In this document: positions 1 to 60,441 of the stretch, piece by piece
Position numbering within the stretch: the first letter of the stretch is position 1
Layout of the letters: every line of letters begins with the position of its first letter
DNA from: Pseudonocardiales bacterium
GTDB lineage: Bacteria; Actinomycetota; Actinomycetes; Mycobacteriales; Pseudonocardiaceae
DNA: 60,441 nt
Assembly: GCA_019241525.1 (NCBI GenBank)
Contig: JAFAWY010000046.1
Span: 1-60,441 of the forward strand
Direction: 5' to 3'
The notes under the pieces: generated by a model
What the model was told of the DNA's origin: nothing
The model's input: only the letters and a program-made list of their open reading frames with translations
The model's database searches: none
Translations under genes and position numbers: made by a program

Positions 1-2
1 AG

Positions 3-1253
3 CGCAGCCACGTCAACACCGTGGCCCTCCCCATCCCAAGCGACGAAGAACTGCGGACCAGCCTCAACCGCTACCGCGAATTCCTTAAGATGGAATACCC
101 CCGCTACTACTGGAATCCCAACTATGAGCCGTGGCTGCCGGCCGACGTGCAGTTGCCCGGCCCCGGCGAGCACTTCCAAAGGGCACTTGCAAAGGCCGTA
201 TACGGCTCGGAGTACTACCAAAATCGTGAGATCACCCGCGCGCTCGATACCTTTGCCGAACACGTGCTCTCCAGCGAAACCACTCCACTGGTCGTCGTGG
301 TCTTCAGCCTAGCCGGCGGAGTGGGCAGTGGCATCGTCGTGGAAATCGCCCGACACCTGTCGAACATGAAGCTGGGACGCCGACCATGGGTTGTAGGAAT
401 CGGCGTGTTGCCGTGTGAGGGTGACCCACCGGAAACCTTCGACGGATCGCTCTTTCCGGTCATCAATGAGCTCGACTGCATGATCGATACCGAGAAGAAC
501 AAGGGCGTCATGGCGGTATGGGGGGACCTGTACAAAAATCCATTTACCGGTGGCTTTTTCGCCGTGCCCCAAGACGATGTGTTCGCCCTGACCGGAAACC
601 TTGCTGAGACCCACGCGGCCGTGGACCGGGGAATCGTCAACTTCATTGCTCGTAACGACTCGGTACATCTTTACGAGACCCTCAAGGCGCTCAACTGGCT
701 GTCGGTGCCTGCGAATGCATGGCATCCGGCGATCCGCGGCGAGCCCAATGCCCGCTGGATAAACGTGTTAACCACCCGCGAGGCGGCGAACGTCAGCAAG
801 CTGGACGCCTGCGGGCTGGTCAAGGGATTTGACACCGAATATGCCGAGGCGCGCATGCTCGGGCCAAAGGAGGCCTTCTCCGACCAAGTCGTGTCGCAGT
901 TGAAAGAGCAGATCGCGCAAGCGGCGAGCACTGCGGTGGAGCCAGTCGCGCTACAGCTAGAAGATCGCGGCGATCCCCTGATCACGGTGGTGATACCTCG
1001 TGTCAGCAAGTTAGACCTTGAGATCTTCTTCACCGCCCGCGACACCTATGACACCTTGAGTTGGGACGAAAAGCTGCTCAAGCACTCCTGGCTGCTTGAT
1101 CTGGGAGTGATGCTGTGCGAACCATCCATCCGCTTTGATGGCATGGGCGGTGAATGCATCTGGGGCTGCGCCTGCTGGGTCGTCGTACCCTATGCCGCCA
1201 TCCGTGGCGAGAAGCTGCCGGCTACGGCGCCCGCGGTGGCCGCTACCGGCTAA
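3..1253 (+). CDS. Tubulin-like protein, copy A (5' end outside window)
   Basis: A tubulin/FtsZ-fold protein of the bacterial Tubulin_2-like type; these are expected to bind a guanine nucleotide and possibly polymerise in the cytosol. The glycine-rich phosphate loop reads SLAGGVGSG near nt 309-332, followed by a helix like that of tubulins. The frame stays open to the left edge, and residues before the GTG at 21 still align with copy B (1690-3345), so the true start lies upstream. Copies A and B share long blocks (SLNR-REFLKMEYPRYYWNPN, MAVWGDLYKNPFTGGFFA, ECIWGCACWVVVP). Compared with copy B, this one has Val for Thr in the GGTGSG signature and a shorter middle. Cellular role unknown. Confidence 0.75.
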   Translation, partial: RSHVNTVALPIPSDEELRTSLNRYREFLKMEYPRYYWNPNYEPWLPADVQLPGPGEHFQRALAKAVYGSEYYQNREITRALDTFAEHVLSSETTPLVVVVFSLAGGVGSGIVVEIARHLSNMKLGRRPWVVGIGVLPCEGDPPETFDGSLFPVINELDCMIDTEKNKGVMAVWGDLYKNPFTGGFFAVPQDDVFALTGNLAETHAAVDRGIVNFIARNDSVHLYETLKALNWLSVPANAWHPAIRGEPNARWINVLTTREAANVSKLDACGLVKGFDTEYAEARMLGPKEAFSDQVVSQLKEQIAQAASTAVEPVALQLEDRGDPLITVVIPRVSKLDLEIFFTARDTYDTLSWDEKLLKHSWLLDLGVMLCEPSIRFDGMGGECIWGCACWVVVPYAAIRGEKLPATAPAVAATG

Positions 1254-1298
1254 GTCCGAACGCCGAATGCACCTAATCTGCCCGCGAGGAGGACCGTG

Positions 1299-1598
1299 AT
1301 GGCGTTGGACTGGGATATGGTCATCAAGCGTTACAAAGACGGTGCGCAAATAGCGCCGATCCCCGGATCGTCCACATTATCGGTAACCGGTGCCGATGAA
1401 GAAAAGGTTTATGTGAAACACCGGCTGTGGAAGGACAGCCTTTCACGAGCCAATTTGGAGAAGGCGGTGGCACTCCTCGAGGAAGGAAAAATGACACGGA
1501 AATCCGGTGATTTCGTTGACCAATATCGCACATTCGTTGCCGACGAGCGCCCAACAACTGCCGCCACCGTACTGAAGGACCTGGGCTTCCTCGAATGA
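1299..1598 (+). CDS. Small conserved protein paired with tubulin-like protein, copy A
   Basis: A 99-residue protein with no family I recognise. ATG 1299 is preferred over GTG 1296 because GAGGAGGA lies at 1286-1293. It is a clear paralog of the protein at 4071-4370: both start M-LDW, both have an LW-D-LSR--LEKA helix in the middle and both end in LGFLE. It starts 45 bases after tubulin-like copy A, so the two are probably co-transcribed. The predicted pattern is a short beta-rich N-terminus followed by helices. Third codon positions are less GC-biased than in the metabolic genes to the right. A partner or regulator of the tubulin-like protein is inferred from the repeated pairing only. Confidence 0.75.
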   Translation: MALDWDMVIKRYKDGAQIAPIPGSSTLSVTGADEEKVYVKHRLWKDSLSRANLEKAVALLEEGKMTRKSGDFVDQYRTFVADERPTTAATVLKDLGFLE

Positions 1599-1689
1599 CG
1601 TGACGATCCGGCGGCTTGCCGCCGGATCGCGCCCAGGCAAGTCAAGTTATATCGAATATCGAGGTGTACGAGGAGAGGAACTCAGGGTC

Positions 1690-3345
1690 ATGGGACTGTC
1701 TATGTACCACAGTGCGACGGGAAACCAGTCGCCTCACTGCATTCACGCACTCGGCATCGGCAAAACCGGCGCCTACATGGTTGAGGCACTCCTGCGTACC
1801 GGCGAGATCGAAGATTTGCTCGAAGACCACCGAGCCCGGTTCACCGGACTGGCGATCGACATCGGTGAACAGGATATGCACGAACTGCGTGAGTACGCTA
1901 ACGGCTTCAACGCCAGACTCGACGAGCGAGGAATCCCCCGGGAGCGCGCCCAGGTGCGCACCGTGGGCCTCGATGTCCCCAACCGCGAGGATCTTCAAAC
2001 CAGCCTCAACCGGTGGCGTGAATTCCTCAAGATGGAATACCCCCGTTATTATTGGAACCCCAACTACGAGCCGTGGCTACCGGCCGACCTAGAATTGCCC
2101 AAAGCCGGCGACTCCTTTCCGCGCGCGGTAGCTAAGGCCATCTATGGTCATTACTACTACAGCGAACCGAAAAGCTTGGAAAAGGAGCTTGATGCGTTCG
2201 TGCAAAGCATCAACGACACCAAGCTTCCGTCGATCGTGCTCGTCTTCTTCTCACTCGCCGGTGGCACTGGCAGCGGCATGGTGGTCGACCTCGCCAGACA
2301 CCTGTCCAATGTGAAGCTCGGCCGCCGGATCCCAGTAGTCGGTGTGGCCACCATGCCATTCTCGGGCGACGAGGACCACGCCGGAGGCAAGGCTGCCCTG
2401 TTCCCGACCATCAACGAGCTCGACTGCATGCTCGACGACAACAAAAACCAAGGCGTCATGGCAGTCTGGGGCGATCTCTACAAAAACCCGTTCACCGGCG
2501 GATTCTTCGCGCTGCCGCAGGAACACTCCTGGCAGCGGCTCGGCACCTACACCAAGACCGGCCAGCCAGCCATCCGAGATGCACTGCGCAAGGGCGTCAC
2601 ACGCAAATTTATCGACGATTCGTTCGCCCGGTTCATCGTCCAGGACTACGGACGGCTGCTGTTCAAACTGCTTCGGCCCGCAGGTTTCACCGGCGCACCA
2701 CACGAGCGAAACACCTCCGGAGACCGCGCCTGGACACTTTTTGACGTCGCCAAGTTCACCCACCCCGGAGTTGAGGTGCTCCCCGGCGAACCGCGCAGCA
2801 AGTGGCGCGAAGTTGTCAGCAAGTGGATCGGATACATCCCCCAGTGGTCCGGCCTCAAAGAGGGTTTCAAAACAGACTACATTGAGGCCCATACAGTCGC
2901 TCCGCGCGAACTATGGAACGACACCCTGCAAAAGAAGTTGGAAGAGACACTCCAGGTCTACCTCTTGCCGGGAGAGGACGGCACCCTGTACACAACGCAA
3001 GGAGAGTTCTTTGATGAACTCACTGCGTATTCAAGTATCATCATTCCGGGCGTTGCTAAGACCGACTTCCCGCTCTTCTACGAAGCCAGAGACGCCTACG
3101 ACCAGACCGAGTCGTGGGACGATAAGCTTCTTATGCACTCCTGGATTCTTGACCTCGGTGTCATGATGAGCGAGCAGTCGATCCGATTTGAGGGTATGGC
3201 TGGTGAGTGCATTTGGGGTTGCGCTTGCTGGGTCGTTGTTCCGCATGCGGCGATCAGGGGAGATGCCCCGGCATCGAAAGACCTTACGGAGGTGCAAGGC
3301 GCCCACATCGCACCCATGGTCCAAACCGTGGTGACGACTCCCTAA
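1690..3345 (+). CDS. Tubulin-like protein, copy B
   Basis: A 551-residue tubulin/FtsZ-fold protein. Residues about 20-28 (ALGIGKTGA) look like the N-terminal nucleotide-binding loop, and SLAGGTGSG near residue 190 is the canonical tubulin signature followed by its helix. The conserved C-terminal block near nt 3180-3260 contains ECIWGCACWVVVP. ATG 1690 is chosen because AGGAGAGG lies at 1670-1677; the frame is open further upstream, but that part has no site and no similarity to copy A. It follows the small protein at 1299 by 91 bases and is followed by a strong hairpin. Family knowledge suggests GTP binding and possible filament formation; partner and purpose are not known. Confidence 0.78.
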   Translation: MGLSMYHSATGNQSPHCIHALGIGKTGAYMVEALLRTGEIEDLLEDHRARFTGLAIDIGEQDMHELREYANGFNARLDERGIPRERAQVRTVGLDVPNREDLQTSLNRWREFLKMEYPRYYWNPNYEPWLPADLELPKAGDSFPRAVAKAIYGHYYYSEPKSLEKELDAFVQSINDTKLPSIVLVFFSLAGGTGSGMVVDLARHLSNVKLGRRIPVVGVATMPFSGDEDHAGGKAALFPTINELDCMLDDNKNQGVMAVWGDLYKNPFTGGFFALPQEHSWQRLGTYTKTGQPAIRDALRKGVTRKFIDDSFARFIVQDYGRLLFKLLRPAGFTGAPHERNTSGDRAWTLFDVAKFTHPGVEVLPGEPRSKWREVVSKWIGYIPQWSGLKEGFKTDYIEAHTVAPRELWNDTLQKKLEETLQVYLLPGEDGTLYTTQGEFFDELTAYSSIIIPGVAKTDFPLFYEARDAYDQTESWDDKLLMHSWILDLGVMMSEQSIRFEGMAGECIWGCACWVVVPHAAIRGDAPASKDLTEVQGAHIAPMVQTVVTTP

Positions 3346-3384
3346 CTGACTTCAGCCGCTCCTAGCCAGAACGCGGCAAAGAAT

Positions 3385-3421
3385 CGGAGCTGGCGGGCGT
3401 CGGGACCGCCCGCCAGCTCCG
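3385..3421 (+). terminator. Strong hairpin after tubulin-like copy B
   Basis: A perfect 15-bp stem (CGGAGCTGGCGGGCG and its complement) closes a 7-base loop about 40 bases after the stop of copy B. There is no long T run, as is common in actinomycete terminators. It separates the first half of the module from the sigma-like gene. Confidence 0.7.
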
Positions 3422-3537
3422 ATCCTAGTTGAGCATTTTGTTGATCACATAGTCTGCTCTGCACACGGTGCTTGCCGACTCTAAGGCAGACCTGCGCAGA
3501 AATTGTACCGAAAGACCCGATTGCGCGTGGGTGGCAA

Positions 3538-4038
3538 ATGAGCACACCAACCTCCCTACTACCGGAGTACGACGCCTGGATAAAACGCGTCTGCGCCACT
3601 TATGACGCAATCACCTATACTTGCCATCACCGGCTGGGCAACCGCCGGCTCGCCGAGCAGGTCAGCGTCCAAGTGGTGGCAGGTCTGCTGGCCAAGCCCA
3701 AGGTCTTTCGATACTTTGGACTGCCCTACTCGGGGCGTATCGCCCGGCTAGCCGAAGCCCGGCTCGCCGAGGCCCAAGAAGGCCGCCTGGCCGACGTAGG
3801 AAGCTGGCCGCATCTACTCCGGGAACTAATCACGTTGCCACCGGAGCATCAGGAAGTTCTCGTATTCACCTGCGTGCAAGGCGACGACGACGAGCACCTA
3901 GCTTCGAATTTGGGCTGCGACACGCAGACGGCAAAGATTCGCCGGCACAGCACCATGGAACTCATGCACGGGCTGGCGGCGTGCGCGCTGCCGCCCACAA
4001 TCCTGCACGAAGTCAACGATCACTCCATCGAAGATTAA
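3538..4038 (+). CDS. Divergent sigma-70/ECF-like protein
   Basis: A 166-residue protein. The C-terminal third (from about residue 100, LPPEHQEVLVFTCVQGD, then a helix-turn-helix-like LASNLGCDTQTAKIRRH) matches the pattern of sigma-70 region 4. The N-terminal half resembles a weak region 2 helix bundle. It would be a transcription initiation factor or a derived DNA-binding protein acting on this locus. ATG 3538 follows a weak purine-rich site (GGGTGG). It lies between tubulin-like copy B and small protein copy B, 32 bases before the latter. No anti-sigma gene is adjacent. Region 2 is poorly conserved, so core RNA polymerase binding is uncertain. Confidence 0.55.
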   Translation: MSTPTSLLPEYDAWIKRVCATYDAITYTCHHRLGNRRLAEQVSVQVVAGLLAKPKVFRYFGLPYSGRIARLAEARLAEAQEGRLADVGSWPHLLRELITLPPEHQEVLVFTCVQGDDDEHLASNLGCDTQTAKIRRHSTMELMHGLAACALPPTILHEVNDHSIED

Positions 4039-4070
4039 CAGTCATTGTCTACTATCTAAAGGAATCCAAC

Positions 4071-4370
4071 ATGCCGTTGGACTGGTCGGAAGTGCAACGC
4101 AGGTATGGCCATGGAGCGAGGATTCCCACCGTGGCCGGCGGCAAGACCCTCGAAATAACGTCGGTGGATGACGACAACGTTTACATCCGGCACCCCTTGT
4201 GGACCGATGCTCTGTCCCGAGAACACTTGGAAAAGGCCGCAAGGCTGATTGAGGAGGGCAGGATCACCCGGCACGCAGGTCTGTTTGCTGAGGAATACCG
4301 CGCCGAAGTCGCCGACGTTCGTGCAACCTCCGCGGCCCACGTGCTCAAAAACCTAGGCTTTCTCGAGTGA
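4071..4370 (+). CDS. Small conserved protein paired with tubulin-like protein, copy B
   Basis: A 99-residue paralog of the protein at 1299-1598: same length, same ends (M-LDW... LGFLE), similar charge pattern. ATG 4071 follows AAAGGAATCC. It lies 32 bases after the sigma-like gene, so it is probably in the same transcript. That both copies survive at equal length argues for function. No enzyme motif, signal peptide or membrane segment is visible. Function unknown; association with the tubulin-like proteins is inferred from gene order. Confidence 0.75.
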   Translation: MPLDWSEVQRRYGHGARIPTVAGGKTLEITSVDDDNVYIRHPLWTDALSREHLEKAARLIEEGRITRHAGLFAEEYRAEVADVRATSAAHVLKNLGFLE

Positions 4371-4392
4371 TACGGATAAACGTTATTGAGCA

Positions 4393-4875
4393 ATGATGCG
4401 TTATGAGCTGAGCGCTATCATCTCGACACAGTCAGTGCTTGGACTTATCTGCGCGCAGCATCAGAGCGCGCGTCTTGTTGCCCTGCCCGTTGCGGACATT
4501 GTGCTGGTTCCAGTTACCCAAGATCTGGTGCTGGAGTTAGATGAGACAGGTACGCGCGTCTCCGTAGAAACCGGCTTCTGGCAGCTTTCAGTAGGTGTTG
4601 AGGGGCTGGTGGTTGCTGGATCTGTCCGCGGGCGAATTGCTTACTTGGAAGCCGACTACGTCGGTCGAGAGGGTCGCCAGACGGCGGCCGTCTGGCAATC
4701 CGGCGAGACAATCTACGGTCCAATGATTCTCGGCAGAAATGAACCGTTCCCGGCGGAAGGTAACAGTCCGATCTGCGGCGCCCTACGCCACCTCGGAGTG
4801 ATTTCAGCTGGGCACCGCGACGAGTTCGTCGTCGCTGGACTTGGTCGCTTCCGACGCACAGTTGATTGGTGTTGA
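4393..4875 (+). CDS. Hypothetical protein at end of tubulin-like module
   Basis: A 160-residue protein not recognised as any family. The sequence alternates short hydrophobic strands (for example VLELDETGTRVSVETGFW, LVVAGSVRG), suggesting an all-beta fold. It starts 22 bases after the small protein, at ATG 4393 or 4396, without a clear ribosome site, so it may be translated by coupling. No signal peptide or membrane helix. It ends the + strand block; the next 1.3 kb has no intact gene. It could be a further component of the module or an unrelated neighbour. Confidence 0.5.
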   Translation: MMRYELSAIISTQSVLGLICAQHQSARLVALPVADIVLVPVTQDLVLELDETGTRVSVETGFWQLSVGVEGLVVAGSVRGRIAYLEADYVGREGRQTAAVWQSGETIYGPMILGRNEPFPAEGNSPICGALRHLGVISAGHRDEFVVAGLGRFRRTVDWC

Positions 4876-5449
4876 CAAAAGTACAACTGATACCACCGTA
4901 CCTCACTTCACCTCACCGGTGCGCATCGACGTAGAGATCGGAATAGCATTTCTTTCTGTCGTTCGATCGATACCTGTACGTCTCCGCGCTTAACCCGCAG
5001 AAGCGTGCGCTTGCGTGCGAAAGGCATTAGGAAGTCGCATGCACGAGATACTGGCATCCCACCCCACGCCACCGCCGCTGCTTTCGCAGTCAAGGTCAGC
5101 ACCCGAATCCGTCTACCACCTTCCACGCCCTCGACACCGTCACGGTACGCAGCCCACAGCAAGACAACCGATCAGCCGGAAAGCGGCAGCCGACGACACC
5201 CCAGCCCGCGCCACGCCGAATAGGCAGCCGCAGCCCCTCCTGAACACCTCTATGCGCCCCCGACCCGGAGCCGCACCTGCTCCGCCGCCCTCGTCCGCAC
5301 AGCAGGAGAATCACCGTGGATCGATGGCCCGCCTCTGTTCTGTCGGGACCGCGCGACCACCTCGGCTCATCGGGCTTGACCTGATGGTCCACTGTCTATG
5401 TACGGTGAGGTGCTTGACCGCGCCAGCGGCACCACGCCATGCTCAATGA

Positions 5450-5719
5450 ATTCGAGGCGGCATCAGTGAGTTCGACGCGGCGTCGCTCCCCGACCTCGCC
5501 GGGAACAAGCAGCTGTTGGGTTTCCGCTGCCGGCTCGGCTCGCTTGACCTTATTGATTTGGCGTCCATGCACAAGAAATTCCACGCACGGCAGGAACGCC
5601 TCGACGTCGCGCACGGTGAGCGGCTACTAACGCCCTGTGCTGATCACGGCCGGTTACCGGTGCCTGGCGGGCAGGCACCGGTAACCGTTGAGGCAGCGCG
5701 GCCCCACCGCAGCACTTAG
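5450..5719 (+). pseudogene. Remnant coding stretch, family not recognised
   Basis: From about 5468 to 5635 this frame reads like protein (EFDAASLPDLAGNKQLL then DLASMHKKFHARQERL) with strongly GC-rich third positions, as in real genes here. It has no start codon: a stop at 5447 opens the frame and none of the usual starts precedes the coding-like part. It appears to be the tail of a lost gene. Its hairpin at 5651-5687 lies inside the last codons. Confidence 0.3.
5651..5687. terminator. Perfect inverted repeat
   Basis: CGGTTACCGGTGCCT at 5651-5665 is perfectly repeated in inverse at 5673-5687 around a 7-base loop. It is probably a terminator for the remnant gene to its left. Confidence 0.5.
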
Positions 5720-6189
5720 CCTGGATGGTCGGCTCCGATTGGTCGAGTGGTGGCTTTGGCTAGCAGCGTCCGGCTGGCTACCTCCGCGACCAGTGTTGGT
5801 CGTTGACCCCGGTCTCACGAGTTTGAATGTCGCAGCGTATCGCTCGAAACCAGTGATGTGTGGACCTATCCGTACCGGTCAGGCCGCTTACCGGTCAGTG
5901 ACCAGATCGGGGCTTTGGTTCGACATCTTCACAAACAGTCTCGCGGTAAATAGTAAGCATCGCGCCTGCCTTAAGACGCTCGCGGAACAGATGTGAACGA
6001 GAGCTTCGCCAAGACCCGCTGCACATCGGCGAGGTCCCATAGTTACCTCTGATTCAAACCAGTTACGCGAGCGAAGCGAGCGCCGAGAGCCAACGTACTG
6101 CAGATTTCAACATACGGTCTAAGCAACCCTGCTCGGCGATCCGTTAAAATGGTACACAACGATTTTAGTAGAGGCGAGGAGGACTGCAA

Positions 6190-6603
6190 GTGTCAAAGTT
6201 CCTCTCTCCAGAGTGGTTTGATCAATGCCGCAGGCTTGCAGCTGACTTTCCCGAGCGTCCGGGGGCGGGCGCCCGCATCCAATACGTTCTTCAACGCTCC
6301 GATGGTGAGATTCACTACTCTTTGGTGTTGGAGGACGGAAGGCTGGTGTCGGCTTCCCTCGGCGATATTGCTGACCCCGACGTCACTCTCACTCTGCCTT
6401 ATGCGGACAGTGTCGCTATACACAAGGGCGAGCTTGACCCAAATCAGGCGTTTAGGGAGGGACGGATGAAGTCCACCGGCATGATGCAGAAGCTGATGTC
6501 AGTTATGCCGATTCTCTGGCCTCCACCGGCGCGCCGTCCGGCATCTACTGCGCGCCGGTATCGCACCTTCCATGAGCAGCTTAAAGAAGTAACGGAGTTT
6601 TAA
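6190..6603 (+). CDS. SCP2 sterol-carrier-like protein
   Basis: A 137-residue protein of the SCP2 lipid-binding fold: an N-terminal helix (LSPEWFDQCRRLA), then a beta sheet including IHYSLVLEDGRLVSASLG and a DVTLTLPYADSVAIHKGELD stretch typical of the family. It ends with the G-RMKSTGMMQKLM segment near residues 95-110. It would bind an acyl chain or sterol-like ligand in the cytosol; no catalysis is expected. GTG 6190 is fixed by AGGAGG about 7 bases upstream. The C-terminus after MPIL is longer and more basic than usual. No operon partner is obvious. Confidence 0.75.
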   Translation: MSKFLSPEWFDQCRRLAADFPERPGAGARIQYVLQRSDGEIHYSLVLEDGRLVSASLGDIADPDVTLTLPYADSVAIHKGELDPNQAFREGRMKSTGMMQKLMSVMPILWPPPARRPASTARRYRTFHEQLKEVTEF

Positions 6604-6719
6604 CGCAAGCCCACAGGATCAACCAATTCACGGCCCTCGACGTCAAGAAACGGCCTCGCAGGTGCCACCAATGCGGAGATCCCAAATCGCCAAATAGAAA
6701 CCAGATAGGAGAAATCGTC

Positions 6720-6914
6720 ATGATCAGCCAGGGTGTGATCTTGTCACAGCTGTTGAATACACCTGCGCCTATCCGGCTCAGCTGGTCGCTGAACAAGGAG
6801 TCCGTGGCCGGACCGGTGGCGGCGGCGATCGGCGACCCAGACACGGCACCGGCATTCCCGCCGCTGCTCAGCCAGATCCGGATCAAGAGAACTATGCCGA
6901 CCGAACTAATCTAG
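6720..6914 (+). CDS. Small hypothetical protein
   Basis: A 64-residue reading frame with a good ribosome site (AGGAGA, 6 bases before ATG 6720). It ends 21 bases before the DinB-like gene, so it may share its transcript. No domain is recognised. The composition is ordinary and no membrane segment is present. It may be a genuine small protein or a remnant. Confidence 0.4.
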   Translation: MISQGVILSQLLNTPAPIRLSWSLNKESVAGPVAAAIGDPDTAPAFPPLLSQIRIKRTMPTELI

Positions 6915-6935
6915 ATCGCCCTGGGAAAGGACACG

Positions 6936-7493
6936 ATGAACGCGACGAGCGAGCTTGCCGAACTACTTACTGAGTACCGACGTGCGCGTGCTTACACCGA
7001 TCTGCTGTGGCGCGATTTGAGCGCTGAGGAGGTCCACTGGCGGCCCCACGAACAGTCCAGTGCCATCGGATGGCACCTCGGCCATCAAGCTGCGGTGGCC
7101 CACTTCATGATCCGCAACCTCACCTCCGCCGAACCCAGTCCCGACCCGCGACTCGACTCGCTCATGGACTCAGCCACCCCCGAACAGCACCGGGGACAGC
7201 TTCCCACCATCAAGCGGCTCCTGGCTTATCGCGAGGCCGTCGCTGACCGACTCCACCGCCGGATCGGCGACATCACCGCCCCTCGCGTCAGCGCACCTCG
7301 ACACATGCACGCGATCGCCAAAACTCTCCTTGTCGCCGTGATCAACCATGAATATCAACACGACCAATGGATCGCTGAAGTACGCGCACAATCCCTCGGC
7401 CACGACTTACCACCGCGCCCCGAATCCGACCGACTTGTCATCCTCGATGGCTACCTGACGGTCAGCGACTCAGCAACATGGTGTGACAGCTAA
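6936..7493 (+). CDS. DinB superfamily protein (EgtB N-domain-like)
   Basis: A 185-residue four-helix-bundle protein of the DinB/YfiT group. Three histidines of the usual metal site can be placed: H in GWHLGHQAAVAHF (near residue 47-55) and H in INHEYQHDQWIAEV (near residue 134-139), the latter typical of the DinB part of ergothioneine-synthesis EgtB. It is likely a small metal-dependent transferase using a thiol; no partner gene shows which one. AAAGGA precedes ATG 6936. The catalytic FGE-sulfatase half of EgtB is absent, so this is not EgtB itself. Confidence 0.7.
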   Translation: MNATSELAELLTEYRRARAYTDLLWRDLSAEEVHWRPHEQSSAIGWHLGHQAAVAHFMIRNLTSAEPSPDPRLDSLMDSATPEQHRGQLPTIKRLLAYREAVADRLHRRIGDITAPRVSAPRHMHAIAKTLLVAVINHEYQHDQWIAEVRAQSLGHDLPPRPESDRLVILDGYLTVSDSATWCDS

Positions 7494-8672
7494 CTCGGAT
7501 CGCCAGCATGCAATATTGTGATCTTCTTGTTCGTGCTGATAATCCGCACCACAGCATGCTGCAGTTAAACCGGCTGTGGTCAACGCTCGCGGTGCCATTG
7601 TTGACCCCATCACCCACGTCGGCACGACGCTGGTACCGACTCGCCAATCAGGTGGGCGAGCAGACCACAGGAGACCACATGTCCATCTCGGCTGCCACAT
7701 CGCGGGTGGACAAGGGAAGCAGATCCCGGCCGGGCGGTGTCGGTGCCTCAACCCAGGTTGGCAGAGAGGGATTGCCCGCCAGCCCATTACGGACCGGGGT
7801 GGGGCGATGCTGTTAGCCGGCACCTTGTACAGATGGGAAGGGAACAGACGATGATCACGTGATACACAGCTCAAAAGGTCTGACAAACGAGGCTTAGCAC
7901 GCAGCCCCCTCACTGTGGAGCGGCTACGGATTCATGGATAGTTTAATAGACCAAAGATCCATTTAGAGCAGCAGGCTTGATCTTAAAGCAAGTATCACTG
8001 CTGCTCAGAAGGGCTACAGATGATGCGCGCCCGAAGGGATTCGAACCCCTAACCTTCTGATCCGTAGGAAGTTCACCGAATAGGTGTAGCACTACCTGGC
8101 ATTTTGCTTGCTGTAGTTGCGCTGCGGAAGTAGGAGCGGTACTGGCAGGACTGGAGTTAATGGACAGTCCGATGGACAAGGTCCGCCGCGTGCCATAGGT
8201 AGCCTTCTTGCGGAATGACGAGATGCGCGCACGGTCCGAGACAAGAGTTGAGACGGCCGATGGAAACCCTAGCAACTACCCGATCACGGTAGTACCGAAT
8301 CGAGCCTAGAGCCAAACTGAGATCACCGAACTAAGGCCTAGCCCACGAGCGGCCGCCGCGGCCATGGCGTCGACTGGCGGTCACCGCTCCAGAGCGTTCG
8401 CTTCTGCCGAATAGCGGGTGTTGCTGTCGGAAACATCCGAGTGTCGGATGCAAGGCTCGTCGAGGGGCGCTGGGTTGGACTGGGTTTGCGGCGCGGTCAC
8501 CGGCCGGCAGTCCCCGAACCGCTGGCGTTATGCGGGGTAGTCCTGGTGAGCTGGGTAAGGAACTCGGTGTTGGTGGGAGTCTTGCGGAGGCCGGTCATCC
8601 GCGTGGTCAGCCGAGCGCCCCCTGCTCGGCGCTGAACGTGGGTCGCTGGCCCTCGTCCCTAGTCTGGGCGTT
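7494..8672. other. Intergenic region with no intact gene
   Basis: About 1.2 kb. A 3' tRNA-Arg fragment sits at 8026-8067. A + strand frame at 7576-7854 reads partly like protein (HLGCHIAG, LAGTLYRWEGN) but third-position bias is weak, so it is at most a relic. Nothing else is supported. Confidence 0.5.
8026..8067 (-). other. 3' fragment of tRNA-Arg(ACG), probable attachment-site scar
   Basis: On the - strand, bases 8067 to 8026 read as the anticodon loop CTACGGA, the 3' anticodon stem, a full T arm (GGGGTTCGAATCCC) and the 3' acceptor strand CGGGCGC of a tRNA-Arg with ACG anticodon. The 5' half is missing: the bases that should pair with the anticodon stem and everything before them are unrelated. 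CCA is not encoded. Integrases of tactical elements and phages commonly cross over in the anticodon loop to 3' end of tRNA genes, so this is best read as an att half-site. The element would lie on the higher-coordinate side; no integrase is visible. Confidence 0.7.
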
Positions 8673-9449
8673 GTGGCTGACACGGTGCTTTATGAGCTGG
8701 ATGAACACGTCGCGACGATCACCTATCACCGACCGGACAAACTCAACGTCATTGATCAGCAGATGCGTGCGGAACTCAACGCCGCGTTCGCCGCGTTCCG
8801 CGACGACGAGGGCGCCTGGGTGGCGATCGTCACCGGGGCGGGCCGGGCGTTTTGCGCTGGGGCGGATATCCGGTCCTCGGGCAATCCTGCCGGCGAGTTC
8901 CCTGGCACGTTCTGGGAGAAGCCAACCGTCAACTCCTTTGAAAGCGGCTGGGAGATCTATAAGCCGGTGATTGCCGCAGTGAACGGGTACTGCCTGGGCT
9001 ACGGGCTGACCCTGGTCACCTGGTGTGACTTCGTCATCGCCAGCGAACAGGCGGTCTTTGGCTACCCGGAGGTACGGATCGGCACTCCCACGATCGTCGG
9101 AGCTATCCGGCTGCCGCAGCGGATCGGCTGGCAATACGCCATGGAGCTGCTCCTTACCGGCGAGCAGATCAACGCCCAGCGGGCCAAGGAAATCGGCCTC
9201 GCCGGCTGGATCGTGCCGCACTCATCGCTGCTCTCCACCGCTCGGGAGTTGGCCGACCGGCTGCTTGCCGCCGCCCCGCTGGCCGCCCGGGCCACCAAGG
9301 AGGTGGCCCGCCGCGCGCCCGACATGTCCGCTGTGGATGCGATCCGCTTCGGTGAGACGATGCGGCTGGTGACCAATGCCACACAGGACGCCGCGGAAGG
9401 TCGGGCCGCCGCGCTGGAGCGCCGGCCACCGGTATGGCGTGGCCGGTGA
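8673..9449 (+). CDS. Enoyl-CoA hydratase/isomerase family protein
   Basis: A 258-residue crotonase-fold protein, normally acting on CoA thioesters in fatty-acid or related catabolism. AFCAGADI near residue 58-65 is the first half of the oxyanion hole and NGYCLGYG near residue 107-114 the second. Pro/Gly-rich segments FGYPEVRIGTPTI and a C-terminal AxxATKEVARR helix fit the family. The position of the usual catalytic Glu in the EV-IG segment is kept, but exact reaction (hydration, isomerisation, ring opening) cannot be told. GTG 8673 is used. No beta-oxidation partner is adjacent. Confidence 0.85.
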   Translation: MADTVLYELDEHVATITYHRPDKLNVIDQQMRAELNAAFAAFRDDEGAWVAIVTGAGRAFCAGADIRSSGNPAGEFPGTFWEKPTVNSFESGWEIYKPVIAAVNGYCLGYGLTLVTWCDFVIASEQAVFGYPEVRIGTPTIVGAIRLPQRIGWQYAMELLLTGEQINAQRAKEIGLAGWIVPHSSLLSTARELADRLLAAAPLAARATKEVARRAPDMSAVDAIRFGETMRLVTNATQDAAEGRAAALERRPPVWRGR

Positions 9450-9727
9450 CAGCGTCCTTGCCAGCCAACACGCAGACGCAGCGCGGGTCATGTCCCTCCG
9501 GTCGCCGAAACTGACGGATCGCGCCGGCCTTGGCCGGCTCGGTGATCACCAGGCTTGCGCCCAGGTATGAGATCGGCGTCAGGGTCAGCTCGGTCATCCA
9601 TGGGGGTCTGTTCCTCCGCTGTCGGGCAGGTGTCGCACCGGACTCCTTCGGAACCTATGTTCGCGACAGCGAGACTCCTCGGGCACGATGACATGGTGAG
9701 CGGTTTCATGCTGACCTCGACGAGCAC

Positions 9728-10518
9728 ATGATGCGGGTGAACCAGGCTAACTGGAATGCGCGTACCCCGATCCAGGTAAGCAGTGCGTTCTACGGTCTGG
9801 ACGGCCGCGTGAACTGCGCGGACTGGTTCGCCGACTTCGAGTGGACAGATCTGGGCGAGCTGCCCGGGCGTGACGTGGTGCACCTGCAGCGCCACCTGGG
9901 CACGGAAACCGTCGTGTTCGCCGAGCGCGGTGCCCGCACAGTCGGCCTGGACATCTCCGGCGAGTCGATCAAGCAGGCCAGGCGTATCGCGGTGGAACAG
10001 GACGCTGACGTGGAGTACATCCAGTCCAATGTGTACGACGCGGTTGCGGCGCTCGGTGGGCGGACGTTCGACGTGGTTTACACGGGCAAGGGCCCTGGAC
10101 CGTTGGGCAGGTGTAGTGGCCGGACTGTTGCGTGCCGGTGGGGTGATCTACGTCGTTGAGTTTCATCCGCTGCTCTACGCGCTCAGCGTGGTGCCGCCGC
10201 CGGAGGGCAGCGAAGAGTTGTTGCTGCGCCACGACTTCCTGGGCGGCCGGGGGGCGGCCGAGCGGGACTCCACCTCACCTACACCGGTGGGCGGCGCTGT
10301 CGGAGGCACGGGTCTCCTATGAGTGGATGCACGGCGTTGGGGAGGTGATCAACGCGTTGACTGGTGCGGACCTGCGCATCGAGCGGCTGCGCGAGAGCGA
10401 ACGGCTGCCGTGGCGGCGGTGGAGGTCGATGACTCCGGCCGAGGGCGGCTGGTTCCGACTGCCGGCCAGCGCACCGCGCATTCCATTGATGTATGCGCTG
10501 CTGGCCCGCAAGCATTGA
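9728..10518 (+). pseudogene. SAM-dependent methyltransferase, broken by frameshifts
   Basis: The reading frame begins with a class I methyltransferase core: VVHLQRHLGTETVVFAERG, then VGLDISGESIKQARRIA with the acidic residue that holds SAM ribose. After DVVYTGKG (about 10085) the protein continues in a second frame (VVAGLLRAGGVIYVVEFHP) and after about 10260 in a third (YEWMHGVGEVINALTGADL ... YALLARKH, stop at 10516-10518). Two frameshifts therefore interrupt one gene of about 260 codons. A short deletion near 10085-10110 is likely because the expected YTGKGAL-W region is shortened. Sequencing error is possible but two events make decay more likely. Confidence 0.7.
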
Positions 10519-11297
10519 GGCCGATCGCCGGGCCGACGAGTGCGGTGCGCCGCAGGCATCGACCGCAACGCTGAGGACAATAGCGGTTCGCCCAGAATCC
10601 GCCCTGCGGAATTACCGATCCGTTCGTCCATGAGCCGTGAAGGCTTAACCCTCACGCGCTTTTGAGGTCCATTTCCAGCCGTTCGCAACCATCCCCTCGT
10701 TCGCTCTCCTGCGGGTAGAGCGACGACTAGCACCGGGATGGTGGGTCGCACCGGGGTGAACCTAGACGGAAACCGAGACGGACGGCAAGCGCGCGCTGAC
10801 CTGGCCTAGCGCACGGAGCTTAGGTCTTAACCCAACCTGTCCTGATCACGTAGCTGTCTGCAGTAGGGCTGTCAGCCGTCCCCTGTTCGCCTACTGGACG
10901 CCTATCGTTTACTCCTGGCAGCAAGTGTCTTCTTTATGAAATCGGCGGTTGTATGCAATGACATGGCGACCGCTCACCTCGTAATACTTCCGGCTCATCA
11001 TGCGCCGCTGCTCGCGCAGGAGCAGGGTGGGCGCACCGTTACCGGATCAGTGGCGAAGTCGCGATCATTCTATCTTCGCTGCCATGGGGTGCCGTTCGGA
11101 GACGGCGTCAAGGCTGATATTGTAACTGACAGGGTAGCGATAATCACGATCACCAGGTTGTTGAGCCTGACGAACTGTAGCCTCCTTGAGAACGGCGCCT
11201 AAGTCGCCAGCAAAGACGAGCCGAGGACGGTGGCCGCCTCGAGCGGGACAATTGCACATATTACTATTGCAGCCCGCTTAAGGCTCGCCCGGACGGG
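10519..11297. other. Intergenic region
   Basis: About 780 bases with no supported gene. The only notable feature is a 23-base match (one mismatch) to the tRNA-Ser attachment-like core at 58085-58107. Confidence 0.5.
10647..10669 (-). repeat. tRNA-Ser-core-like direct repeat, left copy
   Basis: These 23 bases match 58085-58107 with one mismatch, which falls in the anticodon of the tRNA-Ser(CGA) fragment there. The match covers anticodon loop, 3' anticodon stem and part of the variable arm and also three bases (GAC on the - strand) that are not tRNA. The T arm and acceptor are absent here. It may be a degenerate attachment core. Confidence 0.45.
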
Positions 11298-12977
11298 GTG
11301 AGCGACCGCACTAATACCTGGCGCCGAAGGGATGCAGCGATGAGACCAACTGCTGATGTGGGCGATGTTCTTGATGGCTTTGACTATGTCGTCGTGCTGA
11401 TGCTCGAAAACCGCTCCTTTGACAACCTGCTCGGTTACCTCTACCCGAACGGCGTCCCGGACAACGCACCAGCGGGCAAGACCTTCGAGGGCGTGGCCGG
11501 CAAGAACCTGGCTAATCCGATCCCCGCCACCGCGACCGGCCAGTCCGCGCCGCCCCCCGGTGTGACGTCGATCCCGGTCTCCCCGGTGCCCGACCCGACC
11601 GACTATCACCAGCCATATCCCGATCCGGGCGAGCAGTACTACCACATCAACACGCAGCTGTTCAATGTGATCAACGGCAACGACAAGGCGCCCTACAACC
11701 TGCCGAGCCCGGTACCGGCAACACCGGGCATGCAGGGATTCGTCAATGACTACATCGAGAGCTTCCCGCTTGGCGACACCGACGGTGGCCTCGGTCCGAA
11801 ATATGACCAATATCGGCCGATCATGCAGTGTTTCCTGCCAAAGCAGGTGCCGGTGCTCACCACGCTCGCCGAGCAGTTCGCGGTTTTCGATCACTGGTTT
11901 TGCTCGGTGCCCAGCCATACCTGTTGCAACCGCGCCTTCTGGCATGCCGGCACGTCCTGGGGACACGTCATCAACTTTGGCGACCCCACTTACTCCGATG
12001 ACAACACCTACACCTGGGCGAAGAACAGTATCGGTGAAACGCTGTTCAACAAGATCTCGACCAGCGGGCCGAGCTCCCCGTTGGATTGGCGGATCTACAG
12101 CAGCAACGAGGCCTCGCTGACCGGCATCATCCACGCCCTCGCCCTTCTTCCGTACCACGGGCCGCGCCACTTCCCGTGCTTGGAGCAGTTTTTCGACGAC
12201 TGCGCGGCCGGCACATTAGCGAAGTACTCGTTTCTCGAGCCGGTTTTCTGGACGCCGCACAACGATCAGCATCCCTCTACCTGGAACGACAAGCATTACG
12301 GCCCCGACGCTGTGGGCAGCGTCCTGCTAGGTGAGGAGCTCATCTGGCAGGTGTACAACGCGATCAAGAACTCGACGGGCGGCACCGGGGGCAAGGGCAA
12401 CAGCTGGCGTAACACACTGCTGATCATCACCCATGACGAGCACGGCGGCTGCTACGACCACGTCGCTCCGCCCACCGGAGTCACCCCGCCCGACCTGTCC
12501 GGTTACACCAAGTGGGACGATTTCGACTTCACCCGCCTCGGCCTGCGGGTGCCGATGGTGATGGTCTCCGCGCACATCGCGCCGAACACGGTCATCAACA
12601 CCACTCACGACCACACCTCGTTCCTCAAAACAATGTTCGAAAAATGGAGCCGCTACATCACCGGACCACTGACCGCACGCGACGCTGCCGCACCAGACTT
12701 CCGCGAGGTGTTCACCGCACCAGCCCTGCGCGATGTCTCAACCTGGCCCGATATCCCGAAACCCCAAATCCCTGCCGGCCTCTGGAACATCGACTTCAGC
12801 ACGGCACCGCTCAACGATTTGCAACGCGCGATAGTGGCTGGTGCCGCCGCGGTCGCCGGCGTTCCCGCGCCGCAGCCGCAGACACAAGGCGAGGCGATCA
12901 CGGCCCTGCGCGAGCTGGGCCGGCGCAAGAGCCTGCCTGGCCAGAACCCGCGCCCAAGAGGCAACCCTTACCGGTGA
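11298..12977 (+). CDS. Phospholipase C/phosphoesterase family protein
   Basis: A 559-residue member of the alkaline-phosphatase-superfamily phosphoesterases (phospholipase C, acid phosphatase AcpA type). VVVLMLENRSFDNLLG near residues 31-46 is the metal and nucleophile-region motif, and LIITHDEHGGCYDHVAPP near residue 375-392 is the second metal motif. Two histidines near residue 436-439 (TTHDHTSFLK) complete the pattern. It would hydrolyse phosphodiesters of lipids or similar molecules. No signal peptide or Tat motif is visible at either GTG 11298 or ATG 11340, unusual for a family that is often exported. It stands alone. Confidence 0.85.
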   Translation: MSDRTNTWRRRDAAMRPTADVGDVLDGFDYVVVLMLENRSFDNLLGYLYPNGVPDNAPAGKTFEGVAGKNLANPIPATATGQSAPPPGVTSIPVSPVPDPTDYHQPYPDPGEQYYHINTQLFNVINGNDKAPYNLPSPVPATPGMQGFVNDYIESFPLGDTDGGLGPKYDQYRPIMQCFLPKQVPVLTTLAEQFAVFDHWFCSVPSHTCCNRAFWHAGTSWGHVINFGDPTYSDDNTYTWAKNSIGETLFNKISTSGPSSPLDWRIYSSNEASLTGIIHALALLPYHGPRHFPCLEQFFDDCAAGTLAKYSFLEPVFWTPHNDQHPSTWNDKHYGPDAVGSVLLGEELIWQVYNAIKNSTGGTGGKGNSWRNTLLIITHDEHGGCYDHVAPPTGVTPPDLSGYTKWDDFDFTRLGLRVPMVMVSAHIAPNTVINTTHDHTSFLKTMFEKWSRYITGPLTARDAAAPDFREVFTAPALRDVSTWPDIPKPQIPAGLWNIDFSTAPLNDLQRAIVAGAAAVAGVPAPQPQTQGEAITALRELGRRKSLPGQNPRPRGNPYR

Positions 12978-13088
12978 TACAAGAAGGCTTGTTTGACGAT
13001 GGCCCAGCCATCCAGCAACAGCACAAACGCCCACCGTGATCATTTGATGTCGGAAACAATAGCCGGTTGCAAGGTCGCGTCGCCCGGC

Positions 13089-14294
13089 TCAGCCAGTTGC
13101 GACCAACGCACCGGTGGTTGCCGCCAGCACGACGACCGCGGTGACAAAGCCAGTTGCCGCGAAGGTGCGCCAGCAGATCTGTACGCCGGCTGCACGGCAG
13201 CGCTCGTACCACAGCAGCGTCGCGAGCGACGCCCACGGTGTCACGATAGGGCCGACGTTCGTCCCGACCAGCAGTCCAAGCAGCTGGTTGTGGTTGGCGA
13301 CCGGGATCACCGCCTCGATCGTGGCATACGCCGGCAGATTGTTGATCACGTTGGACATTCCCGCGCCGATGCCGGCGGCGCGGAAGATCCCGGTCGGCCC
13401 CGGGTCGGTGCCGGCCACCGCGGCGGCGACGCCGGCTAATCCGTGCAAGCTCACGGTGTCGATCACCAGGAAAAGGCCGACAACGAAGACCAGCAGACGC
13501 CATGGGAACAGTCGCAGGTTCAGCTCGGCGCGGGCCCGCACTGCGAACGCGACCAGCACAGCCGCCGCACACGCCGCCGACGCGAACTCGATTTCCACAT
13601 TGGCGAACAGGCAGCCCACGAACGTCAGGCAAGCCAGACCGGCCACCCAGAACAGCACGCGATCCCGCGGGGTGTGCCGAGCCGGTGGCGTGTAACACCG
13701 CGCCCCGCGCCGGCCGCGCCGCCAGTAGAGCACCCACAAGCACACCATCGTGGCGGCCACCGAGGCCAGCTGGGGGCCGATCATCCTGGCGGCAAAGGCC
13801 ACCGGTGCCAGCCGGACGCGGTCGGCGGCCAGCAGGTTGGTCAGGTTCGACACCGGTAGCAGCAGGCTCGCGGTGTTCGCCAGCCAGACCGTCGCCATCG
13901 CCAGCGGCATCGCCGAGATACCGGCGCGCACCGCCGTGGCCAGCATCACCGGTGTGAGCAGCACCGCGGTGGTGTCCAGGTTGAGGAACGCGGTGGTACC
14001 GGCGGCGAAGAGCACACACAGCCCGAAAAGCAGCCAGTAACGACCCCGCCCGGCGATGGCTACCCGAGCCGCGATCACGTCGAACACCTCCGCCTTGGCG
14101 GTGAGCTCGGCGAGGATCACCACGGTGGCCAGGAACAGCAGCAGCGGCAGCAGCCGGCGGACTGTTGCCTCCGCCTGGCCGGCCGGCAGCAGGCCAGTGG
14201 CCAGTGCGGCGAGTCCGGCCGCGAGCAGGATCACGGCGATCCAGTCCAGCCCGCTGAACCGCGCACCCTGCTGCTCAACCGATTGCTCGGTCAC
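13089..14294 (-). CDS. ArsB/NhaD-type membrane permease
   Basis: A 401-residue polytopic membrane protein with about ten or more helices. The segment TNVGPIVTPWASLATLLW near the C-terminus and NVINNLPAYATIEAVIP before it are the twin signature regions of the ArsB/ion-transporter superfamily; FLNLDTTAVLLTPVML is the matching N-terminal half. It would move an anion such as arsenite, or exchange sodium, across the cytoplasmic membrane. GTG 14294 is the start used; the ribosome site is weak. No arsR or arsC lies beside it, so an arsenic role is not shown. It faces away from the WD40-KAP gene. Confidence 0.8.
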   Translation of the reverse strand: MTEQSVEQQGARFSGLDWIAVILLAAGLAALATGLLPAGQAEATVRRLLPLLLFLATVVILAELTAKAEVFDVIAARVAIAGRGRYWLLFGLCVLFAAGTTAFLNLDTTAVLLTPVMLATAVRAGISAMPLAMATVWLANTASLLLPVSNLTNLLAADRVRLAPVAFAARMIGPQLASVAATMVCLWVLYWRRGRRGARCYTPPARHTPRDRVLFWVAGLACLTFVGCLFANVEIEFASAACAAAVLVAFAVRARAELNLRLFPWRLLVFVVGLFLVIDTVSLHGLAGVAAAVAGTDPGPTGIFRAAGIGAGMSNVINNLPAYATIEAVIPVANHNQLLGLLVGTNVGPIVTPWASLATLLWYERCRAAGVQICWRTFAATGFVTAVVVLAATTGALVATG

Positions 14295-14444
14295 CCATCA
14301 GCCCCCGCGTTGTCGGGCCCGCGTCGTTGAGCCGCCGGGCGGCCGCCAGGGCACTGTGGCCACGACCCTAGCAATTGCCTCGGAGATGCCGTTCCCGCAT
14401 GCCACGATGGCTGCAGACGACGCCGGCCACCGCTGGGAGCTGGA

Positions 14445-17400
14445 ATGGCGCGGGAGATCGAGACCGAGGCGCAGGGGCCGGTCTGGGCGTTGGCCACCGT
14501 GCCGACCGGTGATGGTGAGCTGCTGGTGCGCGGCGGCGCCGACGGGATGGTGCGGCTGATCGACGCCGGCAGCGGCGAGACCGTGCGATCGCTGTCCGGC
14601 CATGCTGGACCGGTGCGCTCGCTGGCGGTGATCCCTGCCAATGGCGGACCCGGCGTGCTCGCCAGTGGTGGAGTTGATGGCACTGTGCGGATCTGGTCGC
14701 TAGGCGACTACGAGCTGCGTCACGAGGTGCGATTCCTGGACGGTGAGGTGTGGGCGCTGGTGCCGCTGCGCTGGGACGAGCGGATGTGCCTGGCCGGGAC
14801 CGGATCCGGTTCGCTGATCCAGCTGTGGGACCCGGCCTCAGGCCAGCAGCTACGCACCCTCGGCGAGACCGGCGGGCGAATCTGGGCCTTGACCCAGGTC
14901 GCAGTGAACGGCCGCGACTTGCTGGTCAGTGGTGCGGCAGACGGCACGATCCGGTTCTGGGATCCGCGCAGCGGCCAGGCAGTGCAGAAGACCAAGGCGC
15001 ATGAGTCGACGGTGTGGGCCCTGGCCGCGGTCCCCAGCTCAGGCGGTGAACTGCTGGCGAGCGGTGGCGCGGACGGCGTCGTGCGACTCTGGCGTCCCGG
15101 CTCGGCGCGCCCCGTCCGAACCTTCGCCGGGCACGCCAGTACGGTCCGGACGCTGGCGGTGGTCCCCACCGGTGACGGCGAGGTGCTGGCCAGCGGGAGC
15201 GCCGACTCCACAGTGCGGCTGTGGCGGCTCGACGGGTCCGACTCCGCCCCCGCGCACACCTTCAGCGGCCACTTCGGCGAGGTCTGGGCGCTTGCGCCGG
15301 TGCGGGTGACCGGCAAGATGCTCCTGGCCAGCGGCGGGGTCGACGGCACCATCCAGCTGGTCGACCCGACGACCTACCGGACCGAGAGCCTGTTGCTGGC
15401 CGGAGCCAGCACCGTGTGGGCACTGTCCTCGGTAACGCTGCCTGATCGGACACTTCTGGCCAGCGGCGGTGTGGACGGCACTATGCAGCTGACCAACCTG
15501 GACACCCGCATCGTCGAGCGGAACCTGCACGGGCACACCTCGACCATCCGCGCGCTGACCACGGTGCCGGCCGCCACCGGGTCCAGCTCCGCGGAATCGC
15601 CATTGGTGGCCAGCGGCGGCGCCGACGGCACCATCAGGGTGTGGCCGGTGGATGGCGACGACGCGAAGCGGGTGTTCACCGGCCACCGCGGCGAGGTGTG
15701 GGCGCTGGCGTCGACCGTGGTGGGCGACGGCCGCTGGCTGGTCAGCGGCGGCGCCGACGGTACCGTCCGGCTCTGGCCGGTGGACTCCGACGGCGTAGGC
15801 GTCGTGCTTGGCCACCACGAGGGGGAAGTGGGCGCGCTGGTCACGTTGGCCGGGCGCCATGTCGTGGCCAGCGGTGGCACGGACGGCAGGGTGCTGCTGT
15901 GGGAAACCGCCGTGCCGACGACCGGGGACAGCGGGCGGCTGGCGCAGCTGGAGCACACCGGCCGCGGCGGCGTCACCGCGCTCGCGGCCGTACCGTTCCC
16001 CACCGGGGTCCGGCTGGCGTGCGCACTGTCCAGCGGTGGTGTGACGCTGTGGGATCCGGATCGCGGGGAGCTGCTGGGTGAGCTGGCCGGCTCTCGCCGC
16101 CAGCAGGCACGGGCGCTGACCGCGATCCGCGTCGGCAAGCAGGTGCTGGTGGCCGCCGGCGCCCAGGACGGCGTGGTCCGGCTGTGGGATCCGCTCAGCC
16201 GGGAGTGCGTCGGCGAGCTGCGCGGCCACCAGGGCACGGTGCGCGCGCTCGCCTGGGCTGAGCTGACCGGCCGGCCGGTGCTGACCAGCGCGAGCGACGA
16301 CGGAGAGGTCCGGCTGTGGGATCTGTCGACCCGCAGCTACATCTCGACGGTGTCCAGCGGTGCGCGGCCGAGCACCCATATCGTCTCCGACCGGCCGAGC
16401 ACCGCCGACACGCTCGGCAGGCGCGCGATGGTCGATGCGCTGCAGGACTTCCTCACCGACCCCGACACCGCGCCGCCGATCGTCGTCGGCGTGCACGGGC
16501 CGTGGGGCTACGGCAAGACCAGCGTGCTCACCCAGCTCCGGGCCCGGCTGGACCCCGACCAGCCCGACGTCGGCTGGACGGAGCCGCGACGGCCGACCCA
16601 CGAACTGGTCTGGGACGACCCCAAAGACCGCGGCCGGCTCACGGCACGGGAAGCCTGGCGGCGCTTCGAGCGACGCAAGGCGCCGATGACCGACAGGCTG
16701 GGCTGCCGGCTCAAGGAGCTCGACCTCGACCGGCCACGCGAGCGCACCCGCATCTCGGTCTGGTTCAGCCCGTGGATGTATCCCACCAGAGAGGAGCTGT
16801 GGGCCGGGTTGGCCCGGGAACTGCTCACCAGCATCACCCACCGGCTGCCGCCGGAGGACCGCGAGAAGCTCTGGTTTGACCTCAACCTGCGGCGTACCGA
16901 CCCGGAGGTGATGCGCCGGCGGATTTTGAAGTCGTACATCCCGCGGTCACCGGCGGGGATCGCGGTGGCAGTGCTGGCCCTAGCGGTCGTCGTCGCCGCG
17001 CTGGTCGGGGAGGCGTATCTGCTGTGGAGCCAAGCCCTGCAACCGGTGCTCGCCGGGCTGCTGGTCGGCTTCCCGCTGATTGGCCTGCTCGCCAAGGTGG
17101 CGTGGACGGCGTTACGCGGCACGGTCAAGCACGTGCTACCTCCCGAGGTGCTCAGCGGCCCGGCCGGGGCGCCCTCGCACGACCGCAAACGTTCCTCCGA
17201 GGCTCGCGATCCGCTGTACGAAAGCGAGGCCGGCTACCTCTATCTGATCCAGCACGACGTCCGGCACATCGTGCGGCTGGCCACCGCGGAAGAACCGATC
17301 GTGGTGTTCATCGACGACCTGGATCGCTGCTCCTCGGAGATCGTCAGCTCGACCATCGAAGCGATCAACCTGTTCATGAACAATGCGTTCGGGGAGTGCA

Positions 17401-18287
17401 TCTTCGTCGTCGCCCTCGACCCGGCCACTATCGCGGCACACCTGGAGGTCAGCCACGATGCCATCCGTCGCCGGATCGAGGAGCGACCGGTCACCTACGC
17501 TCACCTCGGCGACATCGGCTGGCGGTTTATGGAGAAGATCGTTGATCTGCCGATCCGGCTGCCGCGACTTCCCGACGAGGCCGTGAGCGCGTACGCCGCC
17601 GCGCTGGTCACCCCGGCCCCTGCACCCCGGCGCAACGGCACACCGACCACCGCAGCGCAACCGGCGGTGCCGTCGCCGGCTCGGGAGCGGGCCACCGCGG
17701 CGCAGCCACCGAACGTGTCGCCGCCGCCCGGTGCGGCGGCGCTGCCGGAGCCGTCCCCGTCCCCCACCGGCAGCACTGCGGCCAGCACGGTGACGGCGGC
17801 GTGGCCGCCGTCACCGGTCGAGGCGATCACCATTGCAACTACGGCCGCCGTGGCGGACACCGTCGAGCGGATCGAGACGATCAGGGACGTGTCCGACGCA
17901 CTGCGCGACGCCATGCTGGAGCTCCCCCGGCGCAACCCACGGGAGATGAAGCGCTTCCTGAACCTGTGGCGGTTTTACCTGGGCGTGGAAAGCCGCGCTG
18001 ACCAGCTACCGTCCGACGTCGAGGGCATGGTGGTACACGGCAAGTCGGTCGCCCGATTGGTGCAGATCATGCTGCGCTGGCCGAAGTACCTGGACCGGCT
18101 GGGTGAGCTGCACGCCGGCCGGACCGTACTGGCTGATCTGCTGGCCGCTGCCGACGACCCCGAATCGTGGCGCGTGGCACTCCATCAGGCAGGCATGGCC
18201 TCGGCTGAGGCCGAGCTGACCTCCCTGCGGGAGCTACTCGCCGGCAGCGACCCAGAGCTGGCGGAGCTGTCCAAGCGCTACCTGTAG
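14445..18287 (+). CDS. WD40-repeat / KAP P-loop NTPase fusion protein
   Basis: A 1280-residue protein. Residues about 10-645 hold 14 WD40 repeats, each ending in a strand like LASGGVDGTVRIW or LVSGGADGTVRLW, enough for two seven-bladed propellers. Then a KAP-family NTPase: Walker A GPWGYGKTSV near residues 685-694, a conserved WFSPWMYP, two hydrophobic segments at about 836-861 and 868-889, and Walker B VVFIDDLDRCSSE near 952-964. Helices inserted between Walker A and B are typical of KAP, which is thus membrane-associated with the ATPase in the cytosol. A Pro/Ala-rich linker (about 1065-1140) precedes a C-terminal helical part. ATG 14445 follows GGGAGCTGGA. Role: sensing or scaffold by analogy; unknown. 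Confidence 0.88.
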   Translation: MAREIETEAQGPVWALATVPTGDGELLVRGGADGMVRLIDAGSGETVRSLSGHAGPVRSLAVIPANGGPGVLASGGVDGTVRIWSLGDYELRHEVRFLDGEVWALVPLRWDERMCLAGTGSGSLIQLWDPASGQQLRTLGETGGRIWALTQVAVNGRDLLVSGAADGTIRFWDPRSGQAVQKTKAHESTVWALAAVPSSGGELLASGGADGVVRLWRPGSARPVRTFAGHASTVRTLAVVPTGDGEVLASGSADSTVRLWRLDGSDSAPAHTFSGHFGEVWALAPVRVTGKMLLASGGVDGTIQLVDPTTYRTESLLLAGASTVWALSSVTLPDRTLLASGGVDGTMQLTNLDTRIVERNLHGHTSTIRALTTVPAATGSSSAESPLVASGGADGTIRVWPVDGDDAKRVFTGHRGEVWALASTVVGDGRWLVSGGADGTVRLWPVDSDGVGVVLGHHEGEVGALVTLAGRHVVASGGTDGRVLLWETAVPTTGDSGRLAQLEHTGRGGVTALAAVPFPTGVRLACALSSGGVTLWDPDRGELLGELAGSRRQQARALTAIRVGKQVLVAAGAQDGVVRLWDPLSRECVGELRGHQGTVRALAWAELTGRPVLTSASDDGEVRLWDLSTRSYISTVSSGARPSTHIVSDRPSTADTLGRRAMVDALQDFLTDPDTAPPIVVGVHGPWGYGKTSVLTQLRARLDPDQPDVGWTEPRRPTHELVWDDPKDRGRLTAREAWRRFERRKAPMTDRLGCRLKELDLDRPRERTRISVWFSPWMYPTREELWAGLARELLTSITHRLPPEDREKLWFDLNLRRTDPEVMRRRILKSYIPRSPAGIAVAVLALAVVVAALVGEAYLLWSQALQPVLAGLLVGFPLIGLLAKVAWTALRGTVKHVLPPEVLSGPAGAPSHDRKRSSEARDPLYESEAGYLYLIQHDVRHIVRLATAEEPIVVFIDDLDRCSSEIVSSTIEAINLFMNNAFGECIFVVALDPATIAAHLEVSHDAIRRRIEERPVTYAHLGDIGWRFMEKIVDLPIRLPRLPDEAVSAYAAALVTPAPAPRRNGTPTTAAQPAVPSPARERATAAQPPNVSPPPGAAALPEPSPSPTGSTAASTVTAAWPPSPVEAITIATTAAVADTVERIETIRDVSDALRDAMLELPRRNPREMKRFLNLWRFYLGVESRADQLPSDVEGMVVHGKSVARLVQIMLRWPKYLDRLGELHAGRTVLADLLAAADDPESWRVALHQAGMASAEAELTSLRELLAGSDPELAELSKRYL

Positions 18288-18375
18288 GCCGCGGCGATGG
18301 CCGCTGTCTATAACGGTCAGTGCAGGCCCACGAGGGGAATGCGCGATAGGCCAGCTCGCCCTAGGTATGCGGGAT

Positions 18376-18840
18376 TTACTGATCTGCAGGCGTAGGCCGG
18401 TGATTACGCGGTATCCAGCGCCGCAGCAACAGCAGTGCCAGCACGACAAGCACGATCGCTGCCGCGGGAGCGGGCCGTTGCCGTACTACCTGCGTCAGCT
18501 GGCCAACACGCCCTGCGACTGGTTCAGGGACCTGTGCCCGGGCCTGTTCGGTCAGCTCCCTCGCCTGCCGCGTCAGCCCGCTGGCGCTGTCCTGCACGGC
18601 TTCCGTACCGTCGTGCAGCTGCCGCGTCATGTGTCCAATCTTGTCTTGCACGGTGTCCTTGGTGCCTGACCACGCATCCTTGACGGCGGCGGGCACCTTC
18701 GCTTTGTGCGCAACCGCCTCCACCTTGCCGGCGAGCCGCTCACGACCATGGGCAATACCTTCACGGATTCCCCGCGACGCGTTGCTCAGAGACGTTCCGA
18801 CGGCAGCTGAACGGGTGACCTCAGGCGACGAAGTAGACAT
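18376..18840 (-). CDS. Tail-anchored coiled-coil protein (DUF3618-like)
   Basis: A 154-residue protein with an amphipathic helical body rich in Ala, Gln and charged residues (for example GLTRQARELTEQARAQ) and one C-terminal membrane helix (AAAIVLVVLALLLL) followed by a basic tail. It would be anchored to the inner face of the membrane. The start at 18840 is fixed by AGGAGGGG eight bases upstream; the open frame beyond it is not used. Similar proteins in actinomycetes are often called DUF3618 or PhaP-like; the assignment is by architecture, not a clear motif. No operon partner. Confidence 0.6.
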   Translation of the reverse strand: MSTSSPEVTRSAAVGTSLSNASRGIREGIAHGRERLAGKVEAVAHKAKVPAAVKDAWSGTKDTVQDKIGHMTRQLHDGTEAVQDSASGLTRQARELTEQARAQVPEPVAGRVGQLTQVVRQRPAPAAAIVLVVLALLLLRRWIPRNHRPTPADQ

Positions 18841-19470
18841 GGTGAACTCCCCTCCTTGAATCGCGGTCATCATGCTGTTAACACTCAGTTACCCGTCTTC
18901 ACCGTCCGTAAAACACAGATCCGACAAACTTCTGTGCGGGCCGAGGACAGAGCGACTGGACACACCTACGGCTGCCGGCAAGCGCGCCGTTAAGGCCACG
19001 GACCTGCACACAGCGGTGACGGCCGGACGCGGGGGAGGTCGGCCCGGCCGTCACGCTAGCGGTGATGAAACGCGACTCGTCACCTTTGGGCGGCCCGTGT
19101 TGGCTACGGTGATCGCCGCAGCGCGTCTGGTGGAGTGGATGACGCACCGAGGACGCATTCGCTAGAACCATATGATGGGGCAATTCCAGCCCACCTGGAC
19201 CGTCGCTGCGCCGATCGGTCCCACTTGACCGGCAAGCGGCACGAACTGATCAGCCGCGCCGATACCCCTTGCCGAGGTGCGCTTTATTGACGACACGCGC
19301 GGGCCTATGCTTCTGGCGGCGAGATGGCTAAACCTGATGGCCCAAGTCACGCTCTCGGACCGGTTGATTAAACAACAACTCCATATGAGCCTGCGGCGCA
19401 GCGATTTAATTTTCTCGCTGCGCCATTTTCCCGCAATGCAAACCTACGTTCACTCACATGGCTGCGTGCT
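18841..19470. other. Intergenic region
   Basis: About 630 bases between divergent or unrelated small genes. Open frames here lack ribosome sites and protein-like composition. Nothing is supported beyond the promoter region that the - strand gene at 18840 must have. Confidence 0.4.
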
Positions 19471-19765
19471 CATGGACAACCCAATCAATACTCCGATTGA
19501 ACAGGCAGCGGCGGCGCTGGCCAACGCGGCAACCCTGCCGATGACGGTGACGGACGAAGAGACGTTGACGCTGGTCCGTGACCTCGCTCGGATCGCCCGC
19601 CACCTCGGCGAGCTCACCGCGGCTGCCCGCGACCGTTGGGCAGACTGGGGAACAGTAACTCCGCACCTGCAGCAGGCCGAAGCACTCGCAGCCGACACCA
19701 CTCGATGTTTGAGCCACGCCGCGGGTACTTACGCCTTCCACATCGTCCGGCTAGCCCCCACGTGA
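19471..19765 (+). CDS. Small hypothetical helical protein
   Basis: About 97 residues from ATG 19471. The sequence is an alanine-rich set of amphipathic helices (TLVRDLARIARHLGELTAAA, then LQQAEALAADTTRCL). The frame is open upstream to 19277, but that part is low in protein character, so the internal ATG is preferred. No domain is recognised. It is convergent with the zinc-ribbon-like gene at 19783-20292, 17 bases apart. Similar Ala-rich helical proteins accompany many actinomycete plasmid or DNA-binding genes, but no function is inferred. Confidence 0.55.
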
Positions 19766-19782
19766 CGGCCTGGTTTCGGTAA

Positions 19783-20292
19783 CTACTCCCGCGGCATACA
19801 TTCGGTACAGGCCCACAGCCGAACCGCGAGGAAACCAACAACCACAATCATCAACCGCGGGCCGATGCCTTTTTCGACTTCATCGCTCATTCCGCAACCT
19901 GCACAGCTCGGGTGCTCGGGCGCCACGAGTAGGTAGGTACATTCCTCGCACACCACCAAGTCCGGTAGCCACAAAGCCATGTGCACTGGCGCTGGTCGCT
20001 CTGCGGTGGGGTTGTGTGGGCAGGTACGCGCGTGGCCATCCAGCCAGCGAGCGGCAGCCATCATGATCCCGAGTCGCAGCCAGCCAGGCTGCTCAGCAAA
20101 CCCTAGGTTCCGATGATCGACCCCCGGTGCCTGCAGCAGTCCACCGATCAGATCGTCCCGCGCCGCATCGAGTTGGTCTTCCCGCCCGACCGGAATGTCG
20201 AGATCGGCCAGCAATTCGGCTTCCCGGCCCTCGGTGATGGCCTCATCGATCCGGAGTATCAGATCGGTCAAGTTTGGTTCGGGTGAGTCCAT
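19783..20292 (-). CDS. Hypothetical protein with cysteine-rich zinc-ribbon-like segment
   Basis: A 169-residue protein. The N-terminal half is helical and acidic. The C-terminal half has Cys pairs VCEECTYLL and PSCAGCGMSD near residues 116-137 that could hold a zinc ion, then a hydrophobic stretch (MIVVVGFLAVRLWAC). ATG 20292 follows AGGAGA. A His/Cys site (HARTCPHNP) precedes the ribbon. No known family is recognised; a metal-binding or DNA-related role is only a guess. Confidence 0.6.
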   Translation of the reverse strand: MDSPEPNLTDLILRIDEAITEGREAELLADLDIPVGREDQLDAARDDLIGGLLQAPGVDHRNLGFAEQPGWLRLGIMMAAARWLDGHARTCPHNPTAERPAPVHMALWLPDLVVCEECTYLLVAPEHPSCAGCGMSDEVEKGIGPRLMIVVVGFLAVRLWACTECMPRE

Positions 20293-20738
20293 GATCGTTT
20301 CTCCTGGACTGGGATCTCGTCCTCGTATAGACCCGCCGGCTGTTCGTATGTCGGTGAAGTACCCCCTGATGCTTACACCTGATCGTCAGGTGCCGTGCCA
20401 CCGGTAACACCGCACTGGCTGTGGGCAACATGCTGATTGGGCTTACGCAAGCGCTGCGCTGCGGCAATCAGTAAGGGCAGATACAGTGTCAGCCCGGTGA
20501 TCATGTCGAATATCTGTTCAGCTCATCGTCGACCATGTCTGCGTTCGCCGTCGGTGACCTGGCCGTTGGCCACGGGTCGTGGAGCCCGCAGGCGGCCGGC
20601 GCGGGAACCTAAGTGAAGGACAGCGGCCCGCTGAGACGTGCCGAGCTCTGTTCCGAGCGCGACGCAGTGCGATGGTCCGGCCGTCCGGAGAAGTGCTGGC
20701 CTATTACATGCAGGGTGTGCGGTGGAGGGAGAAGAACT
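20293..20738. other. Intergenic region
   Basis: About 450 bases with no supported gene; it must hold the promoters of the divergent genes at 20292 (-) and 20739 (+). Confidence 0.4.
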
Positions 20739-21122
20739 GTGGGATTAACCAAAATCTGGATAAGGACGCTCAGCGACGGCTTGATCCGGGCTGACCACAT
20801 CGTCGGGATCGACGCCCACCCCACTCCACCGCTGGCAGGCAAGCACGCTCACTGGCTGCTCGACGCCATCCTGCCGACTCCGGTAGGAAGCGGCCGCGGT
20901 CCCACATGGGATCTGTCCGCGCTGCACCGGACCCTGCTGCAGACTTCTGAGGAACCAATGGACGGACCGGTGTCCTTGGCCCGCCTGCTCGCCCAACTCG
21001 ACAGTGCGGACGCCGCCGGCGTGATCATCCCCAGCATGGCTCCAGCTCCGGGGGACCCGTCGAGGAATTTTCCGCAGTTCTCGTTCGTGCCGTTTGCGAC
21101 GGCCAGCGACCCAAGCCCTTAG
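20739..21122 (+). CDS. Small hypothetical protein
   Basis: A 127-residue protein starting at GTG 20739, which has GGAGGGAGAAG 5-15 bases upstream. It begins VGLTKIWIRTLSDGLIRADHI, with a hydrophobic-charged mix suggesting a small alpha/beta domain. No family is recognised. The frame is open further upstream to 20613 but without protein character. Two hairpins follow its stop. It stands alone. Confidence 0.6.
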   Translation: MGLTKIWIRTLSDGLIRADHIVGIDAHPTPPLAGKHAHWLLDAILPTPVGSGRGPTWDLSALHRTLLQTSEEPMDGPVSLARLLAQLDSADAAGVIIPSMAPAPGDPSRNFPQFSFVPFATASDPSP

Positions 21123-21137
21123 CCGTCCGGAAGGGAA

Positions 21138-21210
21138 AACCGCGGTTTATTCGCGGTTATCCAGCGGGCTGTGATCTTGGGGCCAGCGGAGCCGAAGATC
21201 CGCTGGCCCC
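21138..21210 (+). terminator. Tandem hairpins after the gene at 20739
   Basis: A first stem AACCGCG/CGCGGTT (21138-21158) and a second, stronger one GGGGCCAGCGGA/TCCGCTGGCCCC (21179-21210) follow the stop by 15 and 56 bases. Neither has a T run. Confidence 0.6.
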
Positions 21211-21645
21211 GCAACGGCGACGATCGCGAAATGAGAGATCACGCGGTGATCTGCTTGTCCAGGTGCTCGGCCCATCACCCTGCTGAGTCACTTCCTCCAA
21301 CGCTCGCTATAGATTGTCTATTCCAGCTACCACCAATTCATTGTGGACCACGGGCGCGCAGGGGGGCCGGAAGAGTGTTGAGTAGAAGCTACCCACGGGG
21401 TAAACGACCTCGCGCGCAGCGGGCCACCGAGCGAGACGGCTGTTTACCTTGGGCCTGACCCGGATCCCCAAGGAGGCGCTCCTCGGGCGATGCTGTGACT
21501 GCAGCGGCATACTCACTGCGCTTGAGACTTGACACAAGCTCACTCTGAAGCTATAAGAAGGCACTAACTCGCGAGCTGTTCGGATAGGCACCTACTCGGG
21601 ATCCAGACTCGACCCGAGACGATGAGCTACCGGGAGTGATCGAGG
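21211..21645. other. Intergenic region
   Basis: About 435 bases with no supported feature. Confidence 0.4.
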
Positions 21646-21969
21646 ATGGCGGACATGACGCCCCCGACATCGGCGGCGCCGGAGTTCGTGGACCTGATTT
21701 GCGCCGACCAGGCTTTGCTCCATGCCGAGTTCGAGGCGATTGTGGCTGCGAACTTCACGCCCTCTCCACCAGGTGACCGCTTGCCAGGTGGCGAGTCCAA
21801 TGCGTTCAATAATGTCCCGATCGGCTTCGGCTGGTCCCGGGCGAGTAACCGTGCCCCCAGCATTTCCAGGCACGCGCTCAGCACTTTGTATCGGCAACGC
21901 TCTCCTCCGGCACCGGCGTTACCAGTGGAATTTAATTCGGATTGGACCCGACAGACAAAAGGCAGGTGA
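21646..21969 (+). CDS. Small hypothetical protein, C-terminus uncertain
   Basis: About 107 residues from ATG 21646. The first 40 codons (EFVDLICADQALLHAEFEAI) have strong GC3 and read as a conserved acidic helical segment seen in small actinomycete proteins. After about codon 45 third-position bias drops, so a frameshift may exist near nt 21770. It ends 11 bases before the repeat hairpin at 21981. Function unknown. Confidence 0.45.
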   Translation: MADMTPPTSAAPEFVDLICADQALLHAEFEAIVAANFTPSPPGDRLPGGESNAFNNVPIGFGWSRASNRAPSISRHALSTLYRQRSPPAPALPVEFNSDWTRQTKGR

Positions 21970-21980
21970 TGTACCGATCA

Positions 21981-22044
21981 CCCGACATGGAGACATATCG
22001 GGTCGATAGGTGGCTATAAATCCCGGATATGTCTCCATGTCGGG
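21981..22044. repeat. Dispersed palindromic repeat, copy 1
   Basis: Left arm CCCGACATGGAGACATATCGGG (21981-22002) and right arm 22022-22044 are inverse copies with one inserted base, around a 19-base spacer. It lies between two convergent genes and could end transcription of both. The arms contain the core GGAGACATATCGGG shared with copies at 23503, 37639 and half a copy at 31896. Confidence 0.75.
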
Positions 22045-22060
22045 CGTAGAACCAGCGGAA

Positions 22061-23500
22061 TCAGGACTGGGTGAGGAAGGCGGTGGCGGTGCTGCGAGCC
22101 ATGAGGCTGCTGGACTGGGTGGAGTGGCCTGCTCCGGGAATGATCACGAGGCGGCCACGGGGCGCATGCGCGGTTTCTTGCTGAGCCCATGGCAGCGGCG
22201 TCGACAGGTCGTGGTCGCCAGCCAGCAGCAGCACCGGAACCGCGGGTAGGTCACGGCCCGCAGGGAAGGCGACCACCGGCGTCGACGGCCACTGCTCGCA
22301 CGTCACCGCGATGCCATTGCTGGCGGCAGTGGTGCGATCATACGGAAAGAATGCTGCATCCGGCAATGCGGCGACCGCGCGTTGGGTGGCGGCCTCCCGG
22401 CTGGGCACCGGCGTGGCCGCGTCACCCCACGGCCCGCGCAGGTCTTCGCACAACGTGCTGGCATGCAGCCCCTGGCTGAGTTCGTCAGCCGTGGCAGCCT
22501 GGTCCCGGTGCTCGGCGGCCACGATGGCGTCCAACGGCGAGTGATCACCGCGCACCGCGGCGTGCAACGCAGCGGGGACATCGGCCAAGTTTGGCGTGCC
22601 GATGGTCAGCGCGGTGAGCGTGTCGAGCAGCTCCGGGCCATCATGGCGGGCCTGGACCACGGTAGACAGCTCTTGCGCCGGATCCGTCGGGCACCCGTTC
22701 TCCTGGCACACCATCCGTAGCACTTCCGCGGTGCGGCTGAGACTGGCCAGCTCCAACGGGTCGAGGTTGTCGTGCGGTACCACCGAGTCCAGCACCAAGC
22801 GCGACACCCGGTCCGGGTGAATGACCGCGTAGCGTGCGGCGACGAACGTGCCGTAGGACACGCCGTCGATGGTCAGCTTCTCCACGCCCAGAGCCTGGCG
22901 TAGCGCGTCCAGGTCGGCGACCGTGTCCTCGGTGGTGAAGAACTGCCGGTCCGGGCCGATGGCCTGGGCGCATGCCCCCACCACGCCGGCCGGTGGCACG
23001 GTCAGGTCGGAACTGCCCATCACCTCTTGCAGTTGCGGGCATTGCAGTGCCCCCGCGCCGGTGCCGCGCTGGTCGATAAAGATCAGGCGGTAGTCACGCA
23101 CCACGGGAGGCTCGAACATCAGGTTGGCCACACTCGATGCGAAAGGCAGCCCAGGCTGCCCGGGGCCGCCGGTGAGGAACACCAGCACTCCGCGCGGAGC
23201 CGCCGCGTTATCGGTCATCGCCACCTGCAACGCCAGCTGACCATCACGGTGCGGACCCGGATGCAGCCCGGCATGATCTAGCGGCACGGTCAACGTCGCG
23301 CAGCTGAACGTGACAGAACCGGCGTCAGGCGCAGTGGTGCCAGATGCGGGCGAGATGCAAGGGTGAGCACTGCTCAGCACCGCAGGCGGGTCCGCTTCTG
23401 GTACCGGAGGTTGGTCGGCCGCTGGTCGCGACGGCCGACTCGCACATCCGACGAGACCGATGCACAAACAGACCGCAAGCACAAGCACAACCCTTGCCAT
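22061..23500 (-). CDS. Secreted TAP-type alpha/beta hydrolase lipoprotein
   Basis: A 479-residue hydrolase of the tripeptidyl aminopeptidase-like group. The N-terminus (VVLVLAVCLCIGLVGCASRP) is a signal peptide ending in a lipobox, so it should be lipid-anchored outside the membrane. The oxyanion segment GGPGQPG, the nucleophile elbow GVSYG near residue 213-217, the acid in LLAGDHD near 428 and the His in IPGAGHSTQ near 455 complete the triad. It would release N-terminal peptides or hydrolyse esters. ATG 23500 is chosen by the signal peptide; only two bases separate it from the palindrome at 23503, so there is no ordinary ribosome site. Confidence 0.85.
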   Translation of the reverse strand: MARVVLVLAVCLCIGLVGCASRPSRPAADQPPVPEADPPAVLSSAHPCISPASGTTAPDAGSVTFSCATLTVPLDHAGLHPGPHRDGQLALQVAMTDNAAAPRGVLVFLTGGPGQPGLPFASSVANLMFEPPVVRDYRLIFIDQRGTGAGALQCPQLQEVMGSSDLTVPPAGVVGACAQAIGPDRQFFTTEDTVADLDALRQALGVEKLTIDGVSYGTFVAARYAVIHPDRVSRLVLDSVVPHDNLDPLELASLSRTAEVLRMVCQENGCPTDPAQELSTVVQARHDGPELLDTLTALTIGTPNLADVPAALHAAVRGDHSPLDAIVAAEHRDQAATADELSQGLHASTLCEDLRGPWGDAATPVPSREAATQRAVAALPDAAFFPYDRTTAASNGIAVTCEQWPSTPVVAFPAGRDLPAVPVLLLAGDHDLSTPLPWAQQETAHAPRGRLVIIPGAGHSTQSSSLMARSTATAFLTQS

Positions 23501-23502
23501 TA

Positions 23503-23567
23503 CCCCGACACGGAGACGTATCGGGGTGAGACAGCGATGTGAAATCCCCGTATGTCTCCATGTCGGA
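23503..23567. repeat. Dispersed palindromic repeat, copy 2
   Basis: Left arm 23503-23526 and right arm 23546-23567 are inverse copies around a 19-base spacer, the same spacing as copy 1. It abuts the ATG of the hydrolase, so it must be in its promoter or leader. With copy 1 it brackets that gene. Confidence 0.75.
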
Positions 23568-23695
23568 GTATGGGAACTGGGGAGATCCGGCGGCGCTATT
23601 GAGGTCGGCATCACACGGATGCTAGGACATCGTCCCTGGTGAGTTGGCCCCTGCACGAGAGACTATGGACGTAGCCGAGGGATTGGGAGGGGATC

Positions 23696-24139
23696 ATGAA
23701 GGTCGAGGAGATCCTGAAGTCAAAGGGCCGATCAGTCGAAACCATCGAGGCTGACGCGACCATCGCTGAGGCAATAGGCCGGCTCAATGGACCCCCACAA
23801 ATCGGGTCGCTCATCGTTCCCGACGAGATGGGGCAACACCCGTTCGCCGGCCTGCTTACCGAGCGCGACATCATCCGGAGCCTCGGCAAGTACAGTTCCA
23901 AGTTGTTGACCATGCGCGTCGGCGACGTGATGTCACGCAACGTTCCCACCTGCTCCCCGCAGGACAACATCGCTCGGCTGATGCAGCAGATGACCGCCTC
24001 CCGCTACCGCCACCTGCCGGTGGTCGAACGGGGACAGCTTGTCGGCCTGGTCAGCATCGGCGACGTGGTGAAGGGCCGCATCCAGGAGATGGAGCTGGAG
24101 ACGAACCTGCTGCGAGACCTCTACATCGCGCGCAGCTGA
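23696..24139 (+). CDS. CBS-domain protein
   Basis: A 147-residue protein made of two CBS domains (about 8-62 and 76-135). Motifs such as FAGLLTERDIIR and PVVERGQLVGLVSIGDVVKG are the usual strand-helix-strand ends that bind adenosyl ligands in a pair. It would act as a soluble energy- or ligand-sensing subunit. GGAGGGGATC precedes ATG 23696. The broken gene at 37871-38277 belongs to the same family. No partner enzyme is adjacent. Confidence 0.85.
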   Translation: MKVEEILKSKGRSVETIEADATIAEAIGRLNGPPQIGSLIVPDEMGQHPFAGLLTERDIIRSLGKYSSKLLTMRVGDVMSRNVPTCSPQDNIARLMQQMTASRYRHLPVVERGQLVGLVSIGDVVKGRIQEMELETNLLRDLYIARS

Positions 24140-24161
24140 TGCCCTTTTGAGGAACATGCTT

Positions 24162-25583
24162 TTAGCCAGCGCCGGTAAAGGTGAACGCAAGGATGGCGCC
24201 CGGATTGGCGAGCTTCTCCGTCGGTGGACCGAATTTCGGACCGGACAGGCCGTTGGCATCGGTGGCGATGTAGACAGTTCGATAATCCGGGCTCAGCGCC
24301 AGGTCCCGGTAGCGGTTGGTGGTCTTGAATAATTGGGTGATGTCGCCCTGGACCGAACCGCCGTCCTGGGTCAGCCGCAAGCAGTACAGCGCCCCGTTTT
24401 TCAGGCTGGTCACCAGCAGGGAGTTGCGCCAGCCATCGAAGATGCCCTCGTTGGCTGGCACGTAGTCGATGCTGGAGGGCGCGATCGAGGGCCAGCAGAT
24501 GTATGCCTGGTCACCGCACGCCGGATCCTGAAAGTTGTATCCGTTGGGCACGGGGTACAGCGTCTTTAAGGGCTCCACATAGTCGGGGCTGTTCCACGCC
24601 GTCTCCGGTTGCTGGGGGACCGACGGGGGGATCACAAAATTGTTGTAGTGCAGGCTGGAACACGGCGGGTTGGTCGATGCGGACCAATTCGCATAGACAT
24701 ACGACTCACCGTCCCGGAAACCAGACACGTAGGGCCAACCGTAGTTCTTACCGGGCTGGATGAGGTTGATCTCATCGTCGGCCTTGGGGCCGTGTTCGGA
24801 GGAGTACAACCGCCCTTCCGGCCCAAAGACCAGACCCTGCAGGTTGCGGTGTCCGTAGGAGTAGATGTGGCTGCGCACTCCATTGATCACCGGATTGTCC
24901 GGCGGCACGCTGCCGTCAAGGTTCAAGCGCAGCGTCTTGCCGACATAGGTCGCCCAGTTGCGCGTACGAACATCGTCAGCAGTAGGTATGTCTTGCGCCC
25001 GTATCGGGTTGCAGAAACGCTGGAACTGGTTATTTCCCTGATCCCCGATCGAATAGTAGAGCTTCTGATCAGGACCGACCAGCAGGCGCCCGGAGTTGTG
25101 GTCGGTGCTCGCCGGTAGACCCGTGATCAAATCCGTTGGTTTGTTCAGGGTGCGCGCTGCCGGATCGAAGGTGAACCGGACTATCTTGGCCCTCCGATCG
25201 ACCCCCGGATCGGGGACGGCGTTATACGTGTAGGCAAGGTAGACGTCATTGCTGCCATGCAGGAAATTCGCCGGAAACGCCATGCCGAGTAAGCCGTCCT
25301 GGCTTTCGGTGGAATACACGTCGGAGATCGTGGCCACGGTGCTCTTCGACCCGTCCGACGGGTTTACCCGGGTCACGCGCTTGCCCGTCTTTTCGGTGAC
25401 CCAGAGAAAACCGTCGGCTCCCCAGGTCAACTCGTAAGGATCGGCCAAGCCGGTGGCCAGCACGCGGAAGCTGAACGGTTCACCCGCCGGCACCGATCCT
25501 GACGGCTGCGCCGGGGACGCGGTACATCCGGTTACCGACAACGCGGACAGGGCTGCGACGGCCAAGGATCGTTGCACGCGCAC
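24162..25583 (-). CDS. PQQ-dependent sugar dehydrogenase-like lipoprotein
   Basis: A 473-residue glucose/sorbosone dehydrogenase-type six-bladed propeller. The signal peptide and lipobox (LSALSVTGC) make it an exported, lipid-anchored protein. Family motifs are LTWGADGFLWVTEKTGKRV, QDGLLGMAF, DHNSGRLLVGPD and EHGPKADDEINLI. It would oxidise an aldose or related alcohol with PQQ outside the membrane; no electron acceptor or PQQ biosynthesis gene is nearby, and many actinomycete homologues have unknown substrates. GTG 25583 is the start used. It is convergent with the CBS gene. Confidence 0.85.
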   Translation of the reverse strand: MRVQRSLAVAALSALSVTGCTASPAQPSGSVPAGEPFSFRVLATGLADPYELTWGADGFLWVTEKTGKRVTRVNPSDGSKSTVATISDVYSTESQDGLLGMAFPANFLHGSNDVYLAYTYNAVPDPGVDRRAKIVRFTFDPAARTLNKPTDLITGLPASTDHNSGRLLVGPDQKLYYSIGDQGNNQFQRFCNPIRAQDIPTADDVRTRNWATYVGKTLRLNLDGSVPPDNPVINGVRSHIYSYGHRNLQGLVFGPEGRLYSSEHGPKADDEINLIQPGKNYGWPYVSGFRDGESYVYANWSASTNPPCSSLHYNNFVIPPSVPQQPETAWNSPDYVEPLKTLYPVPNGYNFQDPACGDQAYICWPSIAPSSIDYVPANEGIFDGWRNSLLVTSLKNGALYCLRLTQDGGSVQGDITQLFKTTNRYRDLALSPDYRTVYIATDANGLSGPKFGPPTEKLANPGAILAFTFTGAG

Positions 25584-25670
25584 CGGCTCATCGTGCCTGA
25601 TGCAGTAGCCAGTCCATTACTCAGGGTCGCCGGCTGGTAGCAGCCGAGTCGGCTCCTGAATCGGTAGGGG

Positions 25671-26465
25671 CTAATAGGGGTAGGGCGTGACCCGCTCGCG
25701 CCGACCTTCGCTGCCGCGGATGACCAAGGCCACCACGACCCCGGTCAGAAAGCCCAGCACGTGGGCCAGGTAAGCGACCGACCCTGCCTGGGAGACCGCG
25801 TAGCCGGAGGTGTAGACCCACTGCAACAAAAACCACAGGCCAAGCACGAACCAGGCTGGCAGTCGCAGCGGTATGAAGAGCAAAAACGGCACCAGGCTCC
25901 ACACCCGCGCCCGTGGATACAGGATCAGGTACGCGCCCAGCACGCCCGCGATGGCGCCGGAAGCACCGATGAGCGCATCGGTCGATCCCGGGTTGGCAAT
26001 CGCGAAGCCGTAGGTGGCCAGCATCCCGCACCCCAGGTAGAACAGCAGGTACCGCAGGCGCCCGAACCGGTCCTCGACGTTATTGCCGAAGATCCACAAG
26101 AACAACATGTTCCCGAGGATGTGCAGCCAGCCGCCGTGCAGGAACATCGAGGTCAGCGCCGAGACTAACGGGCTTTTGTGGTAGCTCGGCGGGGTCAGGA
26201 TGCAGGCGGGTCCGCGCGGGCCGTCCCCGACCTCGCCGTCGGCCACCACGGGCAGCTGCTGGTTGTGGACCAACTCAGCGGGAATCGCCGCGTACTGGTC
26301 GAAGAAGGCCTCCTGCTGGCAGGTCTGCGCCAAGCTGTCCGCACCAGTCACCGTGATCGACGCAGCGGGGGTGAGCAGGAAGACCACGAAGTTGACCGCG
26401 ATCAGCGTGTAGGTGACCCACGGGGTGCGCTGCACCGGGTTGACGTCACGGACCGGGATGACCAC
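25671..26465 (-). CDS. Rhomboid-family intramembrane serine protease
   Basis: A 264-residue membrane protein with about six helices. The catalytic serine is in IGASGAIAG (near residue 170) and the His of the dyad in AYLAHVLGF (near 240); HGGWLHILGNM is the family's conserved helix-2 segment. It would cleave single-pass membrane proteins within the lipid bilayer. GTG 26465 is the likely start; the ribosome site is weak. The loop near 55-85 is longer than in E. coli GlpG. It lies divergent from the Hsp70-like gene. Confidence 0.9.
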   Translation of the reverse strand: MVIPVRDVNPVQRTPWVTYTLIAVNFVVFLLTPAASITVTGADSLAQTCQQEAFFDQYAAIPAELVHNQQLPVVADGEVGDGPRGPACILTPPSYHKSPLVSALTSMFLHGGWLHILGNMLFLWIFGNNVEDRFGRLRYLLFYLGCGMLATYGFAIANPGSTDALIGASGAIAGVLGAYLILYPRARVWSLVPFLLFIPLRLPAWFVLGLWFLLQWVYTSGYAVSQAGSVAYLAHVLGFLTGVVVALVIRGSEGRRERVTPYPY

Positions 26466-26691
26466 CTCACTAGCTTGCCCGTCACCGACCGCGAACGTGA
26501 TGACTGCGGCCCGAGAGTTTCTGGATTGGATCCGAGGCGGCCTTCGCCTCGGCGATCACTCGGGCTGGGTGGCGACGACCCACCACCACCATCGTGACGA
26601 CGGGAACAAAGAGCAGGCGGTGAGCTTGCGACACTGTTGATCACTTTAGTGGGGGGCAAGCTACTATTTCCCCACTGTTCTGGGAGACGCG

Positions 26692-28593
26692 GTGGGCTAT
26701 AGCCTCGGGGTAGACCTCGGCACGACTTTCGTCGCGGCCGCGGTCAGTGCCGCCAACCGCGTCAAGATGATCATCTTGGGTGACTATGCGGTGGTCGTGC
26801 CGGCCGCCGTCTACCTCCGTGACGACGGCGTCCTGATCGCCGGAGACGCTGCTGGCGCGCGTGCTGTCAACAGTCCAGAACGCGTCGCCCGCGATATCAA
26901 ACGCCGGCTGGGCAACCCGACACCAGTGATTCTCGGCGGCCAGCACTACGGCGTGACCGAATTGCTCGGCGTGCTGCTGCACCATGCCGTCGAGAAAGTA
27001 GTCGAGGTCCAGGGTGAACGACCCGAACGAGTTTTGTTGACACATCCGGCCAACTGGGGTCCGTTCCGGCGGGTGCTGTTTGAGGAAGTGCCCCAGCATG
27101 CGGGCCTGGACCACCCGTCGCTGGTGACCGAGTCGGAAGCAGCCGCAGCGAACTACGCCGCCTCCCGGAAACTGGCCGAAGGCCAGGTCGTGGCGGTCTA
27201 TGACCTCGGCGGGGGCACCTTCGACGCCACCATCTTGCGCAAGCAAGGCGGCGGGGTGGAGATCCTGGGCACTCCCGAGGGCATCGAGCGCATGGGCGGG
27301 GTGGACTTCGATGATGCAATCCGGTCCTATGTGGATTACGCCGCGAACGGGGTGCTGAGCGAACTGGATTTGGCCGACCCGCAGACTTCGGTGGCGCTGG
27401 CCCGGCTACACCAAGACTGCGTGGCGGCCAAAGAGGCGCTGTCGGTGAGCGGCGAGACGGTGGTCCCGGTCTTTTTACCCGACCGCCATCTCGAGGTGCG
27501 CATCACCCGCGCCGAGTTCGAAGACCTGATTCGCGCGTCGATCGAGTCCACTATCAGCGCTCTATCCCGGACACTGGCATCAGCGCAGGTCGACCCGGTT
27601 CAGCTCAGCGCCGTGCTGCTGGTGGGCGGATCGTCGCGTATCCCACTGGTCGCGCGGATGGTGTCTGCGGCACTGGGATGCCGCACGGTCGTCGACGCTC
27701 ACCCGACACACGCGGTAGCCCTCGGCGCCGCCACGCTGGCCGCGCAGGCTCCAATGCCGGCGACGGGCACCATCTTCAGCACCCGAGTTCAGCGCAGGGC
27801 GGTCGGCACGCGCGCACCGGCCGGCACCCTGCCCGAGATCGTCATGCCGCCTCCTCCACCAACTCCGCAGGCCGCTCCCAAGCCCAAGCCACCACCAGGC
27901 CGCCCCACGTCGTCCCCACCCACCGGCTCGGCATCACCTGCCGCCCACCGGCCACGCCGACCATGGCTGGTATTGGGCACCATCGCCGCTCTTGTCGCCG
28001 CGACCGCCGCCGCGGCTTTCGTCTTACTGAAGCCGGCGTCCCCGGTGCCGCAGCTCACGCTGTCCACCTGCCAGGTCAGGATCGGCGAAACATACGTAGC
28101 CACCGCCTCGGGATTCTCCCCTGGCGAGAACGTGCGGTTTTCCTGGACCGGACCGACCAATGGAGTGATGGGTGCATTCCCCGCCGACCAGACCGGCACC
28201 AGGGTGCACGGCGGAATCCTGGAAAAGGACCCACCCGGCACGTACGCCATCTTCGCCACCGGCATGACGTCCGGGCATACCAGCACTGCAGGGCTGGTAG
28301 TGACAGACACCGGCACCGCGCGGCTCGCGCTGTCGAGCTGCCAGGTCCCGACCGGCCAGACGTACTCAGTCAGCGCATCGGGTTTCGCACCCGGAGAAAA
28401 CGTGCGGATTACCTGGACTGGTGCCAGGGACGGACTGATCGGCACCTTTCCCGCCGATGCGGCAGGAGCCTGCTCGCACCAAAGGATTCCCCAGAACGAC
28501 CCTCCGGGGACTTATACCGTGACCGCAACCGGGCTGGCGTCGGGCCGCACCACCTCGGCTGGGCTACAAGTGCTCCCCACCAGCGGCAGGTAG
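26692..28593 (+). CDS. Membrane-anchored Hsp70-like ATPase with two Ig-like repeats
   Basis: A 633-residue protein. Residues 1-350 are an Hsp70 nucleotide-binding domain: DLGTTFVAAA (7-16), YDLGGGTFDATI (near 170-181), LVGGSSRIPLV (near 308-318). The peptide-binding domain of DnaK is missing. Instead there is a proline-rich linker, one membrane helix (about 423-448) and two tandem 80-residue repeats (CQVRIGETYVATASGFSPGE and CQVPTGQTYSVSASGFAPGE) of Ig-like type. The ATPase would face the cytosol, the repeats outside. GTG 26692 has GGGAGA upstream. Hsp70-without-SBD proteins are common in actinomycetes; this tail is unusual. Partner unknown. Confidence 0.88.
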   Translation: MGYSLGVDLGTTFVAAAVSAANRVKMIILGDYAVVVPAAVYLRDDGVLIAGDAAGARAVNSPERVARDIKRRLGNPTPVILGGQHYGVTELLGVLLHHAVEKVVEVQGERPERVLLTHPANWGPFRRVLFEEVPQHAGLDHPSLVTESEAAAANYAASRKLAEGQVVAVYDLGGGTFDATILRKQGGGVEILGTPEGIERMGGVDFDDAIRSYVDYAANGVLSELDLADPQTSVALARLHQDCVAAKEALSVSGETVVPVFLPDRHLEVRITRAEFEDLIRASIESTISALSRTLASAQVDPVQLSAVLLVGGSSRIPLVARMVSAALGCRTVVDAHPTHAVALGAATLAAQAPMPATGTIFSTRVQRRAVGTRAPAGTLPEIVMPPPPPTPQAAPKPKPPPGRPTSSPPTGSASPAAHRPRRPWLVLGTIAALVAATAAAAFVLLKPASPVPQLTLSTCQVRIGETYVATASGFSPGENVRFSWTGPTNGVMGAFPADQTGTRVHGGILEKDPPGTYAIFATGMTSGHTSTAGLVVTDTGTARLALSSCQVPTGQTYSVSASGFAPGENVRITWTGARDGLIGTFPADAAGACSHQRIPQNDPPGTYTVTATGLASGRTTSAGLQVLPTSGR

Positions 28594-28769
28594 GCCGCGC
28601 GAGCTCGGAGCTCTGAATCCGGGGCTCAACCAATTTGTCGGGCATGGGCCCGGAAAACTTCCGCCGTCGCATCCGATGACCGCAACCGCCGCCTTCGCGA
28701 CCATGGTCGAGACCGTGCCAGATATGGGCTCGATGGTGACCTTCAATGGCGAACAAGGAGGTGGACCCA

Positions 28770-30248
28770 TTGAAGATGCTGCCGTTCGCAGACCTGGATC
28801 TGCCACCCGGACGCGTCATCGAGTGGATGGTAAGACCTTCTTCAAAACACCATCCGACAATGACCGTGCTGGAGCACACCAAACGCCCGTCCTTTAGCCA
28901 GGAACTTTATTATCATCTGATCGATTGGCAATCTCGTTTGCATCCCGGCCGGCTTGCCGTCTGGATCGCAGCAACGTTCGAAATCCCCGGAAGGGTCGAT
29001 CTGGACGGCCTGAGGGATGCGTTTCGCCAGCTTCTTGTGCGCCATGAAGTGCTGCGGACGGAGTTTCGGATGCAGCCTGACGCCGAGGATACCCACGGAA
29101 TTTTTGGACTTCTTCAGTGCGATGTGCTGGATCCCGATGGCGTGGTCCTGGAAGAGAGCGAGGTCGGGATATTCAACCGGGTCGAGTCGCTGCGCGAGGC
29201 GTTGATCGAACGGATCGACAAGACGATCGACACCAACAACGGTCCGGTGATCTTGATGGGGGTCGTGTTCGGCGCGCAACGGTCGGTCGGGTACATCGTG
29301 TGTGATCACCTCGTGACCGATGGGTTCTCGTGCGCCATCAAGGCTCATGAACTTGCCGTGATCTACGAGGCCACGGTGACCGGCGCGCCGGTGGAATTAC
29401 CAGAGGTCGGCAGCTACCTGGACTACGGACGGCAGGAATACGTCGAGACCGAAACTGTCCAGCCAAACGATCCGCGCATCGAACTGTGGCGCGGGTTCGT
29501 GGCCCGCAACGGCCATGTGTTCACCGAGTTTCCGATCGAATTGAACACGAAGAAGGGTGAATGGCACCCGGCAACGGTCGACGTCGTGCAACTGTTGAAC
29601 GCTTCCCAGGCTGAGGAGTTCGAGCGGCTGTGTTGCGCGCGCAACGCCCGTGTGGTGTCCGGGCTGCTGGCGGTCAACAGCATCGCGCTGCACGAGATTG
29701 GGGGACGCGGCGTGCTGCGCACCGTGATGCCGGTCGCGCAGCGCCGAGCGCCGCAGTGGCGCAACGCCGTTGGCTGGTTCGTAAGTCTCGTCCCGCTAGA
29801 AGTGCCTATGGCCGGTATCGACAAGTTTGCCGATGTGCTGGCCAGCGCCCATGCATCGTTTCGCAGCGCACTGGCGGCGGCCGACTTACCGCTCGCCGCG
29901 CTGTTCCTGCACCTGGGCACGCAATACCTGCCAATCAACGGATTCTTCGATCTCAAGCCGCAGGCCCACTTTTCGTATATCGACTACCGGAAGCTCCCCG
30001 GCGCCCAGGACGAGAAAAAACGACAGACCACCGCCCTTCGCGTCACGAATACCTGCGATGCCCGCACCTGGTATTTCCGCACCCATGAGGGGATCTTCAT
30101 GTTCAACAATTTCATCGACACCCCCCGCGCCCGCGAAGTAGTCGTTGCATACGAGGCCAGCGTCGAGCGTGTGCTGACTGAACTGCTGAGCTCCAACCCG
30201 GCGCGGTGCGCGCCGGAAGCGCCGGGTGCCACGTTCCATGCGGCGTGA
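28770..30248 (+). CDS. Condensation-domain acyltransferase-like protein (PapA-type)
   Basis: A stand-alone condensation-domain protein of about 490 residues. The motif HLVTDG near residue 178-183 is the HxxxDG active site used for acyl transfer in non-ribosomal peptide and polyketide-associated (PapA) enzymes. The N-terminus (LPFADLDLPPGR) is followed by the substrate-channel helix typical of the fold. No carrier protein, adenylation or ketosynthase domain is adjacent. TTG 28770 is 8 bases after AAGGAGG and preferred; ATG 28776 and ATG 28746 are alternatives. The usual DFGWG motif is not clear, so the acceptor-side function is uncertain. Confidence 0.7.
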   Translation: MKMLPFADLDLPPGRVIEWMVRPSSKHHPTMTVLEHTKRPSFSQELYYHLIDWQSRLHPGRLAVWIAATFEIPGRVDLDGLRDAFRQLLVRHEVLRTEFRMQPDAEDTHGIFGLLQCDVLDPDGVVLEESEVGIFNRVESLREALIERIDKTIDTNNGPVILMGVVFGAQRSVGYIVCDHLVTDGFSCAIKAHELAVIYEATVTGAPVELPEVGSYLDYGRQEYVETETVQPNDPRIELWRGFVARNGHVFTEFPIELNTKKGEWHPATVDVVQLLNASQAEEFERLCCARNARVVSGLLAVNSIALHEIGGRGVLRTVMPVAQRRAPQWRNAVGWFVSLVPLEVPMAGIDKFADVLASAHASFRSALAAADLPLAALFLHLGTQYLPINGFFDLKPQAHFSYIDYRKLPGAQDEKKRQTTALRVTNTCDARTWYFRTHEGIFMFNNFIDTPRAREVVVAYEASVERVLTELLSSNPARCAPEAPGATFHAA

Positions 30249-30387
30249 GGCGGTCCGCCAAACGGCCGATCCACCTGTCTAGTGATCAGGTACCGTAGCG
30301 CTGCTACAGAACGTTAATTCTGTACGGTAATCACTCTCCAGCGTCAAGCACTCGGGGTACTGACGCCCGTGCCCCGAGGGATGTGCG

Positions 30388-31249
30388 ATGACCGTAACCG
30401 TTGTCAAGCTCGACGGTTCCCCGCAATCACTGCCCGACGCCGCGGTCGATGACCTGCGGCCCAGTTGCGCGGGCAGCTCGCGGTGTCAGCGGCCTCAGAT
30501 GAGGCCCACACCGATCCGCGACCAGTATGGAATCCGATGCATGCCGACCGCCCGGCCATCACGGTTCGATGCGCCGGCACGGCCGACGTGGTGGACGCGA
30601 TGAATTTCGCCCGCGACCACGGGCTGCTGGTGGCGGTGCGCGGCGGCGGCCATTCTGTGGCCGGCCTGTCAACCGTCCGCGACGGCATGCTCATCGATCT
30701 GTCCGCCATGCGCGGCGTGCGCGTCGATCCAGGGCGGCGGCTGGCCCGGGTGCAGGGTGGCGCGGTACTGGGTGACGTGGACCGGGAGACGCAGGTTTTC
30801 GGGCTTGCCACCCCATTGGGCCGAGTGTCCGATACCGGGGTCGCTGGCCCTGCCCCTCGGAGGCGGGTACGGGCACCTGGGTGGCAAGTACGGGCTGTCG
30901 TGCGACAACGTGGTCGAGGCCGAGGTGGTCTGCGCAGACGGACAGGTGCGCACGGCATCGGCTGATAGTCACCCGGATCTGTACTAGGCGATCCGCGGTG
31001 GCGGCGGGAATTTCGGCGTCGTGACGTCGTTCACGTTCCGCCTACACCCAGTCGGTCCGATCGTGGGCTTTGCCGGGGTGTTCTCCCCGCTGGATCTTTC
31101 TCAACTTCACTGGACTCGCCGACGAGTCGCTGCTGTCCCACGTGGACAAAGCCTTCGGGCGCAATTTGCGTCGGCTCGGCCAGATCAAAGCAACCTACGA
31201 CCCCGGCAACCTGTTCCGGATCAACAACAACATCATTCCCGCGCCTTGA
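30388..31249 (+). pseudogene. FAD-linked oxidase (berberine-bridge type), decayed
   Basis: Pieces of one flavin oxidase appear in several frames: VVKLDGSPQS... start at ATG 30388, then VAVRGGGHSVAGLST (the FAD-binding loop) in a second frame, LALGGGYGHLGGKYGLSCDN in a third, an in-frame TAG at 30985, FGVVTSFTFRLHPVG, then a jump to the C-terminus (FLNFTGLADE ... DPGNLFRINNNIIP, stop 31247-31249). At least two frameshifts, a stop and a large internal deletion near 31096 remove the middle of the protein. The family normally has about 450 residues. It is not functional. Confidence 0.85.
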
Positions 31250-31293
31250 CCGGCTAGCTCTAGCTCATCCGGTGCGCGGAGAGGGCTACGCCG

Positions 31294-31653
31294 TCATTCA
31301 GCGGGCTTGGCGAAACCCGCTGCGGCAGACCAGTCGAGCGCTACGCAAGCCTCGTCACCGACAATCCACGCGTCGTGACCGGGCGAGATGACGAACGCGT
31401 CGCCAGGTCCGAGATCGCCCTCAGTACCATCGTCCATCGTGACGTGCATCCGGCCGGAAATGATGTAACCGGTGTGGGACGCCTCGCAGGACTCAGTGCC
31501 AGCGATCGGCTTAATATCGTTGGACCACCGCCAGCCCGGCTGGAAGACAACTCTACCCACAATCGTTCCGGCCAACGTCACTACACCCAATTCACCGTTT
31601 GTGAACTTGCGCATTTCATCCGGCTTGTCGAGATTCCGGGACGCGAAAGCCAT
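31294..31653 (-). CDS. Cupin-domain protein
   Basis: A 119-residue single-domain cupin. The beta-barrel core is seen in TLAGTIVGRVVFQPGWRW, the first metal-site segment with SHTGYIISGRM (H, Y in the usual places) and the second with LGPGDAFVISPGHDAWIVG. The usual first-motif histidine pair is reduced, so metal binding is unsure. Possible roles are isomerase, dioxygenase or a small ligand-binding protein. ATG 31653 has AGGAGGA upstream. It is downstream of the ruined oxidase but on the opposite strand. Confidence 0.75.
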   Translation of the reverse strand: MAFASRNLDKPDEMRKFTNGELGVVTLAGTIVGRVVFQPGWRWSNDIKPIAGTESCEASHTGYIISGRMHVTMDDGTEGDLGPGDAFVISPGHDAWIVGDEACVALDWSAAAGFAKPAE

Positions 31654-32012
31654 GGTTCCTCCTCACGGTAACACCAGCCACAGCGAGCCCGACCCCGGTA
31701 TGCGCCGTCAGGCACCCAGGCTGCCCACAAGGCTGATGAGCAGACACAGACGTGTGAAGATTACGTTTGCTGGGGAGGAATACGACAGGGCCATCTGAGT
31801 GGCCAGCCACCCGAACGTGGTGCTCCTGCCCGAAGACGTCGCTCAGCACTCACAACTTGTGAGCAACGTTCGCAGAATTCTCCCGCACTGCTGAAATGGA
31901 GACCTATCGGGACCCGCGACCGCATCATGACGACTGGCAGCCGAGGATCAGCGGGAAGGATGATCGCCTCAAGGAAGGCTGCACGCCGAGCGGTAGCGGG
32001 TGATCGAGACAT
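31654..32012. other. Intergenic region
   Basis: About 360 bases; it holds one half of the dispersed repeat (31896-31912) and the start region of the cupin gene. Nothing else is supported. Confidence 0.4.
31896..31912. repeat. Half copy of dispersed palindromic repeat
   Basis: ATGGAGACCTATCGGGA matches one arm of the repeats at 21981, 23503 and 37639. No inverse arm is present within 60 bases. Confidence 0.4.
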
Positions 32013-32054
32013 AAAAATGGGCCGTGTTCCCTGGTGAACAGAGAACACGGCCCA
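32013..32054 (-). terminator. Rho-independent terminator of the DUF4383-like gene
   Basis: On the - strand TGGGCCGTGTTC pairs with GAACACGGCCCA around a short loop and is followed by five T. It lies 33 bases after the stop of the gene at 32087. Confidence 0.8.
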
Positions 32055-32086
32055 TCGTCGCCCTTTCCTGCCTCAACGGCAGCGGA

Positions 32087-32542
32087 CTATTCGGACGCGC
32101 CCCCGCTGAGCAGGCCGCCACCGATGAACAGGCCCGTAATCGCGAGTATGAGGTGCAGAATGTTGTTCCCATTAATCCCGGCCGAGATGGAGAGCAAACC
32201 CCAGTAGCCCAAAAATCCCAGCACGGCAAGGAGCAGCAACACGCCAGCGAGTGCGATGTTCAACCCCTGATTGCCGGCGGGTGTGAGCGTGAACGCCCCG
32301 AGCAGCCACATCAACCCTGCGAGGATGTACACGGTGTTATGGAAGCCGTTGGTCTGCAGAAGCCCGAGAATGTAATGATCCGTCATCTCGGTGTAGTTGG
32401 TGAACCCGGTCTGGATGAATCCGATAATGCCCAACACTATCGCGATGATGCCGACAAGCAGGGAGTACTTCTGGTCAGCCGACCGCGCTCCCGGATTTCG
32501 GTACCTGATCCCAAACTTCTCTTCTGGTGTAAGAGTCGCCAC
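32087..32542 (-). CDS. DUF4383-like four-helix membrane protein
   Basis: A 151-residue integral membrane protein with four hydrophobic segments: LLVGIIAIVLGIIGF, VYILAGLMWLLGAF, LNIALAGVLLLLAVLGFLG and LHLILAITGLFIGG. The Gly/Asn-rich loop before the last helix (ISAGINGNNILH) fits the DUF4383 family. Function of the family is not known; it is common in actinomycetes. GTG 32542 is chosen because GGGGAGAAA precedes it; an ATG 42 bases upstream lacks a site. It is transcribed away from the PadR gene. Confidence 0.75.
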   Translation of the reverse strand: MATLTPEEKFGIRYRNPGARSADQKYSLLVGIIAIVLGIIGFIQTGFTNYTEMTDHYILGLLQTNGFHNTVYILAGLMWLLGAFTLTPAGNQGLNIALAGVLLLLAVLGFLGYWGLLSISAGINGNNILHLILAITGLFIGGGLLSGGASE

Positions 32543-32632
32543 CTTTCTCCCCTTCCACTTGACGTTGCTGTATCCAGCGCCCACCGACGCCGGTGGAACA
32601 CATCCGAGCTGAATGCCCAGCTGAGTAACCGC

Positions 32633-32989
32633 TCATGCCGACCCTGCCTCGCTCATCGGGACGGCGGGCATGTCACGCAGCGCGAGCAATCGCCCCAAAC
32701 CACTGCGGTCGCGACCGTGTTGCAGGGCGTGCACGGCGCGGGCGCGGCCCTCCAGGGTCAGCCGGTAGTAGCGCCGTGGTGGCCGACCTGCGGTATGCGC
32801 CGGCCCGGGGTCTTCCCATCGGTCGCGAACCCAGCCCACAGCGCGGAGTCGTTGCAGGATCGGGTAGATCGTGCCCGGCTCCAGCCCACTGGCACGCACG
32901 ATTTCCAACCCATACAACTCGGTGTCGGGTCGATGAAGCAGTGCTCCCAGCACCGCCAGAACACCGACCGTCATCCGCAAACCCGCCAT
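32633..32989 (-). CDS. PadR-family transcriptional regulator
   Basis: A 118-residue winged-helix protein. GLEIVRASGLEPGTIYPILQRLRAVGWVRDRW is the PadR DNA-binding region with its conserved GTIYP turn, and GRPPRRYYRLTLEGR is the wing and following strand. Members act as dimeric repressors released by small ligands. ATG 32989 or 32974 can be the start; neither has a good ribosome site. AGCTA/TAGCT half-sites at 32990-33010, overlapping the start, could be an autoregulatory operator. It is 91 bases from the DUF4383-like gene, which may be its target. Confidence 0.8.
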   Translation of the reverse strand: MAGLRMTVGVLAVLGALLHRPDTELYGLEIVRASGLEPGTIYPILQRLRAVGWVRDRWEDPGPAHTAGRPPRRYYRLTLEGRARAVHALQHGRDRSGLGRLLALRDMPAVPMSEAGSA

Positions 32990-33034
32990 AGCTACTAACT
33001 CTACATAGCTCGAATAAGGGTGTCGAGTTCACCA

Positions 33035-33100
33035 GCCCGCAGTCTGGATGCAGACTGCTGTTGTGAGGCGGGCTTTTTCAGCAGTCTGCATCCAGACTGC
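33035..33100. repeat. Nested inverted repeat with two competing folds
   Basis: GCAGTCTGGATGCAGACTGCTG (33039-33060) is perfectly inverted at 33079-33100 with an 18-base loop. Each arm is itself nearly a palindrome (GCAGTCT/AGACTGC). A second stem AGCCCGC/GCGGGCT ends in five T on the + strand at 33074-33078. The two structures exclude each other. It lies 20 bases after the stop of the HATPase gene. Confidence 0.7.
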
Positions 33101-33120
33101 GCGGTGAGCGGAATCCAGGC

Positions 33121-33681
33121 TCAGACGGGCCACAGCGGGGGTCGGGGCAGGGGGCGGCTGCGCAGCACGACAGTAGTTCCGTCGGCGGTGTGATCGATGA
33201 TGACCTCGTCGGCGCACGCCCGCATGAGCGTCATGCCATGGCCACGTTTGTCACCGAGCACGGTTGGTGGCGTCCAGCGACCGTAATCCCGGATCGTAAA
33301 CTCGGCCCGCCGGACGCCGTCACGGTTAGTAATGACCTGCCCGTAGAGCTCGATGGTGTCCGACGGCGTAGCCAAGGCTGCGCTGATGGCGTTGCCGGCG
33401 CAGACGCCGTAGCCGTGTTCGACACTGTTGCTGACCGCTTCACTGATAGCCAGAACCAGATCCTGCCGGTGGGCCGGAGACCACCGGTGCGCGGTCAACC
33501 ACAGCCGTACCCGGTCGCGGGCGATCGAAGGAGCCACCCAGTCAGCAGGGAGAACAGCTTCCATCGTCGCGGCAGGCAACGTTGCAGGGATATCAGCTGC
33601 CGCCGCGTCCGGTCGCCAGGGCCGGTTGTCTTGATTGGAAGGTGGGGCCACGCGTGTATGGTTCCATCCCTCAGCTAGCAA
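33121..33681 (-). CDS. RsbW-type anti-sigma factor ATPase
   Basis: A 186-residue HATPase_c_2 protein. The N box ISEAVSNSVEHGYG near residue 79-92 (E, N) and the G-box RDYGRWTPPT / GHGMTLMRACADEV near 135-160 bind ATP in GHKL kinases. By family it should bind a sigma factor and phosphorylate its antagonist. Its start at TTG 33681 overlaps the stop of the STAS gene by 7 bases; an in-frame ATG near codon 40 could be the real start. The pair is a partner-switch module; no sigma gene is adjacent. Confidence 0.75.
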   Translation of the reverse strand: MLAEGWNHTRVAPPSNQDNRPWRPDAAAADIPATLPAATMEAVLPADWVAPSIARDRVRLWLTAHRWSPAHRQDLVLAISEAVSNSVEHGYGVCAGNAISAALATPSDTIELYGQVITNRDGVRRAEFTIRDYGRWTPPTVLGDKRGHGMTLMRACADEVIIDHTADGTTVVLRSRPLPRPPLWPV

Positions 33682-34031
33682 TGCAGGTCGTCGCCAGCTA
33701 GCGCATCAGCAACGCTGTGGTACAGCGCGAGGATTTGATCCAGCCCGACGATCTCAATCGGCCTGATGGCTGGGCGAGTCTCGTCGACCACGAGGCGCAG
33801 CGGTGGCAAACCACGACGGTGCACCGCTTCTTCAGCGCTATCTCGCAAGATACGCAAGCCGGGCGAGCCCAGCAGCGTCACCTGGGTCAGATCAACCACC
33901 AGCAACCGGCCGCTGAGCCGGTCAAACGCTTCGGCGATCGCCATGCGTAGCCGTGGCGCTGTCAGTCCGTCGATGTCACCGTGAACCGTAATGATGGTCG
34001 CGTCGCCCTGATCGGACCACCGCACCGTCAT
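33675..34031 (-). CDS. STAS-domain anti-anti-sigma factor
   Basis: A 118-residue STAS protein starting at MTVRWSDQG. LLVVDLTQVTLLGSPGLRIL near residues 44-63 carries the phospho-acceptor Ser (in LGSPG) of the family. By analogy with RsbV/SpoIIAA it binds the anti-sigma ATPase when unphosphorylated. ATG 34031 is used; the frame is open upstream without similarity. It overlaps the anti-sigma gene, so the two are translationally coupled. Confidence 0.8.
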   Translation of the reverse strand: MTVRWSDQGDATIITVHGDIDGLTAPRLRMAIAEAFDRLSGRLLVVDLTQVTLLGSPGLRILRDSAEEAVHRRGLPPLRLVVDETRPAIRPIEIVGLDQILALYHSVADALAGDDLHC

Positions 34032-34318
34032 CAGTTGCTCGCGATCGGGTCGCCCACCGACGTGCCCACCCCCGTGCGGCGTCTGCTCATCATGGGCAGG
34101 TTTCACAGCAGCGCACAGTACTGGCACCGAACCCCTCACTATCAGCCTGGTGACCTGCGCTGTCGGTCAAGGTCTCCTCCCTTCGACAATCTCGGGGAAG
34201 TCACCAGCCGCTGGAGGCGATCGGTTGACAACGGATCCATTACGCGTCAGCAGACGTGGCCATGTGACTGTTTGCTGCCATGCAGGCCGGGTAACGCTAA
34301 GAGATAAATGAGGAGGAG

Positions 34319-35173
34319 GTGGGCACGGTCGGCAGCGACGAGCGCACCGCGCTAGAGCGGACCCTGGTCCGGGTATGCACGACATTGCGGGCTGCGGGTT
34401 TGCCATACGCCCTCACCGGAGGCAGCGGAATCTATGCCCGTGGTGGCCCGCTGTCCGAGCACGATATCGACGTCTTGGTGCGCCCCAGCGATGCCGACGA
34501 CGCGGTGCGTGCACTGGTGTCCGCGGGCATGCGCGCCACCGACGCGCCTGAGGACTGGCTACGGAAAGTCTATGACGATGCGGTACCGGTGGACCTCATC
34601 TACCGGCCCGCCGAGTATCCGGTCACCGACGACACGCTTGCCGCAGCGGAGGAGCTTTCGGTCGCGTCGGTACAGGCGCCGGTGGCTCCTGCGACCGACA
34701 TCCTGGCCGACAAGCTGCTGTCACTGGGCCCTCAGTATTGCGACTTCGGCTGGGTCCTCCCGGCCGCTCGGGCGCTGCGTGAGCAAGTTGACTGGCAGGC
34801 GCTGCGCGCCCGTACCCATCACCATCCCTACGCCGAGGCCTTCCTGCTGCTCGCCGAGCGCCTCGGCATCTCTGGCCCGGACCACCCCGGAGGCACGACG
34901 GTGATGACTGCCCAGCCCTCGCAAAACGATGCGCCCCAATACCTGGTAGCCCGGCTCTGCCGGGCACTCACCGAAGACCCACGAACGGCCGAGCAGGGCG
35001 TGCGAGTGCGTGTCCACGGCCAGACCGTGCAACTGTCCGGACAGGTCGCTACCGCGCAGCGGCGTGATGCGCTCACCACGGTAGTCGCCGAGCAGGCACC
35101 CGGATTGACCATTCGCAACGATGTGCGAGTCGTCGCCACCGGTCGGCCCGACGAGTGGGAGGAGCTGAGGTGA
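34319..35173 (+). CDS. Nucleotidyltransferase-fold protein fused to BON domain
   Basis: A 284-residue protein. The N-terminal part (about 20-170) is a nucleotidyltransferase fold: TGGSGIYARGGPLSEHDIDVLV carries the G-S and D-x-D motifs, and VDLIYRP the third acid. The C-terminal part (about 200-275) is a BON domain (LVARLCRALTEDPRTA then GVRVRVHGQTVQLSGQV), usually membrane- or phospholipid-binding. AGGAGGA lies only 2 bases before GTG 34319, so the real start may be later. The last bases overlap the phosphoesterase gene. Substrate unknown; the fusion is uncommon. Confidence 0.75.
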   Translation: MGTVGSDERTALERTLVRVCTTLRAAGLPYALTGGSGIYARGGPLSEHDIDVLVRPSDADDAVRALVSAGMRATDAPEDWLRKVYDDAVPVDLIYRPAEYPVTDDTLAAAEELSVASVQAPVAPATDILADKLLSLGPQYCDFGWVLPAARALREQVDWQALRARTHHHPYAEAFLLLAERLGISGPDHPGGTTVMTAQPSQNDAPQYLVARLCRALTEDPRTAEQGVRVRVHGQTVQLSGQVATAQRRDALTTVVAEQAPGLTIRNDVRVVATGRPDEWEELR

Positions 35174-35907
35174 CCCTGCGCATCGCCGCCGTGGGCGACG
35201 TGCATCTGGGACGTGACGCCAGGGGGTGGCTGCGCCCGGCGCTCGAGAACATCCACGAGCATGCCGACGTACTACTCCTCGCGGGCGACCTCACCCAGCG
35301 CGGCACCCCCGATGAGGCACGGGTTGCTGCCGACGAGTTCAGCGACCTTGCCTTGCCCGTCTACGCGGTCCTGGGCAATCACGACTATCATTCCGACGCT
35401 CAGGATGAGATCGCCAGGCTGCTCGGCGACCGCGGAATCGGCGTTCTGGAGGGCCGCGGCGAGGTGTTCGACGTGGCCGGATGCCGGCTCGGCATCGCGG
35501 GCGCCAAAGGGTTCGGCGGCGGTTTCGCGGGCAAGTGCGGGTCCGCGTTCGGGGAGCGCGAAATGAAAGCGTTCATCGAGCACACCGAGCTGGCGGCCGC
35601 CCGACTTGCCGACGCACTGCGCGCCGTCGAACACGCAGATGTGCTGGTGGCCCTGACGCACTACTCGCCGGTGGCAGACACCCTGCGCGGTGAACCACCG
35701 GAGATCTATCCCTTCCTGGGTGCCTACCAGCTGGCAGAGGCGATCGACGGCGCGCGCAACGGGATGGGCGCCGATCTCGCAGTGCACGGCCATGCCCACT
35801 TCGGTTGTGAGCAGGGTTGTACGCCGGGTGGGGTCCGGGTACGCAACGTCGCGCAGCCGGTGATCCGGGCGGCGTACACCGTCTACCACCTACCCACAGG
35901 CGAGTAG
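35170..35907 (+). CDS. Metallophosphoesterase
   Basis: A 245-residue calcineurin-type phosphoesterase. All family motifs are seen: GDVHLG (9-14), GDLTQRG (near 38-44), GNHDYH (near 68-73), LTHYSP (near 166) and HGHAHFG (near 205-211). It should bind two metal ions and cleave a phosphomonoester or diester. GTG 35170 overlaps the stop of the nucleotidyltransferase-BON gene (GTGA), so the two are coupled and may make and break the same nucleotide product. Confidence 0.85.
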   Translation: MTLRIAAVGDVHLGRDARGWLRPALENIHEHADVLLLAGDLTQRGTPDEARVAADEFSDLALPVYAVLGNHDYHSDAQDEIARLLGDRGIGVLEGRGEVFDVAGCRLGIAGAKGFGGGFAGKCGSAFGEREMKAFIEHTELAAARLADALRAVEHADVLVALTHYSPVADTLRGEPPEIYPFLGAYQLAEAIDGARNGMGADLAVHGHAHFGCEQGCTPGGVRVRNVAQPVIRAAYTVYHLPTGE

Positions 35908-35960
35908 CTGCCGGTCAGCCCTCCACATGGTGGTACGAACGCAGTAGCGCCCACAGCGCG

Positions 35961-36253
35961 TCACGATCGTTGACAAAGGTCCTCGCCGCGGCAGCAGGCG
36001 CGTTCGGCGTCCTGCCGCAGATCCTGGAGCTGGTCCGGGTCGAGCCCCGGATCCCCCGGTCCGTCGCCGCGGAGATATTCGAGCAAGTCGCCCCAGTCAC
36101 ACCAGGCCCACACGGCGAGCACATGTTCGACGGCGGAACGGCTGTAGCAGGGTGATGGATCACCGGGCGCAGATTGACCCGCGCCCGCCAGTGCTCCGGA
36201 TTCCCCTTCGGTAGTAGGGCTTAACCGTGCGAGGAGTTCCCTGTGGCGGTCAT
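35961..36253 (-). pseudogene. Broken small gene after the glycosyltransferase
   Basis: ATG 36253 overlaps the glycosyltransferase stop (ATGA). The frame meets TAA after 10 codons, then reads NPEHWRARVNLRPVIHHPA with strong GC3, shifts frame near 36140, and goes on as VLAVWAWCDWGDLLEYL and DPDQLQDLRQDAERACC to TGA at 35961. A stop and an insertion of about 7-8 bases break one gene of about 90 codons. Family not recognised. Confidence 0.5.
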
Positions 36254-37560
36254 GCCCGCGCCAGCCGCGCGTAAAGCCCCTGCACCCGCTGCGCGAGGAC
36301 CGGCCAGCTGTGGTGGTTTACCGCGTAGCGGCGGGCGGCTGCCGCCAGCTGCACCGCCAGCTCTCTATCGTTGAGCAGCCGCGTCACCCCGGCTGCCAGC
36401 GCCCCGAGGTCACCGGCCGGGACGAGCAGGCCGGTAGCCTCATGCTCGACCAGGTGAGGAATACCTCCTACGCGGGTCGCCACCACTGGCAGCCCAGCCG
36501 CCATCGCCTCCACGAGCGCCGTTCCGAGCTCCTCGTACGCCGACGGCAGCACGAGCACGTCTGCGTGCGCAAGGAAGGCAGGTATCTGGTGATGGGGCAC
36601 AAAACCAACCAGGTGAATCCGGTCCCGAGCCGGTGATCGGCTGACCCGGCCCTCCAACGCACCACGTTGGGGACCGTCACCGACGATGACCAGCTGGATC
36701 CGCGGCGATAGCTGTTCGGCAATTGCCGGCAGGTCCAGCGGCCGCTTCTGCGCCGCCAGCCGACCAACGAACAGCACCCGGGGCCGCGGCAGGTCCGGCA
36801 GCGGATCAACCGGTGACGGGCTGAACTCTGCCGGCAAGAACCCGGAAGGCACCACGTGAACCCTGCGTGGCGAGACACCGTCTGCGGCAAGACATGCCAC
36901 TGCCTGTGGCGTGAGCACTATGACAGCGGCGGCACGGCGGAGCACGGCACGTTCGATGCGACCGCCAAGTGCCTTGAGCACGACGGTGCGGCGGGTGGTC
37001 ACCACGCTGTGCCGGGCACTCGAGTGCACGGTGACGACGAGTGGCGCCTGCCACCAGCGCGCGGCGGCGAGTCCGAGTGGCAGCACCGCGAGGTCCTCGC
37101 CTTGGTGGGCATGCACGATGTCCACCGCGGACCGCGCAACGGTGGGGACGGCGGCAAGCGCCCATAGCTGGCGTAGCCGGCGCACCGGTGCGCCCGTCCG
37201 GACCACGACCGCATGGGTCCCTGCCCGGTCCTGGCTGCGCGGCCCGCCCAGCCGGGACGTGACGACGATCTGCCGTACTCCGGCGGAGTCGAGGCAGCGC
37301 GTCAGCTGCGCAGTGGAGTTCTGCATCCCGCCGATGGGGTCGAAGCGAGCCGCGCCCGGTAAGGCCAGGACATGGTCAAGCGGCTCGAAGACCGAGCACA
37401 GCCGCAGCACCCGCAGCACGCCGGGTCGGGTGATCCGCTGGGCACCGTGCCCACGTTGCGCGCCCGGATCACCGGCGGATTTGAGCCGACCTACGACCCA
37501 TGCGATAACCCGGTGACACGCCTGCGTTGTCCGCTGGACCCGCAGGAGCTTCACCGACAT
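36250..37560 (-). CDS. GT4-family glycosyltransferase
   Basis: A glycosyltransferase of the GT-B fold. The acceptor half begins at LRLCSVFEPLDHVLALPGA with the Gly-rich loop DPIGGMQN; the donor half has LFVGRLAAQKRP, IVGDGPQRGALEG and LVLPSAYEELGTALVEAMA, where the E/E pair holds the nucleotide sugar. It would add a sugar in making a glycolipid or cell-wall glycan. The first ~50 residues are basic and unlike the family, so GTG 37419 or 37410 are also possible starts; ATG 37560 has only a weak site. It is followed by an overlapping broken gene. Confidence 0.78.
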   Translation of the reverse strand: MSVKLLRVQRTTQACHRVIAWVVGRLKSAGDPGAQRGHGAQRITRPGVLRVLRLCSVFEPLDHVLALPGAARFDPIGGMQNSTAQLTRCLDSAGVRQIVVTSRLGGPRSQDRAGTHAVVVRTGAPVRRLRQLWALAAVPTVARSAVDIVHAHQGEDLAVLPLGLAAARWWQAPLVVTVHSSARHSVVTTRRTVVLKALGGRIERAVLRRAAAVIVLTPQAVACLAADGVSPRRVHVVPSGFLPAEFSPSPVDPLPDLPRPRVLFVGRLAAQKRPLDLPAIAEQLSPRIQLVIVGDGPQRGALEGRVSRSPARDRIHLVGFVPHHQIPAFLAHADVLVLPSAYEELGTALVEAMAAGLPVVATRVGGIPHLVEHEATGLLVPAGDLGALAAGVTRLLNDRELAVQLAAAARRYAVNHHSWPVLAQRVQGLYARLARA

Positions 37561-37870
37561 CTCGGGCTCACCGCGCACCTGGGTGTTCCCACGCCCGGCT
37601 CACCGTCACCAACAGCGTCCACCTGCGTGCCCCAATAACCCCGACACGGAGACATACGGGGATTTTCCCGCGGCATCTACACCGATATGTCTTCCTGATG
37701 CCTTCCTGGGCTCACAGTCGGCCTCGGGCTGATCGCCGCAGCCGGTGTCGGCTCAGCGATCAACCCGCCCGCCACACCGCGGCTCAGCACGCTGCCGGCA
37801 GTCCACGCGCCGGCCGGTCCGGCGCGCAGCCCGGACTACTCACTGGCACCGGCGCGGTGGCTCCGTGTTG
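37561..37870. other. Intergenic region with repeat copy 3
   Basis: About 310 bases between a glycosyltransferase start and the broken CBS gene. It contains repeat copy 3 at 37639-37700. The + strand frames here read like shadows. Confidence 0.4.
37639..37700. repeat. Dispersed palindromic repeat, copy 3 (degenerate right arm)
   Basis: CCCCGACACGGAGACATACGGGG (37639-37661) matches the left arm of copies 1 and 2. The right arm (37683-37700, CGATATGTCTTCCTG) is a decayed inverse copy. It lies about 80 bases upstream of the glycosyltransferase start. Confidence 0.6.
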
Positions 37871-38277
37871 TTACTGATTGGGTTTCGCGGCGCTGATGTC
37901 AGCTAATGCTGAGGTCTCTTCCCGCTCAATGGCGAGGTCACCGATGCTGAGGATGCCAACCGGTCGGTTGCCCTCAACGACAGGTAGTCGACGGATTGCC
38001 TTACTCCGCATCAGCTGGGCCGCCTCCGTGATGTGACAGTGACCACGTCCCCGTCACTGCACGCTTCCCGTACCGGCGTCTTGAGGTCCTTGTTCTCGGC
38101 GACGATGCGGACGACGATGTCCCGATCGGTCACAATGCCTGCCAACCGTCCACCGTCCATGACCAGCACATCCCCGATGTCGTTGGCGCGCATCTGCTGG
38201 GCAGCCTCGGTGATCGGGGCATCGATCGGGATGGTGGCCGGAGAATGGGCCATGACGTCCGCGACAGTCGTTGCCAT
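37871..38277 (-). pseudogene. Two-CBS-domain gene broken by a frameshift
   Basis: The first CBS domain (MATTVADVMAHSPATI ... GIVTDRDIVVRIVAE) is intact from ATG 38277, with AAAGGAG upstream. After VTVT at about 38035 the frame meets a stop, but the +1 frame continues at once with ITEAAQLMRSKAIRRLPVVE and GILSIGDLAIE to a stop at 37871. The likely event is a small deletion in the linker between the domains. A one-domain protein of 88 residues could still be made. Same family as 23696-24139. Confidence 0.8.
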
Positions 38278-38364
38278 TGAAAAACTCCTTTGATTCCTTC
38301 CCGGTTGTACGCAGGGGTTGCACCACCCGTGCTGGGCAGCGGCATGTCAGAGTTGTTGTGACTG

Positions 38365-38895
38365 TTAGCTGCTGGCTTGCTCGCCGGCCTCAGGCTTGTG
38401 ATCAGTCTGTTTCGCTGGACCAGCTTCTACCGGAATGCGCTGGCGGGCGCCTGTGGACGCCTTGGGCAGCCGCAACCGCAGCACACCATGTTCCAGGTTG
38501 GCGGCGCAGGATTCGCTTTTCACCTCACCGGGCAGGGTGATCCGGTAGTCGAAGCGACCGCTGCGGCGGGTCTGCTGCGTCTCGCTGTCACCCTGGTCGC
38601 CTGCTTGCTCGGCCGTACCGTACTCCCCGACGATGCGCAACTCCCTGCCCTGCAGGTCGATCGCGACGTCCTCGGGACGCACCCCGGGCAGGTCGGCCTC
38701 GACCACGTACTCGTCGTCGGTCTCCTGGATATCGACCGGCGGTGACCAGGAATTGACGCTGATCTGCGGCACATCGCGAAATGTGCTGGTCAGCATCTGG
38801 CTCATCTGATCAAACAAGCTGTCGAACCCGGGGAACACTCCAAATGGATCCCACCGGCCAGGGGTATGGTGCCTGCGCCGGATTGGCAGTGACAT
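38365..38895 (-). CDS. Small heat-shock protein (Hsp20/alpha-crystallin)
   Basis: A 176-residue alpha-crystallin-domain chaperone that holds unfolding proteins in large oligomers. The N-terminus (WDPFGVFPGFDSLFDQ) is of the usual type; the core has PPVDIQETDDEYVVEADLPG and the LPGEV and LRLRLPK strands (about residues 50-150). The C-terminal tail is polar and lacks an exact I-x-I motif. ATG 38895 is fixed by AAAGGAG, 7 bases upstream; the ORF upstream of it is not used. The leader can form a stem over that site (see the adjacent regulatory entry). Confidence 0.88.
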   Translation of the reverse strand: MSLPIRRRHHTPGRWDPFGVFPGFDSLFDQMSQMLTSTFRDVPQISVNSWSPPVDIQETDDEYVVEADLPGVRPEDVAIDLQGRELRIVGEYGTAEQAGDQGDSETQQTRRSGRFDYRITLPGEVKSESCAANLEHGVLRLRLPKASTGARQRIPVEAGPAKQTDHKPEAGEQASS

Positions 38896-38900
38896 CGTGC

Positions 38901-38930
38901 ATCTCCTTTCGTGGTGAACACCACGAAGGG
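38901..38930 (-). promoter_or_regulatory. Candidate RNA thermometer over the Hsp20 ribosome site
   Basis: In the mRNA sense CCCTTCGTGGT pairs with ACCACGAAAGG (10 pairs, one C-A mismatch) around loop GTTC. The 3' arm ends in AAAGG, the first bases of the AAAGGAG ribosome site of the Hsp20 gene, 7 bases before ATG 38895. Heat would melt the arm. The mismatch near the site is the pattern of ROSE-like thermometers. Confidence 0.6.
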
Positions 38931-38982
38931 ATTTCCCCACCTGGCCCGATCTATTCGAGCTCACCCCGGTTTGCCACCCTTG

Positions 38983-39002
38983 ACCTCAAGCAAACTTGAG
39001 GT
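38983..39002. promoter_or_regulatory. Palindrome between divergent Hsp20 and PPOX genes
   Basis: ACCTCAAG-CAAA-CTTGAGGT is a perfect 8-bp inverted repeat. It contains the half-sites CTTGAG and CTCAAG seen in HspR HAIR sites but in the opposite order, so HspR binding is only a guess. TTGACC overlaps it on the + strand like a -35 element. Confidence 0.45.
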
Positions 39003-39016
39003 TTTAGCCTCGAATA

Positions 39017-39853
39017 ATGATGCCGACATTCACCGACGTGGAGCTGGACTACCTGCGAGCACAGCGGCTCGGCCGGCTGGCGACAGTCGACGCGGCGGGC
39101 GCCCCGCAAAACAACCCGGTGGGCTTCAGGCTCGAGGTGGACTCGGGGCAGATCATCATCGGCGGCCACGCCATGGGCAAATCCCGGAAGTACCGCAACG
39201 TTGCACACAATCCCTATGTGAGCTTCGTTGTCGATGATCTGGCGTCGGTCGATCCGTGGCGGGTACGCGGTGTCGAAGTGCGTGGAGTCGCAGAAGCGCT
39301 CGCCGATGTCAATCCACCCATGCCTGGGCTAGGCCGCGAGATATTGCGCATCACTCCCCGGTGGATCGGAAGTTGGGGGCTCGTCGCAGGCCGCGCGGGC
39401 TTGGACAGCCGGGGACACCAGGCCACCATGGCTCCGTCGCTGGCAGAGGTTCGCAAGCTTGTCGAGACGTTCTTTTATGGGTACGACGAGCGCCACACGG
39501 ACGCCGCCTGGTTGGCAGCAATCTTCACCGAGGACGTCACGGTGCATTTCCCTGCGGGTGGGCACACCGGACGCGACGGGCTCGACGAGACCCTACGGAG
39601 GATCGGGGCGCTCTGGGGTCCGACACTGCACCAGACGTCCGACTATCGAGGCGATCCGCTCGGCATCCGTACCCGGTTCACAGCGAAGCTGAACGCCAGT
39701 CACGTGCACCGTGGAGACGACCCCGGTGCGCATTTGCACATCGGAGCGATCATCTCCGGAATGGCGATCCGGGGTCCCTCGGGGACACGGTTGTCGCGAC
39801 TCGACATCGATCTGGTTTGGACCCAAGGGGATCCCCCGACGCCACCGCGATAG
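39017..39853 (+). CDS. PPOX-class oxidoreductase fused to SnoaL-like domain
   Basis: A 278-residue protein with two parts. Residues 1-130 are a pyridoxamine-phosphate-oxidase-like split barrel (LGRLATVDAAGAPQNNPVGF, GKSRKYRNVAHNPYVSFVVDD) that in actinomycetes usually binds F420 or FMN. Residues about 145-270 (VRKLVETFFYGYDERHTDAAWLAA) are a SnoaL/NTF2-like alpha+beta barrel. Each normally stands alone. It would reduce or bind a small aromatic or lactone ligand; substrate unknown. ATG 39017 or 39020 lacks a ribosome site, so the message may be leaderless. It is divergent from Hsp20. Confidence 0.75.
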   Translation: MMPTFTDVELDYLRAQRLGRLATVDAAGAPQNNPVGFRLEVDSGQIIIGGHAMGKSRKYRNVAHNPYVSFVVDDLASVDPWRVRGVEVRGVAEALADVNPPMPGLGREILRITPRWIGSWGLVAGRAGLDSRGHQATMAPSLAEVRKLVETFFYGYDERHTDAAWLAAIFTEDVTVHFPAGGHTGRDGLDETLRRIGALWGPTLHQTSDYRGDPLGIRTRFTAKLNASHVHRGDDPGAHLHIGAIISGMAIRGPSGTRLSRLDIDLVWTQGDPPTPPR

Positions 39854-39870
39854 CGCCGAGGTCGGAAGCG

Positions 39871-41016
39871 TCAGTGGCCGCCGGTCGATGTTGCGGCGAG
39901 GAAGTCGGCACGCGCGAGCACACCGATGTCGGCCTGGTCGGTGAACAGGCCGTCGAGCCCCGCCCGTAGGTAGGTGACCTGTTCGTCGATCGCCCGACCA
40001 TAGTCGGATGGCATCGTCCCGCGCTGGTAGTCAGCCGGCAGGAAGGTGTTTTCGGCCCGGAAGGTGTAGGGATGCACGACCAGGCCGGCCGCGTGGGCGT
40101 CGGCGACGAGCGTGGTGGGTAGCCCCAGCGTGCCATCCGCAGCACGGGGGATGACCTGGAGCTTGTCGGGGCCGATGCCCTGCGCGTAGGCGGCAATACC
40201 CCGCAGCCCCGCAGGTGTGGTCAGATCCGCATAGGTGGGGCCCTGACCTGCGGCGACAGTGTCGTATGGCGCGCCGGTGGCCGAGAGTAGCTGCACGGCG
40301 GCAGTACGCAGCCCAAGGCTGCGCAGCTGTTTGAGGTTCGTCACCTCAAATGACTGGACGAACACTGGCGCGTCAGGGTTGTTGAGCCCGTTGCGCTGCA
40401 AAGAGTCGACAAGCAGGCGCTCGAGTGGCATTCCCAGCTTCTGGAAGTACGTCGGATGCTTCGTTTCGGGATAAACACCGAGTTCCCGGCCGAGTTCGGT
40501 CGACAGTCGCTTTCGAAGATCGAGCATCTCCTGAAATGTGGGGATCTGGTATCGCCCGTCAAAAAGGGTGTTGCGCTGGCGCACTTGCGGTAGTCGCTCC
40601 ACCGCTCGCAGCGTCTTTAATTCCGCCAACGTAAAATCTTCGGTGAACCAACCGGTGACGGCGGCTCCGTCGAGCTGTTTGGTCGTCCTCCGCGCGGCGA
40701 ATTCCAGATGCTGCGCCACGTCAGTGGTACCACTGATGTCGGGTTCATGCCGGCAGACCAGCACGCCGTCCTTGGTGATGACCAGGTCGGGCTCCAGGTA
40801 ATCGGCCCCAAGTCGGGCTGCCAATTCGTAGGAACCGAACGTGTGCTCCGGTCGGTAACCGGCAGCGCCGCGGTGGCCGATCACGATCGGGTCGCGCCCG
40901 CGTGGACGGTTGCTGTCAGAAGGCGCGACCGCTGCATTGCCGCTAAAGAGGCCAGCCAGCGGCGCGGCGATGATCGCAGTGGTGAGTCCGGTCACGATAT
41001 GACGTCGAGTAGGCAT
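39871..41016 (-). CDS. Exported glycerophosphodiester phosphodiesterase
   Basis: A 381-residue GDPD-family TIM barrel. IVIGHRGAAGYRPEHT near residue 46-61 has the catalytic His and Arg-Gly, and LEPDLVITKDGVLVCRHEP holds the metal-binding Glu, Asp and second His. The start (MPTRRHIVTGLTTAII) resembles a Tat signal with RR followed by a hydrophobic stretch, so it is likely exported. It hydrolyses glycerophosphodiesters to glycerol-3-phosphate and alcohol. AAGGAG precedes ATG 41016. It converges on the PPOX-SnoaL gene, 17 bases apart. Confidence 0.88.
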   Translation of the reverse strand: MPTRRHIVTGLTTAIIAAPLAGLFSGNAAVAPSDSNRPRGRDPIVIGHRGAAGYRPEHTFGSYELAARLGADYLEPDLVITKDGVLVCRHEPDISGTTDVAQHLEFAARRTTKQLDGAAVTGWFTEDFTLAELKTLRAVERLPQVRQRNTLFDGRYQIPTFQEMLDLRKRLSTELGRELGVYPETKHPTYFQKLGMPLERLLVDSLQRNGLNNPDAPVFVQSFEVTNLKQLRSLGLRTAAVQLLSATGAPYDTVAAGQGPTYADLTTPAGLRGIAAYAQGIGPDKLQVIPRAADGTLGLPTTLVADAHAAGLVVHPYTFRAENTFLPADYQRGTMPSDYGRAIDEQVTYLRAGLDGLFTDQADIGVLARADFLAATSTGGH

Positions 41017-41353
41017 GTGGGTCTCCTTCGGGCGGTGCGACCACCTTTGCCACGGCATCGCCTGCGATCACAGCAGCGCGCTATGCACGGGAGGAAACAC
41101 GGCCGGCAAACAGCGGACGATACGTTCGAGAACACCCGATGCACCGTTGCTCTCCATGGCCTGAGTTTCACCGCATCTAATACGTGCCCAGCCATCTCAC
41201 AGGAAACAGATACCCCTACAGCACGGTTGCCGCCATTCGTCCTTCAACACCGCGCTGTCCCTGCTTTACCACCGGGAAATGCCCTCCTCGCTGCAGCGAG
41301 TTTGGCTCGCGATCGTCACATTAACTCATCGAGGGGCCCACGAGAGGGAAATC
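41017..41353. other. Intergenic region between divergent genes
   Basis: About 340 bases that must hold promoters of the GDPD gene and the PhoX-like gene. No clear repeat or site is seen. The long frame here that joins the PhoX-like gene upstream is not coding. Confidence 0.4.
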
Positions 41354-42942
41354 ATGTTCAAAGCCCGACACCGATGGTCCACTGTGGTGGGTACTGCCGC
41401 GGTTGTCACGATCGTCACCGCGATGCCCGCCGCGGCGGCCCCCCCACGGCAACCGGCCCGAACACCCCGACGCCTCCATACGTGCTGCCCACCGCACCCG
41501 GCGTGACGATCACGTCTTTGCTGACCGTCGATGACCCCGGCAGCGCGAGCAACGGCTATGAGATGGTCGGCATCCCGGATGGTCTGGGCGCCCGCCGTAC
41601 GGGCAACACGGTAACCGTCAACATGAACCACGAACTGCCCGCAGATCGGGGTATCGTGCGCCGCCACGGCCAGCAGGGCGCCTTCGTCTCCGAGTGGCAG
41701 ATCGACCCGAACACCAACCAAGTGGTGGCCGGGCAAGATTTCCTCGACCCCGGCATGCGGTACTGGAATTACCTGACCAGCTCTTACAGCTCAACGCCGA
41801 ACGCCGCCGGAATCCAGCCCGACGGCGATGTGTTCCCCGCCTACGACCCCCGTTTCGGCCGGTTCTGCACCGGCTCCCTGACCGGCCCCGGCCAGCTGTT
41901 TAACCCCGCTACTTTCAATGGATACCGTGGCCAGCTGTACTTCGCCAACGAGGAGACCGGTGACGAGGGCCGCAACTTTGCGGTGACCACCGACGGCCAG
42001 GCCACCGAACTACCCCGACTCGGGCTGTTCTCCTGGGAGAACACCCTGGCCGCCCGCAACCGCAGCGACACCACTCTGGTGATGGGCGACGAAGACGGTG
42101 GCGATGGCCAGCTGCGGGCCTATGTGGGCACCAAGCAGCGCACCGGCAGTCCGGTTGACCAGGCCGGGTTGACGAATGGGCGCAACACGGTCATCGACCT
42201 GCTCGACGAGACCATCTCGACCGACGCCCAGTTCCGGACCAGGTTCGGCAAGGGCACGCCGGCCCGATTCGACCTGTCTGAGGTTGGCTGGGACCAGTCG
42301 GGGGCCGACCAGAACGCTGAAGCCAAGGTAAAGGGGCTGAGCCTGAACCGGATCGAGGATGGTGCTTTCGATCCCCAGCGACCCAATGACTTTTACTTTG
42401 TGACCACTGCCGGTGGTAACGGCCCGGGCGGCGGGTTCTGGCGTCTCCGGTGGGACAACATCGACAACCCAGCTTCAGGCGGCACGTTGACCCTGCTGCT
42501 CGACGGCAGCGAGGGTTTGGTCAGCCCGGATAATGTGGACATCGACAACAAGGGCAACATCCTGATTCAGGAAGATCCCGGCAACAATCCGCACGTCTCC
42601 CGGATCTTTGCCTACCGAATCAGTGACGGTAAGCTGGCCACACTGGCCACATTCGATCCGGCACTGTTCACGCCGGGCGCTCAGAACTTCATCACCCAAG
42701 ATGAGGAATCGGGCGGCATCGTGGACGTCAGCAGCACCTTCCGCAACGAATTCGTCTCGTTGTTGGGCCTATCCAACCTCGTCAACATCATCGACATCCT
42801 TGAGGCTCTCAAGCCCGACAGCACCTTCCTCTTCGACGCCCAGGTACACACTGCGCCGACTAACAACGTCGCCGGGTACGTCGAACGAGGACAGTTGATG
42901 CGGATGCACGTCGACAACTGGGGGGCGGTCTACGGAAGCTGA
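41354..42942 (+). CDS. PhoX/DUF839-like exported protein, frameshifted at a C7 run
   Basis: A secreted beta-propeller phosphatase-like protein of about 528 residues. ATG 41354 has GAGAGGGA upstream and starts a clear signal peptide (FKARHRWSTVVGTAAVVTIV...AAAA). The mature protein (VNMNHELPADRG, FLDPGMRYWNYL, ANEETGDEGRNF, DNVDIDNKGNILIQEDPG) is in another frame. The two join at CCCCCCC (41439-41445): eight C would restore the frame. So a single-base indel in the C run separates signal and body. It may be a variable switch, a decay event or an assembly error. Metal/heme ligands of PhoX are not all visible. Confidence 0.75.
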
Positions 42943-42948
42943 TCCGGT

Positions 42949-42991
42949 CACCAGCGCGCCGCCAGGCAACAAGCTTGGCGGCGCGCTGGTG
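42949..42991 (+). terminator. Hairpin after the PhoX-like gene
   Basis: CACCAGCGCGCCGCCA and its inverse copy (42949-42964 and 42976-42991) form a perfect 16-bp stem with an 11-base loop, six bases after the stop. No T run. Confidence 0.7.
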
Positions 42992-43051
42992 TCTGAGCCA
43001 AGCCACTCCCGCGGCACTGATCCAAGCGACCCACAGCTCTCCACCGCAGAG

Positions 43052-43073
43052 AGTTACATTAAGTCATGTAACT
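43052..43073. promoter_or_regulatory. Operator-like palindrome before the MerR operon
   Basis: AGTTACAT-TAAGTC-ATGTAACT is a perfect 8-bp inverted repeat with 6-base spacer. It ends 7 bases before GTG 43081, so it sits at the likely transcription start and is the best candidate for the MerR binding site. Confidence 0.65.
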
Positions 43074-43080
43074 TGTGCAC

Positions 43081-43881
43081 GTGACACAGTCGTCTTATGC
43101 TCGAACCGTGGTGGAACAGTCCGAAGGTATGACGGTCGACGAGCTGGCCCGTCTGGCGCAGACCACCACGCGCAACATCCGCAACTACCAGACCCTCGGG
43201 CTACTTCCGCCGCCGTCGCTGGTGGGGCGGGTTGGGTACTACCACGAGGGCCATCTGGGAAGGTTGCGGCTCATTGCCCGGCTCCAGGAGCAGGGCTTCA
43301 CCTTGGCCGGGATCCGCGAGCTGATGCAGGCCTGGGAGCAGGGCCGCAGCCTGGGTGATCTGCTCGGTTTCGAGCAGGTCCTGACCAGCCCCTGGAGCGT
43401 GGAGGAGCCCGAGTTCCTGACCGCCGAGGAGCTGCTGGAGATGTTCCCGCAGGCAGCTCAGGACCCCTCGCTCGGGTTGCGGGCTACCGAACTGGGCCTT
43501 ATCCAGCCCGAGGGGGACCGCTTCCGGGTGCCCAGCCCAACCATGCTGCGGGCTGGCGTCGAGCTGGTCGCCGCCGGCATCCCGCTGGCCGCCACCCAAG
43601 ACGAGTTCGCGGCGTTGCGCGCTGACATGGAGCGCGTCGCGGCACGCTTCGTCGAGCTTTTCGAACGCTACGTGTGGCAACCCTTCGTCGACGCGGGGAT
43701 GCCGTCCGAACAGCTCCCGCAGGTCACCGAGGCGCTTCGCCGGATGCGCCCGCTGGCCGCCACGTCGGTCCAGGCGATGCTCGCCCGGGCCATGGAACAC
43801 CAGTCGGCAGCATCCACGGCTGCCCAGGTGAAGTTGATCTCCGAGGGTGGTCCGGCGCCGGAGCAGGAGGTACAGCAATGA
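43081..43881 (+). CDS. MerR-family transcriptional regulator
   Basis: A 266-residue regulator. TVDELARLAQTTTRNIRNYQTLGLL near residues 18-42 is a MerR winged-helix (the R-NIRNYQ turn), followed by GYYHEGHLGRLRLIARLQEQGFTLAGI and a long C-terminal helical domain (about 110-260) of unknown ligand specificity. No cysteine cluster is present, so it is not a metal sensor. GTG 43081 follows the palindrome; ATG 43129 is an alternative start. Its stop overlaps the next gene by 4 bases (ATGA), so it probably controls the operon 43.1-49.1 kb and itself. Confidence 0.85.
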   Translation: MTQSSYARTVVEQSEGMTVDELARLAQTTTRNIRNYQTLGLLPPPSLVGRVGYYHEGHLGRLRLIARLQEQGFTLAGIRELMQAWEQGRSLGDLLGFEQVLTSPWSVEEPEFLTAEELLEMFPQAAQDPSLGLRATELGLIQPEGDRFRVPSPTMLRAGVELVAAGIPLAATQDEFAALRADMERVAARFVELFERYVWQPFVDAGMPSEQLPQVTEALRRMRPLAATSVQAMLARAMEHQSAASTAAQVKLISEGGPAPEQEVQQ

Positions 43882-45698
43882 AGCATGTGACTCCCGATCA
43901 GTGGGCCTACGTGATAGTGCCCTTTCTGGTCTATGGCGGCATCGTCGCGTACCTGGCTGTTTTGGGCTGGGACACTGGTATGCGGGAAAATCTTCACCGC
44001 AATCCCCTGGTGATCTTTTTCAAAATGATCTCCGCGGGGCTGGAGCGGGCGACCGGCTACCCGGGCTGGGCCATGGCCGGCGCGCTGAGCGGGCTGTGGT
44101 CGCTGGGCACCGCTGCGGTCGGTCTTTACTGGGACGTCGCCTGGCATATCGACCTCGGGCGGGACAAGCAGCTGTTCACCCCGCCGCATACCATGATCGT
44201 TATCGGGCTGGCCGGTATCATCTACACCGCGTGCATCGCCGTGGTGTTCGCCACCCTCGACAACGCGCCGGTCAAGCTGCGCATCCAAAACCTGCGTATC
44301 CCCTACTCAGCACTACCCATGGCGGCGCTGGGCATCGGCGCAATGGTCGGCTTCCCTCTGGACGCCTTGTGGCATGAGGCCTATGGCCTCGACGTCACCC
44401 TGTGGAGCCCCACCCATCTCATGATGGTGGGCGGGGGTGGCCTGGCCACCATCGCCACCTGGCTGATGCTCGTCGAGGGTCGCCCAGCCGGGCGTCCCAC
44501 GCTCCTCGGCCGGGGCATTCTCGCGCTGTCGTTGGGCGCCATCCTGGTCGGCATATCTTGCTTCGAAGGCGAGTTTGACTTCGGCGTCCCCCAGTTCCAG
44601 GTGATCTTCTTGCCGGTACTGATCGGCGCCGCCGCCGGCTTTACCCTCGTCCTGGCCCGGGCCGCGCTCGGACCATGGGGAGCGATCAAGGCGCTCGTGG
44701 CGTACCTCATCGTGCGCGGGTCCGTCGCTCTCATCGTCTGGGGTGCGCTATTCCACACCTTCCCCCGCTTCCCGCTGTATCTGGCCAGCGCCGTGGTGGT
44801 GGAAGCCGTGGCTGCCTGGCTGGGCACCGACAACCGCTTGCGCTACGCCCTGGTCTCCGGGGTGGCTATCGCCACCGTGGGCGTAGCGGGCGAGCTGGCG
44901 TGGGTGAAGCTGTCCGGCTGGGGTGACCTGCCGGCCAATGACCCGCGGATCTTCCTCGTCGTCCCGGCTGCGGCAATCGCCGCCGCCGTGCTCGGTGCCG
45001 CACTGAGCAAGCCCATCAGGGCCCAGCGCCCGGTACCGGCGCTGGCCGCCGGCTTGGCCGGCCTGATCCTGGTCGGCACCGTGCTTGCGCTGCTGCCCCG
45101 CAACGTGGGCAACGTCAACGCAACGATCCGGCTCATCCCGGTGGGCCAGCAGGCCACTGTTGCGGTCGACCTCCAGCCCGCGGATGCCGCCCGTGACGCG
45201 ACAGCGTTCGGCGTCGTCTCGTGGCAAGGCGGCGGCCGAGTCAGCGCGAAGCTCAACGAGGTAGCCCCGGGCCGCTACGTATCCGACCGCCCCGTGCCGA
45301 TCACCGGCGACTGGAAGACCATGGTGGGCCTGCAGCGGCGCGACGAGGTCATGGCTGCCCCGGTGTACCTGCGCGCCGACCCCGAGATCGATGCGCCGGC
45401 GATCCCGGCCTTGCCGCAGCGGCAGACGGCATTCGTCCGCAACACCACGATCTTGCTCCGTGAGCAACACCCCGGGCCGGCCTGGCCAGGCGTGCTCGGC
45501 TACGGCGGGCTGGCCGGCGTGGCCGCAGTCTGGAGTGCCCTGTTCGCCTTCGCCGCCCACCGGCTGTCCGGTGCCGGCACCGAGCCGCGCGTGCCCCAGC
45601 CGGTCACGCCTGGGCAGGCACCGGACAGCGCACCATGGGAGACGCTGCCGCAGCAGCAGGACTCACTGGCCCCTCCCCGAGGCCGACCGAGTCCCTAA
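43878..45698 (+). CDS. Polytopic membrane protein with external C-terminal domain
   Basis: A 606-residue protein with about 11-12 helices, such as YVIVPFLVYGGIVAYLAVLG, AVAAVWSALFAFAAH and many Gly/Ala-rich ones. Two conserved-looking patches (YWDVAWHIDLGRDKQLFTPP and DALWHEAYGLDVTLWSPTH) have paired His/Asp residues in loops, reminiscent of metal- or heme-binding families. A soluble stretch of about 100 residues (beta-rich, from about 410) lies before the last helix. No family is recognised. Coupled by ATGA to the MerR gene. Role in the pathway unknown, perhaps substrate transport or modification. Confidence 0.65.
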   Translation: MKHVTPDQWAYVIVPFLVYGGIVAYLAVLGWDTGMRENLHRNPLVIFFKMISAGLERATGYPGWAMAGALSGLWSLGTAAVGLYWDVAWHIDLGRDKQLFTPPHTMIVIGLAGIIYTACIAVVFATLDNAPVKLRIQNLRIPYSALPMAALGIGAMVGFPLDALWHEAYGLDVTLWSPTHLMMVGGGGLATIATWLMLVEGRPAGRPTLLGRGILALSLGAILVGISCFEGEFDFGVPQFQVIFLPVLIGAAAGFTLVLARAALGPWGAIKALVAYLIVRGSVALIVWGALFHTFPRFPLYLASAVVVEAVAAWLGTDNRLRYALVSGVAIATVGVAGELAWVKLSGWGDLPANDPRIFLVVPAAAIAAAVLGAALSKPIRAQRPVPALAAGLAGLILVGTVLALLPRNVGNVNATIRLIPVGQQATVAVDLQPADAARDATAFGVVSWQGGGRVSAKLNEVAPGRYVSDRPVPITGDWKTMVGLQRRDEVMAAPVYLRADPEIDAPAIPALPQRQTAFVRNTTILLREQHPGPAWPGVLGYGGLAGVAAVWSALFAFAAHRLSGAGTEPRVPQPVTPGQAPDSAPWETLPQQQDSLAPPRGRPSP

Positions 45699-45766
45699 CG
45701 GCTGGATCAACGCCCGCCACCTTCAACACGCCGCGCTTGAAGACCTTCACTTGGGAGATTGACGGC

Positions 45767-47410
45767 ATGCGCTCGCAACCGGTGCCTGCACCTCACCAGG
45801 ACCACGAATCAACGCACCCTGCGGATTACGTGGACGTGCTCATCGTCGGGGCCGGGCTGTCCGGGATCGGCGCCGCCTGCCACGTGCAGCAGCGCTGCCC
45901 GGGCAAGACGTTCGCGCTCCTGGAAGCCCGCGGTGCGATTGGAGGCACGTGGGATCTGTTTCGTTACCCGGGTATCCGCTCGGACTCCGACATGTTCACC
46001 CTCGGCTACTCGTTTCGCCCGTGGACAGATCCCCAAGCCATCGCTGACGGCGATGCCATCCGCGACTACATCCGGGAGACCGCGCGCGATTACGGAGTTG
46101 ACCAGCACATCCGTTTCCATCACCGGGTAGTGCGCGCCGAATGGTCCAGCGAGCAGGCCCGCTGGACCGTCGAGGCGCGGCGGACCGACACCGCCGAGCC
46201 GGTGCTGCTGACGTGCGGCTTTCTGTTCGTCTGCTCGGGCTACTACCGCTACGACAAGGGCTACACCCCTCAGTTACCGGGTACGGAGCGCTTCACCGGC
46301 CAGATCATCCACCCTCAGCAATGGCCCACCGACCTGGACTACGCCGGCAAGAAGGTGGTCATCATCGGCAGCGGTGCCACCGCGGTGACCTTGGTCCCGG
46401 CGATGGCCGAGAAGGCTGCGCACGTGACGATGCTGCAACGCTCACCCAGCTATGTGGCGTCGCTGCCGTCCAGAGACGGGATCGCCGACGCTCTGCGCCG
46501 CTGGTTGCCACCCAAGGTGGCCTACTCCCTGGCCCGGTGGAAAAACGCCCTGCTCGCCACGCTCGTCTTCCAGGTCAGCCGACACGCTCCCCAGGTGATG
46601 AAGGCCTTGGTGCGTAAGAGCGCCACCGCACAGCTGCCCAAGGGCTACGACGTCGACACGCACTTCGCGCCGCGTTACAACCCGTGGGATCAACGCCTGT
46701 GCCTGGCGCCCGATGGTGATCTGTTCAAAGCGATCCGCGACGGCCGCGCGTCCGTGGTCACCGATCACATCGAGACGTTCACCGAGCAGGGAATCCAGCT
46801 GGCCTCCGGGACCGAGCTGGAAGCCGACCTTGTGGTCACCGCCACCGGACTGAACGTGCTACCGATCGGCGGCATGGCGTTGCGCGTCGACGGCGCCGAG
46901 ATCAAGCTCAATGACACCGTGGCCTACAAGGGCATGATGCTTTCCGGTGTGCCGAATTTCGCTTTAACTCTCGGCTACACGAACGCTTCGTGGACGCTGA
47001 AGGCTGATCTGGTCAGCCAGTACGTCTGCCGGCTGCTCAATTACATGGATCACAGTGGCTTCCAGATCTGCACGCCGCTAGCGCCGGACACCCTGGAGCG
47101 CGAGCCGATCATCGATCTGCGGTCCGGCTACGTGCTGCGCAGCGTCCATGAACTGCCCAGGCAGGGATCGGCCACCCCGTGGCGGCTGCACCAGAACTAT
47201 GCACGGGACGTGCTGCTCATGCGCCACGGCCGGCTGCAGGACGCCGGTATGCAGTTCAGCCGCGCGCGGACCACGGCACCCGGTCAGAGCCCCTCACCGC
47301 CTGACCTCATCGATATCACCACCCGGGAGAGCTTGGCATGCGGAGATACATCTTCGATGGCGGCACCGCCGTCGTCACCGGCGCCGCCAGCGGAATCGGC
47401 GAGGCGCTAG
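45767..47410 (+). CDS. Baeyer-Villiger-type flavin monooxygenase
   Basis: A 547-residue FAD/NADPH monooxygenase. The first Rossmann loop is IVGAGLSGIGAAC (near residues 25-37), the second IIGSGATAVTLVP (near 201-213), and between them the Baeyer-Villiger fingerprint FTGQIIHPQQWP matches FxGxxxHxxxWP. It should insert oxygen next to a carbonyl of a ketone (or oxidise a heteroatom), giving an ester. ATG 45767 is chosen; the frame is open upstream to 45635. Its last 73 bases overlap the next gene, so the true end may be the same gene's extension. With the SDR and hydrolase downstream it forms a ketone-to-acid pathway. Confidence 0.85.
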   Translation: MRSQPVPAPHQDHESTHPADYVDVLIVGAGLSGIGAACHVQQRCPGKTFALLEARGAIGGTWDLFRYPGIRSDSDMFTLGYSFRPWTDPQAIADGDAIRDYIRETARDYGVDQHIRFHHRVVRAEWSSEQARWTVEARRTDTAEPVLLTCGFLFVCSGYYRYDKGYTPQLPGTERFTGQIIHPQQWPTDLDYAGKKVVIIGSGATAVTLVPAMAEKAAHVTMLQRSPSYVASLPSRDGIADALRRWLPPKVAYSLARWKNALLATLVFQVSRHAPQVMKALVRKSATAQLPKGYDVDTHFAPRYNPWDQRLCLAPDGDLFKAIRDGRASVVTDHIETFTEQGIQLASGTELEADLVVTATGLNVLPIGGMALRVDGAEIKLNDTVAYKGMMLSGVPNFALTLGYTNASWTLKADLVSQYVCRLLNYMDHSGFQICTPLAPDTLEREPIIDLRSGYVLRSVHELPRQGSATPWRLHQNYARDVLLMRHGRLQDAGMQFSRARTTAPGQSPSPPDLIDITTRESLACGDTSSMAAPPSSPAPPAESARR

Positions 47411-48228
47411 CACATGGGCTGGCCCGGCGTGGCAGCCATCTGGTCTTGCTCGACCGGGACGCCGAGCGGCTATCGGGCGTGGCTGCAGCCATCCGGGGCG
47501 CCAACCCCGGGGTAGCAGTCCAGACCCACCTGGTGGATCTCGCTGACCGGGAGGCGACCACGCACGTTGCCCGTGCGGTGTTGCGAGAGAATCCGCGGAT
47601 CCGGTTGCTGGTGAACAACGCCGGTGTGGCGCTGGGCGGACGGTTCGATCAAGTGACCCTGGAGGAGTTTGACTGGGTCATCGACATCAATTTCCGGGCG
47701 ACGGTGCGGCTGACTCATATCCTGTTGCCCGCGTTGAAGGCCGAACGCGGCTCACACCTGGTCAATGTTTCCAGCCTTTTCGGGCTCGTCGCACCCCCTG
47801 GCCAAGCCGCCTACTCGGCCAGCAAGTTCGCTGTTCGCGGGTTCACCGAGGCGCTGCGCCAGGAATTGGCGGACAACCGGATCGGCGTCACGTCAGTCCA
47901 TCCGGGCGGCGTCCGTACTCGCATCGCCGAGTCAGCGCGTGTTGGCAGCGGCGTGTCACGCCAGGAGTGGGAAGACGGTCGCGCACAATTCGCCACCCTG
48001 CTGACCATTGATCCCGCCCATGCGGCCGGCATCGTCCTTGATGGCATCGAGCAGCGCCGGGGGCGCGTGCTTATCGGGTGGTCGGCCAAGATCCCGGACC
48101 TGCTGGCGCGGCTGCTGCCGGTCGCCTACGGACGGATCCTCACGGTCGCGATGCGTGCCCGGACAGGAATGTCGGGCGATGCAGCAGAACGCCCGCAACT
48201 GGCGACGCGGATGGGACAGCGCGCATGA
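47338..48228 (+). CDS. Short-chain dehydrogenase/reductase
   Basis: A 296-residue Rossmann-fold oxidoreductase. Cofactor motif TGAASGIGEA near residues 12-21, NNAG near 96-99, catalytic Ser in VNVSSLFG and YSASK near 158-162 are all present. It would interconvert an alcohol and a ketone with NAD(P). The C-terminal extension (LIGWSAKIPDLLARLLPVAY) is typical of SDRs acting on lipid-like molecules. It overlaps both the monooxygenase (73 bases) and the hydrolase (ATGA), so co-translation is likely. Confidence 0.9.
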   Translation: MRRYIFDGGTAVVTGAASGIGEALAHGLARRGSHLVLLDRDAERLSGVAAAIRGANPGVAVQTHLVDLADREATTHVARAVLRENPRIRLLVNNAGVALGGRFDQVTLEEFDWVIDINFRATVRLTHILLPALKAERGSHLVNVSSLFGLVAPPGQAAYSASKFAVRGFTEALRQELADNRIGVTSVHPGGVRTRIAESARVGSGVSRQEWEDGRAQFATLLTIDPAHAAGIVLDGIEQRRGRVLIGWSAKIPDLLARLLPVAYGRILTVAMRARTGMSGDAAERPQLATRMGQRA

Positions 48229-49115
48229 GCACGAGCACGGCAACGTGTTACCTCACCGTTCGCGGCCGGCAGGTCCGGTACCGAGTGGAGGGAACTGGCA
48301 CACCGGTGATCCTGCTGCACGGTATCGGCCGCAGCCTTGAAGACTGGACCGAACAGCACGAACTACTGCGGGCCCGGTACCGGGTGTACAGCCTGGACCT
48401 AGCCGGCTCCGGCTGGTCCGAACCACTCGACGAGCTCTACACGCTGCAGGCCCTGGCCCGCTTCGTTGCGGGATTCCTTGACGCGGTGGAGGTCGCCGGA
48501 CCGGTCCACGTCGTGGGTAACTCGCTGGGCGGCGCGGTGGCCATGCAGCTGGCCGTTGACGCTCCCCACCGGGTCGCCAGCCTGGCGCTGGTGAACAGCG
48601 CGGGCTTCGGGCGCGAGGTGACCATCGGTCTGCGTCTGCTCGCGATCCGCCCGCTGGGCCGGCTGCTGCTTCGACCCAGCCGCTTCAGTTCGCGGCAGAT
48701 TGTGCGCAGCTTGTTTCACGATCCCACGTTCGTCACCCCGGCACGCATCGAGCACACCCTCACCCTGGCGCAACAACCACATGCCACGAGGGCTTATCTC
48801 GAGACCGCTCGCGCCCTGGGCACGATTCGCGGTGTCCGGCCACAGTGGCGCAAAGCGCTGCTGCGTTCCCTCGCCGAACTGGACATACCGACGCTCATCG
48901 TCTGGGGTGATCGTGACCTCATCCTGCCCGCCGTCCACCTCAATGCGGCCCGCACATACCTGCCGCGCGCGCAGACTCACCTGTTTCCCGACACGGGCCA
49001 TATGCCGCAAGTCGAGTGTGCTGAAGCATTCAGTCAGCTCCTCGAGAAATTTTGGGAAACCGGCAGCAATACAGCGCTGGAACACTCCGAAAGCGATCGG
49101 CATTTGTCACGTTAG
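48225..49115 (+). CDS. Alpha/beta-fold hydrolase (esterase/lipase)
   Basis: A 296-residue hydrolase. HGIG near residue 26-29 gives the oxyanion, GNSLGG near 97-102 has the nucleophile Ser, WGDRDLILP the acid and TGHMPQVE the His. It should cleave the ester made by the upstream monooxygenase, by analogy with operons of this type. ATG 48225 overlaps the SDR stop (ATGA). It ends the operon. Confidence 0.88.
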   Translation: MSTSTATCYLTVRGRQVRYRVEGTGTPVILLHGIGRSLEDWTEQHELLRARYRVYSLDLAGSGWSEPLDELYTLQALARFVAGFLDAVEVAGPVHVVGNSLGGAVAMQLAVDAPHRVASLALVNSAGFGREVTIGLRLLAIRPLGRLLLRPSRFSSRQIVRSLFHDPTFVTPARIEHTLTLAQQPHATRAYLETARALGTIRGVRPQWRKALLRSLAELDIPTLIVWGDRDLILPAVHLNAARTYLPRAQTHLFPDTGHMPQVECAEAFSQLLEKFWETGSNTALEHSESDRHLSR

Positions 49116-49198
49116 ATGACCAATGATCGACCGCCCTGCATGTGTGGCTGATGGCCTCTGCCCAGACTTCTCCAATCCTGCGTGGCAGCGCGTATGGG

Positions 49199-50209
49199 TT
49201 ACACCCGGGCGAGCGGCGTCATGAGTCGACGATCGCGCTCGAAGATCTCTTTAGCCTTGTCATACCCGTCCGTGTAGGTCTTCATCCGCACCACGAAGTA
49301 GTTGAAGAAGCCGAGGGGACGGTCCATGGTGATCTCCTCGACCGGGGTGTAGTCACCCTCTTTGCGCTCCCGGTCGGAGTGGTGCAGCGCCGACCGCTCG
49401 GAGGTGTACGACGAGTTGAACCACATCTCGGTGGTGAAGTCCTGCACGTCGAAGTAGTTGGCGGGCGCAGCGCCCGCCCATGCAGTGGGCTGGGGCTTGA
49501 CCACATAGATGCGCTCACAGTTGGTCAGCTCGGACAGGATCACCTGGCGGCGGTAGGCCCCGTCGATGGTCACCTCGCCTTGGTAGGTGTGCTCGAAGCC
49601 GTAGAGCACCAGCCACAGTGCGGTCTCGACCGCCTTGGCGTCAATCGGCCGGTACTGGGTCACGAGCTCACTGCCGAGTGCGTAGTGAGCACGCTGGTCG
49701 TTCGGCTTGACGCCCAGGAACTCCAGCCCGGCAGGGTTGCTGAACAGCAGCTCACGGCCCTGCGCGATGGCATAGGCGTTGAAGAGGACCGGGATGTCGG
49801 TGGCGACAAAGGCGTCGGCCATGGCGGCGAAGTCGGCCGTGGTGCGAGTCGGCTCGTATACCTGAGCAGGCAGGAGCCGGTCCAGGTATTCCTTCACGGA
49901 GAACGGGTTCCACGGTGTCATCCACCTCGCCCAGTACTGGCGGGTAGCGGGGGCGAAGATCTTGGGGTAGCCGAAGGCCGCTACCGACAAGGCGTTGACT
50001 CCCCGCACCGCGTCAGCCTGTCGCTGTACCTCTGCCGGGATCCCCTCAGGGTCGGTGAGGAACTGGTAGGTCCAGAAGATGGCCCCGCTCGTGCACGAGA
50101 TGACGTCAGGTTTGACACCCACGTCGTAGGCCGCCTTGAGGACACCCGCGTCGTGAGCGTTGAATCCGCCGATCCCGCCGAGGGCGAGGCCTACCACATG
50201 CTGTGCCAT
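49199..50209 (-). CDS. Patatin-like phospholipase
   Basis: A 336-residue patatin-fold acyl hydrolase. LALGGIGGFNAHDAGVL near residues 7-23 is the Gly-rich oxyanion loop, SCTSGAIF near 38-45 the nucleophile elbow and TIDGAYRR near 220 the Asp-Gly of the dyad. It would release fatty acids from lipids. GAAAGGAGACC precedes ATG 50209. It is convergent with the ester-pathway operon, 83 bases apart. The first Gly-rich loop lacks the usual Arg. Confidence 0.8.
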   Translation of the reverse strand: MAQHVVGLALGGIGGFNAHDAGVLKAAYDVGVKPDVISCTSGAIFWTYQFLTDPEGIPAEVQRQADAVRGVNALSVAAFGYPKIFAPATRQYWARWMTPWNPFSVKEYLDRLLPAQVYEPTRTTADFAAMADAFVATDIPVLFNAYAIAQGRELLFSNPAGLEFLGVKPNDQRAHYALGSELVTQYRPIDAKAVETALWLVLYGFEHTYQGEVTIDGAYRRQVILSELTNCERIYVVKPQPTAWAGAAPANYFDVQDFTTEMWFNSSYTSERSALHHSDRERKEGDYTPVEEITMDRPLGFFNYFVVRMKTYTDGYDKAKEIFERDRRLMTPLARV

Positions 50210-50762
50210 GTTGGTCTCCTTTCCGTTACTTGAGGAGAAATTCGCAGATCTCTGATTTCTGCACACTCACGCAGGCTGCGCCCACAAGAACACGGGATTG
50301 CCGATGATGTGCGCCCGCGCCTCGCGTGGCTCCACCGGTAGCAGGGTCCCCAGCGACCCTCTCCCACAGCCTACCGACTGAGAAAAGTGATATTGCATTG
50401 ATCATCAGTTCGAACTTGGCGGCGGGGAATGCGGTGACCGCCACCAGCCCAGGCGTCCCCGGCGGCGGAAGATCTGGCGGAAGCAGTACTGGGCGGGTGA
50501 TGCTCGCTTATAGTCCCGTCCCGGCCGCTGCGGTGTCACCCGGTCAAGAAGACAGCGCCCGGCGCCGGCTCCGCGCCGGTGGGGCCTTTGCGTCTGTATC
50601 TAAATGGGTCATCGCGGCCTCCTCACTGTCGTAAACCAGGACCGAGGCCACAGCAGTCAAAGTCATGGTTGCTGGACCGCCATGTCGGTCGCAGCACCGA
50701 ATCGGAGGGGCACTTCCGAGGGCGACAACGAACAAGTACTGACACGAAGGGAGGCGCATGTG
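50210..50762. other. Intergenic region
   Basis: About 550 bases. A 22-codon frame on the - strand (50544-50612) follows a strong site (GAGGAGG) but is too short to support as a gene. Nothing else is supported. Confidence 0.4.
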
Positions 50763-50957
50763 ATGCTGAGAGAGAAATGGCGCAGAAAATTAGACTGGAT
50801 CTACCAGGGCAGGCGGCGGGCGCGGCTAGCGCAGATCTATCGGGGTGATCCATCCGATCCGGCCGTGCTGGTCCGGGAGATCTTGCCGGGAAAACAATCG
50901 CAATTGTCCGAACGCGACCGGCTCGTGACCAGCGACGCCGACGCGACCGCGGTCTAA
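50763..50957 (+). CDS. Small basic hypothetical protein
   Basis: A 64-residue protein, from ATG 50763 with GGGAGG about 9 bases upstream. The N-terminal half is very basic (LREKWRRKLDWIYQGRRRARL), the C-terminal half acidic. It may be a small nucleic-acid- or membrane-surface-binding peptide. No family is recognised. Confidence 0.5.
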   Translation: MLREKWRRKLDWIYQGRRRARLAQIYRGDPSDPAVLVREILPGKQSQLSERDRLVTSDADATAV

Positions 50958-51198
50958 CACCGATCACAAAAGGGCCAGCGGACCCCCCTGTGACGGACCA
51001 CCGCAAAACAAGCCTTTAACAGCGCGGAGCAGTTAGCGGCAGCATGTGTCAGCGAGCAGATCCCTTTCGTATCGGGGACAGCTGATGGTTGCGTCGGTGT
51101 TCCGCAGCCGGGTAAGCACTCCATGGGTGTACGCCCTGGGGTCCACTGGCAGCGATGCTCTTCGGCTATGACAACGATATTGTTGGTGGCTATAAAGC

Positions 51199-51231
51199 GA
51201 GAAGGCCCCCGTGCCAACGGAGGGCCTTCTC
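51199..51231 (-). terminator. Hairpin after the small-membrane-protein operon
   Basis: GAGAAGGCCC and its inverse copy make a 10-bp perfect stem around a 13-base loop. It lies 88 bases after the last gene of the operon (stop at 51319). Confidence 0.6.
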
Positions 51232-51318
51232 ATCCCGAATCTCGTCGCACCAACAGACGGCGCATCGGGAGGCTTGCGAGGCCGCCTCGGCCAGCTGAAC
51301 GATTAACGACAGTCCTCG

Positions 51319-51555
51319 CTATCTGGCCAGCACGGCCCGCAAGGCGTTGTCCGCTCCAGCAAGGTCTTTGTTGATTTGTCCCACAATCGATCCGATGGGT
51401 GCGGTCTTGCCGGGAACCGAGTGCAGGCCGGCGGTGACCGCATGGAGCTTGGCGTCGACGCGCCGGAGAATGAGCGCAACACTGATCAGGTAGACGGCGA
51501 GCACCAGCACGGTCAGCGCTGCGCCGATGACCGTAATGACAGCGGCCAGTGGCAT
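51319..51555 (-). CDS. Single-pass membrane protein of the small operon, gene 5
   Basis: A 78-residue protein starting MPLAAVITVIGAALTVLVLAV: one N-terminal membrane helix, then a coiled-coil-like tail (RRVDAKLHAVTAGLHSVPG, INKDLAGADNALRAVL). GTAAGGAGCG precedes ATG 51555. It shares the helix-plus-tail plan of the four genes upstream. No family is recognised; DUF948-like proteins have a similar plan. Confidence 0.65.
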   Translation of the reverse strand: MPLAAVITVIGAALTVLVLAVYLISVALILRRVDAKLHAVTAGLHSVPGKTAPIGSIVGQINKDLAGADNALRAVLAR

Positions 51556-51568
51556 AGTATTTCGCTCC

Positions 51569-51817
51569 TTACAGGATGCGGCCAACTGCATTCACATAGC
51601 GGGTGAGACCTGCCGTCACCCGATTTACTGCGTCCCGTGTACCTGCCAGCTCCTTTACATCATCAAGCGCGACAACGATACCCGCGGCTTGGTTGTGAAT
51701 GGTGTCTACCTGCTTACCGATGTCGGTAACAGCCCTCAAAAGGCGCTGCAGGAGCACCACCACAACCGGTATGACCACAAGAAAGAAGATCGCGTTGCCA
51801 ACCCACCACAGTGCCAT
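51569..51817 (-). CDS. Single-pass membrane protein of the small operon, gene 4
   Basis: An 82-residue protein: membrane helix near the start (NAIFFLVVIPVVVVLL), then a heptad-rich tail (LRAVTDIGKQVDTIHNQAAG). GGGAGG precedes ATG 51817. The start lies 10 bases after gene 3's stop and its stop 13 before gene 5. Confidence 0.65.
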   Translation of the reverse strand: MALWWVGNAIFFLVVIPVVVVLLQRLLRAVTDIGKQVDTIHNQAAGIVVALDDVKELAGTRDAVNRVTAGLTRYVNAVGRIL

Positions 51818-51827
51818 CGTCGCCTCC

Positions 51828-52193
51828 CTAGTTCCGCCGTATCAGGGGGTCCTGATCCTGACCTATTGCGGGGCGCCAGTCATTAGCCGGTGCTGAGGCC
51901 TGCCTCTGCGCCGGCACCTGGACCTGCGCCTGCTGCGAAGGCAGCGACTCAGCCTTCTCCGCGATGGCGGACAGTGCTTGGGCGATCGCGTTCAGCTTCC
52001 GGTTCAGGATCGCGGCACCGGCGCCAACCAGACACACGTCCCCTTGGATCGCCCCGATGACGCCCTCGCTGACCTGTCCCAGGGTGTCGGCGATGGAGCG
52101 CAGCCGGCGGGTAATCGCAATGAGGAACAGCGCCAGCACGGCCACCAGGGCCACGATTTCGATGACGGTGAGGATCACAAGCCACGTGATCAT
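51828..52193 (-). CDS. Single-pass membrane protein of the small operon, gene 3
   Basis: A 121-residue protein starting with a membrane helix (WLVILTVIEIVALVAVLALF), then an amphipathic tail with RRLRSIADTLGQVSEGV and a Pro/Gln-rich end (SLPSQQAQVQVPAQRQASAP). It is the longest of the five. Its ATG overlaps the stop of gene 2 (ATGA). Confidence 0.65.
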   Translation of the reverse strand: MITWLVILTVIEIVALVAVLALFLIAITRRLRSIADTLGQVSEGVIGAIQGDVCLVGAGAAILNRKLNAIAQALSAIAEKAESLPSQQAQVQVPAQRQASAPANDWRPAIGQDQDPLIRRN

Positions 52194-52465
52194 TTCGCGC
52201 TCACCCCCAAGAGCTCAGCGTGACGGCGGGCCTCTTCCGCGACCTCGTCCAGGCTGTCTGCAACAGCGAGCGCCACTTTGATGTTGGCTGTGTCGCTGCG
52301 GACACCCTGCGCCGCGTCCTTCAGTTGCTGCACGTTCGTGTCGATGGAGCGGACGAGCGAAAGCAGCAGGCTAAGAAGCGCGATCACGGCAACTATGACG
52401 ACAGCCCCGATAGCCAGCGTAATCTCCCAGAACGTGATGTCCTGGGGGGCGAGTGCTAAGACCAT
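52190..52465 (-). CDS. Single-pass membrane protein of the small operon, gene 2
   Basis: A 91-residue protein: a helix (FWEITLAIGAVVIVAVIALL), then a tail with SIDTNVQQLKDAAQGVRSD and an acidic end. GGGAGGATAACG precedes ATG 52465. It starts 2 bases after gene 1's stop. Confidence 0.65.
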   Translation of the reverse strand: MVLALAPQDITFWEITLAIGAVVIVAVIALLSLLLSLVRSIDTNVQQLKDAAQGVRSDTANIKVALAVADSLDEVAEEARRHAELLGVSAK

Positions 52466-52467
52466 CG

Positions 52468-52731
52468 TTATCCTCCCAACGCGTGTCGAGCGGTCCGCGC
52501 GTCCCGGAGGATGCGCTGAAGTGTGTCGTTCGTGCGGCGCAGTTCCACGAGCGGCTGCGTGTTCGGCCGGGTCGCCTCGAGCTCGCGAATTGCTGTGCGG
52601 ACCTGCGCGTTGATCCGGGACGCGAGCACCAGAAGCACGCTGACCACGACCACCACAACGACCACAACCACCAAGCCGATGATCAGGCCCGTCCACCAGC
52701 CGACGAGGTGCGGATCCCCAAACTCATTCAA
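52468..52731 (-). CDS. Single-pass membrane protein of the small operon, gene 1
   Basis: An 87-residue protein: NEFGDPHLVGWWTGLII, a valine-rich helix, then a heptad-like tail (INAQVRTAIRELEATRP, LRRTNDTLQRILRDA). TTG 52731 is preferred over 52743 because GGAGG lies 5 bases before it. First gene of the five; the promoter must lie in 52732-53551. Confidence 0.65.
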   Translation of the reverse strand: MNEFGDPHLVGWWTGLIIGLVVVVVVVVVVSVLLVLASRINAQVRTAIRELEATRPNTQPLVELRRTNDTLQRILRDARTARHALGG

Positions 52732-53551
52732 TCTTGCCTCCAACCCTGCAAGGAATGTTCTGACACTCGATCAGGTTCGGGACGCACGTGTTTCGCTATT
52801 TGGCTCGTAACTAGCTTGGTTTGCCCGGGCCGGCGAAGCCGGCAGAATCAAGATTTACACGGAGTTTACACACATTCGCGGGCTAAGGTAAGGCACAGTT
52901 TCTCCAGAATTCAGCGCCGCACGACGTTCGAAATTTGAACCTCTCGTGGCATGGAACGCGTGTTACAAGGTGAGAATTGGTCACATCGGCATCACCAGCC
53001 CCACGGGCACCGACCTGGGCCCAGATACCCGAACGCATTGCTTGGGATATTGATGTTGATCGTGGTGTGGTGATTGTGTAGGTGACGGCGCGGGCGTCGC
53101 AGGATGCGGAGAGGGTCGGCGTCGAGTTGCTGCGCAGGTCGACCGATCGGGCGATCTTCAGGGTGGTGGGTCACTCGAGGCACTTGGCGAGGTTGTCGAT
53201 GGGTCCCGGCCCACCACGAGGAGCGGGATCGATCGCTGAGACGCTGAAACCATCGGTGCCACGAGAAATGATGCCACCAAAATAGCTGAGCAAAACAAAA
53301 GACCACTCGCAGAAGTGTCGGCCTGCTTCGCAAGAGAACAGCTGTGAGTGCGTGGCGATTGCCCACCGCTCTGCCGAGAACTAGTTGTATTGGCTGGTTC
53401 AGCAGGCGTCAGGGTCTTGAGGTGAGGAGATATCTGGACGCCCTGATGGATCTTGCTGCGCTTGCTTTGATCTGCTGTGCTCGAGGCTCGCTACCGCTGT
53501 GAGGTATTGGCCCAGCGATGCGCGCGCAACCCGGTTGGGCACTAACTGGGG
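52732..53551. other. Intergenic region with a possible gene relic
   Basis: About 820 bases. A stretch at 53041-53290 has strong third-position bias in more than one frame, so it may be a relic of a lost gene (strand unclear). Nothing can be named. Confidence 0.35.
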
Positions 53552-54412
53552 TTAGACGTCGGTGCGCACCAGCCGGTAGGCGCCGCCTGCCAGGGCCAGG
53601 ATGGTCCAGCCGAGCAAGACCGCAAGTCCGGCGGGAGGCGTCAAAGTGTTGGCGGTGTGGTGCAGCGCGAACATTGATTCTCCCGCGTTGCTCGGCAGGT
53701 ACGGGCCGATATCGTTCCGCCAGGCACTGGGCAGCAGCAAGATCAGACCTGGGGCCAGCATCAGCGCGCCGACCAGGACCGCGATACCACCTGCCACCGA
53801 ACGCAGGAGGACACCCAGGGCGGTGCCGATCACGCCGACCAGGCCGAGGTAGAGGCCGGCGCCCAGCAGGCAGCGCAGCACACCTGCGTTCCACAGCGTG
53901 AGCGCTGCGGGGGTGCCCGAGACGATCCCGCTGACGCAGAGGAAGGTGATGGCCACGCCGGCGGTGCTCACCACCAGCGTGACCACTCCGAACACTGCCG
54001 CCTTCGACCAGAGCACCGGCAGGCGGCGCGGGACCGCGACCAGAGTGGAGCGGATCATGCCGGTGGAGTACTCGCCGGCAGTCACCAGCACGCCCAGCAC
54101 ACCCAGTGCCAGCTGAGCGAAGCTCGTACCGACCAGAGACAGGTTCACCGCCGTGGCCGCGGCGAAGTCAGGGTCGGTGTGCTGGCCGGAGCTGATCGTG
54201 GACTTGTATATCGCCGCGGCGATGAGCCCGAATGCCGCCAGGAACAGTAGCGCCAAACCGAGAGTGATCCAGGTGGAGCGCAAAGACCACAGCTTGGCCC
54301 ACTCGGACTGCAGCACCCGGACCCCGGTCACCCGGTAGCCCGGTCGGGCGGCCTTGACAGGGTCCGCCGCAGCGGCGCTTGCCGAGACGGGGATCGGAAT
54401 GATGGTGGTCAT
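53552..54412 (-). CDS. ABC-2 transporter permease
   Basis: A 286-residue membrane protein with six helices (WITLGLALLFLAAFGLIAAA, GVVTLVVSTAGVAITFLCV and others), of the ABC-2 exporter type (EWAKLWSLRSTW at the N-terminus). It would form the channel for export of a lipid, drug or polymer. Its start overlaps the stop of the ATPase gene by 4 bases. Confidence 0.85.
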   Translation of the reverse strand: MTTIIPIPVSASAAAADPVKAARPGYRVTGVRVLQSEWAKLWSLRSTWITLGLALLFLAAFGLIAAAIYKSTISSGQHTDPDFAAATAVNLSLVGTSFAQLALGVLGVLVTAGEYSTGMIRSTLVAVPRRLPVLWSKAAVFGVVTLVVSTAGVAITFLCVSGIVSGTPAALTLWNAGVLRCLLGAGLYLGLVGVIGTALGVLLRSVAGGIAVLVGALMLAPGLILLLPSAWRNDIGPYLPSNAGESMFALHHTANTLTPPAGLAVLLGWTILALAGGAYRLVRTDV

Positions 54413-55350
54413 GCCCTCCTCCCGGCGGTCGCGAGATCAGAGCCGGCGCCGTGGTATTCCACAGAGTCTCGAGTCAGGTCCATGAACGCCTGTTCTAGGG
54501 AGACGGTCGTGGCGGTGAGCTCGAATAGCGGGATGCCGTGTTCGGCGGCCGCGAGTCCGATCGAGCGCGGGGACATGCCGGTCACCTGTAGCTCCTCGGA
54601 GCCGGCCTGTCCGGAGATCTCCACGCCGGGTGCAGCCAGGACCTCGCGCAGGCGGCCCGGGTCGGCGGTGGCTACCTTCACACTGTCGCCGCCGGCCTGG
54701 CGGATCAGGTCCTGCACGGTGGTGTCAGCCAGCAGACGGCCACGTCCGACAATGATGAGGTGGTCGGCGACCAGCGCCATCTCACTCATCAGGTGCGAGG
54801 ACACAAAGACGGTGCGGCCCTGGGCAGCAAGGCTCCTGAGCAGGTTACGGATCCAGAGCACACCTTCGGGATCCAGCCCGTTGACCGGCTCGTCGAGCAT
54901 CACGATTGCGGGGTCCGCCAGCAGCGCCGCCGCAATCCCCAGACGCTGGGCCATCCCCAGAGAGAATGCCCCGGCGCGCTTGTTCGCCACGGCCTCCAGG
55001 CCCGTCAGCTCGATCACCCTCCTCACCCGGCGGCGGGAGATACCGTGGGTGTACGCCAGCGCCATCAAGTGATCGAAGGCCGAGCGGCCCGGGTGTATTG
55101 ACTTCGCCTCCAGCAGCGCCCCGACTTCCTGCAACGGGGCCGGGTGCTGGGCGTAGCGGCAGCCGTTGACGCTGACTGAGCCGCTGGTCGGAGCATCCAA
55201 GCCGACGATCATCCGCATCGTGGTGGACTTGCCCGCACCGTTGGGCCCCAGAAACCCGGTGACGGCGCCAGGCTGGACGACAAAGTCCAATCGGTCGACC
55301 GCCACCTTGTCCCCGTACCGCTTAGTCAGCTGATGTGCCTCGATCATCAC
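54409..55350 (-). CDS. ABC transporter ATP-binding protein
   Basis: A 313-residue ABC ATPase. Walker A GPNGAGKSTTMRM near residues 35-47, the signature FSLGMAQRLGIAAALLADP (variant of LSGGQ) and Walker B AIVMLDEPVNGLD are present; the H-loop is SSHLMSEM. It drives the permease at 53552. The substrate is unknown, but this exporter type is often linked to antibiotic self-resistance. ATG 55350 is used. Confidence 0.9.
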   Translation of the reverse strand: MMIEAHQLTKRYGDKVAVDRLDFVVQPGAVTGFLGPNGAGKSTTMRMIVGLDAPTSGSVSVNGCRYAQHPAPLQEVGALLEAKSIHPGRSAFDHLMALAYTHGISRRRVRRVIELTGLEAVANKRAGAFSLGMAQRLGIAAALLADPAIVMLDEPVNGLDPEGVLWIRNLLRSLAAQGRTVFVSSHLMSEMALVADHLIIVGRGRLLADTTVQDLIRQAGGDSVKVATADPGRLREVLAAPGVEISGQAGSEELQVTGMSPRSIGLAAAEHGIPLFELTATTVSLEQAFMDLTRDSVEYHGAGSDLATAGRRA

Positions 55351-56719
55351 TTACCTCGCCCGGGCGGCGGATCGCCCCAGCCGCCTTTGCCCGCAACGCT
55401 AAATCCGGCTCCCAGCGCTCGGCGGTACCGCGAAATGAACCGCTCAAGGCAACCGCCCAAAGATGTGTGGTACACGAGGCGTCCGAGCCGCCCCCCGCCA
55501 GGAACGCGTCCAAACCCCTCCACCCACACCTGGGTGCCGGCAGTCGAACGAGACGAGGACGCATCAACTCAGCTTGCCCAAGCTGGCGATCAGTCAAGGC
55601 AACCGCGCGAAAAGAACACCAGTAACGATGGCCAGCTAACTTTGGGGCAGCCGAACCGCTATTAACAGGTCGCAAAGATGACCATCGTGAAAAACTTTTC
55701 ACGCCCGAATCCGTACTTATCATTTGGCCTTCCCTTTGCCCACGGTAGGCCCAGCCAAGGAGGAGCCCCGGCCGTGCAGCGATCTACAGTGAAACGCTCC
55801 CGGTCCTCAATCTCAGGCCGCGACCCGGTTCCCGACGTGCCCATCGGTCCCTGCACTATAGGGTCACAGTACACGTCTCCGGGCATTCACGTCCGTGAAA
55901 ATTGCCACGTTGGACAGAGCCCGTATAACACGGCAACTCGCCACATTTCCGCAGTTTACTGCCTGCAACAAAGAGACGACGGCTAACAGCGTGTAGCCCA
56001 AAAGTGTTCATGCAATGAACGAGAGACGCACAATGCCACTAGCAATGCGCGAATACAGTGGTCCTGGCTATACTTCGGTGCCCCTCGGCCGATTACCACG
56101 TTGTGATGATGTTCGCTCCCACCAGCCACCGTAAGGTGCATGACTGGGATGCCTCGGACGCCATGATGCTCGCGCGGTCCTCGTTCTCTTCGTGGCCCGC
56201 GCCCACCCTGGACAGGTCGAGGCGGCATCTTCGCGCCATGGCCACGTCGACAACTACCAGCCTCTGTGGCGCCACGTTGGCCGTCATCAAAAACGACCGG
56301 CCCGAGCCCTCACTAGAAGCACAATTCGAGTATGGCTTGGCCAGCGCATCAATTCCATCCGAAACTAAAGACAGCAACCTGTCCCTGCGGTCGCGGAGCG
56401 CGGGCCTGCTTCCACCAGGAGAGCAAGCATGGGCGTGTGCCGTGCCTAAACTCGCCACAAGCGTGGTGGCCTGTGGTTTGACGACCCTACGGGATCATGA
56501 AAAGGTTCCCGTCGTGTTGTTCCGTCTGCTGTATCTGACCACGATCAGGCTGTTTGGCTGGCTTGGGCCACTCACCCGCAGCGTTGCGGCCCGATCAGAA
56601 AACGCCTAGCCGTAGCCTCGAGCGAGTTTTGGCGCCGCCACAGGGTGGAGTATCAGTGCGGGATTGCCTCGGGTCGCCGTCGGAAATGTCGATCTTTTTG
56701 TTCTGGAACATGGAGAATC
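55351..56719. other. Intergenic region with transposase scrap
   Basis: About 1.37 kb. It contains a palindrome CGTGAAAA-AC-TTTTCACG at 55686-55703 and a truncated transposase start at 56511-56609. Frames at 55678-55986 and 56058-56509 are not supported. Confidence 0.45.
56511..56609 (+). pseudogene. N-terminal scrap of a DDE transposase/integrase
   Basis: VVLFRLLYLTTIRLFGWLG followed by a short LTRSVAARSENA is close to the start of actinobacterial integrase-core transposases (FRLLYLTMIRLFGWL-L). It stops after 32 codons. No IS end is seen. Confidence 0.45.
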
Positions 56720-57574
56720 ATGAGTGCTGGCCGATTGCCCCTGTTTTGTGACACTGCCCTAGCCGAGCGCATTGAAAAGGCTGAGGCGCAGCTCGTCGCC
56801 AGAGGCAGCGAAGCCGCCCACCATCGCGCGGGGGATGGCGGGGGCTTCGTGATGCCCGTTGCTGGTGGTGTGGCCAGCTTCGCGGAACAGGGCTCGCCGC
56901 TGAACAAGGTTGCGGGGTGGGGCTTTGGTGGAGTGCCAGCCGCAGCCGTACTGGCGGAGATCGAAGGGGCCTTTGCCGCTCGCGGCGCACCCGTGCAGGT
57001 TGAGCTTGGCCATCTGGCCGATCCCGCGATCGGTGCCCTGCTATGCGAGCGGGGCTATCGGCTGACATCGTTTGAAAACGTGCTCGGCCTTGCTCTGACA
57101 GGCCAGCCCGAGCCAGTCACGCCACCCGGGGTCGAGGTGCGGCCCAGCGGCGAGGACGAGTTCGAGTCTTGGCTGGAGGTTGTGGCGCAGGGCTTTGCCT
57201 GTCCCGACACCCAAGGGGTGCCCGCGCATGAGGAGTTTTCGCGCGAGGTTATTGCGAGGGTGATGCGCGATCTCAGCGCGGCGGCTGGGGTCATGCGCTA
57301 CGTCGCGCTGCGCGAAGGAGTCCTCGTTGGCGGGGCCAGCGTCCGGATGGCGCAGGGCGTCGCGCAACTCACCGGCGCAGCGACCGCACCCGCGCACCGC
57401 CGCCGGGGTGTGCAGACCGCGCTGCTGTCAGCCCGGCTCGTCGATGCCGCCGCGGCCGGCTGTGACATCGCTGTGATCACCACCCAGCCCGGGTCCAAGT
57501 CCCAGCAAAACGCACAGCGGCGCGGCTTCGACCTGCTTTACACCCGCGCCATCCTGGTGAAATCCCTAGATTAG
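56720..57574 (+). CDS. GNAT-family N-acetyltransferase
   Basis: A 284-residue acetyltransferase. The C-terminal half carries the acetyl-CoA loop APAHRRRGVQTALLSARLVDAA (near residues 222-243) and the end strand FDLLYTRAILVK; the N-terminal half looks like a partial second GNAT fold. It would transfer an acetyl group to a small amine or protein. ATG 56720 is chosen by position; no strong ribosome site is seen. It stands alone. Confidence 0.8.
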   Translation: MSAGRLPLFCDTALAERIEKAEAQLVARGSEAAHHRAGDGGGFVMPVAGGVASFAEQGSPLNKVAGWGFGGVPAAAVLAEIEGAFAARGAPVQVELGHLADPAIGALLCERGYRLTSFENVLGLALTGQPEPVTPPGVEVRPSGEDEFESWLEVVAQGFACPDTQGVPAHEEFSREVIARVMRDLSAAAGVMRYVALREGVLVGGASVRMAQGVAQLTGAATAPAHRRRGVQTALLSARLVDAAAAGCDIAVITTQPGSKSQQNAQRRGFDLLYTRAILVKSLD

Positions 57575-57713
57575 AGCACCCTCAGCGACTGTAGGCCATT
57601 GCACAATCATGCGGACTGAGTCCCCAGGCGTAGCGTCCTCATTTGCCGCTGACCGGCTGACATGCCGCTGTCTGTGTGAAGGTGCCGGGAAAGCGTCAGC
57701 CGAAAACAGGGTA

Positions 57714-58055
57714 ATGGAACGTCAGCGGCGCAAGGTAGTGGCAACTGATGCCCCTGCTGGATGCGTGGCATCCCGGCATGTGCGTCCGAGGCGGATTCTC
57801 ATGGCCGGCACGTTGAGCGCGGGCAAGTCAACCGTCGGGCGTGGTGTCGCAACGGTGCTCGACATTGCACATATCGAGATCGATGGACTGTTTTCATGGG
57901 CCGGCCTGGACGACCCTAGGTCCATTCTGTGCTGGTTGACCTCCGCACAAGATCGCGACCGACATGCATTCGCGAATGCAAATGCAGCCAGGCCTGCAAC
58001 TGTTGATCAACTCCTGAGCGGGGTGACCGGCGAGTTCCCTGGTCAGTGGCGGTAG
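57714..58055 (+). pseudogene. Truncated P-loop kinase-like gene abutting tRNA-Ser scar
   Basis: MAGTLSAGKSTVGRGVATVL is a Walker A loop and IAHIEIDGLF its second strand, as in adenylate-kinase-like and topology-modulation proteins. After about 57911 the sequence loses similarity to this fold and runs into the tRNA-Ser fragment at 58047, so the 3' part is replaced. The join may be the edge of an integration event. Confidence 0.5.
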
Positions 58056-58107
58056 CGGTGGGATTTGAACCCACGGAGGGCGTGAACCCTCACGCGCTTT
58101 CGAGGTC
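58047..58107 (-). other. 3' fragment of tRNA-Ser(CGA), probable attachment-site scar
   Basis: On the - strand it reads anticodon loop CTCGAAA, 3' stem, a long variable arm, T arm GGGTTCAAATCCC, acceptor strand CGCTACC-type end and encoded CCA (TGG at 58047-58049). The 5' half of the tRNA is missing beyond the anticodon loop. Bases 58085-58107 reappear at 10647-10669 with one mismatch. Confidence 0.7.
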
Positions 58108-58950
58108 AGCGACCGGCAGGTCAGCCCAGATCGCACGCGGTGTTCTAGCAGGTCAATTAGCTGTGGTGACCTCTAGCGATCATGGGCGATCGTGGGCGAA
58201 TGCCACCACAAATGCAACCACTGCGGCCGCGCCAGCCGGGACGCCATCGCCCGTCGGTGCGCAGACCCCACTCTGGAGATAGTGAGTTATGGCGCACGCT
58301 TGGTGTGATTCGAGGTGTGCTCGGCGTGTCTGTTAGGGCCGTGGCCAGCGCGGAGGTGATAATTACCGTCCGTGATCGAGTCCAGTGGAAACTCCTGGTG
58401 ATGGAATAGTCGCATGTTGCGATGCGCGCGGATTAAAAGTTTGATGTTCCGAGTATCGCGTGGTGCCGGATAATTACGACTAGTGCCGGTAAATGCACGT
58501 CAGGGGCCATTCTGGCCGGTTTCCGGTGTCGCGTAGCGTCGGGTAATTCCAGGTTCGCACAAAACTGTGGAGCCCGATATGAGCCCGCTGTCGGTTGTTG
58601 GTCACTGGCGTATACCACATGAACTCCGCCGTAGACCTTAGCAGCGAGGGTCGCCAGTTATCGTGGTCTGGGTGTCAGACGTTCGGATCTGCAAGAGAAG
58701 CAAGTCTCCAACGTTGACCCTACGTTTCCGTCGTTGAGCTGCAGATTTTAACGCCGAGTGTTCGGGGTAATCGTTGTTGGACGCCCCGGCCTGCCACTGG
58801 TCGAGATGGCGTCCGCTCATGCCGATGAGCGCACCTTCGAACCCACCCCGGTCGCGGATCGCATCCGTGCCACGCTGGTCGCGGATTCGGTGCATTTCCG
58901 TGTGCGGGCGCTGGGGCTGCGTGCCACGGGCACTCCCTGATGGGCTGCGG
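58108..58950. other. Intergenic region
   Basis: About 840 bases with no supported gene; probably the decayed remainder of the element that used the tRNA-Ser site, but nothing recognisable remains. Confidence 0.4.
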
Positions 58951-60072
58951 TTACACCGGTGGCAGCCCGAGCGCCTCGTCGACCCGAGTCAGGATCGCGG
59001 CGTCGTCGACTCCGACGCCGCGCATGAGGTCGATAGCCGTTGCCCGCAGCTGACCAACGATCATGACAAGCGGTAACGGTGGCCCAGCGGGAAGCAAGCG
59101 GCCGGCCACCTCTAGCGCGTCCAACGCGGCCTCCTCGGCTTGGTTGGTATAGCGTTGTGCCGCCTTGTCCGATGCCACCAGCTCAGCAGCGAGCGCCTCG
59201 TTGACGGCGCGTACCGCGGTGGCGAACAAGCGCAGCGCCGCGCCCAACGCCGGCGGCGGCGTTGCCGGCAGCCGGGTCAGCGTGACTCCGGCACGTGCCA
59301 GGACACGGACGTTGCGCACGGCATAGTCCACCTGACGAATGGCCGCCTCGACTGCATGGATGCCGCCGAGTCGCTGACGTCGCCATACCTGCAGCCACAG
59401 CGTCTCCCCGGCCGCCAACACCGCCGTCTGCAGCCGCTCCACCGCGGCATCCGCGCGGCGCGCCCGGTCCAGGGCCTGCCGCGCCGCCGTCTCGTCTTGT
59501 CGGTCGAGCGCGGCGGCGACCTGCTCCAGCACGCTAGCGAGTTCGTCGAAGACCTGCCCTGACTGGCGGACCAGCGGAGCGACCGGGTCACGGCCAGCGG
59601 CGAGCTGACTGACCATCAAAGCAACCGCGCCACCCACCAGCGCATCGACGAACCGCAACGGCACCGCTGCCTGCGTCGGCGGCGCAACCACCACGAGGTA
59701 CAAGGCAGACACCGCTGCCTGGACGAGGAACACCGCGCTGGCACCGATCGCGACCGCGAAGGTCAGCGTCAGCAAGATGACAGTGAAAATGGTCCAGGTG
59801 GCGTGTGGACCCAGGGCCTGTGCGACCACATCGGCAACAAGGACGCCGCCGGCAACGCCCAGGAGGACCTCGATGGCTCGCCGGGTCCGCTGACCCCGCA
59901 CCTGCGCCAGCACGATGAGTGCAGCCGCAGGCGCGAAAAATGGTTGGGAGTGGCCGATGAATCGGGTGTCCACAAGCCACGCCACGGTGGCGGCGGCGGT
60001 CGACTCCACCACAAGCAGCCACCCCTGCCGTAGGCGGCCGATCGAGATCCGCAGCCAGCGCACCACACTCAC
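58951..60072 (-). CDS. FUSC/ArAE-type membrane protein
   Basis: A 373-residue protein. Five to six hydrophobic helices lie in residues 10-165, including AAALIVLAQVRGQRTRR and GGVLVADVVAQALGP, which fit the fusaric-acid-resistance (FUSC) core, followed by a long helical cytoplasmic half. It would export an aromatic acid or similar compound. GTG 60072 has GGGAGGAAGC upstream. Family proteins are usually longer (600 or more), so this is a half-size form. Confidence 0.75.
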   Translation of the reverse strand: MSVVRWLRISIGRLRQGWLLVVESTAAATVAWLVDTRFIGHSQPFFAPAAALIVLAQVRGQRTRRAIEVLLGVAGGVLVADVVAQALGPHATWTIFTVILLTLTFAVAIGASAVFLVQAAVSALYLVVVAPPTQAAVPLRFVDALVGGAVALMVSQLAAGRDPVAPLVRQSGQVFDELASVLEQVAAALDRQDETAARQALDRARRADAAVERLQTAVLAAGETLWLQVWRRQRLGGIHAVEAAIRQVDYAVRNVRVLARAGVTLTRLPATPPPALGAALRLFATAVRAVNEALAAELVASDKAAQRYTNQAEEAALDALEVAGRLLPAGPPLPLVMIVGQLRATAIDLMRGVGVDDAAILTRVDEALGLPPV

Positions 60073-60134
60073 CGCGCTTCCTCCCGCCCAGGTTGGGCTG
60101 CGCCGGCACCCGGCACCGTTTCCTCTACAGCCCC

Positions 60135-60441
60135 TTAGATGATGGTGTCTACAACTCCACCGTCGACCCGCAGGGCCGCACCGGTGGTTGCGGACGCTTG
60201 GGGCGAAACGGTGTAGATAACCATGTTGGCAACCTCGTCGGTCGTGGCCGGTCGCCGAATGATCGAGGATGGTCTCATCGACTGAACGAATGCGACGCCG
60301 TTGTCATCGATCGTCTCGCGCGTCGGACCGGGGAGCACCGCGTTTACTGTGACCCCACTTCCAGCGGCCAGTTTGGCGAGGCCGCGCGAGACCGACAGTT
60401 GCGCGGTCTTGGTCAATCCATAGTGGATCATATCGGGAGGG
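60135..60441 (-). CDS. Short-chain dehydrogenase, C-terminal part (cut by window)
   Basis: The visible 101 residues hold the SDR active-site YGLTK (Y-x-x-x-K), VNAVLPGPTRETIDD and the C-terminal VDGGVVDTI. The frame is open to the right edge; the cofactor loop and N-terminus lie outside. ATG 60431 is internal. It would be an NAD(P)-dependent oxidoreductase of the classical FabG-like type. Confidence 0.85.
   Translation of the reverse strand, partial: PPDMIHYGLTKTAQLSVSRGLAKLAAGSGVTVNAVLPGPTRETIDDNGVAFVQSMRPSSIIRRPATTDEVANMVIYTVSPQASATTGAALRVDGGVVDTII

Follow-up and report, generated by a model that had tools for sequence, protein, structure and literature searches.

Tubulin-superfamily subunits in a predicted acetonitrile-hydratase-type operon of a Pseudonocardiales bacterium

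The window (the whole stretch of DNA analysed, 60,441 nucleotides of contig JAFAWY010000046.1) begins with a block of six plus-strand genes that very probably represents an acetonitrile-hydratase-type nitrile hydratase operon, with paralogous tubulin/FtsZ-superfamily subunits and an AnhE cobalt metallochaperone. Rather than a filament, the pair of tubulin-like genes and the intervening small gene most likely specify such an enzyme and its cobalt-loading helper; a nitrile-degrading metal enzyme therefore appears to be built from a cell-skeleton protein family. Homology, gene order, co-occurrence and motif pattern, all computed here, support this assignment. The enzyme, its cobalt and the role of AnhE are reported for Rhodococcus jostii RHA1 (excerpts of PMC3511329, PMC3680314 and PMC7193024), and we infer nitrile hydratase activity for the window copy.

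Gene block and match to the RHA1 locus

All six ORFs stand in the window's ORF list at the positions first given for them, confirming the original prediction of two tubulin-like and two 99-residue proteins with a sigma-like and a β-rich protein on the plus strand (Table 1). Other genomes carry homologues of all six, arranged alike, and thus none is a chance ORF. The anhA frame is open at its 5' end because the contig begins inside the gene; no separate match to the missing N-terminal part was found in the assembly. The anhB frame opens at 1600 and its start was set to the Met at 1690, in line with homologues; the sigma-like frame opens at 3472, with its start set to the Met at 3538. None of the six proteins has an NCBIfam match above cut-off, and a search for a phage origin gave no match of the block to phage records. 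The RNA of 3346–3537 folds with z = −2.9; the perfect hairpin at 3383–3423, which has no clear T run after it, is a possible transcription terminator.

Table 1. Features of the six-gene block, in window coordinates
Feature	Position	Strand	Description and basis
anhA'	3..1253	+	predicted alpha-type nitrile hydratase, tubulin-superfamily subunit; 416 aa present, 5' end cut by contig edge
Predicted active-site block REFLKMEYPRYYWNPN in AnhA	75..122	+	kept and lost together with Cys motif
Predicted cobalt motif C-I-W-G-C-A-C in AnhA	1155..1175	+	motif reading and family conservation
anhE	1299..1598	+	predicted cobalt metallochaperone, 99 aa, 11.09 kDa; 67.7% identity to RHA1 protein at AnhE position
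Small perfect inverted repeat in the anhE–anhB spacer	1605..1628	+	sequence reading
anhB	1690..3345	+	predicted beta-type nitrile hydratase, tubulin-superfamily subunit, 551 aa; 56.9% identity to second large RHA1 protein
Predicted active-site block REFLKMEYPRYYWNPN in AnhB	2017..2064	+	kept and lost together with Cys motif
Predicted cobalt motif C-I-W-G-C-A-C in AnhB	3208..3228	+	motif reading and family conservation
Perfect hairpin 3' of anhB	3383..3423	+	17-bp stem, 7-base loop; self-match and sequence reading
Divergent ECF sigma-like protein	3538..4038	+	family match to Sigma70_r4_2 and 6dxo
Second AnhE paralogue	4071..4370	+	99 aa; 53.5% identity to window AnhE
Conserved β-rich protein, fold without assignment	4393..4875	+	160 aa; last gene of cluster

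Window A, E and B share 58.8% (over 403 aa), 67.7% and 56.9% identity with proteins of the RHA1 plasmid pRHL2 locus RHA1_RS41530/41535/41540, which keeps their order and has genes for an aliphatic amidase and a transporter of the NicO family beside it. From order, size and context, we infer that this locus is the anhA–anhE–anhB of the published cobalt acetonitrile hydratase, for which the alpha–AnhE–beta order and the metallochaperone AnhE are given in excerpts of PMC3511329 and PMC3680314; PMC7193024, likewise excerpted, repeats the order and lists Co, Cu and Zn in the enzyme. The view that no described system has this composition must therefore be withdrawn, since the alpha–AnhE–beta arrangement is that of acetonitrile hydratase (PMC3511329, PMC7193024). 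A further excerpted source, PMC7329996, places C-x-L-C-S-C, in general terms, in all known nitrile hydratase alpha subunits and describes maturation of the RHA1 enzyme by subunit swapping; these statements conflict with the RHA1 protein read here and with PMC3511329.

The A–E–B order is found in 56 of 58 loci, a set that excludes archaeal loci L075–L078 (Tubulin_2 relatives with neither Cys motif nor AnhE match) and L079 (without matches). Full flanks are present for 28 of the loci; 20 of these have amidase-like genes and 21 a Co/Ni gene (cobalt uptake or CobW), against 0 and 1 in 20 evenly spaced 20-kb control stretches, all from one relative's chromosome where the loci come from many genomes. 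Some of the amidase matches, at 29–50% identity, may be other nitrilase-superfamily enzymes. AmiC-like matches at 24–28% identity are probably generic binding proteins and were excluded as evidence. Within the stretch examined, no amidase is visible in 20 of the 58 loci (8 of the 28 with full flanks). The nearest relatives (L017, L019, L020 and L021) have an amidase directly upstream; the present assembly, whose window contig begins inside anhA, yielded no close amidase. Two classical nitrile hydratase alpha genes lie elsewhere in this genome, and the family is spread over Actinobacteria, Cyanobacteria, Proteobacteria and Firmicutes.

Tubulin homology and nucleotide loops

Membership of AnhA and AnhB in the tubulin superfamily, as originally proposed, is upheld by Pfam cut-offs and by profile matches to the PDB. 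Window AnhB (29.8 bits) and RHA1 AnhA (32.5 bits) exceed the Tubulin_2 cut-off of 27, and RHA1 AnhB exceeds that of Tubulin (33.5 bits, cut-off 33); window AnhA, cut at its 5' end, falls below the Tubulin_2 cut-off at 22.4 bits (E 8.5e-5). Six of eight A/B proteins scanned singly reach the cut-off of Tubulin or Tubulin_2, those below every tubulin cut-off being window A, cut by the contig edge, and the B protein of L035. With the A/B family profile, 42 of 43 PDB matches up to E 10 are FtsZ or tubulin, three of them at E < 0.01, and by sequence no solved relative was found beyond these weak FtsZ matches. Alignment of the profile to FtsZ with hhalign is weak (P = 0.0059, 41 columns, tool probability 6%), and better than that to 12 other families (P ≥ 0.1) and to the reversed profile (0.24). 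A tubulin-type fold is thus predicted from Pfam and HMMER scores over the N-terminal half. No PF02979 (NHase_alpha) match was found in the window proteins among hits up to E 1. AnhA and AnhB are old paralogues, every A falling to one side of a branch that has support 99, and plasmid records annotate both as tubulin-like or hypothetical only. Among the matches listed, no literature tying acetonitrile hydratase to tubulin was found. Three papers among those matches contain both 'tubulin' and 'nitrile hydratase' and, by title and abstract, concern other topics.

The T1 pattern is present in 110 of 110 AnhA/AnhB sequences and a T4-like loop in 88, whereas the catalytic T7 loop (N-x-D-x-x-D/E) has scattered matches in 9, against 19 of 19 FtsZ. 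With T7 lost, FtsZ-like GTP-driven polymerization is unlikely; T1 and T4 may be retained for structure or regulation. A GTP-regulated or GTP-assembled hydratase, whose activity is gated by nucleotide-binding AnhA/AnhB dimers or short protofilaments, would fit loop glycines G22, G24, G27 and G194, conserved in at least 97% of subunits irrespective of the Cys motif, but we consider it unlikely given the missing T7 loop and the lack of any mention of a nucleotide in the excerpts cited. FtsZ, tubulin and TubZ GTPases share the T1 and T4 signatures with AnhA/AnhB, which differ from them in lacking T7, in carrying a metal motif and in their enzyme gene neighbourhood. Two divergent FtsZ-superfamily families that occur beside ordinary FtsZ, FtsZl1 and FtsZl2, have been described (Makarova and Koonin 2010, PMC2875224, in excerpt). 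VWA genes are neighbours of many FtsZl1 genes and also of some anh loci, but FtsZl1 differs from AnhA/AnhB in its coiled-coil domain and proposed membrane role; FtsZl2, without associated genes, keeps all loops including the T7 that AnhA/AnhB lack. The same excerpt names no nitrile, amidase or AnhE context for either family.

The predicted cobalt site

The putative cobalt ligands of AnhA and AnhB fall in a C-terminal E-C-x3-C-A-C motif, a Cys-rich claw that would hold the metal together with a second block, REFLKxEYPRYYWNPN. The Cys motif is present in at least one subunit of all 52 complete A/B pairs (in 31 both subunits carry it, in 13 just B and in 8 just A), these being the 58 loci minus L018, L019, L022, L039, L070 and L073, where A or B is incomplete (AnhA of L019 and L039 are fragments); under independent losses, finding zero pairs without the motif in both subunits has a chance of 0.08. 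The second block accompanies the motif in 96 of 96 subunits, the two disagree in 1 of 131 rows (a row that ends before the motif), and ten block positions and the three cysteines show no variation among the 89 motif-bearing subunits. In tree-based pairs, both blocks go together in three of four and the fourth shows no difference (sign test p = 0.25, not significant). The window has the full site in both subunits. Rhodococcus plasmid loci read here have it in AnhA only, so that RHA1 AnhA shares C-x3-C-A-C and the second block with the window while RHA1 AnhB, in contrast to window AnhB, is without the full Cys motif; many Proteobacteria have it in AnhB only. We also considered whether loci with both sites intact carry a second AnhE as a rule; this is not general, because loci of Cyanobacteria, several Proteobacteria and Rubrobacter have both sites and just one AnhE, placed between A and B.

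Classical Co/Fe nitrile hydratases (PF02979 alpha) are expected to perform the same reaction with a metal motif similarly rich in cysteine, to which the claw would be analogous with different spacing; AnhA and AnhB differ from them as tubulin-superfamily subunits of ~55–63 kDa with C-x3-C-A-C and no NHase_alpha match up to E 1. An enzyme of the same family could act on another substrate (a different small nitrile or cyanide-like compound, or another hydration), with a non-cobalt metal in some lineages. The breadth of phyla, the 8 full-flank loci with no amidase seen, the Co, Cu and Zn of the RHA1 enzyme (PMC7193024, in excerpt) and the two classical alpha genes already in the genome are compatible with this; the invariance of the site across 89 of 89 motif-bearing subunits, the cobalt uptake or CobW genes at 21 of 28 full-flank loci and the amidase directly upstream in the four nearest relatives argue against it, and we regard it as unlikely.

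AnhE, the downstream genes and the proposed pathway

The RHA1 small protein at the AnhE position has a computed mass of 11.09 kDa; RHA1 AnhE is reportedly 11.1 kDa, and the acetonitrile hydratase subunits are said to be 63 and 56 kDa. The second small protein of the window, 53.5% identical to the first, is assigned to the AnhE family by homology (43.4% identity to RHA1 AnhE and 49.5% to its positional counterpart in Agrobacterium). It groups with other additional actinobacterial AnhE in a 19-member clade (support 87), outside the part of the tree where every actinobacterial core AnhE is placed. The idea of a repeated module of tubulin-like gene plus small protein fails because A and B diverged long ago and the two small proteins belong to separate clades; a recent duplication of a two-gene module is ruled out by the A/B branch split and the position of the second AnhE outside the core set. 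The original prediction had staked itself on small-protein homologues keeping company with tubulin-like genes, and they do: of 346 family genomes, the 23 with the enzyme all have AnhE, compared with 1 of the 323 without it (a weak and partial match), and the 13 plasmid records that match the second small protein are all among the 15 that match B.

The downstream genes (ECF-like sigma, second AnhE and last protein) form a conserved extension that, along with the absence of an amidase from the window contig, distinguishes the window from the RHA1 locus. A divergent sigma-like gene, as first described, is supported by Sigma70_r4_2 matches in 7 of 21 family members (best 8.1e-8) and by a match of the family profile to the ECF sigma factor 6dxo (positions 18–148, E 3e-6); the window protein itself has no Pfam match. 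Its homologues occur in 26 of 58 anh loci and those of the last protein in 16 of 58; for the latter, Pfam scans of 15 members gave nothing up to E 0.1, and the PDB gave a lone match of E 0.39. These three genes probably serve in cluster regulation or help in cobalt loading.

The filament first proposed, of two tubulin-like subunits plus a small partner protein and with a sigma factor of its own, would draw on the superfamily homology of both large proteins, their T1 and T4-like loops and the obligate pairing with the small protein, but it was dropped as the main reading because the T7 loop is missing and genes for amidase, cobalt uptake and CobW are frequent nearby, and with C-x3-C-A-C and the second block lost together and A/B homologous to a presumed characterized enzyme it is highly improbable.

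For the acetonitrile-hydratase-type operon, we propose that AnhA and AnhB would form a heteromeric cobalt enzyme converting small aliphatic nitriles to amides, that AnhE would bring cobalt to it, and that the amide would pass to an aliphatic amidase, whose gene is upstream in close relatives and here would lie off the contig. In evolutionary terms, a tubulin/FtsZ heterodimer probably became a cobalt metalloenzyme when it lost the GTPase loop linked to polymerization and its C-terminal half acquired a nitrile-hydratase-like Cys claw, of separate origin from the classical nitrile hydratase fold. Roughly three lineages would later have seen one subunit degenerate into a pseudo-enzyme; in Pseudonocardiaceae both sites would have persisted, joined by a second metallochaperone and an ECF-like sigma factor.

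These observations propose a function for a tubulin-like branch annotated as tubulin-like or hypothetical in plasmid records, and assign to the tubulin superfamily a nitrile hydratase of unusual type, with predicted cobalt ligands. We know of no other member of this superfamily that catalyses anything beyond nucleotide hydrolysis. If structure confirms the fold, the tubulin superfamily can host metal catalysis, and Cys-claw nitrile hydration would have arisen twice in evolution.

Gene cluster and its counterpart in Rhodococcus

The window starts at the contig edge (G000:C92:1), and its first 4.9 kb carries six plus-strand genes as originally predicted (table). The missing N-terminal part of A had no separate match elsewhere in the assembly. 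Searching with B (tblastn) matched 15 plasmid records: 12 from Rhodococcus, 2 from Shinella and 1 from Agrobacterium. Of five records examined, four have the gene order large / ~100 residues / large; the Shinella one has a fragment of B together with a shorter paralogue and lacks the small gene. Another, Rhodococcus jostii RHA1 plasmid pRHL2, has an aliphatic amidase preceding the trio and, 3′ of it, a small HTH gene and then a transporter annotated as a nickel transporter. Family scans support the neighbour annotations, placing the RHA1 amidase above the aliphatic amidase cut-off (NF009802), the transporter in NicO (PF03824) and an Agrobacterium GTPase in CobW (PF02492, 4.4e-58).

Coordinates of features in the window
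Feature	Position	Strand	Remark
A	3-1253	+	5′ end missing
First 99-aa protein	1299-1598	+	
Inverted repeat	1605-1628		short, perfect; between anhE and anhB
B	1690-3345	+	
Hairpin	3383-3423		17 bp, perfect; behind B
Sigma-like protein	3538-4038	+	
Second 99-aa protein	4071-4370	+	
160-aa protein	4393-4875	+	
1280-aa protein	14445-18287		many WD40 repeats, then KAP-family P-loop NTPase region
Condensation-domain protein	28746-30248		

Window A, the first 99-aa protein and B share 58.8, 67.7 and 56.9% identity with the RHA1 trio. Computed masses of the RHA1 proteins are 11.09 kDa (small) and 55.8 and 63.0 kDa (large); the acetonitrile hydratase proteins are reported at 11.1, 56 and 63 kDa. Passages in the literature give the RHA1 acetonitrile hydratase gene order as alpha–AnhE–beta (PMC3511329, PMC3680314, PMC7193024) and AnhE as a cobalt metallochaperone (PMC3511329, PMC3680314). 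We strongly infer that the pRHL2 trio is this published locus. The six-gene block is most likely an acetonitrile-hydratase-type nitrile hydratase operon of variant composition; the predicted genes are real, but their interpretation as a duplicated module for a possible two-subunit filament gives way to this reading. Two classical nitrile hydratase alpha genes lie on other contigs of the assembly (C84, 91095-91628; C89, 20369-20926), so the source genome may have three nitrile hydratase systems. A search of the rest of the assembly turned up no close amidase.

Distribution, neighbours and downstream genes

Scanning genome contigs gave 63 loci, 58 of which were counted (four archaeal loci and L079 were set aside). 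A-E-B order is kept in 56, the exceptions being L061 (B-A-E-E) and L073 (contig end inside A). Amidase-like genes are present at 38 of these loci, and 44 carry a cobalt/nickel gene (CobW-type GTPase, CbiMNQ, CbtA or NicO). Flanks are complete at 28 loci, of which 20 have an amidase-like and 21 a cobalt/nickel gene, against 0 and 1 of 20 evenly spaced 20-kb control stretches from one relative's chromosome. Within the window's family, 346 genomes were scanned; 23 have a strong B match, and every one of these has AnhE. The other 323 yielded one AnhE hit, weak and partial (genome G610). Five of the 323 show nothing beyond weak matches, which fall in tubulin-like frames of ~1050-1180 aa with no AnhE. 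The second small protein matched 13 plasmid records, all within the 15 matching B. Across these family genomes and the plasmid records, small-protein homologues are thus found with tubulin-like genes rather than mostly without them, which upholds the proposed tie between the two.

The hairpin behind B suggests that the last three genes may form a transcript separate from A-E-B. An ECF-like sigma gene lies near the operon in 26/58 loci (Pseudonocardiaceae, also Rubrobacter and Mycobacteriales), a second AnhE in 19/58 (the L061 copy belonging to another clade) and homologues of the 160-aa protein, a family for which no known relative was found, in 16/58. The sigma family aligns with the solved ECF sigma 6dxo over most of its length (3e-6). 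A Sigma70_r4_2 match was obtained for 7 of 21 members, the window member not among them. Second AnhE copies from Actinobacteria group in a single clade (support 87, not starred) that falls outside a starred set with all 31 actinobacterial core AnhE; the paralogue therefore looks old, in a tree that is weak at 108 columns. Pseudonocardiaceae anh loci (L014, 9113-9466; L021; L023-L034) also contain a third group of AnhE-like sequences, clade E3 (14 rows, support 100), whose aligned rows have a C-S/T-R stretch near the end.

Tubulin homology and predicted cobalt site

Window B exceeds the Tubulin_2 cut-off, as does RHA1 AnhA (32.5 bits versus 27, residues 51-243), and RHA1 AnhB exceeds that of the Tubulin GTPase domain (33.5 versus 33); overall, 6 of the 8 A/B proteins that were scanned one at a time clear one or the other. 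A profile of 110 A/B sequences gave 43 PDB hits up to E 10, 42 of them FtsZ or tubulin. Three have E below 0.01 (best 4.5e-4), and in these three T1 and T4 align in order. Comparison with 19 FtsZ by hhalign gave a weaker result, P 0.0059 and confined to the T4 region; 12 other families came out at 0.1 or above and the reversed profile at 0.24. The T1 pattern is found in 110/110 sequences and a T4-like loop in 88/110; the T7 pattern, whose loop drives GTP hydrolysis in FtsZ/tubulin filaments, is found in 9/110 against 19/19 FtsZ. Scores, profile hits and loop patterns together mark the N-terminal half of A/B as tubulin-related at the sequence level, the filament GTP-hydrolysis loop not being found, and bear out the tubulin signature first noted in both large proteins.

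A third tubulin-like paralogue without the Cys motif (382-451 aa) occurs in eight loci (L010, L042, L046, L049, L052, L053, L066, L072), with CbbQ and VWA genes in the same stretch in all except L066. Archaeal Tubulin_2-like proteins (L075-L078; ~880 aa at three loci, with one interrupted by a contig end) have a long extra region, no cobalt motif and no AnhE hit; they are distantly related to the enzyme and may be genuinely cytoskeletal. Most actinobacterial AnhA (for example L009, L021, L031) have an N-terminal His-rich tail (HDHxHDH-like), perhaps for metal capture, not seen in Rubrobacter or the other phyla listed.

The predicted cobalt site, E-C-x3-C-A-C-W, lies near the C terminus of A/B subunits. 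Among 52 complete pairs its three Cys occur in both subunits in 31, B only in 13, A only in 8 (as in RHA1) and neither in 0; were losses independent, the chance of no overlap would be 0.08, uncorrected for kinship. Ten positions of a second block, REFLKxEYPRYYWNPN, are invariant in 89/89 motif-bearing subunits, and the block has decayed in the 21 motif-less ones (second Tyr of YYW 2/21, last Asn 1/21); G22, G24, G27 and G194 are at least 97% conserved in both groups. Motif and block agree in 130/131 sequences, plasmid copies included, the single disagreeing row (L073) stopping before the motif. The tree needs four motif changes, one presumably that truncated row; among four independent tree pairs, the block shifts along with the motif in three and against it in none (p 0.25, alone not significant). 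Neither tubulin homology nor a predicted cobalt site of acetonitrile hydratase was seen in print among the matches listed, and it is in these two features that the scientific weight of the finding lies.
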